Origin: an uncultured Paraglaciecola sp.
GTDB lineage: Bacteria; Pseudomonadota; Gammaproteobacteria; Enterobacterales; Alteromonadaceae
Direction of reading: 5' to 3'
Length of the DNA: 54,026 nucleotides
Assembly: GCF_913020055.1 (NCBI RefSeq)
Contig: NZ_CAJWCF010000016.1
Span: 1-54,026 of the forward strand
Below are positions 1-54,026 of the stretch, one piece after another. Numbering within the stretch: position 1 is the stretch's first letter; each line of letters starts with the position of its first letter. A model generated the notes under the pieces. The model saw only the letters and a list, made by a program, of their open reading frames with translations, did no database searches and was not told where the DNA came from. The translations under genes were made by a program, and so were the position numbers.

Positions 1-96
1 AATTTACTGGCAGGATTAGTGGCTTATTGCTTAAAGAAAGATAAGCCATCCCTTAATTTAACTGACGTAGAGCTTAACGCTATGATCGTTGCTTAA
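1..96 (+). CDS. 3' end of an unidentified gene (partial)
   Basis: An open frame enters from the window edge and ends at TAA 94-96, giving the last 31 residues of a protein. The first part (LLAGLVAYCL) is hydrophobic and could be the end of a membrane helix. It is followed by a polar tail containing KKDKPSLNLTDVELNAMIVA. I do not recognise the family. No strong terminator follows, only a 4-bp hairpin near 117-127 with a T-rich tail. The next gene is convergent (minus strand). The remaining sequence is too short to assign a function. Confidence 0.4.
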   Translation, partial: NLLAGLVAYCLKKDKPSLNLTDVELNAMIVA

Positions 97-155
97 GCAG
101 ATCTGGGGTTATTTAGCCTGAGGCTTATATTTTAATAGTGTCGAAAACTTTTTTG

Positions 156-356
156 CTATGTTTTCTCATCATCAATAAATATATCTTCAACTGTTAAATT
201 GAACAGCCGAGCAATTTTAAATGCTAAAGGTAAGCTGGGATCAAACTTGCCTTTTTCGATTGCATTGGCCGTTTGACGTGAGACCTGCAGAGCGTTAGCT
301 AAATCAGCTTGAGTCCAGTCTCGTTCAGCGCGAAGTACTTTTAATCGGTTCTTCAT
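156..356 (-). CDS. XRE/Cro-type HTH transcriptional regulator, 66 aa
   Basis: A one-domain DNA-binding protein. It is almost entirely a Cro/C1 helix-turn-helix: LKVLRAERDWTQADLANALQ, then VSRQTANAIEKGKFDPSLPL, then an acidic tail VEDIFIDDEKT. It belongs to the short YozG/HipB-like class of 65-70 aa regulators that often sit behind a small membrane protein gene. The start ATG overlaps the last 4 bases of the upstream gene at 353-775, so the two are translationally coupled. It probably represses its own operon: an 8-bp inverted repeat (796-817) lies at the predicted transcription start. The family call is firm. The autoregulation is inferred from position. Confidence 0.9.
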   Translation of the reverse strand: MKNRLKVLRAERDWTQADLANALQVSRQTANAIEKGKFDPSLPLAFKIARLFNLTVEDIFIDDEKT

Positions 357-775
357 TTGTATTTTCCATTGCCGATTAAAATACTGAGGATATATGTGAT
401 GCCCATTATCATTATTAGATGGCTGATTTCTGGCTCGAAGGTTATCAGTTTTATATCTTCCAATTGCTCATAAGCAATACCGGCTATCAAACCCACCCCT
501 AGGGTTATGCCCATGGCATCCATGGTAATTTTGCGTTGTAATTCGTCAAGGTTTGCTAAATGTTTAACGTTCACCATGATCATAGCGAAGCCTAACGCTA
601 GGTGAGTAATCAAAGCAGAAATTGAATAAGCAGGATGGTAATCCCAAATGTATTCAGCGCCAAATCTCAATAAGGCGGTACTGGCTACCCAAGCTAAAGT
701 CCATAATGCAAGACTCAAAAGTTGAGTCTTATTCTGTTGTGTACAGTCCATATCGTCGTGTTTAATGTCATTCAT
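353..775 (-). CDS. small integral membrane protein coupled to XRE regulator, 140 aa
   Basis: Hypothetical inner-membrane protein with about four transmembrane helices, near residues 20-40 (LALWTLAWVASTALLRFGAE), 50-68, 85-103 and 118-135 (ISHLIMIMGITYILSILIG). The cytoplasmic N terminus is polar (MNDIKHDDMDCTQQNKTQ). It is the first gene of a two-gene operon with the XRE regulator and overlaps that gene by 4 bp. Small four-helix membrane proteins paired with a YozG-type XRE protein recur widely in bacteria, but their role is not settled. No catalytic motif is visible. The pairing suggests the membrane protein may sense or sequester the regulator, which is inference. Confidence 0.8.
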   Translation of the reverse strand: MNDIKHDDMDCTQQNKTQLLSLALWTLAWVASTALLRFGAEYIWDYHPAYSISALITHLALGFAMIMVNVKHLANLDELQRKITMDAMGITLGVGLIAGIAYEQLEDIKLITFEPEISHLIMIMGITYILSILIGNGKYK

Positions 776-795
776 AAGTCAAACTCTCAAGTCAT

Positions 796-817
796 AAAGT
801 AAAATAAGCTTTACTTT
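796..817 (-). promoter_or_regulatory. inverted repeat, candidate operator of the XRE regulator
   Basis: Perfect 8-bp arms AAAGTAAA (796-803) and TTTACTTT (810-817) are separated by 6 bp. The repeat lies just after the predicted -10 of the minus-strand promoter, the normal place for a self-repressing XRE operator. Binding is inferred. Confidence 0.5.
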
Positions 818-824
818 TAAGGTG

Positions 825-852
825 AGTTTAGTTTTAAAATAGTTTTTGTCAA
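825..852 (-). promoter_or_regulatory. promoter of the membrane protein/XRE operon
   Basis: On the minus strand TTGACA (852-847), a 16-bp spacer and TAACT-like TAAACT (830-825) form a good sigma-70 promoter firing toward 775. The -35 lies in the left arm of a second inverted repeat, TTTTTGTCAA/TTGACAAAAA (843-852/859-868). The rest of the 325-bp gap up to 1100 is AT-rich and shows no gene; it must also hold the promoter of the AraC gene. Confidence 0.55.
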
Positions 853-1100
853 GTGTATTTGACAAAAAGAATGTACAGCATGACGATTGGATTGCTTGTC
901 CTTACCCTTATTAAACATAAATTAATCTACGAATTTACAATAACATCAGTTACTTATGAAATTATTCGAAGCTCTTTACTTTATTTAACTAAGTTTCAGT
1001 GTCAATGGATAAAGTGATAGAAATAGGGCATGATCCTGTGCCATGTGTAGGCACTTAGTGCTGTGTTCCAGTAGTTTCATAAAACCTAAAGACAAACTTA

Positions 1101-2240
1101 ATGTTCGATTTTATCTTCAATGCAGCCGATGCCGTTTTACTATTAAACTTTATTTTTTCATGTTTATTGGTTGGAGCTGCTTGGTATTTCCGCACACTCA
1201 TAGTTGATAGTCGCTGGTTTGTTATCGCAGGAGTTGCCAATGCTTTTGCGATATTTATGTTGTTTAGCTATTTTCAAAACTCCATCTACCATGCATCTCA
1301 AGCCGTTCTAGATTCGCCGCTTATGGTGGCTGCGAACATAATACATTTTCTCACTCCTCTTGCAGTAATGACCTTGTTGCGAAGCAAACTACGCAGTGCG
1401 GCTTATTTTACCTGGCTTGAAAAAAGCTACTTAATACTTAGTGTGATTATCATGCTGTATTTTATGTATCGGTATGTTTTTGCTGATTTCTATATGTGCC
1501 CCTCAATGCAATATTGTTTGAACACTAACCTTGAGTCTCGCTGTAGTGAGCGAACCTATTGTGCTGTAAATGGTTTATTTGGCTTGGCGAGTATATTAAA
1601 ACTAGTGTTTGTGGCTTTGTTAATTGGCTTGTGGATAAGGTATAAAGATAACATTTTACAATCCCATTGGTTGTTGCGCGCAGTATTACTTTGTTATGCC
1701 GTTTATTGGTCTTGGCGCTCATTGTCAGCAATATTGATTGTATCTGGCGTGATGCCGGTTGAGTCAAGCGTCACTTCTTTATTGGTTTTGGAGTTGTTTT
1801 GTGTGGTGTCTTTATTTGTTTGGTTTATGCAATTGGTTGCTGCGCAATTTTTGACTGAGCATGGGCAAAAAATAACGGCGGAACAAAACCTAAAGAGCAA
1901 GCTCGATAAAAATACCAGTACGCTGCAAAACTACCTTGAACTGCATCAACCCCAGTTTCAAAAGAACTTAACCTTAGAGCGATTGGCCGAGCAAGTTGGC
2001 TTGCCGAGTCGTGATTTGTCTTCAGTGATTAATCAACATTTTCAGACTAATTACACTGATTTTGTTAATTCTCTACGAATTCAACAAGCGAAACTTTTAT
2101 TAAGTGCCCAAGGTGAGCCTTTAAGTATTCAAAGCATTTTTGCTCAAATTGGCTTTAACAGTAAAACCGCCTTTAATACCGCGTTTAAAAAACATACCGG
2201 CATGACACCTTCTCAATTTCGACAACAACAACAGAATTAA
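1101..2240 (+). CDS. membrane-anchored AraC-family transcriptional regulator
   Basis: 379-aa regulator with an unusual layout. Residues 1-245 hold about seven hydrophobic segments (for example LLLNFIFSCLLVGAAWYF and LLVLELFCVVSLFVWFMQLV). A linker follows, then a C-terminal AraC/XylS DNA-binding domain (about 270-375) with NLTLERLAEQVGLPSRDLSS and the signature FNSKTAFNTAFKKHTGMTPS. Such 7TM-AraC proteins are common in marine gammaproteobacteria and are thought to read an extracytoplasmic or membrane signal directly. The loop after the fourth segment contains four cysteines (MCPSMQYC and RCSERTYC), which could form disulfides if periplasmic. The ligand and target genes are unknown. The DUF2271 protein just downstream on the same strand is the nearest candidate target. 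Confidence 0.88.
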   Translation: MFDFIFNAADAVLLLNFIFSCLLVGAAWYFRTLIVDSRWFVIAGVANAFAIFMLFSYFQNSIYHASQAVLDSPLMVAANIIHFLTPLAVMTLLRSKLRSAAYFTWLEKSYLILSVIIMLYFMYRYVFADFYMCPSMQYCLNTNLESRCSERTYCAVNGLFGLASILKLVFVALLIGLWIRYKDNILQSHWLLRAVLLCYAVYWSWRSLSAILIVSGVMPVESSVTSLLVLELFCVVSLFVWFMQLVAAQFLTEHGQKITAEQNLKSKLDKNTSTLQNYLELHQPQFQKNLTLERLAEQVGLPSRDLSSVINQHFQTNYTDFVNSLRIQQAKLLLSAQGEPLSIQSIFAQIGFNSKTAFNTAFKKHTGMTPSQFRQQQQN

Positions 2241-2381
2241 CTCTAAGTTTGACGTTCCGATCTCTGTTTTACACCTATCGGCACTAGGTAAACATAGGGT
2301 TTCTGATTGATACTTTTTCCAACGATTTGGTTTAACCAAGTTTTAATTTTGGTCATTTGGGAAACAGCGGGAGAAATATCC

Positions 2382-3407
2382 TTGAAGTTAAATATTCGAT
2401 TAGTAGTTACTGTGGTCATGTCTGTGGCGTTTATGGTGTTGTTGGTGTCAGGCGTATTGTTATATAGCACTGAATACGGCTATTTTACTGCCTCATTGCA
2501 TGTATGGGCTTCAATTTTGGTCATTGTTGGTGTGGGTTGGCATTTAAAAAATAATTGGAAGGCTTATACACGTCACCTAAGCATTAAGCAGGGCAAGTTG
2601 GCTTTTATTTTAGTGCTACTGGGGGTTGCCCCTGTGTCTTACGGGATCATTGTTGATTTAGCGCCTTTTGTCAGTGTGATTAAATTTGGTCAAAACCTGC
2701 GCTCGGCAGGTTCGGTACGAGAAGGTGACTTTTCGTTAGTGGATTTGTCTGGTGGTCAATCGGGTGGCTTGTCGGTTTTTGTCAAAGCAGGGCAGCATTA
2801 TCAGTCTGAACCACAACCTTTATTTTTAGGTTTTAGTTACACCGCCACGCCGCAAATTGCTATTTGGATAGAAGATCAACAAGGCAACTTCGTTAAAACC
2901 TTATACGTTACCAATAAACTGTCGAATTCTAGTTTTAGGCCTAAACCAGAAGAGCCAGAAGTGATCCGTCGCCCCGAAGCCTTGCCTTATTGGGGACATC
3001 GCAGTGCCGGCCCATCAAAAGATGGCTTGTATGTACCAGAGGTTGGTTCGACAAAATATGACGGTTTTACCGCTGCTACACCTAAAAGTGACCATTTGTT
3101 ATTGTTACCCAAACAAACAGCTGCAAAATATAAAGTGTTGATGGAAGTTAACCGTACATATGACTTTAATGCTTATTATTCTAAGGACAGGTATCCGCAA
3201 GATCCTGTTTATAGTGGCAGCGGTTCATCAGGACAACCCTCATTGATTTATGCAGCAGATATCGATACCAGTGTGACAGGTGAGGCGTTATTTTCTTTGA
3301 TTGGTCATGGTCATCACTCAGGGCAAAATGGTGATTTATTCACAGACCTAGATAATATCAGTACAGCTAAAAGCATCATCGCTTTTGGTGTGGTTCAACA
3401 ATTATAA
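2382..3407 (+). CDS. membrane-anchored DUF2271 domain protein
   Basis: 341-aa protein if translation starts at TTG 2382, which has a GGGAG site 8 bases upstream. An in-frame ATG at 2307 has no ribosome site and would put polar residues before the first helix. Residues 1-100 form three hydrophobic helices with histidines (LHVWASILVIVGVGWHLKNN), resembling the heme-linked membrane part of DUF4405/PepSY-type proteins. Residues about 110-340 form a periplasmic DUF2271 domain with FVKTLYVTNKLS and RRPEALPYWGHRS. DUF2271 proteins often accompany PepSY flavoprotein reductases, but none is encoded here. The function is unknown; a redox or heme link is inference. A bidirectional terminator follows. 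Confidence 0.75.
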   Translation: MKLNIRLVVTVVMSVAFMVLLVSGVLLYSTEYGYFTASLHVWASILVIVGVGWHLKNNWKAYTRHLSIKQGKLAFILVLLGVAPVSYGIIVDLAPFVSVIKFGQNLRSAGSVREGDFSLVDLSGGQSGGLSVFVKAGQHYQSEPQPLFLGFSYTATPQIAIWIEDQQGNFVKTLYVTNKLSNSSFRPKPEEPEVIRRPEALPYWGHRSAGPSKDGLYVPEVGSTKYDGFTAATPKSDHLLLLPKQTAAKYKVLMEVNRTYDFNAYYSKDRYPQDPVYSGSGSSGQPSLIYAADIDTSVTGEALFSLIGHGHHSGQNGDLFTDLDNISTAKSIIAFGVVQQL

Positions 3408-3412
3408 AAAAA

Positions 3413-3431
3413 GGCCAGACGTTGTCTGGCC
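3413..3431. terminator. bidirectional intrinsic terminator
   Basis: GGCCAGAC, loop GTT, GTCTGGCC: a perfect 8-bp stem with A-rich sequence on the left and T-rich sequence on the right. It sits between the convergent genes ending at 3407 and 3463 and can serve both. Confidence 0.85.
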
Positions 3432-3462
3432 ATTTGTTTTTATTCAGTGGCCAAACAAAAAT

Positions 3463-4602
3463 TTAGGACAGCTTATTTTTGAAATCTTCATACTCAAACT
3501 TACGCACCAGCTCAAAGCTACCGTCTTTGTGAATTAGCCCAATTGAGGGGTGTTCCACCCCGTTAAAGAAGGTGGTTTTGACCATAGTGTAGTGGATCAT
3601 ATCTTCAAATATTATCCGCTCACCTATTTGTAATTCATGATCAAAACTATATAAATCAATGGCATCACCGGCTAAACAAGAGTTACCGCCAAACCGATAA
3701 GTGTAAGGTTTCTCACCTGCTTTACCTGCGCCATGTACTTCTGGGCGATAGGGCATTTCTAATACATCTGGCATGTGAGCCGTGGCTGACATATCTAATA
3801 TGGCTATTTTACCATCATTTTCGACTATATCGACTACTTCAGTCACTAAACAACCTGTTTGCCATGCGACTGCCGAACCCGGTTCAAGGATAACGGTTAG
3901 ATGCGGGTGACGTTGTTTAAATGCTTTTAAGGTCTGAATAAGGTGTTCGACGTCGTACCCGTCTCGGGTCATAAGGTGCCCACCACCAAGATTAATCCAT
4001 TTTAAATGGGGTAACCAGTGTGCAAACTTTTGCTCTACCGCTTTAATAGTGCGCTCTGTGGCAAAAGAATCACATTCGCACAAATTATGAATATGGAATC
4101 CCTCAATGCCAGTTAAATCTGCACCTTCAAGATCTTTGGCTTTGATACCCAATCGCGAGCCTGGTGCGCTGGGATCATATAATGCGGTTTCTGTTTCACT
4201 ATGCTCAGGATTGACTCTTAATCCTGCAGACACACCTGCTTGTAATATTTGATCTTTGTATCTGTTCCACTGGCCTAAACTATTAAAAGATATGTGATTA
4301 ACTAAATTTACTAATTCATTGATATCGTTAGGTTTAAAGGCGGGAGAGTAGGCATGTACTTGTTTGCCTATTTCTTCTTTTCCTAGCCTTGCTTCCCATA
4401 CTGCACTGGCGGTTGAGCCTTGTAAATACTGCTTTATGAGTCCAAAGGTTGACCACATAGAAAAACCTTTGAGCGCTAAAATAATCTCTACACCACTCTC
4501 ACTTTGGACACGCTGCATGAGCTGTAAATTAGCTTCAAGTGCAGTCTCTTCACATACATAACAAGGGCTAGGGATAGCTGGGTTTAACATAGGATCTTGC
4601 AT
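3463..4602 (-). CDS. nspC: carboxynorspermidine/carboxyspermidine decarboxylase
   Basis: 379-aa PLP enzyme of the alanine-racemase fold (group IV decarboxylases). It decarboxylates carboxynorspermidine or carboxyspermidine to the free polyamine in the cytoplasm. The PLP lysine lies in EIILALKGFSMW (near residue 45). The glycine-rich phosphate-binding segment is WINLGGGHLMTRDGYD, with LEPGSAV further on, and the C-terminal substrate motif is FGGNSCLAGDAIDLY. The length matches the family (about 375-390 aa). The gene lies 163 bp downstream of the matching dehydrogenase on the same strand, so the two steps are encoded together. No diaminobutyrate aminotransferase/decarboxylase fusion is nearby, so spermidine from putrescine is the more likely product than norspermidine (inference). 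Confidence 0.92.
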   Translation of the reverse strand: MQDPMLNPAIPSPCYVCEETALEANLQLMQRVQSESGVEIILALKGFSMWSTFGLIKQYLQGSTASAVWEARLGKEEIGKQVHAYSPAFKPNDINELVNLVNHISFNSLGQWNRYKDQILQAGVSAGLRVNPEHSETETALYDPSAPGSRLGIKAKDLEGADLTGIEGFHIHNLCECDSFATERTIKAVEQKFAHWLPHLKWINLGGGHLMTRDGYDVEHLIQTLKAFKQRHPHLTVILEPGSAVAWQTGCLVTEVVDIVENDGKIAILDMSATAHMPDVLEMPYRPEVHGAGKAGEKPYTYRFGGNSCLAGDAIDLYSFDHELQIGERIIFEDMIHYTMVKTTFFNGVEHPSIGLIHKDGSFELVRKFEYEDFKNKLS

Positions 4603-4765
4603 AAAAAAGGCTACTTTTGGTTACTATTTAAATTGGCTGCAAAGGATCGCTTTGCCAATATGAGAATTAAAGTAAAAAGGCTTTACTAATGAGGCAAAAC
4701 CTTTTGAACTAAGAGCTACGAGAGTTTTTAACTCGTTACTGGCAGCTAGAAACTCTAAGCTGTTT

Positions 4766-5968
4766 TTATCTCTTAAAGGGACTTTCGTCACATTCGATCA
4801 CATGCCAAGGCAAACCGTGAATGTTTAGCATCTCCATAAAGGGATCGGGATCGAACTGCTCCATATTCCATACACCTGGTTTTTTCCATGTGCCATTTAA
4901 CATCAAGGACGCGCCAATCATGGCGGGGACGCCAGTAGTATAAGACACAGCCTGAGCGCCTACTTCTTCATGACACTTGGCGTGTTCACAATTGTTATAG
5001 ATAAAGATGGTTTTTTCTTGGCCATCTTTTACGCCTGTTATGTAGGTACCGATACAGGTTTGACCGGTATATCCGTCAGCTAGTGAACCTGGATCAGGCA
5101 GTACAGCTTTCAAAAACTCTAAAGGTACAATTTGTTGGCCTTGGAAATTGATAGGCGCAATACTGGTCATGCCTATGCCTTCGAGTACTTTTAAGTGGGT
5201 TAAATAAGCGTCACCAAAGGTCATCCAAAAACGTGCGCGTTTAAGGGTAGGGAAGTGTTTAACCAGAGACTCTAATTCTTCATGGAACATCAAATATGAC
5301 GCTCGTACGCCTATATTTTGGTAATCAAGATCTTCACGTACACTTAATGGGTCCGTTTCTTTCCACTCACCATTTTCGTAAAAGCGTCCACGCTGAGTGA
5401 TTTCACGAATGTTGATTTCAGGGTTGAAGTTAGTCGCAAAGGCCTGACCGTGATCGCCGCCATTACAGTCGACAATATCGAGGTAATGAATTTCATCAAA
5501 GTAGTGTTTAGCTGCATAAGCCGTATAAACATTAGTCACACCGGGATCAAATCCACTGCCTAATAGTGCCATCAAACCAGCTTTTTGGAATTTTTCTTGG
5601 TAAGCCCATTGCCAAGAATATTCGAATTTAGCCACATCTTTAGGTTCATAATTGGCTGTATCTAAGTAGTCTACGCCGGTTTCTAAACATGCATCCATTA
5701 TGGCTAAGTCTTGGTAAGGCAGAGCTAAGTTTACCACCAAGTCAGGCTTAACTTGGTTGATCACTGCAACCACTTCACTGGCATGATCGGCATCAACTGC
5801 AAACACACCTTTGACTCTGTCTATTCCCACTTCTTTTTGCAGTGCTTCACATTTTGAAACTGTGCGGCTAGCAAGATAAATTTCATCAAATAACTCGGGT
5901 AAACGAGCACACTTTTTTATGGTAACTGCAGCTACGCCACCAGCGCCAATAATCAAAACTCGGGACAT
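4766..5968 (-). CDS. carboxynorspermidine/carboxyspermidine synthase (saccharopine dehydrogenase family)
   Basis: 400-aa dehydrogenase of the saccharopine reductase family. It condenses aspartate beta-semialdehyde with putrescine or diaminopropane and reduces the Schiff base with NADPH, giving carboxyspermidine or carboxynorspermidine. The Rossmann motif RVLIIGAGGVAAVTIKKCAR is at the N terminus, then LVVNLALPYQDL and LLGSGFDPGVTNVYTAYAA. The start ATG has AGGAAC 5 bases upstream. The next gene is nspC, the following step of the pathway; the 163-bp gap between them shows only weak hairpins. The family is sometimes labelled LYS1-like, but the nspC neighbour settles the role. Aspartate semialdehyde is also drawn on by ThrA in this window. 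Confidence 0.9.
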   Translation of the reverse strand: MSRVLIIGAGGVAAVTIKKCARLPELFDEIYLASRTVSKCEALQKEVGIDRVKGVFAVDADHASEVVAVINQVKPDLVVNLALPYQDLAIMDACLETGVDYLDTANYEPKDVAKFEYSWQWAYQEKFQKAGLMALLGSGFDPGVTNVYTAYAAKHYFDEIHYLDIVDCNGGDHGQAFATNFNPEINIREITQRGRFYENGEWKETDPLSVREDLDYQNIGVRASYLMFHEELESLVKHFPTLKRARFWMTFGDAYLTHLKVLEGIGMTSIAPINFQGQQIVPLEFLKAVLPDPGSLADGYTGQTCIGTYITGVKDGQEKTIFIYNNCEHAKCHEEVGAQAVSYTTGVPAMIGASLMLNGTWKKPGVWNMEQFDPDPFMEMLNIHGLPWHVIECDESPFKR

Positions 5969-6070
5969 GGTTAGTTCCTAATTAAGCAAGGTTGTAATAA
6001 AAGTTGAATGCTAGCAGTAATTTATTGTGGTGCAAGTTGAATATTGAAAAACCAGGCGCAAGATCCTTAA

Positions 6071-6622
6071 TTAACTAGTACACATTTCCATTGGTGCTAA
6101 AGCAAGAGATGTGAGAACCGCTTGTTTTCTTTGTTCGAGATTACCTGATACCAGTATGTGTTTAATGCCATATTCTTTTAGATATTGACGGTTAAAAACT
6201 TGAAATTCGTGACGATTTGCGTCGCCCGAACGCTCCCACGTATCATCGTAAGGGATATCATCATCACATAACACCACTAAGTCATATCGTTGCCAACATG
6301 CTTTAGCGAGCCTTTCTAACTCTGGCAATGCCACTTGGTGGTAATGCAGAGCAAAATGCCAGGTAGTAAACGCGCTGGTATCACAGAACAAAAACTTGTT
6401 AGCCCTTGCGGTTGCTTGGTCTTCCAAATGGTTTTGGGTTTGAGCAATATGCAATAGTTGTTCTGGGGTTAATCGCCTGTCGACTTGGTGAGTTATCCAA
6501 TACTCGCGTCCATATTCCGGCACTGTGACTGTGCCTAGTTCTTTGGCGAGTGTTTCACACAAGGTGGTTTTACCGGTAGACGGGCCACCTAAAAATACAA
6601 TTTTTTTGATCACGAAATGCAC
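6071..6622 (-). CDS. NadR-type ribosylnicotinamide kinase (AAA/P-loop)
   Basis: 183-aa P-loop kinase equivalent to the C-terminal ribosylnicotinamide kinase domain of NadR, without the HTH or NMN adenylyltransferase domains. It would phosphorylate imported nicotinamide riboside to NMN. Visible motifs are the Walker A FLGGPSTGKTTLCETLA at residues 9-25, EYGREYW and LVVLCDDDIPYDDTWERSGD. The gene overlaps pnuC by 13 bp and so is translated with the transporter; trapping of riboside by phosphorylation drives PnuC-type facilitated uptake. The ORF starts at ATG 6622; MHFVIKK precedes the first beta strand as expected. Confidence 0.9.
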   Translation of the reverse strand: MHFVIKKIVFLGGPSTGKTTLCETLAKELGTVTVPEYGREYWITHQVDRRLTPEQLLHIAQTQNHLEDQATARANKFLFCDTSAFTTWHFALHYHQVALPELERLAKACWQRYDLVVLCDDDIPYDDTWERSGDANRHEFQVFNRQYLKEYGIKHILVSGNLEQRKQAVLTSLALAPMEMCTS

Positions 6623-7230
6623 GAGCCTTTATATGAATTTAGGGTTAAGTGTTTATACCATTGCCATTGACCGATAATCGCCATGACTAAGAAACAGGCG
6701 TACAAAGCTGAAGTTGGGAATAGACCCTTCTGCCAATATATGGCGATCGCCACTATGTCTACGATAATCCATACCGTCCAGTTCAATAATTTTTTATGTG
6801 ACAATAACCATTGGGCTGCCAAACTTGCACAAGTGGTAAACGCATCAGGGTAGGGGAAACTAGCGTCAGTATAGAGGGCCATTATTGTGCCGAGTAAACT
6901 AGTACTACCTACAATAGCGATAAGCCACAGCACATATTCTTTGGCTGTTCCTGGGTTCACTATCACGTGGCCGGTTGTATCCTGTGTATTTTTCCATAGA
7001 AACCAACCATATATTTGAAAACCAATATAAAACACGTGTAATGCCATATCTGAATACAGCTTCACGTCATAAAAGATCCATGTGTAAATACTGACTTGTA
7101 CAAAGCCAAAAGCAAAACACCAGATATTTCGTTTTATGACTAAGTAAACGCAGATAAAGCCAGAGACTGTTGCGACCCATTCCTGTGGAGAAGCGCCGGC
7201 AAATCCTTGCAGCCATTCAAGCCAGTTCAT
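6610..7230 (-). CDS. pnuC: nicotinamide riboside transporter PnuC
   Basis: 206-aa inner-membrane transporter with about seven helices. The PnuC signatures are WVATVSGFICVYLVIKRN near the N terminus, YTWIFYDVKLYSDMALHVFY, IYGWFLWKN, and WTVWIIVDIVAIAIYWQKGL near the C terminus (the conserved W..VD...I...KG segment). It carries out facilitated diffusion of nicotinamide riboside. It is the first gene of an operon with the riboside kinase. The 175-bp upstream gap (7231-7405) should carry its promoter, but I see no NiaR/NrtR operator or NAD riboswitch I can defend. Many relatives have a TonB-dependent receptor here; this locus has none. Confidence 0.93.
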   Translation of the reverse strand: MNWLEWLQGFAGASPQEWVATVSGFICVYLVIKRNIWCFAFGFVQVSIYTWIFYDVKLYSDMALHVFYIGFQIYGWFLWKNTQDTTGHVIVNPGTAKEYVLWLIAIVGSTSLLGTIMALYTDASFPYPDAFTTCASLAAQWLLSHKKLLNWTVWIIVDIVAIAIYWQKGLFPTSALYACFLVMAIIGQWQWYKHLTLNSYKGSCIS

Positions 7231-7405
7231 AAAAACCTGTGAAAAATGTTGAAAGGTATCATTTGCTTAACGAGTCATGGCTGAAAGTAGGGCAAGAAAA
7301 ACTAGATTTGAATAAACAATAAAACATCTTTGTAAGGTGGCTTTTTAATGGAAGAGCTTAATGACTAACAATTTACGTATCTTTGGAGCGTAAATCAATG
7401 ATGAC

Positions 7406-8323
7406 TTACCTCGCACCCTGCAAACCTCCGGTATGTAACGCCAAGATACGACTTTTTTTGGGAAAGAATCCCTTGTTAATCAGGTCTTGTAATGCGAAAA
7501 ATAGTTTTCCACTATAAACAGGCTCAATTTCAATCTCGGTTTGTTGATAAAAATCGTGGCAAAACTGGGTAAGTTCATAATTAGACTTAGCGTAACCCCC
7601 AAAATGATAGTTGTGATTGATTTGCCAGTTGTTGGTGTCGGTATCATTCCTTAGTAAATCCTTTACTAGTTGTTCTAGATAACCTTCACCTTTTAACACG
7701 CCAATACCTAATACTTGGCAATTATGTTGTTTGAGGTCTTTTGTTGCTCCTTGAATTAACCCAGCAAGGGTGCCACCGCTGGCTACTGGAGCCAAAATAT
7801 AATCATACTGACTTTGCAGTTCTTGAATGATTTCCTCAACGCCTTGCAGCGCTTGTAACTGTGAGCCCCCTTCTGGGATAACTAAAGCATCGGGATATTG
7901 ATGCTGCAGTAATTTTAGATAATTAGGTTCGGCTCGTTGTTGATATGTTTTTCGGTCAACATATAGAATATCGGTGTTCCAACTGATTAAATCTAGCAAC
8001 ATCGGGCTAGGGTTTTGTGAATAATCCCCCCTTATGATGGCAGTGAATCGAATATTGAGAGTGTGGCAGCAATAACCTAAAGCGTGTAGATGATTTGAAA
8101 AACCGCCACCAAAACTGATGATATGTTTGGTGTTGGCTTCAATCGCAGGTAATAACGCATGTTTTAGCTTGCGCCATTTATTACCTGATATGACTGGGTG
8201 CAGTAAATCATCACGTTTTACCGTGAGTGTTATTTCTTGCTGAGCGGCCCAGTCAGGTTGGATAATTGTTTCAACTGAAGGCGCCACTATTTTCAACTGA
8301 TTCAACAAATTGATTTTCTTCAA
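7406..8323 (-). CDS. PLP-dependent ACC deaminase/D-cysteine desulfhydrase-like protein
   Basis: 305-aa fold-type II PLP enzyme of the ACC deaminase/D-cysteine desulfhydrase family. The PLP lysine is in VISGNKWRKLKHAL (near residue 50), followed by the phosphate-binding FGGGFSNHLHALGY and a C-terminal HTGG (RILALHTGGLQG). Other landmarks are VIPEGGSQLQALQG and ILAPVASGGTLAGLIQG. The family deaminates ACC or desulfhydrates D-cysteine; short gammaproteobacterial members like this one usually have no proven substrate. It is monocistronic and divergent from the MAPEG gene. The specific activity cannot be chosen from sequence alone. Confidence 0.85.
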   Translation of the reverse strand: MKKINLLNQLKIVAPSVETIIQPDWAAQQEITLTVKRDDLLHPVISGNKWRKLKHALLPAIEANTKHIISFGGGFSNHLHALGYCCHTLNIRFTAIIRGDYSQNPSPMLLDLISWNTDILYVDRKTYQQRAEPNYLKLLQHQYPDALVIPEGGSQLQALQGVEEIIQELQSQYDYILAPVASGGTLAGLIQGATKDLKQHNCQVLGIGVLKGEGYLEQLVKDLLRNDTDTNNWQINHNYHFGGYAKSNYELTQFCHDFYQQTEIEIEPVYSGKLFFALQDLINKGFFPKKSRILALHTGGLQGAR

Positions 8324-8381
8324 TCTACTTCTGTTTTACCCTCGATGGTGAATGTTAACTAGTCAAATTATAGGGCCTACT

Positions 8382-8768
8382 ATGACCATCATTATGATCT
8401 GCTTATTTATCGCAACCTTAATGCCGATGATTGCTAAAGTGCCTTTAGCTTGGGCTATGAATAAAGCCGGTGGCTATGATAATCGAAACCCGAGAGAGCA
8501 ACAAAAATCTTTGTCAGGTTTTGGCGCGAGAGCTAAAGCGGCTCACGAGAACTGTTTTGAAGCCTTAATCATGTTTACTCCTGGCGCGCTCGCGGTACTT
8601 ATCACTAATAACGCAGGCCATTTAACCGAATATTTGGCTATTGCCTTTGTTGTGTCACGATTCGCTTACCTTTTGGCATATTACGCTGACAAACACCTAT
8701 TACGTAGTGCTTTTTGGGGAGTAGGTTTTATATCTTCTTTGGCACTACTTTGGTTAGCTATTCCTTAG
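8382..8768 (+). CDS. MAPEG family membrane protein
   Basis: 128-aa membrane protein of the MAPEG family (membrane-associated eicosanoid/glutathione metabolism), with four helices. Landmarks are MTIIMICLFIATLMPMIAK, the conserved NPREQ with KAAHENCFEAL (helix 2, with the E-N-x-x-E pattern of MAPEG), and FAYLLAYYADKHLLRSAFWG. ATG 8382 is preferred because TAGGG lies 6 bases upstream and family members begin with this helix; ATG 8352 would add 10 residues. Bacterial members are often glutathione-transferase-like but most are uncharacterised. It converges on the SoxR-controlled small ORF. Confidence 0.85.
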   Translation: MTIIMICLFIATLMPMIAKVPLAWAMNKAGGYDNRNPREQQKSLSGFGARAKAAHENCFEALIMFTPGALAVLITNNAGHLTEYLAIAFVVSRFAYLLAYYADKHLLRSAFWGVGFISSLALLWLAIP

Positions 8769-8796
8769 TTAACAATGAATACTTTAAAACTAATTC

Positions 8797-8889
8797 TTAC
8801 TTCAAATACATAGTGCCATTGTAGGTGTCTATGATTTTTTTAGGGATGTTTTTAAGGTGACTCTTGATTGTGTTTATCAGATTTTTCAT
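8797..8889 (-). CDS. candidate 30-aa small protein under SoxR promoter
   Basis: A 30-codon ORF (MKNLINTIKSHLKN, then IPKKIIDTYNGTMYLK) starts at ATG 8889, with GAGGAAA about 5 bases upstream. The peptide is basic (six Lys, one His) and its first half is amphipathic. I do not recognise it. It is supported by context: the divergent soxR gene, and between them a SoxR box inside a promoter with the soxS-like geometry (TTTACC, 19 bp, TAACAT) that fires toward this ORF and toward no other gene. It could instead be the start of a decayed longer gene, but no in-frame continuation is visible. It ends 28 bp from the convergent MAPEG gene. Confidence 0.5.
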   Translation of the reverse strand: MKNLINTIKSHLKNIPKKIIDTYNGTMYLK

Positions 8890-8913
8890 AATATTTTCCT
8901 CGTAGTTGTTGCA

Positions 8914-8936
8914 ATGTGTTTATTCAATAAACACAT
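8914..8936. repeat. 11-bp-arm palindrome at the SoxR-promoter start site
   Basis: Arms ATGTGTTTATT and AATAAACACAT flank a single central C. The palindrome overlaps the end of the -10 element and the expected transcription start of the SoxR promoter, so it may be an operator for a second regulator rather than an RNA hairpin. Confidence 0.6.
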
Positions 8937-8965
8937 GTTAATACCTCATGTTAACTTGAGGTAAA
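8935..8965 (-). promoter_or_regulatory. SoxR-activated promoter with SoxR box
   Basis: CCTCATGTTAACTTGAGG (8944-8961) differs from the perfect SoxR box palindrome by one base. Read on the minus strand it lies in a 19-bp spacer between TTTACC (8965-8960) and TAACAT (8940-8935), the overlong spacer typical of MerR-family activated promoters and nearly the sequence of the E. coli soxS promoter. It points away from soxR, toward the small ORF at 8889. Confidence 0.88.
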
Positions 8966-9015
8966 GCGTTTTTTTATCTATATTCAACTCACTTGTTGAT
9001 TGATAGGGTGAAGAT

Positions 9016-9456
9016 ATGGAAGACGCAAATTTGTCCGTTGGGTACGTGGCCGGGCGCACAGGAGTGAAAGTGTCTACTTTGCACTTCTATGAACAAAAAG
9101 GCTTGATTAGAAGTTGGCGTAATCAAGGTAATCAAAGGCGTTACAAGCGAGATGTGTTACGTCGAATCTCAGTAATAAAAGCAGCCCAAAGATTAGGTAT
9201 CAGCCTACAAAGTATTCATCAAACCTTCTTAGGCATGCCAAATGAACGCACCCCAGATAAAAAAGACTGGGCGCAGTTATCAAAACGTTGGCAGCAACAA
9301 CTCGATCAACAAATCAATTCGTTAACTAAACTTCGTGATTCACTAGATGGTTGTATAGGTTGCGGCTGCTTATCGATGCAAAACTGCCCTATTTATAATC
9401 CAGACGATGAGTTGGAAGCCTTGGGTCCAGGTCCGGTAATATTAGATAGGAAGTAG
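9016..9456 (+). CDS. soxR: redox-sensitive transcriptional activator SoxR
   Basis: 146-aa MerR-family regulator. The N-terminal winged HTH reads LSVGYVAGRTGVKVSTLHFY, with EQKGLIRSWRNQGNQRRYKR next. A dimerisation helix follows (about 85-118), then the [2Fe-2S] ligand motif C-x2-C-x-C-x5-C in GCIGCGCLSMQNC (near residues 120-132). Oxidation of the cluster by redox-cycling compounds or superoxide turns on the target promoter. There is no soxS next to it; as in many non-enteric bacteria SoxR probably acts directly on its targets. The SoxR box upstream serves a divergent promoter aimed at a 30-aa ORF. Length and motifs are typical, so the assignment is firm. Confidence 0.95.
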   Translation: MEDANLSVGYVAGRTGVKVSTLHFYEQKGLIRSWRNQGNQRRYKRDVLRRISVIKAAQRLGISLQSIHQTFLGMPNERTPDKKDWAQLSKRWQQQLDQQINSLTKLRDSLDGCIGCGCLSMQNCPIYNPDDELEALGPGPVILDRK

Positions 9457-9708
9457 TATTCAACCAGAGTTCAGGTTATTTAGAAAATATAGGGCAGCGA
9501 AACTTTCAATTAGTTGGAAAAAGCTTCAGCTAAATAGTATTTATAACTGTAGGCAAGCGATTTGTTTTTTCTAATAAAACTATAACCGATTATATTTTTG
9601 TGTCGTTTGCGTAATAAAACTCAGCAAAATTAGCAGCAATATAATCCAGCTTTTATTACTTACAACAAAGCAGCTATATCAAATAACAAAACATCGTTAA
9701 CTGTCGGT

Positions 9709-9732
9709 TGACTTATAGACGTCTATACGGCA
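9709..9732. promoter_or_regulatory. MetJ-like box array in the thr operon promoter
   Basis: AGACGTCT (9717-9724) is a perfect MetJ box, inside a 14-bp perfect palindrome (9714-9727). The adjacent 8-mers TGACTTAT (9709-9716) and ATACGGCA (9725-9732) each match the box at 5 of 8 positions, as in the tandem arrays MetJ needs. A TTGACT at 9708-9713 could be the -35. The preceding gap 9457-9707 is AT-rich with no gene seen. No metJ lies in the window, so binding is inferred. Confidence 0.45.
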
Positions 9733-9742
9733 AATTGAGTCT

Positions 9743-9811
9743 ATGAAAACAAATACATTCCGCATTACCAGCATGATGATTACCACCCTCGATGAGGTGG
9801 TCGCCGGCTAG
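9743..9811 (+). CDS. thrL: thr operon leader peptide, 22 aa
   Basis: Short ORF with peptide [20 protein letters not shown] followed by AG and a TAG stop. It contains five Thr and two Ile codons, and a Met-Met pair. It sits immediately before an attenuator and thrA, the expected place of thrL. The control codons end inside region 1 of the leader RNA, as in classical attenuation. The Thr/Ile density is lower than in the E. coli leader. The peptide itself has no function; its translation reports charged tRNA supply. Confidence 0.75.
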
Positions 9812-9859
9812 TGCAAACGCATTACACATTAAAAGCCCGCAACCACAGCGGGCTTTTTT
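9782..9859 (+). promoter_or_regulatory. thr operon transcription attenuator
   Basis: Three mutually exclusive helices can be drawn. Region 1:2 pairs ACCACC (9782-9787) with GGTGGT (9796-9801). Region 2:3, the antiterminator, pairs GTGGTCGCCGGC (9797-9808) with GCCCGCAACCAC (9835-9846), 10 of 12 matched. Region 3:4, the terminator, pairs GCCCGC (9835-9840) with GCGGGC (9848-9853), followed by six T. This is the standard amino-acid attenuator. Confidence 0.85.
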
Positions 9860-9923
9860 GTTATCTGGATGCTCAAAAATACGTAATAAATATTGTGTGT
9901 TGAAAACAGTTAAGGAAGTAAAA

Positions 9924-12386
9924 ATGAAGGTATTGAAGTTTGGCGGATCGTCTCTCGCTGATGCAGAACGTTACTTAAGAGTAAAAGACATTAGTCTCGC
10001 ATGTCATACCGAAACAGGTGCGGCAGTTGTGTTGTCTGCTCCAAAGGGCGTGACCAATGCCTTGTCACTTTTGTGTGATGAAGCCGCATCGGGCAAGGAT
10101 TACGGTGAGCTATTTGCCAAATTGAATATGGTTTTGTTTGGTATTTTAGAAGACTTGCAAACAAACGTACCTAATTTCTCTCAAGCTAAATTAGCTGAGT
10201 TTATTCAACACACGTTAAATGACCTTAATCAGCATTTAGAAGGGTTTGCATTGCTACGCTGTGCGCCTGAGCAAGTTGTAGCTAAAGTGTTGAGCATTGG
10301 TGAATACATCAGTGTGAATATTTTCAGTGAAATTTTAACCACCTTAGGTCACGCCAATAGCATTATTGATCCGGTTAAATATATTATCGCTGAAGGTGAT
10401 TATTTAGACAGCATTGCCGATGTATCTGCGAGTAAAGCCCGATTTAGTGATGTAGATATTTCAGGTGAACAAATCTTAATTATGCCGGGTTTTGTTGCGG
10501 TAAATGAAGCCGGTGAAAAAGTCACCTTAGGTCGTAATGGTTCAGATTATTCTGCTGCAATTTTAGCTGCTTGTATTGGTGCTGAATGTTGTGAGATTTG
10601 GACCGATGTTGATGGTGTGTATAACGCAGATCCTAACCAAGTTGAAGGTGCGGTATTACTTGATAAACTGACTTATCAAGAAGCAATGGAGTTGTCTTAT
10701 TTTGGCGCGAAAGTATTACACCCCAAAACGATTGGTCCCATCGCGCAGCATCATATCCCTTGTTTAATTCGCAATACCCTTAACCCATCAGCGCCGGGTA
10801 CATTAATCAGTAATGAAGCCAGTACAAAATGGACAAGCGTTAAAGGTATTTCGCACTTAGATGATATGACCATGTTTAATGTCGCTGGTCCGGGTATGAA
10901 GGGCATGGTAGGCATGGCTAGCCGCGTGTTCGAAATCATGTCTAACGCAAACATCTCTATTAGTTTAATTACTCAGTCTTCATCTGAATACAGCATCAGT
11001 TTTTGTATTCACAGCAAAGATGCGAGTCGGGCACAGGATTTATTAGAAGATTCATTTGCCCTAGAACTCAGTAATCAATTACTAGACCCTATTGAAGTGC
11101 GTCATGAATTGGCCATTGTTACTTTGGTTGGTGACGGCATGCGTCACTCAAAAGGTTTAGCTGCTAAGTTCTTTAGTTCCCTTGCACAAGCAAGAGTGAA
11201 TAATGTGGCAATCGCTCAGGGCTCGTCTGAACGTTCTATTTCTACTGTCATAGAGTCCAGTAAAGCGAAGAAAGCCGTTAAAGTCGTGCATCAGAATTTT
11301 TTCTCTAACCTACATGCCATAGATGCGTTCTTAGTGGGCTGCGGTAGTGTAGGAAAAGAACTACTAGCCCAAATCGCTCGCCAGCAAGCTGCTTTGTTGG
11401 AAAAAAATATTAGCTTAAAAGTGTATGGTATTGCCAATAGTAAGAAGCTGTTGCTGCAATCGGCGGGTATTGATTTAAATTCACCTTGGCTGGAAGAATT
11501 AGAGCAAAGCGATAAACAGTTCACTATCGAAAATTTGAAAAACTTTATTCATGATAATAGTTTGGTTAACCCCGTTATAATCGACTGTACTAGCAGTACA
11601 CAAATTGCTGAACAATATCCGCAGATGATGTTAGATGGTTTCCATGTAGTTACGCCTAACAAAAAGGCCAATACTGCAAGCACAGAGTTTTATCAGTTAT
11701 TAAGAGAAACCGCGCAGAAGACTAATCGCCAATTTTTGTATGAAACGACAGTAGGCGCTGGTTTACCTGTTATTGATAATTTACAAAACTTGTTTTATGC
11801 AGGCGATGAATTAGTTCGCTTTGAAGGTATTTTATCCGGTTCGTTGTCTTTTGTATTTGGGAAGTTGGACGAAGGCTTGAGCTTGTCAGAAGCCACCGAA
11901 ATTGCTAAAAAGAATGGGTTTACTGAACCTGACCCTCGTGATGATTTGAGTGGTATGGACGTGGCCAGAAAACTTTTGATTATGGCCCGTGAATCAGGCT
12001 TAACCCTTGAGTTATCAGACATCACAATTGAACCAGTATTACCCGCTTCTTTTGATGCCAGTGGCAGTATAGAAGAATTTATGGCTCGTTTACCTGAATT
12101 AGATAACTATTATGCAGAGAAAATAGCTTCAGCGAAAAGTGAAGGCAAAGTTTTGCGTTATGTTGGTTCAATTGACCACGGTAAATGTGTGGTCAGTATC
12201 GAAGCTGTGGGTGAATCACATCCTTTGTATATGGTAAAAGAAGGTGAAAATGCCTTGGCTATTCACAGTCATTATTACCAACCGATTCCCTATGTTATTA
12301 GAGGTTATGGTGCAGGCGCTGCTGTAACTGCGGCTGGTGTATTCGCCGATGTCATGCGCACTATGCCTTGGAAACAATCTATCTAA
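9924..12386 (+). CDS. thrA: bifunctional aspartokinase I/homoserine dehydrogenase I
   Basis: 820 aa, exactly the E. coli ThrA length. The aspartokinase domain (about 1-285) begins [13 protein letters not shown] and carries [14 protein letters not shown] and [15 protein letters not shown] regulatory modules follow (about 310-460; [20 protein letters not shown]), then the homoserine dehydrogenase domain (about 465-820) with [21 protein letters not shown] and a C-terminal [20 protein letters not shown]. It catalyses the first and third steps from aspartate toward threonine and methionine. ATG 9924 is chosen for the GGAAG site and homology; an upstream in-frame ATG (9792) lies inside the attenuator. 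Expression should be set by the leader attenuator and perhaps by a MetJ-like site. It overlaps thrB by one base. Confidence 0.97.
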
Positions 12387-13381
12387 TGTCAGATGATAAA
12401 ATGAAACAATCTATCTTAAGGGCCTATGCGCCTGCTTCAATTGGTAACGTAAGTTTAGGTTTTGACTTACTAGGTGCGGCATTAAAACCAATAGACGGCA
12501 GCTTGCTTGGTGATGAAGTTGATATAGAGATAGCAGACACATACAGTCTAGTGGTCAAAGGACGTTTTGCCGACAAATTGCCAGCTGATCCAAGCAGCAA
12601 TATTGTTACCCGATGTTATCAGCACTTTATTGCTGTGTTAGAGCAACAAGGTCATGCAAAAAGTACTATCCCTGCACTTAAAATGACATTGCATAAACAT
12701 TTACCTATTGGCAGTGGTTTAGGTTCTAGCGCTAGCTCCATTGTGGCTGCGTTACATGGCTTAAATCAGTTCTTTGCCGAGCATTTTGGTAAAGTGCCGT
12801 TAAACGATAATGAATTGTTGTTGGTGATGGGCGAGCTTGAAGGGCAAATCAGTGGTAGTGTGCATTACGATAATGTTGCGCCATGTTTCCTCGGTGGGCT
12901 AACTTTAATGGCCGAACACAAAGGTCAAGTGGCATTACAATTACCTGTGTTTGAAAATTGGTATTGGGTCTCTTGTTACTCTGGTATCAGTGTATCAACT
13001 GCCGCAGCGCGGGATATTCTGCCAAAACAGGTATCGATGGTTGATACTATTAAGTTTGGCCGTCAGTTGGCCGTGTTTACTGATGCTTTATATCGCAAGG
13101 ATGAAAATCTTGCTGCTGCTATGATGTGTGATGTGATTGCTGAACCTTATCGTAAATCGCTTCTGCCAAGGTTCGATGAATCACGTACTTTTGCTGAACA
13201 ACACGGCGCGTTAGCATTTGGTATTTCAGGCTCTGGGCCAACAGTATTTGCTGTGTGCGATAATTTAGAAAACGCCAAAATAATTAATCAATGGCTAGCT
13301 GATAACTATATTCAAAATGACACAGGTTTTAGTCATATTTGCCAGCTGGACATGAGTGGTGCATCCGTAAGCCACTCTTGA
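12386..13381 (+). CDS. thrB: homoserine kinase
   Basis: 331-aa GHMP kinase that phosphorylates homoserine. Motifs are AYAPASIGNVSLGFDLLGAA at the N terminus, the ATP loop LPIGSGLGSSASSIVAAL near residue 100, and the C-terminal FGISGSGPTVFAV. The ATG overlaps the thrA stop (TAATG), which couples translation; ATG 12401 is a possible shorter start. Another in-frame ATG at 12368 lies inside thrA. A 14-base direct repeat, GAAACAATCTATCT, occurs at the end of thrA (12371-12384) and at the start of this gene (12403-12416), so both proteins share a KQSI segment at the junction. Confidence 0.96.
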   Translation: MSDDKMKQSILRAYAPASIGNVSLGFDLLGAALKPIDGSLLGDEVDIEIADTYSLVVKGRFADKLPADPSSNIVTRCYQHFIAVLEQQGHAKSTIPALKMTLHKHLPIGSGLGSSASSIVAALHGLNQFFAEHFGKVPLNDNELLLVMGELEGQISGSVHYDNVAPCFLGGLTLMAEHKGQVALQLPVFENWYWVSCYSGISVSTAAARDILPKQVSMVDTIKFGRQLAVFTDALYRKDENLAAAMMCDVIAEPYRKSLLPRFDESRTFAEQHGALAFGISGSGPTVFAVCDNLENAKIINQWLADNYIQNDTGFSHICQLDMSGASVSHS

Positions 13382-13421
13382 AAGCGAACGCTTTCATAGG
13401 AGCTAGTAACCGATTACTAGC
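13380..13421 (+). repeat. two tandem hairpins between thrB and thrC
   Basis: GAAAGC/GCTTTC (13380-13395) and the perfect 8-bp stem GCTAGTAA/TTACTAGC with a CCGA loop (13402-13421) follow the thrB stop. Neither has a T-run, so they look like mRNA stability or processing elements rather than terminators. Confidence 0.6.
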
Positions 13422-13451
13422 GCAATATATAAGAATTAGGAAGGTAGTAAA

Positions 13452-14735
13452 GTGGAACTCGTAAATTTAAAAGATGCATCAGATAAAGCTAGCTTCGCAG
13501 AAGCGGTAAAAAAGGGCTTAGGTAAAAACCAAGGGTTGTTTTTCCCAAAACAACTACCTAAATTCGATGATATTGAATCAGTATTGGCTATGCCTTTTGT
13601 AGAACGCAGTGTAGAAATTTTAACGACCTTAATTGGTGATGAATTACCCCGCGAAACAGTCACTGGCATAGTAGAGCGAGCATTTGTGTTTGGCGCTCCT
13701 TTAGCTAAGGTCAAAGATAATGTATATATCTTGGAGCTTTTCCACGGGCCAACATTAGCCTTCAAAGACTTTGGTGGTCGATTTATGGCCCAGTGTTTGG
13801 TTGAAATCTCAGATGGTCAGCCAATTACTATTTTAACAGCTACCTCGGGTGATACCGGTGCCGCTGTAGCCCATGCGTTTCATGGCATCGAAAATATTAA
13901 TGTAGTGATCTTGTATCCAAAAGGCAAAATCAGCCAACTACAAGAAAAGTTATTTACCACTCTAGGTGGCAACATCCATACGGTAGCCATTGAAGACGAT
14001 TTTGACGCTTGTCAGCAATTAGTCAAAAGTGCTTTTGATGATCCAGATGTACGTGATGGATTACACTTAAATTCTGCAAACTCGATTAATATCAGTCGCT
14101 TGGCAGCGCAGGTTTGTTATTACTTTGAAGCTGTGTCACAACTTACTCCCGCCGAACGTGAAGATTTAGTGATTTCAGTACCTAGCGGTAATTTTGGTAA
14201 CTTAACTGCAGGCCTGATTGCAAAAGTAATGGGTCTACCAGTCAAACATTTTATTGCCGCCACTAACTTAAACGATACTGTTCCACGTTATTTGAAAACT
14301 GGCGAGTGGGCACCTCATGATACTGTAGCGACTTTGTCAAACGCCATGGATGTGAGTCAACCTAACAACTGGCCGCGCATTGAAGCCATGATTGAACAAG
14401 GGCTAGTGGACAAATCTGTTATCTCTGGCGATACGGTAGACGAAGAATATACCCAAGTGGCTATGCGTCAATTAGCTCAACTAGGTTATGTCAGTGAGCC
14501 TCATGCAGCCATCGCTTATAAAGCCTTGGTGAGAAAAATGGAAGAAGGCCAGACAGGTATTTTCTTAGGTACTGCTCATCCGGCTAAATTTCGTGAAACA
14601 GTCGAAAACGTTTTAGGACAACCTATTAGTTTGCCACAACCCTTGGCTGACTGTGCTGGTAAAGAAGGTTTGTCAGCTGAGCTAGCAAATGACTATCAAG
14701 CATTGAAAGCACATTTGTTTAGTTTGTTGGGTTAA
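13452..14735 (+). CDS. thrC: threonine synthase
   Basis: 427-aa fold-type II PLP enzyme converting O-phosphohomoserine to threonine, close to E. coli ThrC (428 aa). The start is GTG 13452, with AGGAAGG upstream and an N terminus (MELVNLKDASDKASFAEAV) aligned with the family. The PLP lysine lies in HGPTLAFKDFGGRFM (near residue 105), with TATSGDTGAAVAHAF and VPSGNFGNLTAG as the cofactor phosphate-binding segments. It is the last step of threonine synthesis and the third gene of the thr operon, separated from thrB by 70 bp containing two hairpins. The next gene, ung, starts 9 bp after its stop. Confidence 0.97.
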   Translation: MELVNLKDASDKASFAEAVKKGLGKNQGLFFPKQLPKFDDIESVLAMPFVERSVEILTTLIGDELPRETVTGIVERAFVFGAPLAKVKDNVYILELFHGPTLAFKDFGGRFMAQCLVEISDGQPITILTATSGDTGAAVAHAFHGIENINVVILYPKGKISQLQEKLFTTLGGNIHTVAIEDDFDACQQLVKSAFDDPDVRDGLHLNSANSINISRLAAQVCYYFEAVSQLTPAEREDLVISVPSGNFGNLTAGLIAKVMGLPVKHFIAATNLNDTVPRYLKTGEWAPHDTVATLSNAMDVSQPNNWPRIEAMIEQGLVDKSVISGDTVDEEYTQVAMRQLAQLGYVSEPHAAIAYKALVRKMEEGQTGIFLGTAHPAKFRETVENVLGQPISLPQPLADCAGKEGLSAELANDYQALKAHLFSLLG

Positions 14736-14744
14736 CAATATCCA

Positions 14745-15404
14745 ATGAGTACTTGGGCCGATATTTTAAGTCATGAAAAACAGCAGCCTTATTTCCAGCA
14801 GATTATGCAATTTGTACAAAGTGAAAGGGCTGCAGGCAAAACTATCTATCCGCCTGAGCAAGATGTATTTAATGCTTTTACCCTGACCGAAGTTGAAAAT
14901 GTAAAAGTAGTCATACTTGGTCAAGACCCTTACCACGGCCCTAATCAAGCACATGGTTTGTGTTTTTCGGTATTACCTAATGTTAAAAAGCCCCCTTCAT
15001 TAGTCAATATTTATAAAGAATTAGCTTCCGATATTTCAAGTTTTAGCATTCCACAGCATGGCTTTTTGCAAAGTTGGGCAGAGCAGGGAGTATTGCTGCT
15101 AAATACAGTTCTTACCGTTGAACAAGGGCAAGCCCATTCACATTCCAAAATAGGTTGGGAACGATTTACTGATACTGTTGTTCGACAATTGAATGATCAT
15201 TGTGACGGATTGGTATTTTTGTTGTGGGGCAGTCATGCTCAGAAAAAGGGCGCGGTAATAGATAAACACAAACATCATGTGCTGAGTGCACCCCATCCTT
15301 CACCTCTGTCAGCCCACCGTGGCTTTTTGGGTTGTAAACATTTCTCACAAACTAATAGTCTTTTAAAACAACAAAACAAAAGCCCAGTTAACTGGCAAGT
15401 TTAG
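14745..15404 (+). CDS. ung: uracil-DNA glycosylase
   Basis: 219-aa family 1 uracil-DNA glycosylase that starts base excision repair of uracil. The catalytic Asp is in [20 protein letters not shown] (the water-activating GQDPYHGP motif near residues 60-70) and the catalytic His in [17 protein letters not shown] near residue 190. The uracil-binding [12 protein letters not shown] is also clear. It begins 9 bp after thrC with only a weak ribosome site, so it is probably read from the thr operon transcript, an unrelated function attached to an amino-acid operon. No terminator is visible between thrC and ung. Confidence 0.97.
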
Positions 15405-15555
15405 TCGTTTAATTGTTTTCTAATATATTTGTTTAATAACACTTTATATTGAAACTTAGGATAGCTATGTTGATCTTATCTGCTAACAATCATTTCTAGA
15501 ACGCGTATTATCCCAAGTTCAGGCTGTCCAATACTCGTCAAAATAAGGCCATAAA

Positions 15556-17193
15556 ATGAGACGTACGTTTGTTTTAGTCACTGTTACTGCTTGGGTAGTG
15601 ATGGTATTACTGAGCTTTAAATGGCCAAATATTATCTGGTTGAGCCTATTCTTAATTCCAGCTTCGCTAATTGGTTTATACGATATGTATCAAACCAAAC
15701 ATGCACTAAGGCGAAATTTTCCCTTTGTAGGGCGCGGGCGCTGGGTCATGGAATTTTTTAGACCATTTCTACGCCAGTACTTTTTTGAGTCTGAAACCGA
15801 CGGTGTACCCATCAATAGAATGTTTAGGTCGGTGATTTATCAGCGTGCCAAGGGGGTAACTGATTCAGTGCCTTATGGCACTAAGCTAGACACTCAAGCC
15901 GTGGGATATGAATGGATAGGTCATTCCTTGGCCGCCATTCATGCCGATAAAGAGACACCAAGCCAGAGAGTCGATGTGGGTGGTCCAGATTGTTTGATGC
16001 CTTATTCTGCCAGTATTTTTAATATCTCAGCCATGAGTTATGGCTCGTTAAGTGGCAATGCAATACAAGCCTTAAACAAAGGTGCAAAGCAAGGTGGCTT
16101 TTTCCACAATACGGGTGAAGGTAGCGTGAGTCTTTCTCATTTAAAACATGGTGGCGACTTAGTTTGGCAGATTGGAACGGGTTATTTTGGTTGTAGAACC
16201 AAAGAAGGCGGTTTTGACGAAGATAGTTTCGCTAAAACAGCGACAAAAGATAACATCAAGATGATAGAAATTAAGCTATCCCAAGGCGCAAAGCCTGGTC
16301 ATGGTGGTATTTTACCTGCCCACAAGAATACCATTGAGATAGCCCAAATTAGACAAGTCGAGCCAGGCACAAGGGTTGAATCACCGCCAACACATTCCGC
16401 TTTTTCTACGCCCCTTGAAATGATGGCGTTTATTAAACAACTGAGGGATTTGTCTGGTGGGAAACCAATAGGTTTTAAATTATGTATCGGCAGAAAAAGC
16501 GAATTTGTTGCTCTGTGTAAGGCGATGGTTGAAACAAAAATCCAACCTGATTTTATCACTGTTGATGGTGGTGAAGGCGGCACAGGTGCTGCGCCATTAG
16601 AATATTCTAATTCTGTTGGTATGCCACTTCGTGAGGCACTGGTATTTGTGGTTGACGTACTAGTCGGTTTTGGTTTGAAAAAAGAGATTAAAGTGATTGC
16701 TAGTGGTAAAACATTTACCGGTTTTCATTTAGTTAAAAATTTAGCTTTGGGCGCTGACATGTGTAATAGCGCTAGAGGCATGATGGTAGCACTGGGTTGT
16801 GTTCAGTCCTTGATTTGCCATACCAATGAGTGTCCAACAGGCATTGCCACTCAAGATCCGGCTTTAGCTTCAGGTTTAGTTGTGGGCGACAAAGCCACGC
16901 GAATTGCTCGTTTTCACAAAGAAACGGTGCACGCCACTTTTGATCTTGTTTCATCCGCTGGTTTATCCAATCCGAATCAGTTAAATCGATCTCATATCTA
17001 CCGAAGGGTCAGCCAAACTGAAATAAAACGTTATGACGAAATCTACCTGAATGTAACAGACGGTTGTTTGTTGCAAGAAAACTGTCAGCCTAATGTGTTT
17101 GATTTAGAGATGAAAGAGTCCTCAGCACACAGTTTCATGCCTAAACAATTTATAGTCGAAGGGCACTCTGGTTTAGAAGAAATCTCTAGTTAA
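15556..17193 (+). CDS. FMN-binding glutamate synthase family protein
   Basis: 545 aa. Two N-terminal hydrophobic segments (residues about 5-40) anchor it to the inner membrane. The rest is the FMN/iron-sulfur domain of the glutamate synthase large subunit (Glu_synthase fold), with SAMSYGSLSGNAIQALNKGA, NTGEGSVS, KPGHGGILPA, ITVDGGEGGTGAAP and the late cysteine segment CHTNECPTGIATQ. It lacks the glutaminase and C-terminal GXGXG domains of GltB, so it is not a glutamate synthase by itself. Such membrane-anchored homologues are widespread and their reaction is not established. It is monocistronic, with a bidirectional terminator after it. Confidence 0.88.
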   Translation: MRRTFVLVTVTAWVVMVLLSFKWPNIIWLSLFLIPASLIGLYDMYQTKHALRRNFPFVGRGRWVMEFFRPFLRQYFFESETDGVPINRMFRSVIYQRAKGVTDSVPYGTKLDTQAVGYEWIGHSLAAIHADKETPSQRVDVGGPDCLMPYSASIFNISAMSYGSLSGNAIQALNKGAKQGGFFHNTGEGSVSLSHLKHGGDLVWQIGTGYFGCRTKEGGFDEDSFAKTATKDNIKMIEIKLSQGAKPGHGGILPAHKNTIEIAQIRQVEPGTRVESPPTHSAFSTPLEMMAFIKQLRDLSGGKPIGFKLCIGRKSEFVALCKAMVETKIQPDFITVDGGEGGTGAAPLEYSNSVGMPLREALVFVVDVLVGFGLKKEIKVIASGKTFTGFHLVKNLALGADMCNSARGMMVALGCVQSLICHTNECPTGIATQDPALASGLVVGDKATRIARFHKETVHATFDLVSSAGLSNPNQLNRSHIYRRVSQTEIKRYDEIYLNVTDGCLLQENCQPNVFDLEMKESSAHSFMPKQFIVEGHSGLEEISS

Positions 17194-17240
17194 GCCAAGT
17201 TTGCAGTATGGCTCATCAAATATTGTGACTCATAAAAAAA

Positions 17241-17258
17241 GCCCTGAAAATTCAGGGC
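17241..17258. terminator. bidirectional intrinsic terminator
   Basis: GCCCTGAA, AA, TTCAGGGC: a perfect 8-bp stem flanked by a run of A on the left and T on the right. It serves the gene ending at 17193 and the DUF3545 gene ending at 17267. Confidence 0.88.
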
Positions 17259-17266
17259 TTTTATAT

Positions 17267-17437
17267 TTACAATAATTCTAATTCATCTTCCGCTGACATT
17301 CCCAACTCTCGTAATTCTAGTTTGAGCCGGTGTCTGTCGTGAATGGCTTCTATCTCTCGCCATTTTCGTTTATTTGCTTTGCTTTTAGATGACTTGGTTT
17401 CTGAATCTAAGGTAGACAATAATTCGGACTTATCCAT
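17267..17437 (-). CDS. DUF3545 family small protein, 56 aa
   Basis: A 56-aa charged protein: MDKSELLSTLDSETKSSKSK, then a basic helix NKRKWREIEAIHDRHRLKLE, then an acidic tail ending DELELL. The KRKWREIEAI core is the DUF3545 hallmark, a family of very short gammaproteobacterial proteins of unknown function. The start has AAAGGAG at good spacing (17441-17447 region) and a terminator follows directly, so it is a complete single-gene unit. The basic middle could bind nucleic acid, but that is a guess. Confidence 0.85.
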   Translation of the reverse strand: MDKSELLSTLDSETKSSKSKANKRKWREIEAIHDRHRLKLELRELGMSAEDELELL

Positions 17438-17659
17438 TTTGATCTCCTTTATTATTTTTATAGCGCACTGATTACAAACATTCTCTTCAAACTATTGTGA
17501 TGTTAAACACAAAACAACAGCTTAAAGACTATGTACCATATAGATTGTTAAAATAGAATAAGTATTTGTACTTTTTATTAACAAGTTGTGAACATTTAGT
17601 GACAACAGAAGAGTTGTTGTAGGAGGGATATTTTACTCGAGTAATCCTAATAATAAGAA

Positions 17660-17690
17660 AACGGCGACATTTTTAAAAAATGCCACCGTT
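17660..17690 (-). terminator. pgi terminator
   Basis: Arms AACGGCGACATTTTT and AAAAATGCCACCGTT pair fully only in the minus-strand RNA, where the two mismatches become G-U wobbles. That orients it to pgi, 48 bp upstream. The remainder of the gap 17438-17659 is AT-rich with no gene seen; it carries the DUF3545 promoter. Confidence 0.75.
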
Positions 17691-17737
17691 TATAGTTGGG
17701 AAGGTAACAGACGTAAACTTACTGGTTAAGTTTGTCG

Positions 17738-19381
17738 TTAGCCGTTAGCTTTTCTAAATTTACTGATCAATTGATTGGTTGACGCATCAAAATTTAAGCT
17801 GGAATCTGTATTGACTAGTTTATCAAGCACTTGATTACCTAACTCTTTACCTAGTTCTACACCCCATTGATCGAAAGAGTTTACCCCCCAAATAGCCCCT
17901 TGTACGAAGACTTTATGTTCGTACATGGCAACCATCGCACCTAAGGTTTTAGGATCAACTTGATTGAACAGCAAGGTATTACTCGGCTTGTTACCAGGCA
18001 TGGTTTTATGCGTGGCGAGTGATTCAAGCGTATCGTCATCTAAGCCCTTTGCAGCTAAATCAGCCTTACACTCGGCAAAGGTTTTACCTTGCATCAGCGC
18101 TTGTGTCTGACCAAAACAATTAGACGCTAACATGGCATGGTGAGTGTCATCTTGATTAGGCACGTTGAGCGGTAACATAAAGTCAGCAGGCACTAACACA
18201 GTACCTTGGTGGATAAGCTGGTGGAATGAATGTTGACCATTTGTACCTTCACTACCCCAAATAATAGGGCCAGTGGCGTAGTCTGTTTCTGTTAGAGAGC
18301 CTGCGATACGTTTACCGTTACTTTCCATATCCAGCTGTTGTACATAAGCAGGGAAACCACGTAAATAGTGATAGTAAGGTAATAACACATGACTTTGTGC
18401 TTGGAAAAAATTCACATACCACACACCTAGCAATGCCAATATCATCGGCAAATTTTGCTCTATGGGTGCAGTTTGGAAATGTTCATCCATTTCAAATGCA
18501 CCTTGCAATAATTCACGATAGTTGTCGTAACCTATTGTCAGTGCAATGGGTAAACCAATCGCTGACCAAAGTGAATAACGACCACCTACCCAATCCCACA
18601 TTGGGAAAATATTGTCTTCGGCCATACCAAATTCGGTAGCGGCTTTAATATTAGAAGAGACCGCTATAAAATGTTTGGCGATATCTTGTTGTGAACCACC
18701 TGCCGCCAAAAACCAAGCTTTAGCAGTAAGTGTATTTTGTAAGGTTTCTTGTGTGGTGAATGATTTAGAAGACATCACGACCAAGGTTTCTTCGTGATCA
18801 ACTGTGGCTAATACATCTTGGATATGACAACCATCCACATTCGCCACGTAATGTACTTTTACGCCTTTAAACCAATAAGGCTTAAGCGCTTCGGACATGA
18901 TTTTAGGCCCAAGAAAAGAGCCTCCAATACCAATAGCGACAATTTGCTTTAACGACTTTCCGGTATAACCTTTGCGTTCACCGCTATGAATGCTGGCAAC
19001 AAAGTCTTGGATTTTTTGCTGACAGGCCAACACTTCAGGCATCACATCTTCACCGTCGACTAAAACCGGTTTACCTGAAAAGTTACGCAGTGCCGTATGT
19101 AATACCGCGCGTTGTTCAGTGTGATTGATGATTTCACCGGCAAACATGGCCTGACTTTTTTCACTTACCTGACATTCATTGGCCAGTGTCTGTAATGCGA
19201 GCATCACTTCGTCGGTAATAAGGTTTTTTGAAAAATCTAATTCAATACCGCAGGCCGCTTGAGTATAGTTTTCAGCGCGCTGTGGGTCGGCGGCAAACCA
19301 GTCCCGCATGTGTTGAGTTTTTATTTGAGTGGCTAATTTTTCAAGGTTTTGCCACGCGGGAGATGCCGTTAGTGCTGTCAT
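17738..19381 (-). CDS. pgi: glucose-6-phosphate isomerase
   Basis: 547 aa (E. coli 549). It interconverts glucose-6-phosphate and fructose-6-phosphate in the cytoplasm. Signatures are [39 protein letters not shown] (PGI signature 1) and [19 protein letters not shown] (signature 2, with the catalytic Lys near the C terminus), plus the active-site Glu/His segment [16 protein letters not shown]. Tal lies directly upstream on the same strand but is separated by its own terminator, so pgi has its own promoter in the 19382-19438 gap. The start ATG 19381 agrees with the family length. Confidence 0.97.
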
Positions 19382-19438
19382 AATATGTTCTCAATGTAGG
19401 GTAAAAATTAGGTATGACTGTAATCTTGACTAGAAAGC

Positions 19439-19464
19439 AAAAAGCGCCGAATTCGACGCTTTTT
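19439..19464 (-). terminator. tal terminator
   Basis: AAAAAGCG and CGCTTTTT arms with inner CGAATTCG pairing form a hairpin 15 bp beyond the tal stop. The G-U pair favours the minus-strand RNA, and a T-run follows on that strand. Confidence 0.75.
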
Positions 19465-19478
19465 AGTACTCATTTAAC

Positions 19479-20432
19479 TTATAGGTAGCTTCTTAACATC
19501 GCTTCCAATTTAACTTGGTCAGCGGCGAAGTTACGAATACCTTCAGATAATTTTTCTGTGGCCATGGCGTCTTGATTCATATCCCAGCGGAACTGAGTTT
19601 CAGTTAAAGGTGCGCCAGGTGTTTTAGTCGCGCCATTGTCTTTCAACTTAATAGGCAAAGGTGCGTCAGTTTGAGACAACTCTTCTAATAAGCCTGGTCC
19701 TATGGTTAAACGGTCACAACCTGCTAGTTCGGTAATTTCACCTGTGTTACGGAAGCTAGCGCCCATGACAACGGTTTTATAACCATGCTCTTTATAATAA
19801 TTATAAATTTTAGTCACAGATACCACACCCGGATCTTCGGCTGAAGTGTAGTCAGTTTTACCGGTACTTTTCTTGTACCAATCAAGAATACGTCCTACAA
19901 AAGGAGAGATTAAAAACGCACCTGCTTCTGCACATGCTTGAGCCTGAGCAAAACCAAACAACAAGGTAAGATTACAGTTAATGCCTTCCTTTTCTAATAC
20001 TTCTGCCGCTTTAATACCTTCCCAAGTAGAAGCCAATTTAATCAATATACGACTTTTATCGATACCCGCTTCTTTATACAGAGCAATCAATTTATGGGCT
20101 TTTTCGATACTAGCAGCGGTGTCAAATGACAAACGCGCATCCACTTCTGTAGAAATACGACCGGGTACGATATTCACAATATCGGTACCGATAGTGACTG
20201 ATAATTTGTCACCAGCATCAATAATTTGTTGTTCAGCGTCAGAAGATTGTTCTTTGGCCCATGCCACTGCACTGACTAAGTGAGACTTATACTGCGGCAT
20301 TTCTGCTGCTTTAAGTAACAATGATGGGTTAGTGGTGGCATCTACCGGTTGGTATTTTTTTATGGCTTCAATATCGCCAGTGTCAGCCACAACTGTGGTG
20401 ATTTCTCGTAATGCTTGTAATTGGTTAGACAT
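19479..20432 (-). CDS. tal: transaldolase
   Basis: 317 aa, the same as E. coli TalB. It transfers a dihydroxyacetone unit in the non-oxidative pentose phosphate pathway. The Schiff-base lysine lies in [20 protein letters not shown] (near residue 132), with [20 protein letters not shown] at the N terminus and [13 protein letters not shown] later. ATG 20432 is chosen because AGAGGA precedes it and the protein then begins [20 protein letters not shown]; an upstream in-frame start at 20495 would add residues not found in the family. It pairs functionally with pgi, the next gene downstream. Confidence 0.97.
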
Positions 20433-20753
20433 ATTATCCTCTATAAGTAATGACGCTTTATTCACTATCACATTGCAATATGTATAGCTTGGCAAAATTG
20501 TTTAGGAATTCAAAGAAGTAAGCTGACATATCTTATGTCTTAATGCTTACCATATGGCGATAAGTTAGATTAGGTACAGGGTATAACCGTTGAATATCAG
20601 ACGCCAGTAAAACGCTTTATTTGCTAACAAAAATAACGGCTATGTGAAATCACATAACCATTTAGGCCTGTAAATCTTTAAAATATTTATGCTCATGTCT
20701 ACACACTCTAACTATCCATGTACCACAGACGTCTATAGAAATTGGGAAATGCC
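20433..20753. other. intergenic region upstream of tal
   Basis: 321 bp without a gene. It must hold the tal promoter. Two dyads are visible: TATGTGA-AA-TCACATA (20641-20656) and a copy of AGACGTCT followed by ATA (20727-20737), the same 11-mer as in the thr promoter. I see nothing else. Confidence 0.6.
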
Positions 20754-21386
20754 TTAGTCCGTTAGTAAATAGTGAGAGAACTCCTCTCTTCCTTGTTCGT
20801 AGGCTTGAAGGGCATTTTCAAATTCATACTTTAATTCAGGTAAAACACTATATAAGTTTTCTTGTTGCTGTTGGTGTTGTGCTATTTCGTCTCTTATCAC
20901 TATTCGCTGATTCCGGTTAAGACCATCAGCAATCATCAGTTCACTTTTGTCGACAATAGCGTGCTCAAGCCAGTCTATATTTTTGTAAGTGTCTTCGAGA
21001 TCTGCCGTTCGTTGATTTAATATGTTTTTTAACCCATAAAGCGTTTGTCCATCGGTGAAGCCAGCTAAAAAATCTGTTTCAAATTGTTCAGGACAATTGC
21101 GTTTATAGGTTTTTCCTTGGCGACCTTGAGAAAATCCGTTATTGGTTGTGCAAAACTTTTTAGACCCTGCAAAGTGCCCTTTACGGTAAGTGGCCAAGTC
21201 TGGAGTGACACCGTACTCTGCACATTCTTCTCTGTGTTGAGAAATGCGTGTTTCATTCTTGCCAAAACTACCATCTTCAAAACCTATTAATTGCCAATCA
21301 GCAGTCAAACAATCTGATTCGTTCATATTGGCGCAATTTGATAGCAATAAAGCGATGCTAGTGATGCCTAAAAATCTTAAGTACAT
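20754..21386 (-). CDS. DUF2799 domain lipoprotein
   Basis: 210-aa predicted lipoprotein. The signal peptide MYLRFLGITSIALLLSNC ends in an LLSNC lipobox, so it would be lipid-modified on Cys18. The DUF2799 region follows: DCLTADWQLIGFEDGSFG, the R-x3-H-x2-C segment (RISQHREECAEYG) and FCTTNNGFSQGRQG, with several cysteines that could pair in the periplasm. A coiled C-terminal part (about 130-200) is rich in Gln and Glu. DUF2799 lipoproteins occur across gammaproteobacteria and their function is unknown. It is monocistronic, and its upstream gap also serves the divergent yaaA. Confidence 0.83.
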   Translation of the reverse strand: MYLRFLGITSIALLLSNCANMNESDCLTADWQLIGFEDGSFGKNETRISQHREECAEYGVTPDLATYRKGHFAGSKKFCTTNNGFSQGRQGKTYKRNCPEQFETDFLAGFTDGQTLYGLKNILNQRTADLEDTYKNIDWLEHAIVDKSELMIADGLNRNQRIVIRDEIAQHQQQQENLYSVLPELKYEFENALQAYEQGREEFSHYLLTD

Positions 21387-21558
21387 ATTAATCCTTATCT
21401 GTACGTGGTTTTTATATAGGTCAATTGTATGTTAATTCTGGCTGAAGCTTATTTCAAATACAAAGAAAATTGAAATCCAACTTGTATTTGCCTATGTATC
21501 CCACATATTGCTTAGAGTAGTTTTTAACATTAGCTTTATATTTACAGGATCTCATTGA

Positions 21559-22335
21559 ATGTTAGTTGTTATTTCACCCGCCAAAAATCTCGATTTTGAC
21601 TCTCCTTCGACAACAGACATATTCACTCAGCCAGAGATGTTGGATGATTCAAAAAGGCTGATCAAACATTGTCAAAAATTAAGCCCAGCTAAGATTAGTT
21701 CGTTAATGAAAATTAGTGATAAATTAGCCGGCTTGAACGCTGATCGTTACGCCACTTGGCACACACCTTTTGATACTGACAATGCAAAACAAGCCTTATT
21801 GGCATTTAATGGTGACGTTTACACTGGGTTAGATGCAGTATCATTTAGTCAAGATGACTTTAACTACGCGCAACAACACCTGCGTATATTGTCAGGATTG
21901 TATGGTGTGTTACGGCCACTGGATCTGATGCAAGCATATCGGTTAGAAATGGGCACTAAACTAGACACTGGAAAAGATAAAAACCTATACCAATTTTGGG
22001 ATGAGCGTATTAGTCATAAATTAAATGCCGCTATTGATCAGCAAGGTGACAATGTTTTGGTTAACTTAGCGTCAAATGAATATTTTAAGGCGGTAAAACC
22101 CAAAATTTTGAACGCACAAATTTACACACCGGTATTTCAAGATTGTAAGAATGGGCAATATAAAGTGATTAGCTTTTTCGCCAAAAAAGCCAGAGGCATG
22201 ATGGCTCGATTTATTATCCAAAATCGTTTGACTGAAGTGAGTCAATTAAAACAATTTGATACGGCTGGGTATAGGTTCTCTGAGCTAAAAAGTAAGGGAA
22301 ATGAATTGGTGTTTACGCGGGAGGAGCAGAACTAG
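21559..22335 (+). CDS. yaaA: peroxide stress protein YaaA
   Basis: 258-aa DUF328/YaaA family protein that in E. coli lowers free intracellular iron during peroxide stress and binds DNA. The N terminus [17 protein letters not shown] is diagnostic. Further family motifs are [40 protein letters not shown] and [11 protein letters not shown], with [14 protein letters not shown] near the C terminus. Length is typical (E. coli 258). It is divergent from the DUF2799 gene. The 3' end is overlapped on the other strand by a possible small ORF. Confidence 0.95.
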
Positions 22336-22464
22336 GTTTTCTTTACTGTGAATCAAAAAGCCAGTTATACCCAAGGTTTTTGTTTGAATCATTAAGCTGT
22401 CATCACGAATTTTCTCATAAGTGTTTGGCCATTCTTTTAGTTTGGCCGCTAACAATTTAGTCAT
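22285..22464 (-). CDS. candidate 59-aa small protein
   Basis: A 59-codon ORF ([20 protein letters not shown], then [20 protein letters not shown], then a basic tail) starts at ATG 22464, preceded by TAGGAGAAGGATTTC, one of the better ribosome sites in the window. Its last 51 bases are antisense to the end of yaaA, which suggests the original reading frame may have been shorter or has been truncated. It is not recognised. It explains most of the otherwise empty 282-bp gap between yaaA and the DUF3718 gene. Confidence 0.42.
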
Positions 22465-22617
22465 GAAATCCTTCTCCTACCAAAGTTATGGTCTAGCATA
22501 CCTAAGTATCAAATTGTAGATTTCTTAGTCAATCTAATTACTGTCTAATGCGCGCCATCGAAACACAGCACGTTTCACCAGTTACTAAAACTTAAGCAAA
22601 ACACCGAGGAATTGACC

Positions 22618-23013
22618 ATGTTGAAATTAGTTAAAACTACCATCGCAATCGCTACTATCTCTTTATTTACAGTGGGCAATGCCCAAGCTAATGTAGGCGA
22701 CGCGTTACAAAACATTTGTACTATCGTCAAAGCTGATGACAAAAGTGAGTTACGTAAAAAAATGAAACTTGTTCAATCAGACTATAAACTTAAACTTAAG
22801 GATATTTATGCTGGTATCTCTTGTGGCGGCAACAGTCTTATCCGCACAGCAATGCTTAATAACGCTGTTGAAACAGGCACATTAATGGTTAAGAAAATGC
22901 CTAAGGGTGATTTAAGTGCTCCAGAGCAAGATGGCAAAACTGTTATCGCTTGGGCTTCAGAAAACGGACTAGATAATTCACCAATCGTCACTGTGCTTAA
23001 AGGTAGAATCTAA
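22618..23013 (+). CDS. DUF3718 domain secreted protein
   Basis: 131-aa exported protein. The signal peptide (MLKLVKTTIAIATISLFTVG, cleaving after NAQA) is followed by a DUF3718 domain: LQNICTIVKADDKSELRKKM, IYAGISCGGNSLIRTAMLNN, then IAWASENGLDNSPIVTVLKG. Two cysteines (NIC and GISC) could form one disulfide. ATG 22618 is preferred over TTG 22612 because GAGGA lies about 7 bases before it. DUF3718 proteins are Alteromonadales/Vibrionales small periplasmic proteins of unknown function, often in multiple copies. A terminator follows at 23086. Confidence 0.85.
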   Translation: MLKLVKTTIAIATISLFTVGNAQANVGDALQNICTIVKADDKSELRKKMKLVQSDYKLKLKDIYAGISCGGNSLIRTAMLNNAVETGTLMVKKMPKGDLSAPEQDGKTVIAWASENGLDNSPIVTVLKGRI

Positions 23014-23085
23014 GCAGCAAAATAGACATCCTAGAAACGATTAGTTTAATAGGAACCGGTTCAGTGAGTAACAAATAATTGAATA

Positions 23086-23115
23086 AAAATGGTCTCAGAT
23101 GAGGCCATTTTTTTT
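23086..23115 (+). terminator. intrinsic terminator after the DUF3718 gene
   Basis: AAAATGGTCTC, loop AGAT, GAGGCCATTTT, with one G-U wobble and a following T-run. Just upstream is the 10-bp palindrome GAACCGGTTC (23053-23062). Confidence 0.8.
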
Positions 23116-23232
23116 GGCTCAAAAAAGTAAGTTTGCCAACCTGAATGTGCCTAGTATTTAGGTAGCCACCATTTTAGAGACAGGAAGTTTGTCGGTTTTT
23201 ATTGATTAATTAGGAACAGTTGTTTAGTTTTA

Positions 23233-23246
23233 TGAAAACGTTTCCA
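23233..23246. promoter_or_regulatory. LacI/GalR-type operator upstream of GH3
   Basis: TGAAAACGTTTCCA differs by one base from the symmetric LacI-family operator TGGAAACGTTTCCA and has the required central CG. It lies 34 bases before the preferred GH3 start, a typical repressor position. The regulator gene is not in the window. Confidence 0.5.
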
Positions 23247-23279
23247 AAAATCAGAGAGATAAGGTCATATTCATTGCCA

Positions 23280-25850
23280 ATGATAAAGTTAAAATTTAAA
23301 CAGATATTAAAATCCACAACATTTCTTTTACTGTCATTGGCTGCTTTAGCGGCATGTTCAGATTCAAAAAACATGAAAACCAGTGAAAAGCTGGTCCCTG
23401 TTTTTGCTGAAAAAATTACAGGTATAACTGTTACGCCAGAGAACTGGCCTAAACAAGTCCCTCCTATCAAACGAACAGCAGAACAAGAAGCAAAAATCCT
23501 AGAGATTTTGACAAAGATGACCCTGGAAGAAAAAGTCGGTCAGGTTATTCAAGGTGATATTGCTTCAGTCACGCCTGAAGAAGCGAGAGAATATAATTTA
23601 GGCTCGGTATTAAACGGCGGCAACAGCGCCCCAGGCGATGATAATCGAGCGCCAGCAGAAGAGTGGTTGAAGCTAGCGGATGAATTTTATAAGGCGTCTA
23701 CAGATACCAGTGACGGTGGTGTTGGTATTCCATTGTTGTGGGGAATCGATGCAGTTCACGGCAATAACAACCTGCTTGGTGCAACTATCTTTCCGCATAA
23801 TATTGGTTTAGGTGCGGCTAATGAGCCAGATTTAATGGGCAAAATTGGTGAAATTACGGCAAAAGAAATTCTGGTAGTCGGACTTGATTGGACCTTCGCA
23901 CCTACTTTAGCGGTGGTGCAGAATGATAAGTGGGGTCGTACTTACGAGAGTTATTCAGAAAATCCTGAAATTGTTGCTAGTTTTGCCGGACCATTGGTTG
24001 AAGGTATTCAAGGAAAAGTGAATACCGATAGCTTTCTTGCTAAAGATCATTTGCTGGCAAACGTGAAACATTTCCTAGGCGACGGTGGCACTAAAGATGG
24101 TAAGGACCAAGGTGATACCTTTGTTAGTGAAGCGGTAATGCGAGATGTTCATGGAGCGGGTTATCCACCGGCTATTCAGCATGGCGCGTTGGTGGTGATG
24201 GCATCGTTCAATAGTTGGCATGGCAGGAAAATGCATGGTAGCCGTGAAATGCTAAATGATATCTTGGTCGAACGTTTGGGTTTTGACGGTGTAGTTGTTG
24301 GTGATTGGAATGGTCACGGACAAGTGGAGGGGTGTAGTAATGTGTCTTGTCCACAGGCGTTTAATGCAGGTCTGGATATGTTTATGGCCCCTGATAGTTG
24401 GAAAGGATTGTATAAAAACACGCTTAAACAGGTGAAATCAGGTGAGATTAGTTTGAAACGCTTAGATCAAGCCGTATCACGTATTTTACGGGTTAAATTG
24501 CGTGCTGGTTTATTTGAAGCTGAGTTGCCATCTAAGCGCCCTTTTGCTGGTAAGTTTGACCTATTAGGCTCTAGTGAACATAAAGCCATAGCCAGAGAGG
24601 CAGTGCGTAAATCGCTAGTACTTCTTAAAAATAACGACCATTTATTGCCTTTGCAAGCTAACTCAAAAGTATTGGTTGCAGGTGGTGGAGCAAACAACAT
24701 TGGTCAACAATCCGGTGGCTGGACATTAACTTGGCAAGGTACTGGCAATAAAAATTCTGATTTTCCTAATGGTGAATCGATTTATCAAGGCATTCAAAAA
24801 GCAGTTCAAACCGCTGATGGCCAAGTTGAGCTTAGTGACAACGGCGATTTCGAAACAAAACCTGATGTAGCAATAGTGGTCTTTGGTGAACAACCTTATG
24901 CTGAGTTCCAAGGCGATGTGACAGATTTAGATTACAAACCCAATGCAGATCATGTTTTGTTAAAATCCCTTAAAGAGCAGGGTATTCCTACTGTATCAAT
25001 ATTTTTATCTGGCCGCGGTATGTGGGTGAACCCAGAACTAAATGTATCTGATGCATTTGTAGCGGCTTGGTTACCTGGTTCTGAAGGCGGAGGCATAGCG
25101 GACTTATTATTTAAAGATGCCAAAGGGAATGTTCAATATGACTTTACTGGACGTTTGTCTTTTTCTTGGCCAGCTAACCCTCTTGATGTTGAAGTGAATA
25201 TAGGTGACGAAAATTACCAACCTTTATTTGCTTATGGTTATGGATTATCGGTAAATGATAGACAAAACATATCGTTATTGAGCGAAGAGATAGACCCTTC
25301 TGTTAGCCAAATTAGTGATAGCCGGTTCTTATTTGCTGGTGATCCGGTGCAGCCATGGCGTTTAGTGTTGAATGATGCGGGCGGTAACACACAAGTGAGT
25401 GCTAATTCTCAAGCCAGTTCGTTATCAAAGTTATTTGTTCAAGCCACAGACAATAAGGCTCAAGAAGATACCGTTCAAGCCACTTGGAGCGGTAGAGCAA
25501 ATTTATCAATACAGGGTAATCCAGTTAACTTAACAGCTAAAGTCACTCAAGGCATGGCGTTAGTTTTTAATTACAATGTGCTTGAACAAGGAGCGAGCAA
25601 GGTAGTGTTGAGCTCTGGATGTGGAGTCGATTGTGCTGGTGAGCTAGATATCACAGCATCACTAACGTCTAAGGTGGGATTGGGTTGGCAACAAGCCAAC
25701 ATTGCGCTTACTTGTTTTGCCAAAGCTGGCAGTAATATGCAAAAAGTAGACATTCCCTTTTTACTAGCTGCGGATGATGGTTTGGTCATTCAGTTAAGTG
25801 AAATCAACATTAAAATGGCCCAGAAGAGTATGGAGAGTTGCAACCTATAA
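23280..25850 (+). CDS. glycoside hydrolase family 3 lipoprotein (exo-beta-glucanase type)
   Basis: 856 aa from ATG 23280; earlier in-frame starts (23220, 23232) overlap a LacI-type operator and make the signal too long. The signal MIKLKFKQILKSTTFLLLSL ends with a LAAC lipobox, so it is probably a lipoprotein. GH3 domain 1 (about 70-400) contains LLWGIDAVHGNNN, ANVKHFLGDGG and the nucleophile Asp in VVVGDWNGHGQV. GH3 domain 2 (about 430-670) holds VLVAGGGANNIGQQSGGW. A further 170 residues resemble the extra C-terminal domain of marine exo-1,3/1,4-beta-glucanases (ExoP type). It would release glucose from beta-glucans such as laminarin (inference). A 17-bp-stem terminator follows. Confidence 0.93.
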   Translation: MIKLKFKQILKSTTFLLLSLAALAACSDSKNMKTSEKLVPVFAEKITGITVTPENWPKQVPPIKRTAEQEAKILEILTKMTLEEKVGQVIQGDIASVTPEEAREYNLGSVLNGGNSAPGDDNRAPAEEWLKLADEFYKASTDTSDGGVGIPLLWGIDAVHGNNNLLGATIFPHNIGLGAANEPDLMGKIGEITAKEILVVGLDWTFAPTLAVVQNDKWGRTYESYSENPEIVASFAGPLVEGIQGKVNTDSFLAKDHLLANVKHFLGDGGTKDGKDQGDTFVSEAVMRDVHGAGYPPAIQHGALVVMASFNSWHGRKMHGSREMLNDILVERLGFDGVVVGDWNGHGQVEGCSNVSCPQAFNAGLDMFMAPDSWKGLYKNTLKQVKSGEISLKRLDQAVSRILRVKLRAGLFEAELPSKRPFAGKFDLLGSSEHKAIAREAVRKSLVLLKNNDHLLPLQANSKVLVAGGGANNIGQQSGGWTLTWQGTGNKNSDFPNGESIYQGIQKAVQTADGQVELSDNGDFETKPDVAIVVFGEQPYAEFQGDVTDLDYKPNADHVLLKSLKEQGIPTVSIFLSGRGMWVNPELNVSDAFVAAWLPGSEGGGIADLLFKDAKGNVQYDFTGRLSFSWPANPLDVEVNIGDENYQPLFAYGYGLSVNDRQNISLLSEEIDPSVSQISDSRFLFAGDPVQPWRLVLNDAGGNTQVSANSQASSLSKLFVQATDNKAQEDTVQATWSGRANLSIQGNPVNLTAKVTQGMALVFNYNVLEQGASKVVLSSGCGVDCAGELDITASLTSKVGLGWQQANIALTCFAKAGSNMQKVDIPFLLAADDGLVIQLSEINIKMAQKSMESCNL

Positions 25851-25854
25851 CGCT

Positions 25855-25897
25855 CCAGTATCCTAGAGTTTACTAATGTAAAACTCTAGGATACTGG
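25855..25897. terminator. strong bidirectional terminator
   Basis: Arms of 17 bp (CCAGTATCCTAGAGTTT at 25855-25871 and its exact complement at 25881-25897) with a 9-base loop, followed by TTTTAATT. It lies between convergent GH3 and the small Cys-rich gene. Confidence 0.85.
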
Positions 25898-25934
25898 TTT
25901 TAATTAAGTGCATTGCAAGTTGCAGTGAAGTAGT

Positions 25935-26393
25935 TTAATTGACTTGGTTACTAGAAGAGACATCAGTTTGTTTTCTACTTTTACTCAGTTGTGCCAAGTT
26001 TTCTAACAAAAAGGCTTCCGCTTTTTGTTCATTTTCAAACAGTACAGTTTCAATATCGATATGATTTCCGCAGTCATGCATGATTGTTTGAGTTTGAGCT
26101 TTGCCAACGTAGGAGTCGAAACAATAAGCTTCAAAACAGCAGCCCAATTTTATACAGCTGCTATAGGTACCCACAATGATCTGTTGTGCTTCAGGTGTTG
26201 TGGCTTGAAAGTTTTTGCTATTACATAGGTAAGCCCATGATTGGCCTTCATAAGTTTGACCTAACTTTTTTAACTTCTCTGCGTAATAATTAATGACAGC
26301 CGTACCGCATGCGCCGGATAAAATCACCACTACAATTTCACCGCGTTTGTATAGTTCAACGCCACCATTTCTGTCCTTAAAAACGTATTTCAA
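25935..26393 (-). CDS. hypothetical cysteine-rich small protein, 152 aa
   Basis: Not recognised with certainty. The protein starts MKYVFKDRNGGVELYKRGEI, then a hydrophobic strand VVVILSGACGTAVINYYAEK, and ends with a helix AEAFLLENLAQLSKS. This alternation resembles STAS/SpoIIAA-like alpha-beta proteins. It has seven cysteines, clustered in SSCIKLGCCFEAYCF, plus one in HDCGNH, unusual for a cytoplasmic protein without a signal. It has no export signal and no membrane segment. It lies alone, convergent with GH3 and divergent from polB by 171 bp. Metal or redox sensing is possible but unsupported. Confidence 0.7.
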   Translation of the reverse strand: MKYVFKDRNGGVELYKRGEIVVVILSGACGTAVINYYAEKLKKLGQTYEGQSWAYLCNSKNFQATTPEAQQIIVGTYSSCIKLGCCFEAYCFDSYVGKAQTQTIMHDCGNHIDIETVLFENEQKAEAFLLENLAQLSKSRKQTDVSSSNQVN

Positions 26394-26564
26394 TTTTTAG
26401 CGCTCTTAGAAGCCAACAGGTCATTTTAAGCTACCTTAAACCGGACAATTTTAATAGTAGAATCGAACTCAAATTCTGTTTGATACTTTGTTCTGGCTTG
26501 CTATCTATTACGATTCCCCTTACCTTGCCGACTCTTGAATTTTTAGAACCTTAGGCCCTAATAC

Positions 26565-28922
26565 ATGCAAGTCTCCTCAGAGGGATTTATTCTTACAGCC
26601 CGCAACATAGAACGTCATGGTAAAACCTACATTGAATGCTGGTTTTTAACCGAAAACGGCGTGGTAAAGGCTATATCAAATTCACAGCAAGGGTTGTTTT
26701 TCATTCTCCAAGATGACGCCGCCGAAGTGACGCGGTTACTGACAAAAAACAGCATTGAGCATAGATATAGTTCATTGGCATTAAATACCTTTGAACATCA
26801 AAAAGTAGGTGGCGTGTATTTTGATAGAAACAACTCACTGTACAAAGCCAAAACATTACTAAAGCAACATCAAATTAGTTGTTTTGAGGATGATGTGCGT
26901 TTAACAGAGCGTTATTTGATGGAACGTTTTGTATATGGCAGTGCTGCCTTTTCAGGCAAACAAGTTGTAAACCAATCGAAATCATCTGAAGTAATTGATA
27001 TTCAATGTAAACCCAGTCAATTTGTGCCGCATTTTACCTTGTTATCTATTGATATCGAATGCAGTGAACAGGGTGAATTGTTTTCTATTGGACTCGCCAG
27101 CGATACCTATAAGTGTGTGTTAATGATTGGCAAGTCAGAAGCAGCTGAAGACTGGGTCGTCTGGGTGGATAATGAAAAAACGTTACTGCAGCAGTTCGTT
27201 ATTCAAGTGAATCGCTTCGATCCAGACATCATTATTGGTTGGAACGTGGTCAATTTTGATTTTCGATTATTGATCAAACGTGCCGCTTTACATCGAGTTG
27301 AATTGTCTTTGGGACGTGATAATCAAGCTATTTCATGGCGAGATGCTAGAAATGAAGTGAATCAGGGATTTGTATCCATGCCCGGCAGGGTGGTGGTGGA
27401 TGGTATTGATGCTCTGAAAACGGCGACTTATCACTTTGACAGCTTTAGTTTAGAGAATGTTGCCCAAACCTTATTAGGCAAAGGTAAAAAGACTGAAAAT
27501 GTTGACGATAGGCTTGCCCAGATTGAATACGATTTCAAACACAACAAGGTCAAGTTAGCCGAATACAATCTGCAAGATTGCCAGTTAGTGCTAGATATTT
27601 TTGCACACACAAAAGTCCTTGATTTTTTAACGCTACGTAGCCAGCTAACTGGTCTTGAGCTTGACCGAATGGGCGGCTCAGTGGCAGCGTTTATCAATTT
27701 GTATCTACCTAAGTTGCATCGGGCAGGGTATGTTTCACCTAATCGCCCAAAGGATGGTGGTTTAGCCAGTCCTGGTGGATATGTGATGAGTTCCAAACCG
27801 GGTTTATATCAACACGTATTAGTGTTGGATTTTAAGAGCCTCTACCCATCCATCATACGTACCTTTAAGATAGACCCCCTTGGGTTAGTGGAAGGGTTAG
27901 CATCACCGGATAAGGCGATTGAGGGCTATCGTGGGGCTAAATTTAGTCGAGACAAACACTTTTTGCCTGAAATTATCACATCGCTTTGGCAGCAGCGCGA
28001 TGAGGCCAAGAAAAACCAAGATGCAGCGCGTAGTCAGGCGATAAAAATTCTGATGAATTCGTTTTATGGAGTATTAGGCTCAGGAGGTTGTCCGTTTTAC
28101 GATACACGTTTAGCTAGTTCAATTACCATGCGTGGTCATGACATTATGCAAACCACAGCGAAATGGATTGAACAAGCCGGTTATGAGGTCATTTATGGCG
28201 ATACCGATTCGACCTTCGTGTGGTTAAACGGCGAGTATTCAAGTCAACAAGCTATCCAAATTGGTCAATCACTTGCTCTTGAAATCAATCAAAAATGGCA
28301 AGATAACATCCAACAAACCCATCAACTTGATTGTGATTTAGAAATCGAGTTTGAAACCCATTTTAGTCAATTTTTAATGCCCACTATTCGTGGTTCAGAA
28401 TTGGGAAGTAAAAAACGTTATGCGGGACTAAAAACAAACAAAGACGGCGAAGAGCTTATATTTAAAGGTTTGGAAACAGTGCGTTCTGACTGGACTCAAC
28501 TGGCGAAGGGTTTTCAACTTAAGTTATATCAAATGGTCTTTGCCGGACAAAACGTGCAAGAGTATGTATTACAAACCATTCAAGATACCCGCTCTGGTAA
28601 GCTTGATGAGCAACTGGTTTATCGAAAACGTATTCGCCGTAGATTAGATCTTTATGTCAAAAACGTGCCGCCCCATGTGAAGGCAGCAAGGTTGGCCGAT
28701 CAACAAAATGCAGCGTTAGGTAAAACACTTAAATATCAGCACAAAGGCTGGATTTCTTATGTGATCACCATTAATGGCCCACAACCAATAGAATACTTAA
28801 CTAGTCAAATAGACTATGACCATTACGTGGAAAAACAAGTCAAACCAATTGCTGAGGGAATACTGCCGTTTATAGATTTGTCCTTTGAAAACATGACCAG
28901 CCAACAAATGGGCCTGTTCTAA
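26565..28922 (+). CDS. polB: DNA polymerase II
   Basis: 785-aa family B DNA polymerase (E. coli PolB 783 aa), used in SOS-linked repair and fork restart. The exonuclease motifs are TLLSIDIECSEQGE (DxE), IIGWNVVNFDF and AEYNLQDCQLV. Polymerase motif A is VLDFKSLYPSIIRTFK, motif B is KILMNSFYGVLGSGG and motif C is EVIYGDTDSTFVW. All catalytic acidic residues are present, so both polymerase and proofreading should work. No LexA box is obvious in the 171 bp upstream on inspection. It is monocistronic. Confidence 0.97.
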   Translation: MQVSSEGFILTARNIERHGKTYIECWFLTENGVVKAISNSQQGLFFILQDDAAEVTRLLTKNSIEHRYSSLALNTFEHQKVGGVYFDRNNSLYKAKTLLKQHQISCFEDDVRLTERYLMERFVYGSAAFSGKQVVNQSKSSEVIDIQCKPSQFVPHFTLLSIDIECSEQGELFSIGLASDTYKCVLMIGKSEAAEDWVVWVDNEKTLLQQFVIQVNRFDPDIIIGWNVVNFDFRLLIKRAALHRVELSLGRDNQAISWRDARNEVNQGFVSMPGRVVVDGIDALKTATYHFDSFSLENVAQTLLGKGKKTENVDDRLAQIEYDFKHNKVKLAEYNLQDCQLVLDIFAHTKVLDFLTLRSQLTGLELDRMGGSVAAFINLYLPKLHRAGYVSPNRPKDGGLASPGGYVMSSKPGLYQHVLVLDFKSLYPSIIRTFKIDPLGLVEGLASPDKAIEGYRGAKFSRDKHFLPEIITSLWQQRDEAKKNQDAARSQAIKILMNSFYGVLGSGGCPFYDTRLASSITMRGHDIMQTTAKWIEQAGYEVIYGDTDSTFVWLNGEYSSQQAIQIGQSLALEINQKWQDNIQQTHQLDCDLEIEFETHFSQFLMPTIRGSELGSKKRYAGLKTNKDGEELIFKGLETVRSDWTQLAKGFQLKLYQMVFAGQNVQEYVLQTIQDTRSGKLDEQLVYRKRIRRRLDLYVKNVPPHVKAARLADQQNAALGKTLKYQHKGWISYVITINGPQPIEYLTSQIDYDHYVEKQVKPIAEGILPFIDLSFENMTSQQMGLF

Positions 28923-29037
28923 GGAAAATAATAAGGTATTAACAACACAAAGATCTCATTTCCATTCTGTACAAAGATAGAAAGTATACGATTAGAAGGT
29001 TATCTCTGTATTGTAAATGGCCCAGTTAAAATTAAGT

Positions 29038-29646
29038 TTATTTCTGTTTAACTAACCAATTAATCAGCTCAACAGATTGGTCTGGGGTCATGTCGCGAGT
29101 GAATATCGCTTGGTATTTTTCGTTAATAATGATGGTCGGGACACTTCTTACACCTCTGGCAATTTTGTCATTTTTGGCGACTTGGCTGCGAATGCCAAAA
29201 CTCGTCATCATCTTCTCTAGCTTAGCTACATCAGCTCCTGTTCTCGCATAAACAGCTAGGATATCAGCCTTACTAGTAATGGGGGTTCTTTGTTGATGGA
29301 TCGCGCTAAATAGCGCCTTATTGAATTGCACATCAGTTTTTAATGCTTTGGCGGCTAACATAGCTGCCGTTGCGTGATTTTGAGTTTCCTTAGTGGTGCT
29401 ACCGTTAAAATTAACATGTACTTTTTCAAATGGGATACTTGATGGTAGGTCACGTTTAATCTGCGGTACTACGGTTTCAAAGGCGTTACAAGCGGGACAC
29501 CAATACGAAAATACTTCTTGTACTTTAGGTTTACTGCTCGGTTTTTCAGCAATCACTTTATAATGAGTATTCTCTTGCCATTTGGATTGCGCTAAAGAAT
29601 CAAAATTTGTTAAAAGTAACAATATAACTAAAAATAACTGACGCAT
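29038..29646 (-). CDS. DsbA-family thiol:disulfide oxidoreductase (CPAC)
   Basis: 202-aa periplasmic thioredoxin-fold protein. The signal peptide MRQLFLVILLLLTNFDSLAQ precedes KWQENTHYKVIAEKPSSKPK. The redox site is CPAC in FSYWCPACNAFETVVPQ, and the cis-Pro loop is RSVPTIIINEKYQAIF. DsbA oxidises substrate cysteines; CPAC differs from the canonical CPHC and should change the redox potential. It is the second of two tandem DsbA-like genes, alike in layout down to the C-terminal FTRDMTPDQSVELINWL, so they look like a duplication. A G7 tract lies between them at 29672-29678. Confidence 0.88.
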   Translation of the reverse strand: MRQLFLVILLLLTNFDSLAQSKWQENTHYKVIAEKPSSKPKVQEVFSYWCPACNAFETVVPQIKRDLPSSIPFEKVHVNFNGSTTKETQNHATAAMLAAKALKTDVQFNKALFSAIHQQRTPITSKADILAVYARTGADVAKLEKMMTSFGIRSQVAKNDKIARGVRSVPTIIINEKYQAIFTRDMTPDQSVELINWLVKQK

Positions 29647-29692
29647 AAAAAAAGCTCTCTTGATGTTTATTGGGGGGGAGGCGTTAAATAAA

Positions 29693-29718
29693 AAGCCAGC
29701 TAAATTTCTAACTGGCTT
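29693..29718 (-). terminator. terminator between the two DsbA-like genes
   Basis: AAGCCAG (29693-29699) pairs with CTGGCTT (29712-29718). On the minus strand a TTTTTATTT tract follows, so it ends the upstream gene at 29752. Confidence 0.7.
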
Positions 29719-29751
29719 GAAGTCTATACTACTTAAATAAAACCTGAGTAT

Positions 29752-30375
29752 TTACTTTTTATTGGATAAAAATACGATTAAATCAACATGTTCATCTGGG
29801 GTCATATCGCGTGTAAAAGTAGCTTGATACTTACCATTAACAATAAAATTAGGTACGCTGTTGACGTATTTTCTGTATTCTTTTATAGCTTTGTTGTTCA
29901 TATTTAGTCTACTTTTCACGCCAAAACTAGACATCATTTTATCAAATTCTTCTGGCTCAACACCATTCACTACAAAGATGTTTTTTAAGTCTTTAATACC
30001 TGTAATTGATGAGCGAGAGACGTGTATATATTTAAATATGGCTTGATTAAGCTGGTCAGCTTTTTTCAACTCTCTGGCTACCATCATCGCTTTAGTGGCA
30101 TCGTCCTGAATGGCTTGGCTAGTGAAACCCATAAAGTTGACATGTACTTTTTTAAATTCAACATCATCTGCCAATTTAGATTTCATGTCTTTGACAATTG
30201 GCTCAAAGTTAAAACAGTGAGGACACCAAAACGAAAAGAATTCTAGTACTTCTTTTTTTTCAGTCGCTTGCTCAGCGATTACTTTGTAATGCTCACCTTC
30301 TTGCCATTTTTCTTGGGCACAGGCTTGTAGCGGTATCAATATAGCTAAACTGAGTATTAACAATATTTTTTTCAT
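29752..30375 (-). CDS. dsbA: DsbA-family thiol:disulfide oxidoreductase (CPHC)
   Basis: 207-aa periplasmic disulfide oxidase. The signal peptide MKKILLILSLAILIPLQACA is followed by QEKWQEGEHYKVIAEQATEK. The active site FFSFWCPHCFNFEPIVK holds the canonical DsbA CPHC, and the cis-Pro loop is VNSVPNFIVNGKYQATF. This is the better candidate for the main DsbA, with the CPAC copy downstream as a specialised paralogue. A lipobox-like LQAC occurs in the signal region, so lipid anchoring cannot be excluded. The gene has its own terminator, and no dsbB is adjacent. Confidence 0.88.
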   Translation of the reverse strand: MKKILLILSLAILIPLQACAQEKWQEGEHYKVIAEQATEKKEVLEFFSFWCPHCFNFEPIVKDMKSKLADDVEFKKVHVNFMGFTSQAIQDDATKAMMVARELKKADQLNQAIFKYIHVSRSSITGIKDLKNIFVVNGVEPEEFDKMMSSFGVKSRLNMNNKAIKEYRKYVNSVPNFIVNGKYQATFTRDMTPDEHVDLIVFLSNKK

Positions 30376-30474
30376 AACTTCTCACAACTAATTTAAAATT
30401 TGCCAGCAGATTAGCACAGCTTTATCTATTTTCCGATAGTGGCTTATGCATAGATACCTCTTTTTTAAAAACAA

Positions 30475-30498
30475 AAACGCCCCAATAATGGAGCGTTT
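30475..30498 (-). terminator. terminator after the porin gene
   Basis: AAACGC/GCGTTT with CC/GG inner pairs and one G-U wobble in the minus-strand RNA, followed by TTTTTGTTTTT. It ends the binding protein-porin operon. Confidence 0.75.
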
Positions 30499-30523
30499 AG
30501 AAATTAACTTTCGATATTAATTT

Positions 30524-31792
30524 TCAGAACACATAATTGGCTCCAAAGCGAATTAGGGTCACATCTTGATCACTTAGATCGTCAGTGAATTTACTCACAT
30601 CCACTTTCAACGCAATGTTAACGTCGTAGTCGTAACGCAAGGTTGCTGACACAGTGGTGTCTTCAGAGTTATTCGCAAATAATAAACCATTTGACACGCT
30701 GTTTAATGCACCAGTGATTATCGCACTTGAATTAGGTTGCGGTAATAAGGTTAACGGCGCTCCAACTGCGGCAATCACTCCTTGATTTACTGACATACCA
30801 AAAGGTGAATTGACAAAATTTTGCACTTGGGTAATCGACAATTGTGCAGACGTCAACTGACTAACTTGTGACGGGAATTTTATGTCAGCTTCACTTTTTG
30901 ATTTTTCGTAAGTGATTGAGGGTGTCCATTTTCCTTTTCGCATTCCTGCTGTTACGTAATAGGCTTCAGTTGAAGATAAGAAGGATTGAGCTACATCAAT
31001 ACTGGTTATTTCAGCACTAACAAACCAATCAAATTTATCCACTTGCACAGACAACCCTAGGAATTCCCCTTTATCATCTTCCCATTTTAATAATTCACCA
31101 AGTTCACTAAACCCAGTTGCGTAAATAGAATCTAATCCAGCAGAGGCTTGTATTAGATCAGCTCTAGTTGAGTTACCAATATTCAAAGTAGATTTAGCTG
31201 TACCTGCTACACCGCGAATTTTAAACCAGTCATAAGTCGCTTCAGCTGACAGTACTAAGGCATTGTTACCTGTTACTTCAGTACCTAGTGTCGGTCCATT
31301 AAAAGTACCAGTTGAAAAGTTAATATTATATTCCCAATCACCGGCGTAATCCGCGTAGTCAAAGCGAATCCCTTCAAGATTGTTAAAAGGTACGTCATAC
31401 ACAGATCTTGGGGTAGTTAGCCAATGGTAAGAATATCCAACATCTTTAGAGGCTGAATAATTAAATAGCGGTAAGCGTAAACGACCAGCCACAATACTTA
31501 GGTTGTCAGTCGCCTCATAGGTTAAATAAGCCCATTCAAACTCTGGATCATAGTTATTTGCACCTTTAGCCACTAATTGCCCAGTAGCTGTCATTTTATC
31601 GTTGATATCACCGCTAATTTGAATCGCAAATAAACTCTCCTCTGAAAAACTAAAACGGTCATCATAACCATATAAGGTATTGTTAGAATCTGTCATTCCG
31701 CCTGTAAAATTAGCAAAACCGTTAATTCTGACTTCTGCTTGTGCAGTAAACGTACTGGCGGTCAAAGCCGCAATAGTTAATAATTTTTTCAC
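30524..31792 (-). CDS. outer-membrane porin-like beta-barrel protein
   Basis: 422 aa. The signal peptide MKKLLTIAALTASTFTAQA is followed by alternating amphipathic strands (VRINGFANFTGGMTD, LFAIQISGDINDKMTATGQL, LSIVAGRLRLPLFNYSASKD) and a C-terminal ITLIRFGANYVF-type ending with terminal Phe (DVTLIRFGANYVF), the outer-membrane insertion signal. It is like Gram-negative diffusion porins of Alteromonadales. It is 14 bp downstream of a PstS-like binding protein, a pairing that suggests transport of phosphate or another oxyanion across the outer membrane (inference). It could instead be a generic porin. Confidence 0.85.
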   Translation of the reverse strand: MKKLLTIAALTASTFTAQAEVRINGFANFTGGMTDSNNTLYGYDDRFSFSEESLFAIQISGDINDKMTATGQLVAKGANNYDPEFEWAYLTYEATDNLSIVAGRLRLPLFNYSASKDVGYSYHWLTTPRSVYDVPFNNLEGIRFDYADYAGDWEYNINFSTGTFNGPTLGTEVTGNNALVLSAEATYDWFKIRGVAGTAKSTLNIGNSTRADLIQASAGLDSIYATGFSELGELLKWEDDKGEFLGLSVQVDKFDWFVSAEITSIDVAQSFLSSTEAYYVTAGMRKGKWTPSITYEKSKSEADIKFPSQVSQLTSAQLSITQVQNFVNSPFGMSVNQGVIAAVGAPLTLLPQPNSSAIITGALNSVSNGLLFANNSEDTTVSATLRYDYDVNIALKVDVSKFTDDLSDQDVTLIRFGANYVF

Positions 31793-31806
31793 AATAATGC
31801 TCCTAA

Positions 31807-32235
31807 TTAGTTCAACGAAATGACTTTAACTGCATCTGAAACTGATGCGCTGTCTACATAACCAATGGCATTTTGGTTGTCTGCGACTATCGCTAAAACT
31901 GCAGCGTCGTTGTCCAATTCTTTCGGCGGTATGCCTTTGCCAGTAAATACAAGTTTTGACCAGTAAGCTGCTATTTGTGTTGAACTACGACCCAAAGTGT
32001 TAGTGTCAAAAGAGTCACGAGCACTTGAAGAAGGCGTTTGGTTTACCGGTAATACTTCCTTACCATTAGAGAACTTTTTCTCTTTGCCTAAAAATATGCG
32101 TTGAACAGCCTTTTTACTGAGTGCTGCGTCGTTACTTGGATGAACAACAACTACTACGTCAGCCAAAGAAAAGAATGAAATAGAGTAGCCAACTGCTATT
32201 CCGGTTAGGATTTTTGTAAAAGACTTTATGTGCAT
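31807..32235 (-). CDS. PstS-like periplasmic substrate-binding protein, 142 aa
   Basis: A short PBP-like domain protein. The signal peptide (about residues 1-25, SFFSLA) precedes DVVVVVHPSNDAALSKKAVQ and RIFLGKEKKFSNGKEVLPVN, the pattern of the N-terminal half of phosphate-binding PstS proteins (IFLGK...W..G). It ends with AIGYVDSASVSDAVKVISLN. It is about half the length of true PstS and has only one lobe, as in the small PBP-like_2 family. It is first in an operon with the porin. A TATGAATATTCATA palindrome (32264-32277) lies upstream. No pst permease genes are near, so it is unlikely to be a transporter subunit. Confidence 0.83.
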   Translation of the reverse strand: MHIKSFTKILTGIAVGYSISFFSLADVVVVVHPSNDAALSKKAVQRIFLGKEKKFSNGKEVLPVNQTPSSSARDSFDTNTLGRSSTQIAAYWSKLVFTGKGIPPKELDNDAAVLAIVADNQNAIGYVDSASVSDAVKVISLN

Positions 32236-32655
32236 GTCATTTGCCTATATGAGGTTTATTAAGTATGAATATTCATAGCATTTATGTGCCAAAAACCAAA
32301 TCTTACCGATTACAACTTTTCTAATAAATGGCATTAAACCATTTTTAAAACAAAGGCTTATATTATTATTGATCTAGTGATACTAATTTCGACGCACATA
32401 TTATGGTATAAGAAATTAAAAGATACAGTGTTTATAGGTATTTAAACTCATACATTGTTATGTGAAATAGATACCCTTACCATCAATGTTTTATGAATGT
32501 TTTTTTATGTCCTAATTAGCATTGATTTTTGTTGCACAAAGTGCTACAGAAAGTTGCTAACTCATTGTTGTACATTGTAAAAGTAGTAGGTAATCGACCA
32601 CAAAGCAATACGACTTTCGTATAGAACGTATTGACTCAAGTGCGTGAAAAAAAGC
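32236..32655. other. 420-bp intergenic region upstream of the binding protein-porin operon
   Basis: No gene found. It contains the perfect 14-bp palindrome TATGAATATTCATA (32264-32277), a possible operator at the promoter of the 32235 gene, and a CAATACG/CGTATTG inverted repeat (32606-32633) downstream of srkA. I see no Pho box. Confidence 0.55.
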
Positions 32656-33621
32656 TTAAAATGCCAGTGGTGGCTCTTGTAATGCAGAGAGTTGCTCTTT
32701 CAAGCCTAGGATTTGTTGTTCCCAATATTTACCATCAGCAAACCAAGGGAAAGCTTGCGGAAAAGCGGGATCTTGCCAGCGCCTTGCCAACCAAGCCATA
32801 TAATGCACCATACGCATGGCGCGTAATGGTTCTATTAATGCGAGCTGAGTAGTATCAAAATCACAAAATTCTTCATAGGCTTCTATTAGGGTATCCATTT
32901 GAATAAACTGTTGTTGCCTGTCGCCTGAAAGCATCATCCATAAATCTTGAATGGCTGGCCCACTTCTACAATCATCTAAATCAACAAAAGTAGGGCCATC
33001 TCGCCACAATATGTTACCTGGGTGACAATCTCCGTGGAGCCTAATGTTATTTGTGCTGGTGTAAAGCGACAAAGCTAAATCAGCCACTTGTTGTAAGATA
33101 GTGAAAAAGGCTTGATGCAAGCCTGAAGGGATTAGTGGACTGTTTTGTAGTTCTTGAAGTGGAGTAATCAAGTAATCATCAACACTAATGATAGGGCGGT
33201 GGACAAAGTTGGCACTTTTAGCAACAGCATGAATTCTACCAATAAAACGTCCCATCCATTCGACTTGATTTAAATCATCTACTTCAAATTGCCGGCCTCC
33301 TACAGAGGGGAAAAGTGCAAAATAGAAGTCATCATAAACATGCAAGCTTTGCTTGTTATTAACCAGTGGTGCAACCACAGGTATTTCGTGAGAAGCCAAC
33401 TCAATAGAAAAGTCATGTTCTTCTTGAATTTGTGCTTGGCTCCAACGTTGTGGTCGATAAAACTTCGCCACGTAACGTTTTTTATCTTCTGCTACAAATT
33501 GATAAACCCTATTTTCGTAGCTGTTTAGTGCCAATAAACCAGATTCAACTAAAATACCTTGTGATTCTATGGCGTCGAGTATTAAGTCAGGGGTGAGTCC
33601 CGAAAAATCAAAAGTACTCAC
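32656..33621 (-). CDS. srkA: stress response serine/threonine kinase SrkA (YihE)
   Basis: 321-aa APH-fold kinase (E. coli SrkA 328 aa) that protects against envelope and oxidative stress-linked cell death. Motifs are the N-terminal nucleotide-binding Lys in YVAKFYRPQRWSQAQIQEEH, the catalytic loop LHGDCHPGNILW and the metal Asp segment FVDLDDCRSGPAIQDLW. The C-terminal AMRMVHYMAWLARRWQDPAF is typical. It overlaps ccoG by 4 bp, so it is translated from the ccoG transcript. In E. coli srkA lies upstream of dsbA; here two DsbA-like genes lie a few kilobases downstream, separated by the porin operon. Confidence 0.94.
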   Translation of the reverse strand: MSTFDFSGLTPDLILDAIESQGILVESGLLALNSYENRVYQFVAEDKKRYVAKFYRPQRWSQAQIQEEHDFSIELASHEIPVVAPLVNNKQSLHVYDDFYFALFPSVGGRQFEVDDLNQVEWMGRFIGRIHAVAKSANFVHRPIISVDDYLITPLQELQNSPLIPSGLHQAFFTILQQVADLALSLYTSTNNIRLHGDCHPGNILWRDGPTFVDLDDCRSGPAIQDLWMMLSGDRQQQFIQMDTLIEAYEEFCDFDTTQLALIEPLRAMRMVHYMAWLARRWQDPAFPQAFPWFADGKYWEQQILGLKEQLSALQEPPLAF

Positions 33622-35057
33622 AAATCAGGATACAAAAATTTACTTATTTCTTGCACCTTAACTTGGTTTTCTTGGTCGTCAATTGATTCAACACGAAAGC
33701 TAAACTCAGTGGATTCTTGGGTCAATTTATTGGGGTTGATGGCAATGCTCAGAGGTAAATTGAACACTTCGCCTCCTGCAACTGTTGCCTCATTTTGACC
33801 AATATAAGTGTGTCCCTCAAGGTTATCAACGTATACGCGGTAACGATGTGTGAGTTGCGATTTATTCAGAATTTTAATGGTAAATACGTTCTCAATCAGT
33901 CCATTCCCTGTTTCTCGATACATAGGAACCCTGTCTTTTATAATGTCTATTTCTAACGGTTTTCTAGATGCAATTTCGAAGACTAATAACCCTGACATTA
34001 GCACTAGGACTATGGCATAACCGATTAGTTTAGGTCGAAATATTTTTGTTGTGCCACCGGCCAATTCCGTTTCTGAGGTAAAACTAATCAAACCTTTTGG
34101 ATAATTCATTTTATCCATTACACCGTTGCAGGCATCAACACAAGCACCGCAATTTATGCATTCGTATTGCAATCCGTTTCGGATATCTATGCCTGTAGGG
34201 CAAACTTGAACACATAGGTTGCAATCAATACAGTCGCCTAAACCATTTTGAAGATTACTTTCGCGGCTAGCTTTTCGTCCCCTTGGTCCTCGTTGTTCTC
34301 CTCTTGCGGCGTTATACGCAACGGTATAGGTATCTTTGTCGAACATGGCAGATTGAAAACGTGCGTACGGGCATATGTGGGTACACATGATTTCACGCAT
34401 CCAACCGGCGTTACCATAAGTACAAATGGTAAAAAATAGAACCCAAAAGACAATCCAAAAGCTACTTGAAAAGGTGAAAAACTCAAAGAATAAATAGTCG
34501 ATTGGTGTGAAGTAACCGACAAACGTGAGAGAGGTTAATAAAGCCGTACTGACCCAAGCCAAATGTTTAAGTGTTTTACGCCATAACTTGTCAAAGTCCA
34601 TTTTCCTTTGATCTAGTTTCATTCGTTTATTACGGCTGCCTTCAATTCTTTCTTCAAACCAGATGTAAATAAAGGTCCAAGTAGTTTGTGGGCACATAAA
34701 ACCACACCAAACTCGGCCCGCAAAGGTTGTCACAAAAAATAGTGCAAAGGCGGCGACTATCAAAATCCACGCTAAAAGCGTTAAATCTTGGGGCCACAGT
34801 GTTAAGCCAAATATATTAAAACGCTGTGCACCAATATCAAATAACACGGCTTGAGAGTCGTTAAACTGGATCCAAGGTAATACCGCAAAACTTCCTAGAA
34901 AAAACAGTCCGAAAAATCGGCGAATATTTTCCAACATGCCGGTAACCGCGCGCACGTATATTCTACTGCGAGGAGTATAGGTATTGTCATGTTTGTTTTT
35001 ATCTGGGCGGTGTACTTTTACGGGTGAGATGTTTTTAACAGGAATTCGCTCACTCAT
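33618..35057 (-). CDS. ccoG: cytochrome c oxidase accessory protein CcoG
   Basis: 479-aa membrane ferredoxin (RdxA/FixG family) that reduces Cu for assembly of cbb3 oxidase. The start ATG 35057 (MSERIPVKN) has AAGGA 7 bases upstream; an in-frame ATG 30 bases earlier is weaker. Helices begin at FFGLFFLGSFAVLPWIQF, followed by WCGFMCPQTTW and CTHICPYARFQSAMFDKD. The two 4Fe-4S motifs are CIDCNLCVQVCPTGIDIR and CINCGACVDACNGVMDKM. A C-terminal Ig-like periplasmic domain (about 350-479) follows. It normally sits next to ccoNOPQ, which are not in the window; here it heads an operon with srkA. Confidence 0.95.
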   Translation of the reverse strand: MSERIPVKNISPVKVHRPDKNKHDNTYTPRSRIYVRAVTGMLENIRRFFGLFFLGSFAVLPWIQFNDSQAVLFDIGAQRFNIFGLTLWPQDLTLLAWILIVAAFALFFVTTFAGRVWCGFMCPQTTWTFIYIWFEERIEGSRNKRMKLDQRKMDFDKLWRKTLKHLAWVSTALLTSLTFVGYFTPIDYLFFEFFTFSSSFWIVFWVLFFTICTYGNAGWMREIMCTHICPYARFQSAMFDKDTYTVAYNAARGEQRGPRGRKASRESNLQNGLGDCIDCNLCVQVCPTGIDIRNGLQYECINCGACVDACNGVMDKMNYPKGLISFTSETELAGGTTKIFRPKLIGYAIVLVLMSGLLVFEIASRKPLEIDIIKDRVPMYRETGNGLIENVFTIKILNKSQLTHRYRVYVDNLEGHTYIGQNEATVAGGEVFNLPLSIAINPNKLTQESTEFSFRVESIDDQENQVKVQEISKFLYPDL

Positions 35058-35313
35058 TAGATGTCCTTGGTATATCGAAAAAGGCAAAAGCAGAGAGTTC
35101 TATAGACTCTAATTACCAAGCAAGTATATCAGTATGTTAACTGCTGTGCTTGATCTCGGTCAGGCTTTTTCTGGTTATTGGTAGACCACTAAATGTAATT
35201 CAAAGGTTATTCTTAGGTATTAGAGCACATAACTATTGACTGTTTTTTACTGGGGTGTTTTCACGTAGCATAGCTAATCTTCTAATGATTGAACTGTATT
35301 TGAGTCACACGGT

Positions 35314-35679
35314 ATGTTGCGTTTTATTGTAGTTACGTTTGAAATTTTGGCATTGATAATGATTTTGCGCAGTGCATTTGTGCAATTTTGGTTAACTGAC
35401 GTGCAAACAACTACATCACAGTGGATGCTTGATATATCCATGACAATTGACAACCAACAGCTGACTAAGTTTAGACAAGATATTTCGGCCCATGTACAAG
35501 GTTTAACCGAGCCACAAACAGAATATTTGCATAGAATTACCAGCACAAAAACTGAACTGAAGAAGTTTAACCAACATTATTGTCGCGCTGGTGACAAAAA
35601 TCCTTTCATCTATGGAACAAATTTACACTATGTCTGTGGAGAGATCAGTCGAAAGGGTATTATTGATAAAATTAGTTAA
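35314..35679 (+). CDS. hypothetical protein with N-terminal anchor, 121 aa
   Basis: Not recognised. One N-terminal helix (VVTFEILALIMILRSAFVQF, residues about 5-26) anchors the protein or acts as an uncleaved signal. The rest is a soluble polar region (QLTKFRQDISAHVQGLTEPQ) with two late cysteines (HYC and YVCGE) that could bond in the periplasm. It has no strong ribosome site, although a TTGACT element lies about 80 bp upstream. It is convergent with the histidine kinase and overlaps its 3' end by 8 bp. It may be a lineage-specific protein. Confidence 0.55.
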   Translation: MLRFIVVTFEILALIMILRSAFVQFWLTDVQTTTSQWMLDISMTIDNQQLTKFRQDISAHVQGLTEPQTEYLHRITSTKTELKKFNQHYCRAGDKNPFIYGTNLHYVCGEISRKGIIDKIS

Positions 35680-36904
35680 AAGGATTGGGCAAGCTAATGA
35701 CAAATTTAGCGCCACCCAATTTGCCTTCTGTTACATAGCAATTTCCTTGATGCCACTCGACAATTCTTTTTACAATAGCTAAACCTAGACCCGCACCACC
35801 TTTTTGTCTATCTCGACTCTCATCAGGACGAAAAAAAGGAGAAAATATCTTTTTACGCATTTCCTGTGATACGCCAACTCCGTCATCCTCTACGCAAATC
35901 TGAATAACGTCTTTTTGTTTGATCACGTATATATCTAACATCTCGTTGGCATAACGTTTACCATTTAATACTAAATTTTCAATGGCCCTTTCTATAAAAT
36001 GTTCATCAGCCAATACATGAGGATCATCACCATAAACCATTACGTTTAAGGTAGACAAGTGACTTCCTTTCAGCCGATCAACTAATTGCTGACATAATTG
36101 TTTAATCGGAATTTCAGCTAAATTCATCTCTGGTATTCGAGCGTCTGTACTGGCGTAATCAAGCATTTCTTGTACAAGGTTTTCCAATTCATTGACGTCT
36201 TGTTGCATACCCAGCCAAGGATTACTCTGCGCTGGAGGATTCATGGCAAGAGCAAATTTTAATCTGGCTAGCGGTGTGCGAAACTCATGTGTTACCGCGC
36301 CACTTAGCTCTCGCTGATTTTGCATAAGTTGGGTAATTTGCCGTCCCATGTTGTTAAGGGATTTTGCTATAGGATAAATCAAAGAGGTTTTACTAATATT
36401 ATTCTGTGCAATGCTCCCATTGGGTTTGACGTCTGAAACGGTTTTTTCTAGGTTTGATAAATCCCGCCATAATGGCCAAAGCCAAAATGCAATAACGCCC
36501 CCTAACAACACGAAAAAAATAACGCTGTAAAGTATAAATTGCCCTGAGTTTGGCCTGTTAATCTGCAATGATATTTCTAGAAGCTGAGTATTTGCATCTA
36601 GTATGTAAATTTGCTCAGTAATGTTTGAGTCACTGAGTACGATTGCTTGGCCATTATGTAATTTTTTTAAATCATTATCTGACCATGCAATATCTGCTAG
36701 ATTGAGCGTTTGTTGAGTGCCTCCCAAGCTTTGAATAAAACTAGGTATATCCACGTTTTGCTGCATGGCAGCTTCAAATACAGGGCCTAATAGTTGAGCA
36801 TTGGTTGATTCTGACTGAGTAAAAAACACTCGCTCAAGGCCAGCGCTCAAACCCACTAACGATAATGCAATAATGAGATATAAACTGATGAATAGGCGCG
36901 CCAT
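35672..36904 (-). CDS. transmembrane sensor histidine kinase
   Basis: 410 aa from ATG 36904, which begins MARLFISLYLIIALSLVGLS just after the response regulator stop; an in-frame ATG at 36955 lies inside that gene. The architecture is TM1 (about 3-22), a periplasmic loop of about 110 residues, TM2 (FILYSVIFFVLLGGVIAFWL), then the dimerisation H-box SGAVTHEFRTPLARLKFALA and an ATPase domain with N-box ENLVLNGKRYA, G1 DDGVGVS and G2 GGAGLGLAIVKRIV. All catalytic residues are present. It resembles the RstB group. It is the last gene of the MipA-DUF3019-regulator-kinase operon. Its signal is unknown; outer-membrane partners in the operon suggest an envelope cue. Confidence 0.92.
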   Translation of the reverse strand: MARLFISLYLIIALSLVGLSAGLERVFFTQSESTNAQLLGPVFEAAMQQNVDIPSFIQSLGGTQQTLNLADIAWSDNDLKKLHNGQAIVLSDSNITEQIYILDANTQLLEISLQINRPNSGQFILYSVIFFVLLGGVIAFWLWPLWRDLSNLEKTVSDVKPNGSIAQNNISKTSLIYPIAKSLNNMGRQITQLMQNQRELSGAVTHEFRTPLARLKFALAMNPPAQSNPWLGMQQDVNELENLVQEMLDYASTDARIPEMNLAEIPIKQLCQQLVDRLKGSHLSTLNVMVYGDDPHVLADEHFIERAIENLVLNGKRYANEMLDIYVIKQKDVIQICVEDDGVGVSQEMRKKIFSPFFRPDESRDRQKGGAGLGLAIVKRIVEWHQGNCYVTEGKLGGAKFVISLPNPFN

Positions 36905-36909
36905 TAAGC

Positions 36910-37611
36910 TTAATCGTCCCACGCATCTGCGACAAAAAAGAATCCCTTGCCCCAAATGGTTTTTATTCTGTAAGGATGTTGGCTGTTGTCTTGTAGTTTT
37001 TTACGTAAACGGGAAATACGCACATCTGCACTGCGATCTAGTCCATCATATTCACGACCAATAACTTCCCTATACAAGGTCGTTCGGTCGACTAAAACTG
37101 AAGGGTTTTCTGCCAACTTCCATAACATGTCAAATTCGTGGCTAGTTAATTGTACATCCTCACCTTTTAGGTGTGCCGAACGTGTTGAACGGTCAATAGT
37201 GAGTTGCCCATACTGTAATCTCTGTAGTGAATTATTCGATGCGACAGAATCAGTGTTTCGACGTAATAGCGCGTTGATCCGAGCCAGTAAAACCCTTGGT
37301 TCAACAGGTTTGATGATGTAATCATCGGCGCCAATCTCTAAGCCAAAAACCTGATCGAAATCATCATTTTTTGCGGTCATAAATAGTAATGGGCCGGGAT
37401 AATAAGGTCTCACTTTTTGGCACAAAGAAAAACCGTTTTCACCTGGCAACATTACGTCTAGAAGCAATATATCAGGTGGCGAAGTTTGCACGTGTTGAAG
37501 TAAGTTTTCACCACTGCTAAGGCGATGAACTATAAAGTCGTTTTCGGTTAAATATTGGCAAATTAAACTACTTAGACGTTCGTCATCTTCGACTAGTAAT
37601 ACTTGTTTCAT
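36910..37611 (-). CDS. OmpR/PhoB-family response regulator
   Basis: 233 aa. The receiver domain (about 1-118) starts MKQVLLVEDDERLSSLICQY. The phospho-acceptor Asp is in ILLLDVMLPGENGFSL (near residue 51), with Thr/Lys switch residues in FMTAKNDDF and YIIKPVEPRVLLARI. A winged-helix DNA-binding domain (about 135-230) contains LTSHEFDMLWKLAENP and the DRSADVRISRLRKKL recognition region. The start overlaps the DUF3019 stop (TGATG), with GGAG upstream. RstA/OmpR-like; it forms a two-component system with the kinase starting 5 bp downstream. Confidence 0.94.
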   Translation of the reverse strand: MKQVLLVEDDERLSSLICQYLTENDFIVHRLSSGENLLQHVQTSPPDILLLDVMLPGENGFSLCQKVRPYYPGPLLFMTAKNDDFDQVFGLEIGADDYIIKPVEPRVLLARINALLRRNTDSVASNNSLQRLQYGQLTIDRSTRSAHLKGEDVQLTSHEFDMLWKLAENPSVLVDRTTLYREVIGREYDGLDRSADVRISRLRKKLQDNSQHPYRIKTIWGKGFFFVADAWDD

Positions 37612-37985
37612 CAAAAAAGACTCCATGGTGGGCGAATTCGTCTGCGTTGGGAGGTGGATTTGGGATATTTGATCAGTAAATGTTTAGAAAGTAGGACTTT
37701 CTGTGATTTGTTTTTCAACTCAAGTAGCGCGTCTTGTTGAATCGCTATAGATATTTCTTTTGGAAAATATGCCAATCGTGAACAAGTTAATAATTGGCCG
37801 TCGAGAAAAAGACAAAGTTGTTCTGAAGGCATATTTTCTGTTTCAATATTGAGGTTAAGCTGACATTCGTCCCCCCTTTTTTGTGCAATACATACACTGG
37901 GTTGTAATGTCCACGCAGGCGGTTGTGCAGCAACCTGATTACAAAAAAAGATACTGCAAAATAATACTATTACTCTCAATTCCAT
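37611..37985 (-). CDS. DUF3019 family secreted protein
   Basis: 124 aa. The signal peptide (MELRVIVLFCSIFFCNQVAA) is followed by WTLQPSVCIAQKRGDECQLN, then MPSEQLCLFLDGQLLTCS. This Cys-rich beta pattern is DUF3019. Four mature cysteines probably form two disulfides, matching an Ig-like periplasmic fold. The gene ends in TGATG, shared with the response regulator start. Upstream, 6 bp separate it from the MipA gene. An A6G6 tract (37871-37882) in the coding region is a potential slippage site. The function of DUF3019 is unknown; its conserved place between MipA and a two-component system suggests it modulates signal input. Confidence 0.85.
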   Translation of the reverse strand: MELRVIVLFCSIFFCNQVAAQPPAWTLQPSVCIAQKRGDECQLNLNIETENMPSEQLCLFLDGQLLTCSRLAYFPKEISIAIQQDALLELKNKSQKVLLSKHLLIKYPKSTSQRRRIRPPWSLF

Positions 37986-37991
37986 TTCCTG

Positions 37992-38870
37992 CTAAAAACG
38001 ATACGCTACACCTAAGAAAACATTACCAATATAATTTTGTTCTACCAGAGGACTGTTTGTTAACGAGTTTGGTAGTTTACGGTAGCCAAAATTTGCTAAC
38101 CATGACCAGTTTTCATTAATAGGTTTTTGCACATTGACCGACAGATAAGTTTGCCAACCTGATTTACCACTAAAGTAAAATTCAGAGAATGGGCTGTCTC
38201 TTTGTGACACACCGTAATAATAGTCAATCAAACGTGAACTTTTCCAATCTGTGCCAATACGTATTCCTAATCTAAAGCTCTGCCATAGCCATCTATGACT
38301 GTATTCGAGTAATACCTGCTGACCTTTATGCACATTGCTAACATCTTGTTGTATCGCTAATTGCCATTCACCATTGGAAAAAAAATAATGGCCACGGATC
38401 CCGCCGTTAATAGCCCACTTTCGATTTGCTATGTCGTCGATAGATAGTTTGGGCTGGTTAGCCTTTATATCTTCGACTGGTGACGCCGTAAACACGGGCT
38501 CTGCAGGCGCGAAGCCTTCTGTAGGAAAGAGTATGTTGGCTGGGTGTACAAAACTAAAAAAAGCCGTTTCACGATCAAGTTGTAGAAATGTTTCAAATGC
38601 AAATTGGCTTTGGTTTATCCATTGATATCCAAGTTCGCCATTATCAAAATAGGCTTTTTCTGCATACCAAGCGATATCAGGCAAGATCACCAAGGGAATA
38701 TTGTCGCCATCTACCAGTGGATTGGTTCTAACGCCTACACCTAATGCTATACCAAGATGCCAGTTACTTTTTTCAACGCATGTTTCATCACTAGAGCAAG
38801 CTAGTAATGTGCCCGAGACAAACATAGATAACAAAATGAGCAAACGAAAAAACACAGTGTACAAATACAA
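37992..38870 (-). CDS. MipA/OmpV family outer-membrane protein
   Basis: 292 aa. The signal sequence (about 1-24, LLILLSMFVSGTLLACSSDE) is followed by a beta-barrel of the MipA/OmpV family: NWHLGIALGVGVRTNPLVDG, IPLVILPDIAWYAEKAYFDN, FSNGEWQLAIQQDVSN and a C-terminal strand VFLGVAYRF with terminal Phe. The LLAC could also be a lipobox. MipA in E. coli links murein hydrolase MltA and PBP1B, while others act as porins or as outer-membrane partners of antimicrobial-peptide-sensing systems. It is the first gene of the four-gene operon with DUF3019 and the two-component system, so its level is probably autoregulated by that system. Confidence 0.87.
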   Translation of the reverse strand: MYLYTVFFRLLILLSMFVSGTLLACSSDETCVEKSNWHLGIALGVGVRTNPLVDGDNIPLVILPDIAWYAEKAYFDNGELGYQWINQSQFAFETFLQLDRETAFFSFVHPANILFPTEGFAPAEPVFTASPVEDIKANQPKLSIDDIANRKWAINGGIRGHYFFSNGEWQLAIQQDVSNVHKGQQVLLEYSHRWLWQSFRLGIRIGTDWKSSRLIDYYYGVSQRDSPFSEFYFSGKSGWQTYLSVNVQKPINENWSWLANFGYRKLPNSLTNSPLVEQNYIGNVFLGVAYRF

Positions 38871-39026
38871 ACCCCTTAATATCTATAATATGCGTAGCCT
38901 AGCAGAGTTTTTGCTGTGCTTGTCATAGGGTTACAATTATTCACAATTAGATTCAAATTGGCGCATAAATAATTGGTTGAATTAACTACACTAGCTTACA
39001 TCATTACATAAAAGGCGTATTTGAAT

Positions 39027-41039
39027 ATGTTTCAACCTAAAAGAAACAATATTGGTGATTTGCTGTGTTTGGCTATCATTCTGATGCTGGTTTTTGTCTT
39101 AGCGGCTTGTTCAGATAATACTCAGCCAGATATTACTGAACAAGTAATTGAAAGACCTACTGAGCCTCCTTTGCTTAATTCTGCTACTTCCTTTGATGGG
39201 CCACTCGTTAAGGCTGGGAAACAATCTGTTAGTCGTTTTATTAAAAATGGTATTTATTCGGCAGCATTTGATTATGCCAATACTTATAAAGAAGGAGTGG
39301 TTGAACCAACAGAGAGCCAAGATAGTGCAAGTGCAGACTTTTCTACTACCAATACTCAAGAGTTAGGGGTCGATGAAGCAGACCGTATAGAATATGACGG
39401 AGATATACTGTATTTAGCTGCCTATGCCCAATGGACAGAGGAAAAAAACTATCAGTCAAGAGTGAGAGTGTTAGAAAGACAAAATGATTTCTCATTAAGT
39501 TCAGTCGCCGAATTACCTCTTTCAGATGAAAACTCAAATATAGAGGGTATGTATCAACATAATGATAAATTGGCGGTGTTAAGCACCAATACTCAAATTT
39601 ATACCTATGAAACCCTTTCTTTTGCACCATCCCCTTGGTTGCCTAATGATCAAAAACTGAGTGTCGATATTTACGACACTTCTGTGCCGAGTAACCCGAG
39701 TGTCGTGAGTAACATCAAAATTGATGGTGCTATTGTATCGAGTCGACGGATTGATGATGACTTGTATATAGTGACCAGTTATACCGCTTATATTGAGGGC
39801 CTCAATCCTAATGCCGTCACAGAAGAAGAGTTGTTGGCAAATTATTTGGCTATTTTGGACACTCCAGATTCTCAGATTATGCCCAAAGTTTATCAAAATG
39901 ATGATGAAGGCACGCCTTTAAATTCAACTGAAGACTGTGTCATCCCGGCTCAAGCAACTGATAAGGATGGGTATGCCCATCTTTTGACCGTCAGCAGAAT
40001 TAACTTAGCTGCCCCTAGTGATATTCACTCGAGTTGCATTAGTTCGGTGGCAAGTATGTTGTATATGTCCGATGCGAACCTGTATCTAAGCTCAACGGTA
40101 GATAATCAAACTGTCTTACATAAAGTGTCGCTAGACTCTGATTTGACCTATCAGGCATCAGGCAAGATTAGTGGCATTATTGGATGGCGAGGGTCGCCTA
40201 ATCTGCGTCTAAGCGAAAAAGATAATAATTTACGCATAGTAACCAGCGATTACAGCACAGGAGAGCCTGAACATAGACTTTCAATCTTGAATCAGCAGGG
40301 CAGTGAGTTGGCTATCTTAGCCAGTTTGCCGAATGAAACGCACCCTGAACCTATAGGCAAGCCTGGTGAAGACATTTATGCGGTACGATTTATGGGAGAC
40401 AAAGGTTACATAGTCACCTTCGAAAGAATAGACCCTCTGTATGTAGTTGATTTAGCCAATCCCAGTGACCCGAAGGTGTTAGGCTCGTTAGAAATCCCTG
40501 GTTTTTCGAGTTATTTACACCCATTAGATAACGGCTACCTTCTCGGAATAGGCCAACAAGTTAACGTCAATAATATCCCTCTTGATGGAGACGTTGCTGA
40601 AGAACCCGTGACTGAAGAAGGTATGAAAATTAGTTTGTTTAATGTGTCTGACCCTGCGAACCCGGTTGAAGTTAATAGCATTGTTAAACCCAACAGTTAC
40701 ACCCCCGTTGAATATGACTACCGTGTTTTATCTGTGTTAAATAACAATGGTAGTTATCAATTTGCTTTACCTATTGAAAGCTGGAACTTGCCTTCTGATG
40801 GATTTGCACGTTTTTGGGCGCCGACTAATAGTTTAATCTTGCTTGAAGTCGATACCACATCTAACAGTCCAGATTTAATTCAAAGGAGTGAAGTGCTACC
40901 AGACATGAGTGAGCAACCTTATACATCTGGATGGCAGGACAGAAGTGTTATCCATGGTGAAAACGTTTATTACATTCATGGTAATAACGTGTGGCATACC
41001 ACTTGGACTGAAGATGCCAAAGTATTCGGGCCTTTTTAA
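39027..41039 (+). CDS. beta-propeller domain lipoprotein (PF09826-type)
   Basis: 670 aa from ATG 39027 (MFQPKRNNIGD); TTG 39021, with AAGG five bases upstream, is an alternative adding two residues. The signal LCLAIILMLVFVLAACSDNT has an LAAC lipobox. The mature part has the family hallmark NTQELGVDEADRIEYDGDIL, followed by repeated blades with YLAAYAQW, LYIVTSYTAYIEG, GYIVTFERIDPLYVVDL and GYLLGIGQQVNV. This is the secreted beta-propeller family found in marine bacteria and archaea, without a known activity. No catalytic motif is visible. It stands alone, followed by a terminator. Confidence 0.87.
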   Translation: MFQPKRNNIGDLLCLAIILMLVFVLAACSDNTQPDITEQVIERPTEPPLLNSATSFDGPLVKAGKQSVSRFIKNGIYSAAFDYANTYKEGVVEPTESQDSASADFSTTNTQELGVDEADRIEYDGDILYLAAYAQWTEEKNYQSRVRVLERQNDFSLSSVAELPLSDENSNIEGMYQHNDKLAVLSTNTQIYTYETLSFAPSPWLPNDQKLSVDIYDTSVPSNPSVVSNIKIDGAIVSSRRIDDDLYIVTSYTAYIEGLNPNAVTEEELLANYLAILDTPDSQIMPKVYQNDDEGTPLNSTEDCVIPAQATDKDGYAHLLTVSRINLAAPSDIHSSCISSVASMLYMSDANLYLSSTVDNQTVLHKVSLDSDLTYQASGKISGIIGWRGSPNLRLSEKDNNLRIVTSDYSTGEPEHRLSILNQQGSELAILASLPNETHPEPIGKPGEDIYAVRFMGDKGYIVTFERIDPLYVVDLANPSDPKVLGSLEIPGFSSYLHPLDNGYLLGIGQQVNVNNIPLDGDVAEEPVTEEGMKISLFNVSDPANPVEVNSIVKPNSYTPVEYDYRVLSVLNNNGSYQFALPIESWNLPSDGFARFWAPTNSLILLEVDTTSNSPDLIQRSEVLPDMSEQPYTSGWQDRSVIHGENVYYIHGNNVWHTTWTEDAKVFGPF

Positions 41040-41096
41040 TCAGTGTTAACGATCTAGTTTTTGCGTTTTTTGATGGCTTGACCCAAGTCGTCATCC

Positions 41097-41118
41097 AAGG
41101 TCGGTGAAAACCGGCCTT
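41097..41118 (+). terminator. intrinsic terminator
   Basis: AAGGTCGGT, loop GAAA, ACCGGCCTT, followed by five or more T. The stem has one G-U wobble. It ends the beta-propeller gene. Confidence 0.88.
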
Positions 41119-41206
41119 TTTTTATTGTTTGTAACTTATTTGCTCAGATTCAGTATATATTCATGTATCAGAGCAATACTGGGGTACACCTTAACGAGGG
41201 GTTATT

Positions 41207-41731
41207 ATGAAAATTTTATTTAAATTTATTATTTCAGCAGTGGCATTAGGTTTATCTAGTCAAATAGTGGCCCAAGAAAAGGTTGAAATTGAGTGGGACA
41301 AACCTGAAAAATACCGAGATGTTAGACCGAGTAATGAGTCACGTAAAAGGTTTAGAGAAGCGACCTTTAAACGTATCAATGAATATATGAATGAATTGGC
41401 GATGGAATTGCCAGAGAATAAAAGATTACTCATGAAAGTAACTGATCTTGATTTAGCCGGTCAAGTTTGGCCTGCCTCCCACATTGGTTTGGGGCACAGT
41501 GCATCTGATGTGCGAATTATTAAGAGTATCGATATACCACGGATTAAATTTAGTTATCAGCTGTTAGATGAGTCTGGTCAAGTGTTACAACAAGCAGAGG
41601 TTAAACTCAAAGATATGTCTTTTCTCGACCGCAGCAATCACTTTTTTAAGAGTGAATCTTTGCGTTATGAAAAGAACATGCTGAAACGTTGGTTTGATGA
41701 TGAGTTCGAATCGCAAAAAAGTGCAAAATAA
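41207..41731 (+). CDS. DUF3016 domain periplasmic protein
   Basis: 174 aa. The signal peptide MKILFKFIISAVALGLSSQI is cleaved near IVAQ. The mature part has VEIEWDKPEKYRDVRPSNES, then RLLMKVTDLDLAGQVWPASH and FKSESLRYEKNMLKRWFDDE. The W-x-x-P...YRDVRP start and late ..DLAG.V are DUF3016 features. The family is found in gammaproteobacteria with no proven role. GAGGGG sits about 7 bases before the ATG. It is monocistronic and converges on the diguanylate cyclase gene. Confidence 0.85.
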   Translation: MKILFKFIISAVALGLSSQIVAQEKVEIEWDKPEKYRDVRPSNESRKRFREATFKRINEYMNELAMELPENKRLLMKVTDLDLAGQVWPASHIGLGHSASDVRIIKSIDIPRIKFSYQLLDESGQVLQQAEVKLKDMSFLDRSNHFFKSESLRYEKNMLKRWFDDEFESQKSAK

Positions 41732-41744
41732 AAATGATAAAAAG

Positions 41745-41769
41745 TCGACTATTCCAACGGAATAGTCGA
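41745..41769 (-). terminator. terminator overlapping the diguanylate cyclase stop
   Basis: TCGACTATTCC, loop AAC, GGAATAGTCGA: an 11-bp perfect stem. On the minus strand it is followed by CTTTTTATCATTTTTATTTT. The stem contains the stop codon of the 41749-43383 gene. Confidence 0.75.
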
Positions 41770-43383
41770 AGAATAAAGACTATATGATTGTTTGCCTGCT
41801 TTTTTAGCATTGTACAGGGCTGAATCGGCGTGATTAATCAGTGCTTCTGGCGTTAATATAGCATTGGGCTGTGACGTAGCAATGCCAATGCTTATAGTCA
41901 CGTAATCCGCTACGTTGCTGTATTCATGTGGTAGTGCTTTGTTTTTTAGTTGTTCAATAATGTGTGTTGCAATGTCCTGTGCCCCTTTTGAATCAGTATT
42001 TGGCAGTACACAAACAAATTCTTCTCCTCCAAACCTGGCAACAAAGTCGCTTTCTCTTTGCAGTGAATCAGAAATAACCTTAGAGACATCCTTTAAACAT
42101 TGATCGCCTCTTAAGTGACCATAATTATCGTTATACAATTTGAAACAATCTATATCCATGAGTAATAAGGAGATACTAGATTTTTGCCTAACAGATAATT
42201 CAATATCATGTTTTAAGCGGATGTCTAAAGCTCTTCGGTTAGCTATGCTAGTTAGCCCGTCTAACATGGATAATTGTTCAAGTTTTTGTTTTTGTATCTC
42301 AATTGTTTGGGTGAATTCTTTGAAAGCTTCAGCTAAATCGGTTATTTCGTCGTTACCATCCAATATAGTTTGATATTCAGATCCTTGAGTTTTGTTGCGA
42401 ACTATTTGGTTGAAAATACGGATCCTTTTAAGTACTCGTTGTTGAAATAATATGACGATTATTAGCAGAAAAACGACACCACCAATCAAAATGAATCTTA
42501 TCAGGTGCGTTTGTTTTTTCATTTCTGTAACAGACAGGGCAACCTGACTAGTAATGTTTTTTTCAGTCTCGTTGGTAACAAACCCCAACTGCGCAACGTA
42601 ATCTTCAATTAAGTTATGTACAAAATTTTCTCGGCCAATGGCCCTACCTTCCAAGCGAAGCGATTTTATTTTTAACGCTTCCAGTCCATTCTCACTAAAC
42701 AGTAATGATTTAAACTGCTTAGTTAATTGATTTCTAACTGTCTGATTCTGTTCTTTGGAAGAAATGACGTCTAATTCATTAAGCTGCTCACTTAATTGAT
42801 TAAACAAAAACCTCACACGTTGCAGCTTTTTCTCATTTAATGCTCTGCCAACATTCACTGAAGCTTGCGAAAATCCAAGTACCCAAGAGGAAGAACTGGG
42901 GTTTTCAAAACTTACAGACTGAACGTTCAGTCTATACATTTTGGTCGTTAATAATTCGATATTATTGTTAGTTATCAGGCGGTCTTCTATCAAAGCAGAT
43001 AATTCATCTAGTTCTATAGCTATTGTGTTTAACTGGGTATCTAAAAATTCATTTTCGAAAATTTCATCGGCGGCCTTACGAATATTAACTAAGTTAGTTT
43101 GGAGTTGTTTTTCGGCTAAACGTTTTGACGCATTTGATGTCGCTTTTGATAGAAACTCAGTTGATTCTAAGAGTTTGGCTGATTGACTATAGAGCTGACT
43201 AATTCGTATTAGATTGGGTAAAGATTTATCAGATACATCTGTCAGTGTTGATTCAAAACTAAGCAAACGTGTAAAAGTAAAATAACTAAGTAAAATAAAG
43301 ACAAACAATATCCCTATTAAACCCGCACTAAATACCTTAACAAGTGAAACACGAGCCCCTTTTTTTGCAGTTGATACAGTCAT
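41749..43383 (-). CDS. transmembrane diguanylate cyclase (GGDEF)
   Basis: 544 aa. TM1 (about 17-36) and TM2 (about 297-318, FILIGGVVFLLIIVILF) flank a 250-residue, mostly helical periplasmic domain (LPNLIRISQLYSQSAKLLES). This is reminiscent of the TorS/four-helix sensor type that binds a periplasmic partner. A HAMP-like linker (QTILDGNDEITDLAEAF) leads to the GGDEF domain with LDGLTSIANRRALD, LLLMDIDCFKLYND and an active GGEEF (residues 452-456). An RESD I-site (443-446) lies five residues before it, so product inhibition is expected. It makes c-di-GMP at the inner membrane. It overlaps the UshA-like gene by 4 bp, so the two are coupled. Confidence 0.93.
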   Translation of the reverse strand: MTVSTAKKGARVSLVKVFSAGLIGILFVFILLSYFTFTRLLSFESTLTDVSDKSLPNLIRISQLYSQSAKLLESTEFLSKATSNASKRLAEKQLQTNLVNIRKAADEIFENEFLDTQLNTIAIELDELSALIEDRLITNNNIELLTTKMYRLNVQSVSFENPSSSSWVLGFSQASVNVGRALNEKKLQRVRFLFNQLSEQLNELDVISSKEQNQTVRNQLTKQFKSLLFSENGLEALKIKSLRLEGRAIGRENFVHNLIEDYVAQLGFVTNETEKNITSQVALSVTEMKKQTHLIRFILIGGVVFLLIIVILFQQRVLKRIRIFNQIVRNKTQGSEYQTILDGNDEITDLAEAFKEFTQTIEIQKQKLEQLSMLDGLTSIANRRALDIRLKHDIELSVRQKSSISLLLMDIDCFKLYNDNYGHLRGDQCLKDVSKVISDSLQRESDFVARFGGEEFVCVLPNTDSKGAQDIATHIIEQLKNKALPHEYSNVADYVTISIGIATSQPNAILTPEALINHADSALYNAKKAGKQSYSLYSSTIPLE

Positions 43384-44882
43384 TGAGTCACCTGCTTAAT
43401 TCTTGATTCAATTTTAGGAAAAATAGTTTTTTGCTGTTGTATCACACGGATCACAATATCAGACAATAATGGCGATATTTGAGTGAATTTATCATTGTGT
43501 AGTGCGTTCACAAATACTTCGTAACCATCCCCTCCATTAGCTAAATAATCAGACGTGGCGACGGTATAATCTTGTTGAGGCTTTAATTCTTTTCCATTGA
43601 CGAGTAACGTTTTTATTCGATTACCAGCAGGTTCTTCAAGGGAATAAGTAAAAAATATACCTGAAACATGCAAAAATTTGCCTTTCGCATTTTCGACTTC
43701 ACTGACACTATTTTCTAATGCTTGTTTTAATTGTGCTCCTGTCAAAGTCAAGACTGCCACATGTGCTCTAAAAGGTAACTCAGTGGCTATGTCTCTGCGG
43801 CTTATGATAGCTCCTTTTGTATAACTTTTATCACCACGGATTATTCCTCCATTGACTAAACCAACGTCTGTTTTAGCATAGTCTTTTAGTGCGTCAGCTA
43901 TAAAATTTCCAAAAGGCATCTCTTTCGTTCGAACTAGACTTCTGGTTGTATGTATTTCAGTACCAAAAAAACCAATTTTTTGATCCAGTAGTCTATTCAG
44001 CCTTTGATTATATTCGTCAACCAATAATGAAGTGGTTGGTATCGAGGGCAAATTTGAGTAATAAATTTTCGGTGTATCAATCGTCAGGTTTTTCACTTGG
44101 TTGTTAGTATTCCAATTCATTTTAAGTAACATGAATGGCTCTTTGTACGAAATTGAATAGACTTTGTTTTGTTGAAGCTGGTCGATGCTAATTTGGCCTG
44201 TTGGCCTTACTCTCAATGCAAAGTCTATTTGTTTTTCAGTTATGAGAGTTTGGTAATAATCCCTTTCTTTTGAGTAAACCAAGACCACTAATTCGGCGCC
44301 TTGTTTCTTAAGAGCGGCAATGTGATCCTGAATAACCTGTCGAGGTTCAAATACATTGACTCTTTTAAGCAGATACTCCTCCACTACCTCTTCGTCTAGA
44401 ATCGAAATAAAACCCACTTTTGTGTTATCTTTTTCGACTAATAAACTGGATAAAATGCCTTCTAGATTACCTCTAATCATTGGGTCATAAAGGTTACTGC
44501 TGACTATTGGAAAGGCCGCCTCATAAGAACGCAACGTGAGCTCATCTTCGAAATAGCTAAATTCTCGTTTGGTGAGGGTCATTAAATCAGGTTCTAAGGT
44601 ATTTAGAATATCAATGATGTGCGAACCTCGGTCTAAACTGGACAAAGGACTTGGCCCTAAACTACCCCCAGCAAATGTAAATATAGTCGGGGTGTCTTGT
44701 CTTCTCATTTCTTCTAGTAAGCCTGCTAGGCCTGCGTAAGTGCCATAGGTATGTACACCAATGTCTGGCATGTTACCGGCAAATACTAAGGTTAATTGTT
44801 TTTCAGTTGTTGAAGAAGCACTTAACAGCGTACTCAACAAAAGTGCATGCAGGACAATTAAAAGTCGAAAACTCTTGGCCAA
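43380..44882 (-). CDS. UshA-like 5'-nucleotidase homologue lacking metal ligands
   Basis: 500 aa with a signal peptide (MAKSFRLLIVLHALLLSTLL). The overall fold is that of periplasmic 5'-nucleotidases: an N-terminal metallophosphatase domain (30-270) and a C-terminal substrate-binding domain (about 320-480). The C domain is well kept (GNFIADALKDYAKTDVGLVN with GGIIRGD, and YTVATSDYLANGGDGYEVF). The N domain has lost its metal ligands: the D-x-H motif is AGNM (35-38), GGD is GGS (72-74), GNHEFD is TKREFS (104-109), the His of TH-x-G is Ser204, and GGH-x-H is RVRPTGQ (224-230). It is probably inactive, a binding protein for the coupled diguanylate cyclase (inference). Confidence 0.85.
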   Translation of the reverse strand: MAKSFRLLIVLHALLLSTLLSASSTTEKQLTLVFAGNMPDIGVHTYGTYAGLAGLLEEMRRQDTPTIFTFAGGSLGPSPLSSLDRGSHIIDILNTLEPDLMTLTKREFSYFEDELTLRSYEAAFPIVSSNLYDPMIRGNLEGILSSLLVEKDNTKVGFISILDEEVVEEYLLKRVNVFEPRQVIQDHIAALKKQGAELVVLVYSKERDYYQTLITEKQIDFALRVRPTGQISIDQLQQNKVYSISYKEPFMLLKMNWNTNNQVKNLTIDTPKIYYSNLPSIPTTSLLVDEYNQRLNRLLDQKIGFFGTEIHTTRSLVRTKEMPFGNFIADALKDYAKTDVGLVNGGIIRGDKSYTKGAIISRRDIATELPFRAHVAVLTLTGAQLKQALENSVSEVENAKGKFLHVSGIFFTYSLEEPAGNRIKTLLVNGKELKPQQDYTVATSDYLANGGDGYEVFVNALHNDKFTQISPLLSDIVIRVIQQQKTIFPKIESRIKQVTQ

Positions 44883-44932
44883 TTTTTCATTTCCTTTAAA
44901 AAATAAACGATTCTTTGCAACATTACTTCTTT

Positions 44933-44974
44933 AGCAAAGGAGGTGTTAGCATTCTTGATAACAGCTCCTTTGCT
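44933..44974 (-). repeat. long hairpin between valS and the UshA-like gene
   Basis: AGCAAAGGAG (44933-44942) pairs with CTCCTTTGCT (44965-44974), and TGTTA with TAACA inside. No T-run follows on either strand, so it is either a weak valS terminator or an RNA element before the UshA-like gene, which starts at 44882. Confidence 0.55.
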
Positions 44975-44986
44975 CAACCTTATATT

Positions 44987-47839
44987 TTATAAAGATTCAA
45001 TGCTAACGCTTTGCTCCTGCAGTTTGCTAATTTGCATAGTAAAATCAGCAAGCTTAGCTTTTTCCTTATCAATGACTGCTTCTGGTGCATTACTTACAAA
45101 CTTTTCATTTGCAAGTTTGCCTTGTGTACGCGCAAAGTCTTTTTCTAGTTTATCAAGTGCTTTAGCAATTCTGGCTAATTCAGCATCTTTATCAATTAAG
45201 CCAGCCATGGGGATCATAATTTCAAGTGAGCCTAATAACGATGTAGCACAAGCTGGTGCTTGCTCTCCTTCAGTTAATACTGTCACCGTTTCTAGCTTGG
45301 CAATTGAGTGTAAGAACATCGTATTTTCTTCAAGTCGTCTGATGTCTTCATTAGATGTATTACGCAGTAAGACCGATAAAGGTTTACTTGGTGCAATGTC
45401 CATTTCGCCACGGATAGTGCGAATGGATAATACAAAACCTTTCACCCACTCTAAATCTTCCATCGCCGCAAGATCAACCTTGTCACTTTCATATTCAGGG
45501 TAGGCCTGATTCATAATAGTGGCAGAATGACAGTTAGCCACAGAGGACACATCTTGCCAAATAGTTTCAGTGATAAACGGCATGATTGGATGCATTAGTC
45601 GAAGTAAAGACTCCAAGACTGTGACAAGAGTATGCCTTGTACCACGCTGTTGTTCTTCGTTTCCTTGCAACAATACTGGTTTGGTTAATTCAATATACCA
45701 ACCGCAAAACTGATCCCAGGTGAATTCGTATAATGTATGTGCGGCAATATCAAAACGGTAGGTATCCATAGCTCCGCGATAGGCTTTTACGGTGTTTTGG
45801 TATTGCCCCATGATCCACTTGTCGGCAAGTGAAAAGGTCATATTGGGATTTGATTTAAACCCGCAATCAAACTCTTGGGTATTCATCAATACAAAGTTAC
45901 TGGCATTCCATAATTTGTTACAGAAATTTCTGTAGCCTTCTAGACGTTTCATATCCCAATTGATATCACGTCCGGTAGAGGCAAGCGCCGCTAGAGTAAA
46001 ACGTAATGCATCTGTTCCGTGGGATTCAATACCGTCAGGGAATTGCTTCGCAGTTTGTTTCTTGATTTTTTCAGCCATTTTCGGCTGCATCATACTACCG
46101 GTACGTTTTTCAAGTAAATCTTCGAGAGAAATACCGTCGATCATATCCAATGGATCGATTACGTTACCTTTAGATTTAGACATTTTATTGCCATCATCGT
46201 CACGGATCAGCCCTGTTACATAGACTGTTTTAAAAGGCACTTGTGGTTTGCCATTTTCATCTTTAACAAAATGCATAGTCATCATTATCATTCTGGCTAC
46301 CCAGAAGAAAATAATGTCAAAACCAGTCACCAACACATCACTGGGATGGAAGGTTTTTAAGTCTTCAGTATTTTCAGGCCAACCTAAGGTAGAAAATGTC
46401 CAGAGCGCAGATGAGAACCAAGTATCCAATACATCCTCATCTTGTCTTAGAGCAATATCTTCGGCTAAGCCATGTTCTGCACGTACTTCTGCTTCATCGC
46501 GGCCCACATAAACATTTCCTTGTTCGTCATACCAAGCTGGTATTCTGTGGCCCCACCATAATTGACGTGATATACACCAGTCTTGAATATCATTCATCCA
46601 AGAGAAGTACATGTTCTCGTATTGTTTAGGCACAAATTCAATTTCGCCATTGGTGACTGCGTCGGCGGCTACTTTGGCTAACGGTGCTGCGCGCACATAC
46701 CATTGGTCAGTCAACATGGGTTCAATTACCACTCCGCCTCTGTCGCCGTAAGGTACAGTCAGATCGTGGTCTTTTATTTCCCCTAATAAGCCTATTTCAT
46801 CAAACTTAGCGACTATGGCTTTACGGGCGGCAAAACGGTCTAAATTTTGAAATTCTTCAGGTAAAACTGAACTCAGTGCATCACTTGCTTCACCGTTGGT
46901 ATCGAATATTTCAGCTTGTTGACGAATTTCACCAGAAAAAGTCAAAATATTGATCATCGGTAATTGATGACGTTTACCTACTTCATAATCGTTGAAATCA
47001 TGGGCTGGAGTGATTTTCACGCAACCCGTGCCTTTTTCCATATCCGCATGTTCGTCACCCACAATAGGAATACGACGATCGACTAAAGGTAAATCAATAA
47101 ATTTACCAATTAGGTCTTTGTATCTAGGATCTTCTGGGTTAACCGCTACGCCAGTATCACCTAACATGGTTTCGGGTCTAGTTGTGGCTACTACTAGGTA
47201 GTCCTTACCATCTGAAGTTTTTACCCCGTCAGCTAATGGATAACGGAAGTGCCACATATGGCCTTTTTTATCTTTGTTTTCGACTTCTAAATCAGATATT
47301 GCAGTGTGTAATTTGGGATCCCAATTAACCAGTCGTTTACCGCGATAGATTAAGTCTTCTGAATGTAGGCGGACAAATACTTCATTTACTGCATTGGAAA
47401 GCCCTTTGTCCATGGTGAAACGTTCACGATCCCAATCGACTGAGGCACCCAAGCGGCGCATTTGATTGGTAATAGTATTACCTGACTCGGCTTTCCAATC
47501 CCAAATTTTATCGATAAAGGCTTGGCGTCCTAACTCCTTGCGAGTAGGACCATTTTCTGCGGCTAATTTACGCTCTACGACCATTTGAGTTGCGATACCT
47601 GCATGGTCGGTGCCCACTTGCCACAAGGTATTATTCCCAGACATTCGTTTGTATCTGGTTAAAGTATCCATAATAGTTTGTTGAAACGCATGGCCCATAT
47701 GTAGGCTGCCTGTTACGTTTGGCGGTGGGATCATGATGCTGTAAGGCACGCCTTCACCAGAAGGTTTAAATTGTCCGCTGTCTTCCCATTTTTGGTATAT
47801 GTCGCGTTCTATATTTTGTGGATTAAATGTCTTATCCAT
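44987..47839 (-). CDS. valS: valyl-tRNA synthetase
   Basis: 950-aa class I synthetase (E. coli 951). The start ATG 47839 gives [20 protein letters not shown], aligned with the family; ATG 47854 is upstream but out of pattern. The HIGH motif lies in [18 protein letters not shown], the editing domain in [19 protein letters not shown], and KMSKS in [19 protein letters not shown]. The C-terminal coiled-coil (about 880-950) ends the protein. It overlaps holC by 8 bp, the usual pepA-holC-valS order of gammaproteobacteria, so translation is coupled. Confidence 0.97.
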
Positions 47840-48299
47840 TGTTTTGTGTCTCATTAATGCTTGAGGCGGGCAGGGTATCTAGGTGATTGCCTGCCGCTCT
47901 ATATTGTTTATATCGTTCTCTGGCCTGTGGTTTGAGTTGCTCTTTTGCAGGCACAAAATCAATGACTTGTCTAAATCGTTGATGGAAATCAGGGATGTTT
48001 TCGGTCAAATTAATCAATATTGGACGATTAAATTGTTTGGGTGTTTGCCAACATATTTCAACTGGAGCACCGCCAGCTGGGCCTTCTCCAGTCAAGTTGT
48101 GCGGGACAAACGCATCGTTTGGCAACTGCCATAACAACTCATCAAATTGCTCCGCTTGTTTTTGATCTTGGCAATACACTAAACATTTTTGTTTTTGTCG
48201 ATAACTGCGGGTCGCCAACAAACAAGCCAGCGCAAAGTGCGCTGGCTGTTGGTGTGTGTCGTCTGTTTCATCAAGCAGATAAAACGTTACATTTGACAT
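47832..48299 (-). CDS. holC: DNA polymerase III chi subunit
   Basis: 155-aa chi subunit of the clamp loader, which links it to [23 protein letters not shown] is followed by [20 protein letters not shown] and the conserved [19 protein letters not shown], with [16 protein letters not shown] near the middle. The length is near E. coli (147 aa). It lies between pepA (27-bp gap) and valS (8-bp overlap), the conserved order. Confidence 0.95.
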
Positions 48300-48326
48300 A
48301 TACGAAGTGGTTCCTAATAGGCCAGA

Positions 48327-49832
48327 TTAATCTTCTGTTTCAATACCTGCTCGGTTCATTAAGAACTGAGATAACATAGGTACAGGTCGACCGGTTGACC
48401 CTTTGTTTTTACCGCCAACCCAAGCTGTACCCGCAATATCCATGTGGGCCCAGTTATATTTTCGAGTAAAACGAGATAAGAAGCAGGCCGCAGTAATAGT
48501 GCCAGCAGGACGACCACCGAGGTTACTCATATCGGCAAAAGGACTTTCGATTTGGTCTTGGTATTCATCCCATAAAGGTAAACGCCAAGCTTTATCACCA
48601 CTTTGTTCAGAAGCATTGATCAACTCATGAGCAAGAGGATTATGGTTACTCAACACGGCAGAGGCATGTTTACCTAAAGCCACTACACAAGCACCGGTCA
48701 ATGTAGCAACATCCACAACCAATTCTGGATCAAAACGTTCTACATAAGTTAATGCGTCACATAATACTAAACGGCCTTCGGCATCGGTATTAAGCACTTC
48801 AACTGTTTGACCAGACATGGTTGTTAAAATATCACCAGGGCGATATGCGTTGGCATCGGGCATGTTTTCACACCCAGCGAGAATACCGACAATATTAATC
48901 GGTAGGTTTAGTGCACTGATAGTATGCATTGCACCTAATACGCCAGCTGCACCACCCATGTCATATTTCATTTCATCCATGGCTTCACCAGGTTTAATAG
49001 AAATACCACCGGAATCGAATGTGAGCCCTTTACCGACTAATACGATAGGAGCTTGTCCAGATGGACCACCTTTGTGTTCCATGATGGTCATGATTGACTC
49101 ATTTACCGAACCACGGCCCACGGCTAAGTAGGAGTGCATGCCTAACTCATCCATTTGTTTCTCATTCACTGAGCTCACGTGCAGATTGTCGTAAACTGCA
49201 GCAAAACCCTCAGCTTGCTCAAGAAGATATTTAGGGTTACAGATGTTGGGTGGCATATTCGCCACATCTTTTGCCGTTTTAACACCCTGGGCAACGGCTA
49301 ATCCATGCTCAAGTGCACGTTCACCAATTGGTAACTCGCGGCGTGTAGGCACATTAAAAACGATTTTTCGCAATGGTCGGCGTAGTTCGCCTTTTTTAGT
49401 TTTAAGTTGTAAAAACGTATAAAGAGAGTCTTGCGTGGCTTCTACTGCCTGACGCACTTTCCAATAAGTGTCGCGACCCTTAACGTGTAATTCGGTTAAG
49501 AAACTCACAGCTTCCATTGACCCTGTTTCATTCAGGGTCTTTATGGTTTTAGAGATAATTTGTTTGTATTGGCGTTCGTCTAATTCGCGTTCTTTGCCAC
49601 ATCCAACTAATAATACTCGCTCACTTAATATATTAGGCACGTGATGAAGTAGTAACATTTGACCAGCTTGGCCTTCTAAATCGCCTCTTCTCAGTAGGTT
49701 GCTAATATAACCTTCACTGATAATATCCAGCTGTTCGGCGACAGATGTTAGGCGTCTAGGCTCAAATACACCTACAACAATACAGGCGCTACGTTGCTTT
49801 TCTGGACTGCCACTTTTTACGCTAAATTCCAC
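48327..49832 (-). CDS. pepA: leucyl aminopeptidase (PepA/M17)
   Basis: 501-aa M17 zinc/manganese aminopeptidase (E. coli 503), which also binds DNA in carAB control and Xer recombination. Metal and catalytic motifs are [19 protein letters not shown] (Lys/Asp ligands), YDMGGAAGV and the signature [14 protein letters not shown] (Asp, Glu, Arg), in the right order. The N-terminal domain of about 180 residues is also present. It is divergent from lptF, as is standard. The start at ATG 49832 fits the family length. Confidence 0.97.
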
Positions 49833-50080
49833 TTTGAATCCTCGTCATATGATGAGTAATACTGCAGCCATTCGCCCTTTTAATTAATAATCGAAAGGTG
49901 ATATTGGGTTATGCAGCTATATTATTGTAAGATTAACTTTAGCCGGACATAATCTGTAAATAGGATCTTGGCTAAGTGCTTTAAAAACGCACACTTTATA
50001 AATTAAACTTGTGAAAACGTTAAGTTTACTTAAAATTTCCCATAGTGCCACTAAAAATACTACTTTCCCTTGGATGTGTT

Positions 50081-51190
50081 GTGCTGATTTTTCGCTATTT
50101 AATGAAAGAAACATTGAAGTCTCAAGTGGCAATTTTTTTGCTGTTGATGGCTATTTTTGTTACACAAAAATTTGTTAGAGTCCTAGCTGATGCCTCAGAA
50201 GGTGAAATCCCTGCTGGCTTGGTACTAGGATTTTTGGCTTTACATATGCCCGTTTTAGCGTCGCTTGTTTTGCCACTTAGTCTCTTTTTGGGGATAATGT
50301 TGGCACATGGCCGTTTGTACGTAGATAGCGAAATGAGCGTGATGCGAGCATGTGGTATTAGCGAATGGTATATCACCCGAGTGATGTTGATTTTAGCACT
50401 GTTTATGTCTTTGTTAACGGCTGGCTTAACTATGTGGTTAACACCTCTATCTATTGAAAGTACTTATCAACTAGAGGAAAAAGTCGGTGCTCAAAGTAGC
50501 TTAACAAGTTTGATCCCAGGACGTTTCCAGCAAACGGTCAATCAGCAAGCGGTCATATTTGTACATGATATCGATAATGGCCCAACACCCTTAAGAAAAG
50601 TCTTTCTCGCACAAAGAGACAGTGACTCAGATTCTGAAAACGTGCGTATTGTCTACGCCAACAGTGGTGGGATTGAAGAGCAAGCCAATGGCGCACAGAA
50701 ACTGATACTTAACCAAGGCAAACAATATGAGGGAAAATTGGGGCGGCAAGATTATCGAGTGGTTGAGTTTGAAGAATATCAAATCCAAATTGCAGAACAA
50801 CATGCAGAAAGAAAGCGACGAAAACTAAGTGCTTATCCAACCAAAGATTTAATAGCAGATCCGTCTATCGACGCCCTAGCTGAGTTACATTGGCGTATTG
50901 CTATTCCTTTATCTTTGCCTTTTTTGGTACTGATTGCTGTGCCCCTTAGTGCGGCTGATCCAAGGCAGGGTCGTTTTGGAAAAATGTTTCCTGCTCTGAT
51001 GTTATATCTTGGCTACTTTATGCTGCTCATGGCAGGGCGGAAGGCTTTAGAAGATGGCAATATTCCGTCTCAACTAGGGTTGTGGTGGGTGCATGCGGTG
51101 CTGCTATCTATTGGAGCGGCCTTGTTGCTTAAAGGTAGGCCCTTGGGCGTAAAACTTCGCGCTCGAATAAAAGGGGACGCCCGTGTTTAA
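50081..51190 (+). CDS. lptF: LPS export ABC transporter permease LptF
   Basis: 369 aa with GTG start at 50081, giving MLIFRYLMKETLKSQVAIFL as in other LptF proteins; ATG 50045 would add 12 atypical residues. Three N-terminal helices are followed by a periplasmic jellyroll (about 130-265) and three C-terminal helices (LPFLVLIAVPLSAADPRQGR, MLYLGYFMLLMAGRKALEDG). With LptG and LptB it lifts lipopolysaccharide out of the inner membrane toward LptC/A/D. It overlaps lptG by 8 bp. It is divergent from pepA. Confidence 0.95.
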   Translation: MLIFRYLMKETLKSQVAIFLLLMAIFVTQKFVRVLADASEGEIPAGLVLGFLALHMPVLASLVLPLSLFLGIMLAHGRLYVDSEMSVMRACGISEWYITRVMLILALFMSLLTAGLTMWLTPLSIESTYQLEEKVGAQSSLTSLIPGRFQQTVNQQAVIFVHDIDNGPTPLRKVFLAQRDSDSDSENVRIVYANSGGIEEQANGAQKLILNQGKQYEGKLGRQDYRVVEFEEYQIQIAEQHAERKRRKLSAYPTKDLIADPSIDALAELHWRIAIPLSLPFLVLIAVPLSAADPRQGRFGKMFPALMLYLGYFMLLMAGRKALEDGNIPSQLGLWWVHAVLLSIGAALLLKGRPLGVKLRARIKGDARV

Positions 51191-52250
51191 AATATTAGAT
51201 GTCTACATAGCGAAGACGTTGCTAGCAACAACCGCTTTGAGTTTGAGCGTGTTGGTGGGACTTAGTGCCCTAATTAAATTTATTGAACAAATGAAGCAAG
51301 TGGGGCGTGGTAGTTATGATATGGCTGTTGCCGCTATTTATGTCTTGCTTAGTTTACCCAGAGAGCTGGAGCAATTTTTCCCCATGGCCACACTTATTGG
51401 TGGATTGATAGGCATGGGGGTTTTGGCTAGCAACAGTGAATTAGTTGTGATGCAAGCTGCGGGTCAAAGTCGTTGGAATATTATCACTTCAGCTATGAAA
51501 TCAGCATTGTTGATGGTGTTGTTTGTCATGTCGATAGGTGAATGGGTTGCACCCATTACAGAAACAAAAGCCAAAGAAATCCGTACTCAGGCGATTTCAG
51601 GCGGGAGTCTATTTGCGTCTGATAAAATAACTTGGGCAAAAGATGGTGACAACTTCGTTAGTATTGGTGAAGTGGTCGATACCTATACTTTGCGCAGAGT
51701 GAATGTATATGAGTTTGATGAAAATTTGGTGCTCAGGCAAATTACCACTGCATTACAAGCTAACTACAGTGAAAATGGTTGGCAATTAGAACAAGTTAAG
51801 TACACCTTTATTGGCGACGACAGGATCCGTTACGAGCAACTAGAAAACGGTGTGTGGAGATCTACTCTGACGCCAGACAAACTAGGCGTAGTGACGGTGA
51901 AGCCTGAAGCTCTGTCGATTAGAGGGTTAGTTGAATATGTCAATTACCGTAATAGTAATAGTCTGGATCCCAGTCGTTACGAGTTAGCCTTTTGGCGAAA
52001 AGTACTTCAACCTTTGTCTGTGGGAGTCATGTTGTTGATGGCATTGTCTTTTATTTTTGGCCCTTTACGCAGTGTGACTATGGGCGCACGGGTGATATTA
52101 GGGGTGTTGACAGGTTTTGGCTTTTTTGTGAGCAACGAAGTGTTCGGTGCTATAAGTTTGGTTTATCAACTTCCACCATTTTTTGGGGCAGTCTTACCAA
52201 GTTTAGTGTTTGCCTCTTTTTCGGTGTATTTTCTTCAAAGGAAAGGTTAA
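51183..52250 (+). CDS. lptG: LPS export ABC transporter permease LptG
   Basis: 355 aa (E. coli 360), with GTG start. FKILDVYIAKTLLATTALSL and LIKFIEQMKQVGRGSYDMAV begin the first helix and coupling region, and REDELEQFFPMATLIGGLIG-like REL-EQFFPMATLIGGL follows. A periplasmic jellyroll (about 140-260) and C-terminal helices with VMLLMALSFIFGPLRSVTMG complete the fold. It is the partner permease of LptF in the LptB2FG complex. A hairpin (52233-52266) overlaps its stop. Confidence 0.95.
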   Translation: MFKILDVYIAKTLLATTALSLSVLVGLSALIKFIEQMKQVGRGSYDMAVAAIYVLLSLPRELEQFFPMATLIGGLIGMGVLASNSELVVMQAAGQSRWNIITSAMKSALLMVLFVMSIGEWVAPITETKAKEIRTQAISGGSLFASDKITWAKDGDNFVSIGEVVDTYTLRRVNVYEFDENLVLRQITTALQANYSENGWQLEQVKYTFIGDDRIRYEQLENGVWRSTLTPDKLGVVTVKPEALSIRGLVEYVNYRNSNSLDPSRYELAFWRKVLQPLSVGVMLLMALSFIFGPLRSVTMGARVILGVLTGFGFFVSNEVFGAISLVYQLPPFFGAVLPSLVFASFSVYFLQRKG

Positions 52251-52266
52251 CACCATTCCTTTGAAG
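52233..52266. terminator. hairpin between convergent lptG and RDD gene
   Basis: CTTCAAAGGAA (52233-52243) and TTCCTTTGAAG (52256-52266): an 11-bp perfect stem whose loop contains the lptG stop. The following sequence is only moderately T-rich, so terminator strength is uncertain. Confidence 0.6.
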
Positions 52267-52277
52267 TACTGGTTTAC

Positions 52278-52793
52278 TTATTCTTGTATCTTTTTCCAAG
52301 CTTCATGATGGTTATCTTCTTTGCTTAGTACCAAAATTTCAGTATTGGCAATCCTATCTTGTAATGATTGTTTTGACTTAAAATCGAATAAAACCAGCAA
52401 GGTGCCTAAACCACCAAACGAAAAGATTAGACGCAAAAATGCTCTTCTATAGCCAAAAGGTTTATCAGAAGTGCTAAATAAGCGTAATCGCCAAGCCCTC
52501 ATACCGATAGTTTGACCACCGTTACGCCAAAACCAGAGGAAAAAGCCTACAACCCATAAGGCGACCCAAATTTGTAAGGTAAGTTGATAGCTGTATGAGT
52601 GTCGAATCAGATCGCTAAAATGCTCATTACCTTGATTGCCCAATATATTGTTTTCTATTAATAGCAGCATACCTATCAACATAATCATAGCGGCGCACAT
52701 ACCTACAGCAACGGCTACTAATACGTCATATACCATGGCAGCTAACCTACGAAAGAAACTTGCTCGAGAATGTTGAGGGTGTGTAGATTTCAC
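52278..52793 (-). CDS. RDD family membrane protein
   Basis: 171 aa. FFRRLAAMVYDVLVAVAVGM at the N terminus carries the R..A...D of RDD proteins. The other helices are near 65-88 (LQIWVALWVVGFFLWFWRNG) and 110-130. The conserved GGQTIGMRAWRLRLFS and SLQDRIANTEIL (the second Asp) are present. RDD proteins are small integral membrane proteins; some act as Na+/H+ antiporters, most are unassigned. It is commonly found next to lptFG in gammaproteobacteria. It is monocistronic and convergent with lptG. Confidence 0.9.
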   Translation of the reverse strand: MKSTHPQHSRASFFRRLAAMVYDVLVAVAVGMCAAMIMLIGMLLLIENNILGNQGNEHFSDLIRHSYSYQLTLQIWVALWVVGFFLWFWRNGGQTIGMRAWRLRLFSTSDKPFGYRRAFLRLIFSFGGLGTLLVLFDFKSKQSLQDRIANTEILVLSKEDNHHEAWKKIQE

Positions 52794-53182
52794 AAATAAG
52801 CCTTTAAAAATAAATCAGATGTTATCAGTAAAGTAGACTTAAGATATACTTTGCAGGATCTTAATTTTATTGGTAATAAAAATCTGACCCTGCTTACACA
52901 TCAGGAATGTTAATAAATGTCCCCCCAGAGGCTTAGAAAATATCCTACATCCATACTTGAGCAGTACTGCTCGTAACATCGAATTAACAAGGTTAAATTT
53001 AAAGTAAATGATCATTGGTATTACCAATGGTAAATAATTGGTTGACAGTTGATGGTTGATTGGTTATTTTTGTGTTGTGAGCCTGATTGGTTCGTCATCT
53101 TGATAAGACTTTGCGCTATGTCTGTTGGTTGCTAGTTGTTGGTTAAATGTTAATTATCTAGTTAGATTTAGTGGAGAACTTT
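52794..53182. other. intergenic region before the SDR gene
   Basis: 389 bp with no supported gene. It holds a perfect 14-bp palindrome GAGCAGTACTGCTC (52959-52972), the FadR-type operator (53013-53029) and a stretch repeating TTGGTTG-like units (53037-53160). A 62-codon frame on the minus strand (52839-53027) has no ribosome site and is not counted. Confidence 0.55.
53013..53029. promoter_or_regulatory. FadR/GntR-type operator upstream of the SDR gene
   Basis: CATTGGTATTACCAATG: 8-bp arms around a central T, holding TGGT-N3-ACCA, the core of FadR-subfamily GntR operators. It lies about 155 bp before the SDR start. The regulator is not in the window. Confidence 0.55.
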
Positions 53183-53929
53183 ATGACAATGAAAGGCAAA
53201 GTGGCAATAGTTGCTGGTGGCGGAAGAGATATAGGTCGCGCTTGTGCAATCGAATTAGCACAACGTGGTGCTAATGTCGTAATTACTTACCATTCAAGTA
53301 AAACTACTGCAGAAAGTGCGGTGGCAGAAATCGAAGCGTTTGGAGGAAAAGCATTAGCCCTTCAGGCTGATTTGACTGACCAAGCAAGCGTTGATGCAAC
53401 AGTAAAAGTAACACTAGACACTTTCGGTAAAATTGACTGCCTTGTTCATGTTTCTGGTGGTTTACTTGCACGTATTAAAATTGCAGACATGAGTATCGAA
53501 CATTGGAACAATGTTATGAACTTAAATATGACATCTTTGTTTATGATGTCTAAAGCTTGTATCCCCCATTTAGCTGCAGGTAGCTCAATTGTTACACTTG
53601 CGTCTCAAGCAGGTCGTGATGGCGGCGGTGGCGGAGCAGTTGCCTATGCAAGCTCTAAAGGGTCTGTCATGACCTTCACTCGTGGCTTAGCTAAAGAGCT
53701 TGGCCCTGATATTCGCGTAAATGGTGTATGCCCTGGAATAATCGATACCGGATTCCACGATACTTTCACTCCTGCAGCAGTGCGTACTGTAGTTGCTGGT
53801 AATACTTGTTTAAAAAGAGAAGGTAGTTCAGAAGAAGTAGCTAAACTGGTTGGTTTCTTAGCTTCTGATGAATCTTCATATATGACTGGTAACAATATTG
53901 ATATTAATGGCGGAATGCTTTTCTCTTAA
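53183..53929 (+). CDS. SDR family NAD(P)-dependent oxidoreductase
   Basis: 248-aa short-chain dehydrogenase. ATG 53183 has GGAGA 7 bases upstream; an in-frame GTG 12 bases earlier is weaker. The cofactor loop is [20 protein letters not shown], a variant TGxxxGIG motif. The catalytic Ser lies in [11 protein letters not shown] and the Tyr-x3-Lys in [13 protein letters not shown]; the C-terminal DINGGMLFS is typical of FabG-like SDRs. The substrate is not determined by sequence. The FadR-type TGGT-N3-ACCA site upstream resembles operators of uronate/alginate catabolic genes, where such SDRs reduce the keto-deoxy sugar acid DEH, so that role is a candidate. The remaining 97 bp of the window hold no gene seen. 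Confidence 0.88.
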
Positions 53930-54026
53930 TTGAGGCCATTAATCATTAATTAACCTGAATCCTGTTTAAGAAATTGAACTAAATGCCTGTTCCAAGATCC
54001 GATCTTTCGACCAAGAGAGACCAATC

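Follow-up and report, generated by a model that had tools for sequence, protein, structure and literature searches.

Why would a secreted protein of the 5'-nucleotidase family, with the residues for catalysis replaced, be encoded by a gene that overlaps that of a diguanylate cyclase? The question is raised by two genes, which we call U and D, in the window (the whole stretch of 54,026 nucleotides analysed here, from an uncultured Paraglaciecola sp.). An earlier note on this DNA had read U as an UshA-like protein with changed metal-ligand motifs, overlapping the start of D with its stop, and had proposed the pair as a periplasmic nucleotide or phosphoester sensor for c-di-GMP. On the minus strand, a gene that we take, from its sequence, to be valS is followed by U, which starts with TTG, and then by D. 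The overlap of the two genes is indeed there, in the form of an ATGA (Table 1). The hairpin at the D stop codon is weak on its own as a terminator, such hairpins being no commoner in the scanned region (3) than in shuffles (2.9 expected).

Table 1. Coordinates of the features of the U/D locus in the window
Feature	Coordinates	Strand	Basis
U: secreted 5'-nucleotidase-like protein, catalytically dead as judged by its residues, 500 aa	43380..44882	-	ORF, Pfam, UshA map, model
D: predicted diguanylate cyclase, 544 aa	41749..43383	-	ORF, Pfam, motifs, model
Overlap of U stop and D start, ATGA, 4 bases	43380..43383	-	
Codons of U residues 105-112 (KREFSYFE)	44547..44570	-	Arithmetic from start codon
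5_nucleotid_C domain of U, residues 313-458	43509..43946	-	Pfam
Terminator-like hairpin with T tail, spanning D stop codon	41745..41769	-	

Fold, active site and pocket of U

U has a putative signal peptide at residues ~1-25 (by eye), followed by a degenerate phosphatase domain (~27-260) and by the C domain. Pfam matched only 5_nucleotid_C in the window's protein (2.2e-43). The AlphaFold model is a complete 5'-nucleotidase fold (mean pLDDT 86, pTM 0.80), with pLDDT below 50 at residues 107-110, inside the replaced motif. Foldseek searches with this model gave 3ive and 2z1a as the best matches by E-value and TM-scores of up to 0.75, to CD73 (9hjg_A). By its two-domain fold, its 5_nucleotid_C domain (found in all 36 aligned U proteins) and its substrate-side residues, U resembles UshA, CpdB and CD73, and it probably derives from a 5'-nucleotidase and is periplasmic. 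It differs from these enzymes in its replaced metal and catalytic residues, and Pfam scans at E-values up to 1 found the metallophosphatase domain in none of the 36 proteins. No other 5_nucleotid_C protein was found in the window's genome (92% complete), which may therefore be without a canonical UshA or CpdB. Two genomes of the same genus (G007 and G017) have an active-looking 5_nucleotid_C protein as well.

We mapped the residues of U onto E. coli UshA, whose numbering we use for the family. The roles of the UshA positions other than H117, F429 and F498 are those that we assume them to have; H117 and the base clamp formed by F429 and F498 are described in passages of PMC7922932. Every metal and catalytic position mapped from UshA is replaced in U: D41, D84 and N116 by N37, G73 and K105; H117, D120 and H217 by R106, S109 and S204; H252 and Q254 by R226 and T228. 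There is no His at the position of H43. The UshA motif NHEFD corresponds to the KREFSYFE region of U, in which K105, R106 and S109 stand at N116, H117 and D120. The dimetal ligands and the catalytic H117/D120 of an active 5'-nucleotidase are absent, and the substrate-side residues of the C domain are present: the arginines R375, R379 and R410 (R314, R318 and R349 in U), D504 (D452), and the clamp aromatics F429 and F498 (F371 and Y446). This map, the Pfam match and the fold model bear out what the earlier note had said of U, including the retention of a C-terminal substrate-binding domain.

The catalytic site of U thus appears to be gone and the residues of its binding pocket kept. A possible precedent for binding without cutting is the H117A variant of CpdB, which according to passages of PMC7922932 is essentially inactive on 3'-AMP, with little change in its inhibition by adenosine. 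Simple decay of U was considered and rejected, since the replacements K105, R106 and S109 are conserved, as expected of fixed replacement: among 86 relatives linked to a diguanylate cyclase (see below), R replaces H117 in 80, K replaces N116 in 73, and S replaces D120 in 74. Beside the clamp, U has a new arginine, R372, which is conserved in 97% of the 90 proteins linked to a sensor partner; the position is G in 62% of the 40 unlinked ones.

The membrane partner and its kinship with TorS

D has transmembrane segments at residues ~15-40 and 292-316 (by eye), with a helical periplasmic sensor between them, and a GGDEF domain at residues 373-532 (Pfam, 8.8e-49). Residues 318-361 gave a weak HAMP match, below the cut-off (0.035), and Pfam scans gave no EAL match in this protein. 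In its AlphaFold model (mean pLDDT 86, pTM 0.47), residues 14-332 form long helices, with GGDEF after them. The motifs, GGEEF and an RxxD I-site, are as in diguanylate cyclases; these and the helical periplasmic domain had all been named before, and all were found. By its domain, GGEEF and I-site, D is predicted to be a diguanylate cyclase (DGC). The 86 linked D sequences have GG(D/E)EF in 84 cases and RxxD as well in 83, the exceptions being one degenerate sequence (L049), one cut by a contig end (L117), and one without the RxxD pattern (L119).

The earlier note had compared the layout of the locus with that of TorT/TorS. The parallel probably extends beyond layout, because the sensors of D and TorS are likely to be distant homologues. 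With hhalign, the profile of 83 D sensors matched seven TorS sensors at 98.9% (E 1e-16), and three sensors of histidine kinase (HK) partners of U relatives at 100% (E 7e-59). Reversed controls gave 0.3% and NarX 0.5%; Tap (16%) and Tar (51%) matched in the TM2/HAMP columns only. Single TorS sequences against the D sensors gave 77% (E. coli) and 88% (a relative, L163), over about the first 150 sensor residues. The apparent kinship is a weak one. In the genome search, the Pfam TorS sensor model picked out two of the 36 D genes, that of G067 just over the cut-off and that of the window (6.4e-4) below it, and it also matched a Bacillus subtilis control. In hmmscan, the same model matched 2 of the 36 D proteins (best 2.5e-5) and gave no match in the window's D at E-values up to 1. 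TorS was not among the 50 matches listed, out of 911, in the Foldseek search with the D model (E up to 10), which were led by GGDEF proteins.

TorT has a periplasmic-binding-protein fold and docks on TorS. As in the E. coli layout, the gene of a separate periplasmic binder here adjoins that of a membrane protein with a helical sensor, and some relatives of U and D have a kinase output. U differs from TorT in having a nucleotidase fold instead of a periplasmic-binding-protein fold, and the output in the window is GGDEF. The pair also recalls YfiBNR, where a periplasmic protein controls a membrane diguanylate cyclase: YfiR, a small protein unrelated to nucleotidases, represses YfiN. The TorS sensor is treated in passages of PMC8534201. 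NspS/MbaA, a polyamine receptor of Vibrio according to passages of PMC8967002, likewise combines a periplasmic binder, the polyamine-binding NspS, with an inner-membrane c-di-GMP enzyme, and the ligand-bound binder is thought there to favour synthesis. MbaA has GGDEF and EAL (same passages), unlike D, with its lack of an EAL match.

Distribution and origin of the pair

We searched 147 genomes, the window's own included, for full-length U (E<1e-90) and for full-length D sensors (E<1e-80). Both were found in the same 36 genomes, none of the 147 had one full-length gene without the other, and 111 had neither (among them G015, of the same genus). The other U matches did not come near these (best 1.6e-18) and lay mostly in the C domain, and other matches of the D-sensor profile covered only the TM2/HAMP end. 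U and D adjoin in all 35 pairs outside the window, and overlap in 30 of them (with start codons chosen by a script). The pair lies beside valS in 24 of the 35 cases; in the other 11, there is no valS within the fetched stretch, which at L068 begins just 0.6 kb before U. The neighbours at these 11 loci, read by eye, are diverse and name no ligand; apart from recurrence between the related L034 and L068, and an upstream pair of transporter-like and regulator-like genes that L064 and L066 have in common, no shared neighbour stood out. Since U and D form an orthologous family in 36 of the 147 genomes, with fixed replacement motifs, it is confirmed that the observation is more than chance.

A scan of contigs with the U alignment gave 114 relatives, many from genomes already sampled, of which 80 were surveyed. 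These come from Paraglaciecola, Alteromonas, Aestuariibacter, Rheinheimera, Arsukibacterium, Psychromonas, Psychrosphaera, Nitrincola, Marinomonas, and others. An adjacent ORF matched the GGDEF profile at 74 of the 80 loci (L117 being cut by a contig end), and at L132 the adjacent ORF is a sensor whose GGDEF lies in another frame. The other five had neither: at three, the neighbour is a histidine kinase that carries the sensor, and the two from Microvirga have no sensor partner. In the former (L142, L143, L146), the relative of U is followed by a kinase with HisKA, HATPase and receiver domains, in which the D-sensor profile matches the N-terminal part at ~2e-47 or better. The Microvirga proteins keep all seven catalytic residues scored below, and are followed, some 165 bases on, by a histidine kinase whose Cache sensor gives no match to that of D. 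A kinase neighbour alone therefore means little.

Wider searches added members on both sides. Two more full-length proteins (L153 and L154), both unlinked and intact, came from the class search of 369 genomes. The phylum search matched 56 of 398 genomes, 5 of them known members, and we examined 33 of the other 51 with their neighbourhoods. At L219, the gene is followed by a hybrid kinase carrying the sensor (2.1e-45), and near the other 32 loci there was no D-sensor match within the stretch covered. In Azospirillum, the protein of A. brasilense Cd keeps none of the seven catalytic residues and precedes a hybrid kinase with the sensor (4e-36); that of A. lipoferum 4B keeps one, and the next ORF combines PAS and a kinase ATPase domain with the sensor (2.1e-27); that of Azospirillum B510 keeps all seven and has no sensor partner. 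The output is a histidine kinase at L142, L143, L146, L219 and L252, in place of the GGDEF of the window's D. The linkage to GGDEF genes that the earlier note had expected holds for most linked relatives and gives way, in a few deeper lineages, to linkage with a histidine kinase bearing the same sensor. Because of these lineages, the conserved unit is, as far as the sequences tell, the dead protein with the helical sensor, whatever the output. At L037, an intact nucleotidase locus, a GGDEF gene without a D-type sensor lies nearby on the opposite strand.

We scored seven catalytic residues (D41, D84, N116, H117, D120, H217, H252) in 130 distinct proteins: 86 DGC-linked, 4 HK-linked, and 40 unlinked, the last being those without a D-sensor match among the neighbours in the stretch covered, which is short for E. 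coli UshA. DGC-linked proteins keep 0-2 of the seven residues, HK-linked ones 1, and unlinked ones 5-7. H117, D120 and H217 are lost in all 90 linked proteins, and N116 in 86. On the pocket side, all 90 linked proteins have R379, R410, D504 and aromatic residues at the two clamp positions, and 73 have R375; among the 40 unlinked proteins, R379 is kept in 36, R410 in 40, D504 in 36, and the aromatic pair in 40. Loss of the ligands and linkage to a signalling gene, which the earlier note had suggested might go together, co-occur in every protein examined.

This co-occurrence was placed on a quick tree of 92 rows, with SH-aLRT support only, the catalytic columns and the Azospirillum rows left out, and 48 of the 86 DGC rows retained after thinning at 62% identity. 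A branch with a support of 100 divides the linked proteins from the others, and within the linked group the cyclase-linked ones are a single clade (support 100). Since the linked proteins form one clade, loss and linkage are, on this tree, one evolutionary event and not repeated tests; with no independent origin of ligand loss to compare in it, the association is firm but unreplicated. The kinase-linked rows lie at the base of the linked side, with a support of 85 for their order, and two long outgroup branches join, with unsure placement. That a kinase output preceded the cyclase output is only suggested.

Proposed function and alternatives

How might such a pair work? We consider it fairly likely that U binds a ligand without cutting it and acts as co-receptor to a TorS-like membrane receptor; the ligand is probably a nucleotide or phosphoester. 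A nucleotide-like or other phosphoester compound would bind the pocket of the C domain, and K105, R106 (and R372) would provide positive charge where the metals sat, so that the ligand is held uncut. The two lobes of U would close on it, one of the two states of U would dock on D, at its helical bundles in the periplasm, and the change would pass through TM2 and HAMP to set the activity of GGDEF and the level of c-di-GMP. In the few deeper lineages, the module of U and sensor would drive a histidine kinase instead. A fuller scenario, which we put forward tentatively, is that there is a class of bacterial receptors in which an inactivated 5'-nucleotidase came to serve a TorS-like membrane receptor as its sensor of extracellular nucleotides or phosphoesters, perhaps with a kinase first and c-di-GMP later, the cue being free nucleotides from lysis or from extracellular DNA in biofilms or on particles.

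The identity of the ligand leaves room for a variant that overlaps with this reading: the ligand might be anionic without being a nucleotide, in a pocket retuned by R372. The contrast between linked and unlinked proteins at this position fits such a change, but the clamp and D504 are kept, and we find the variant rather unlikely. Less probable still is a role of U as a ligand-independent repressor or scaffold of D, in the manner of YfiR and YfiN, with the pocket as a fossil. Linkage and catalytic loss would fit it equally well, but one would then have to explain why R379, R410, D504 and the aromatic pair persist in all linked proteins, at frequencies at least as high as in the unlinked ones.

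Acidic residues at two of the lost positions raise the idea of a rebuilt metal site, with residual enzyme activity and hydrolysis coupled to signalling: D or E occupies position 41 in 62 of the 86 DGC-linked proteins, and D occupies position 252 in 46. We judge this very improbable, given that the window's U has N37 and R226 there and that the losses of H117, D120 and H217, and nearly always of N116, run through all linked proteins. As for chance or the inertia of an operon keeping U and D together, the frequent location beside valS is what it would predict, but it hardly accounts for the 11 pairs that hold together with no valS nearby, for the kinase-linked relatives with the same sensor and a different output, or for the lack of any genome with one full-length gene alone; we give it almost no credence.

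The co-receptor reading would make U a case of an enzyme family turned into a receptor subunit, in which one branch of the tree bears both the loss of catalysis and the sensor partner. To our knowledge, most of the periplasmic binders known to control membrane receptors are binding proteins of the transporter type. No nucleotidase-like partner of a diguanylate cyclase or histidine kinase appeared in the titles and abstract openings among the matches listed by our literature searches, which included few subscription journals, and the terms 'nucleotidase' and 'extracellular nucleotide' are absent from the main text of a review of c-di-GMP sensing (PMC8846402). The 'UshA' of PMC6755745, going by the passages available, is an unrelated usher, not the nucleotidase. 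We conclude that U and D form a receptor-like architecture that is real and of which we found no description in the literature searched.

If the proposed function is correct, c-di-GMP signalling would have an external nucleotide or phosphoester input, and marine bacteria would probably be informed of nucleotide-like compounds outside the cell. The family would also allow the exchange of outputs behind a single sensor to be tested, and one of its members occurs in a cultured soil bacterium, Azospirillum brasilense. At one of the kinase-linked loci (L143), the kinase is followed by a gene with receiver and GGDEF domains, so that the kinase version may reach c-di-GMP there through phosphotransfer.

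Kinase-linked dead U proteins

The catalytically dead 5'-nucleotidase-like protein (U) of Azospirillum brasilense Cd is WP_035678109.1, and a hybrid kinase (WP_059399370.1), whose sensor is the same as that of the diguanylate cyclase D, starts 5 bases downstream. This pair provides a culturable model for experiments. At locus L143, the receiver-GGDEF gene encoded after the hybrid kinase suggests a phosphotransfer route to c-di-GMP.

Coordinates of kinase-linked, neighbouring and aberrant features
Feature	Location	Remark
Dead U and hybrid kinase pair	L252:5890-10466	A. brasilense Cd, plasmid p3
Receiver-GGDEF gene	L143:9343-10257	9 bases past the hybrid kinase partner of dead U
Response-regulator and sensor-kinase ORFs	window 35672-37626	identified by eye
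D homologue with FAGEQF	L049:4865-6511
D apparently in two frames	L132:6428-8036	MAG

Other nucleotidase-family genes

In two Microvirga loci (L149 and L150), the gene of an intact nucleotidase-family enzyme precedes that of a histidine kinase whose domains are Cache, GAF, and HWE. The sensor of this kinase is unrelated to the D-type sensor, and enzyme and kinase perhaps represent a parallel pairing. At locus L248 of genome G653, three consecutive genes of the nucleotidase family share a strand and have the same order, two of them identified by profile match and the third assigned by eye.

The window's genome and atypical pairs

Dead U was the sole 5_nucleotid_C protein found by searching the whole genome of the window, which is 92% complete. 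Close to the U/D pair, and outside it, the response-regulator and sensor-kinase ORFs share 46 bases when the longest starts are taken.

In a single case (L049), a D homologue has FAGEQF at the site of GGEEF; judging by this motif, it is perhaps an inactive cyclase. The pair of a contig titled Arcobacter (L110) groups with gammaproteobacterial pairs, and was possibly misbinned or transferred. The D of L132 is apparently divided over two frames, which may be an assembly error.
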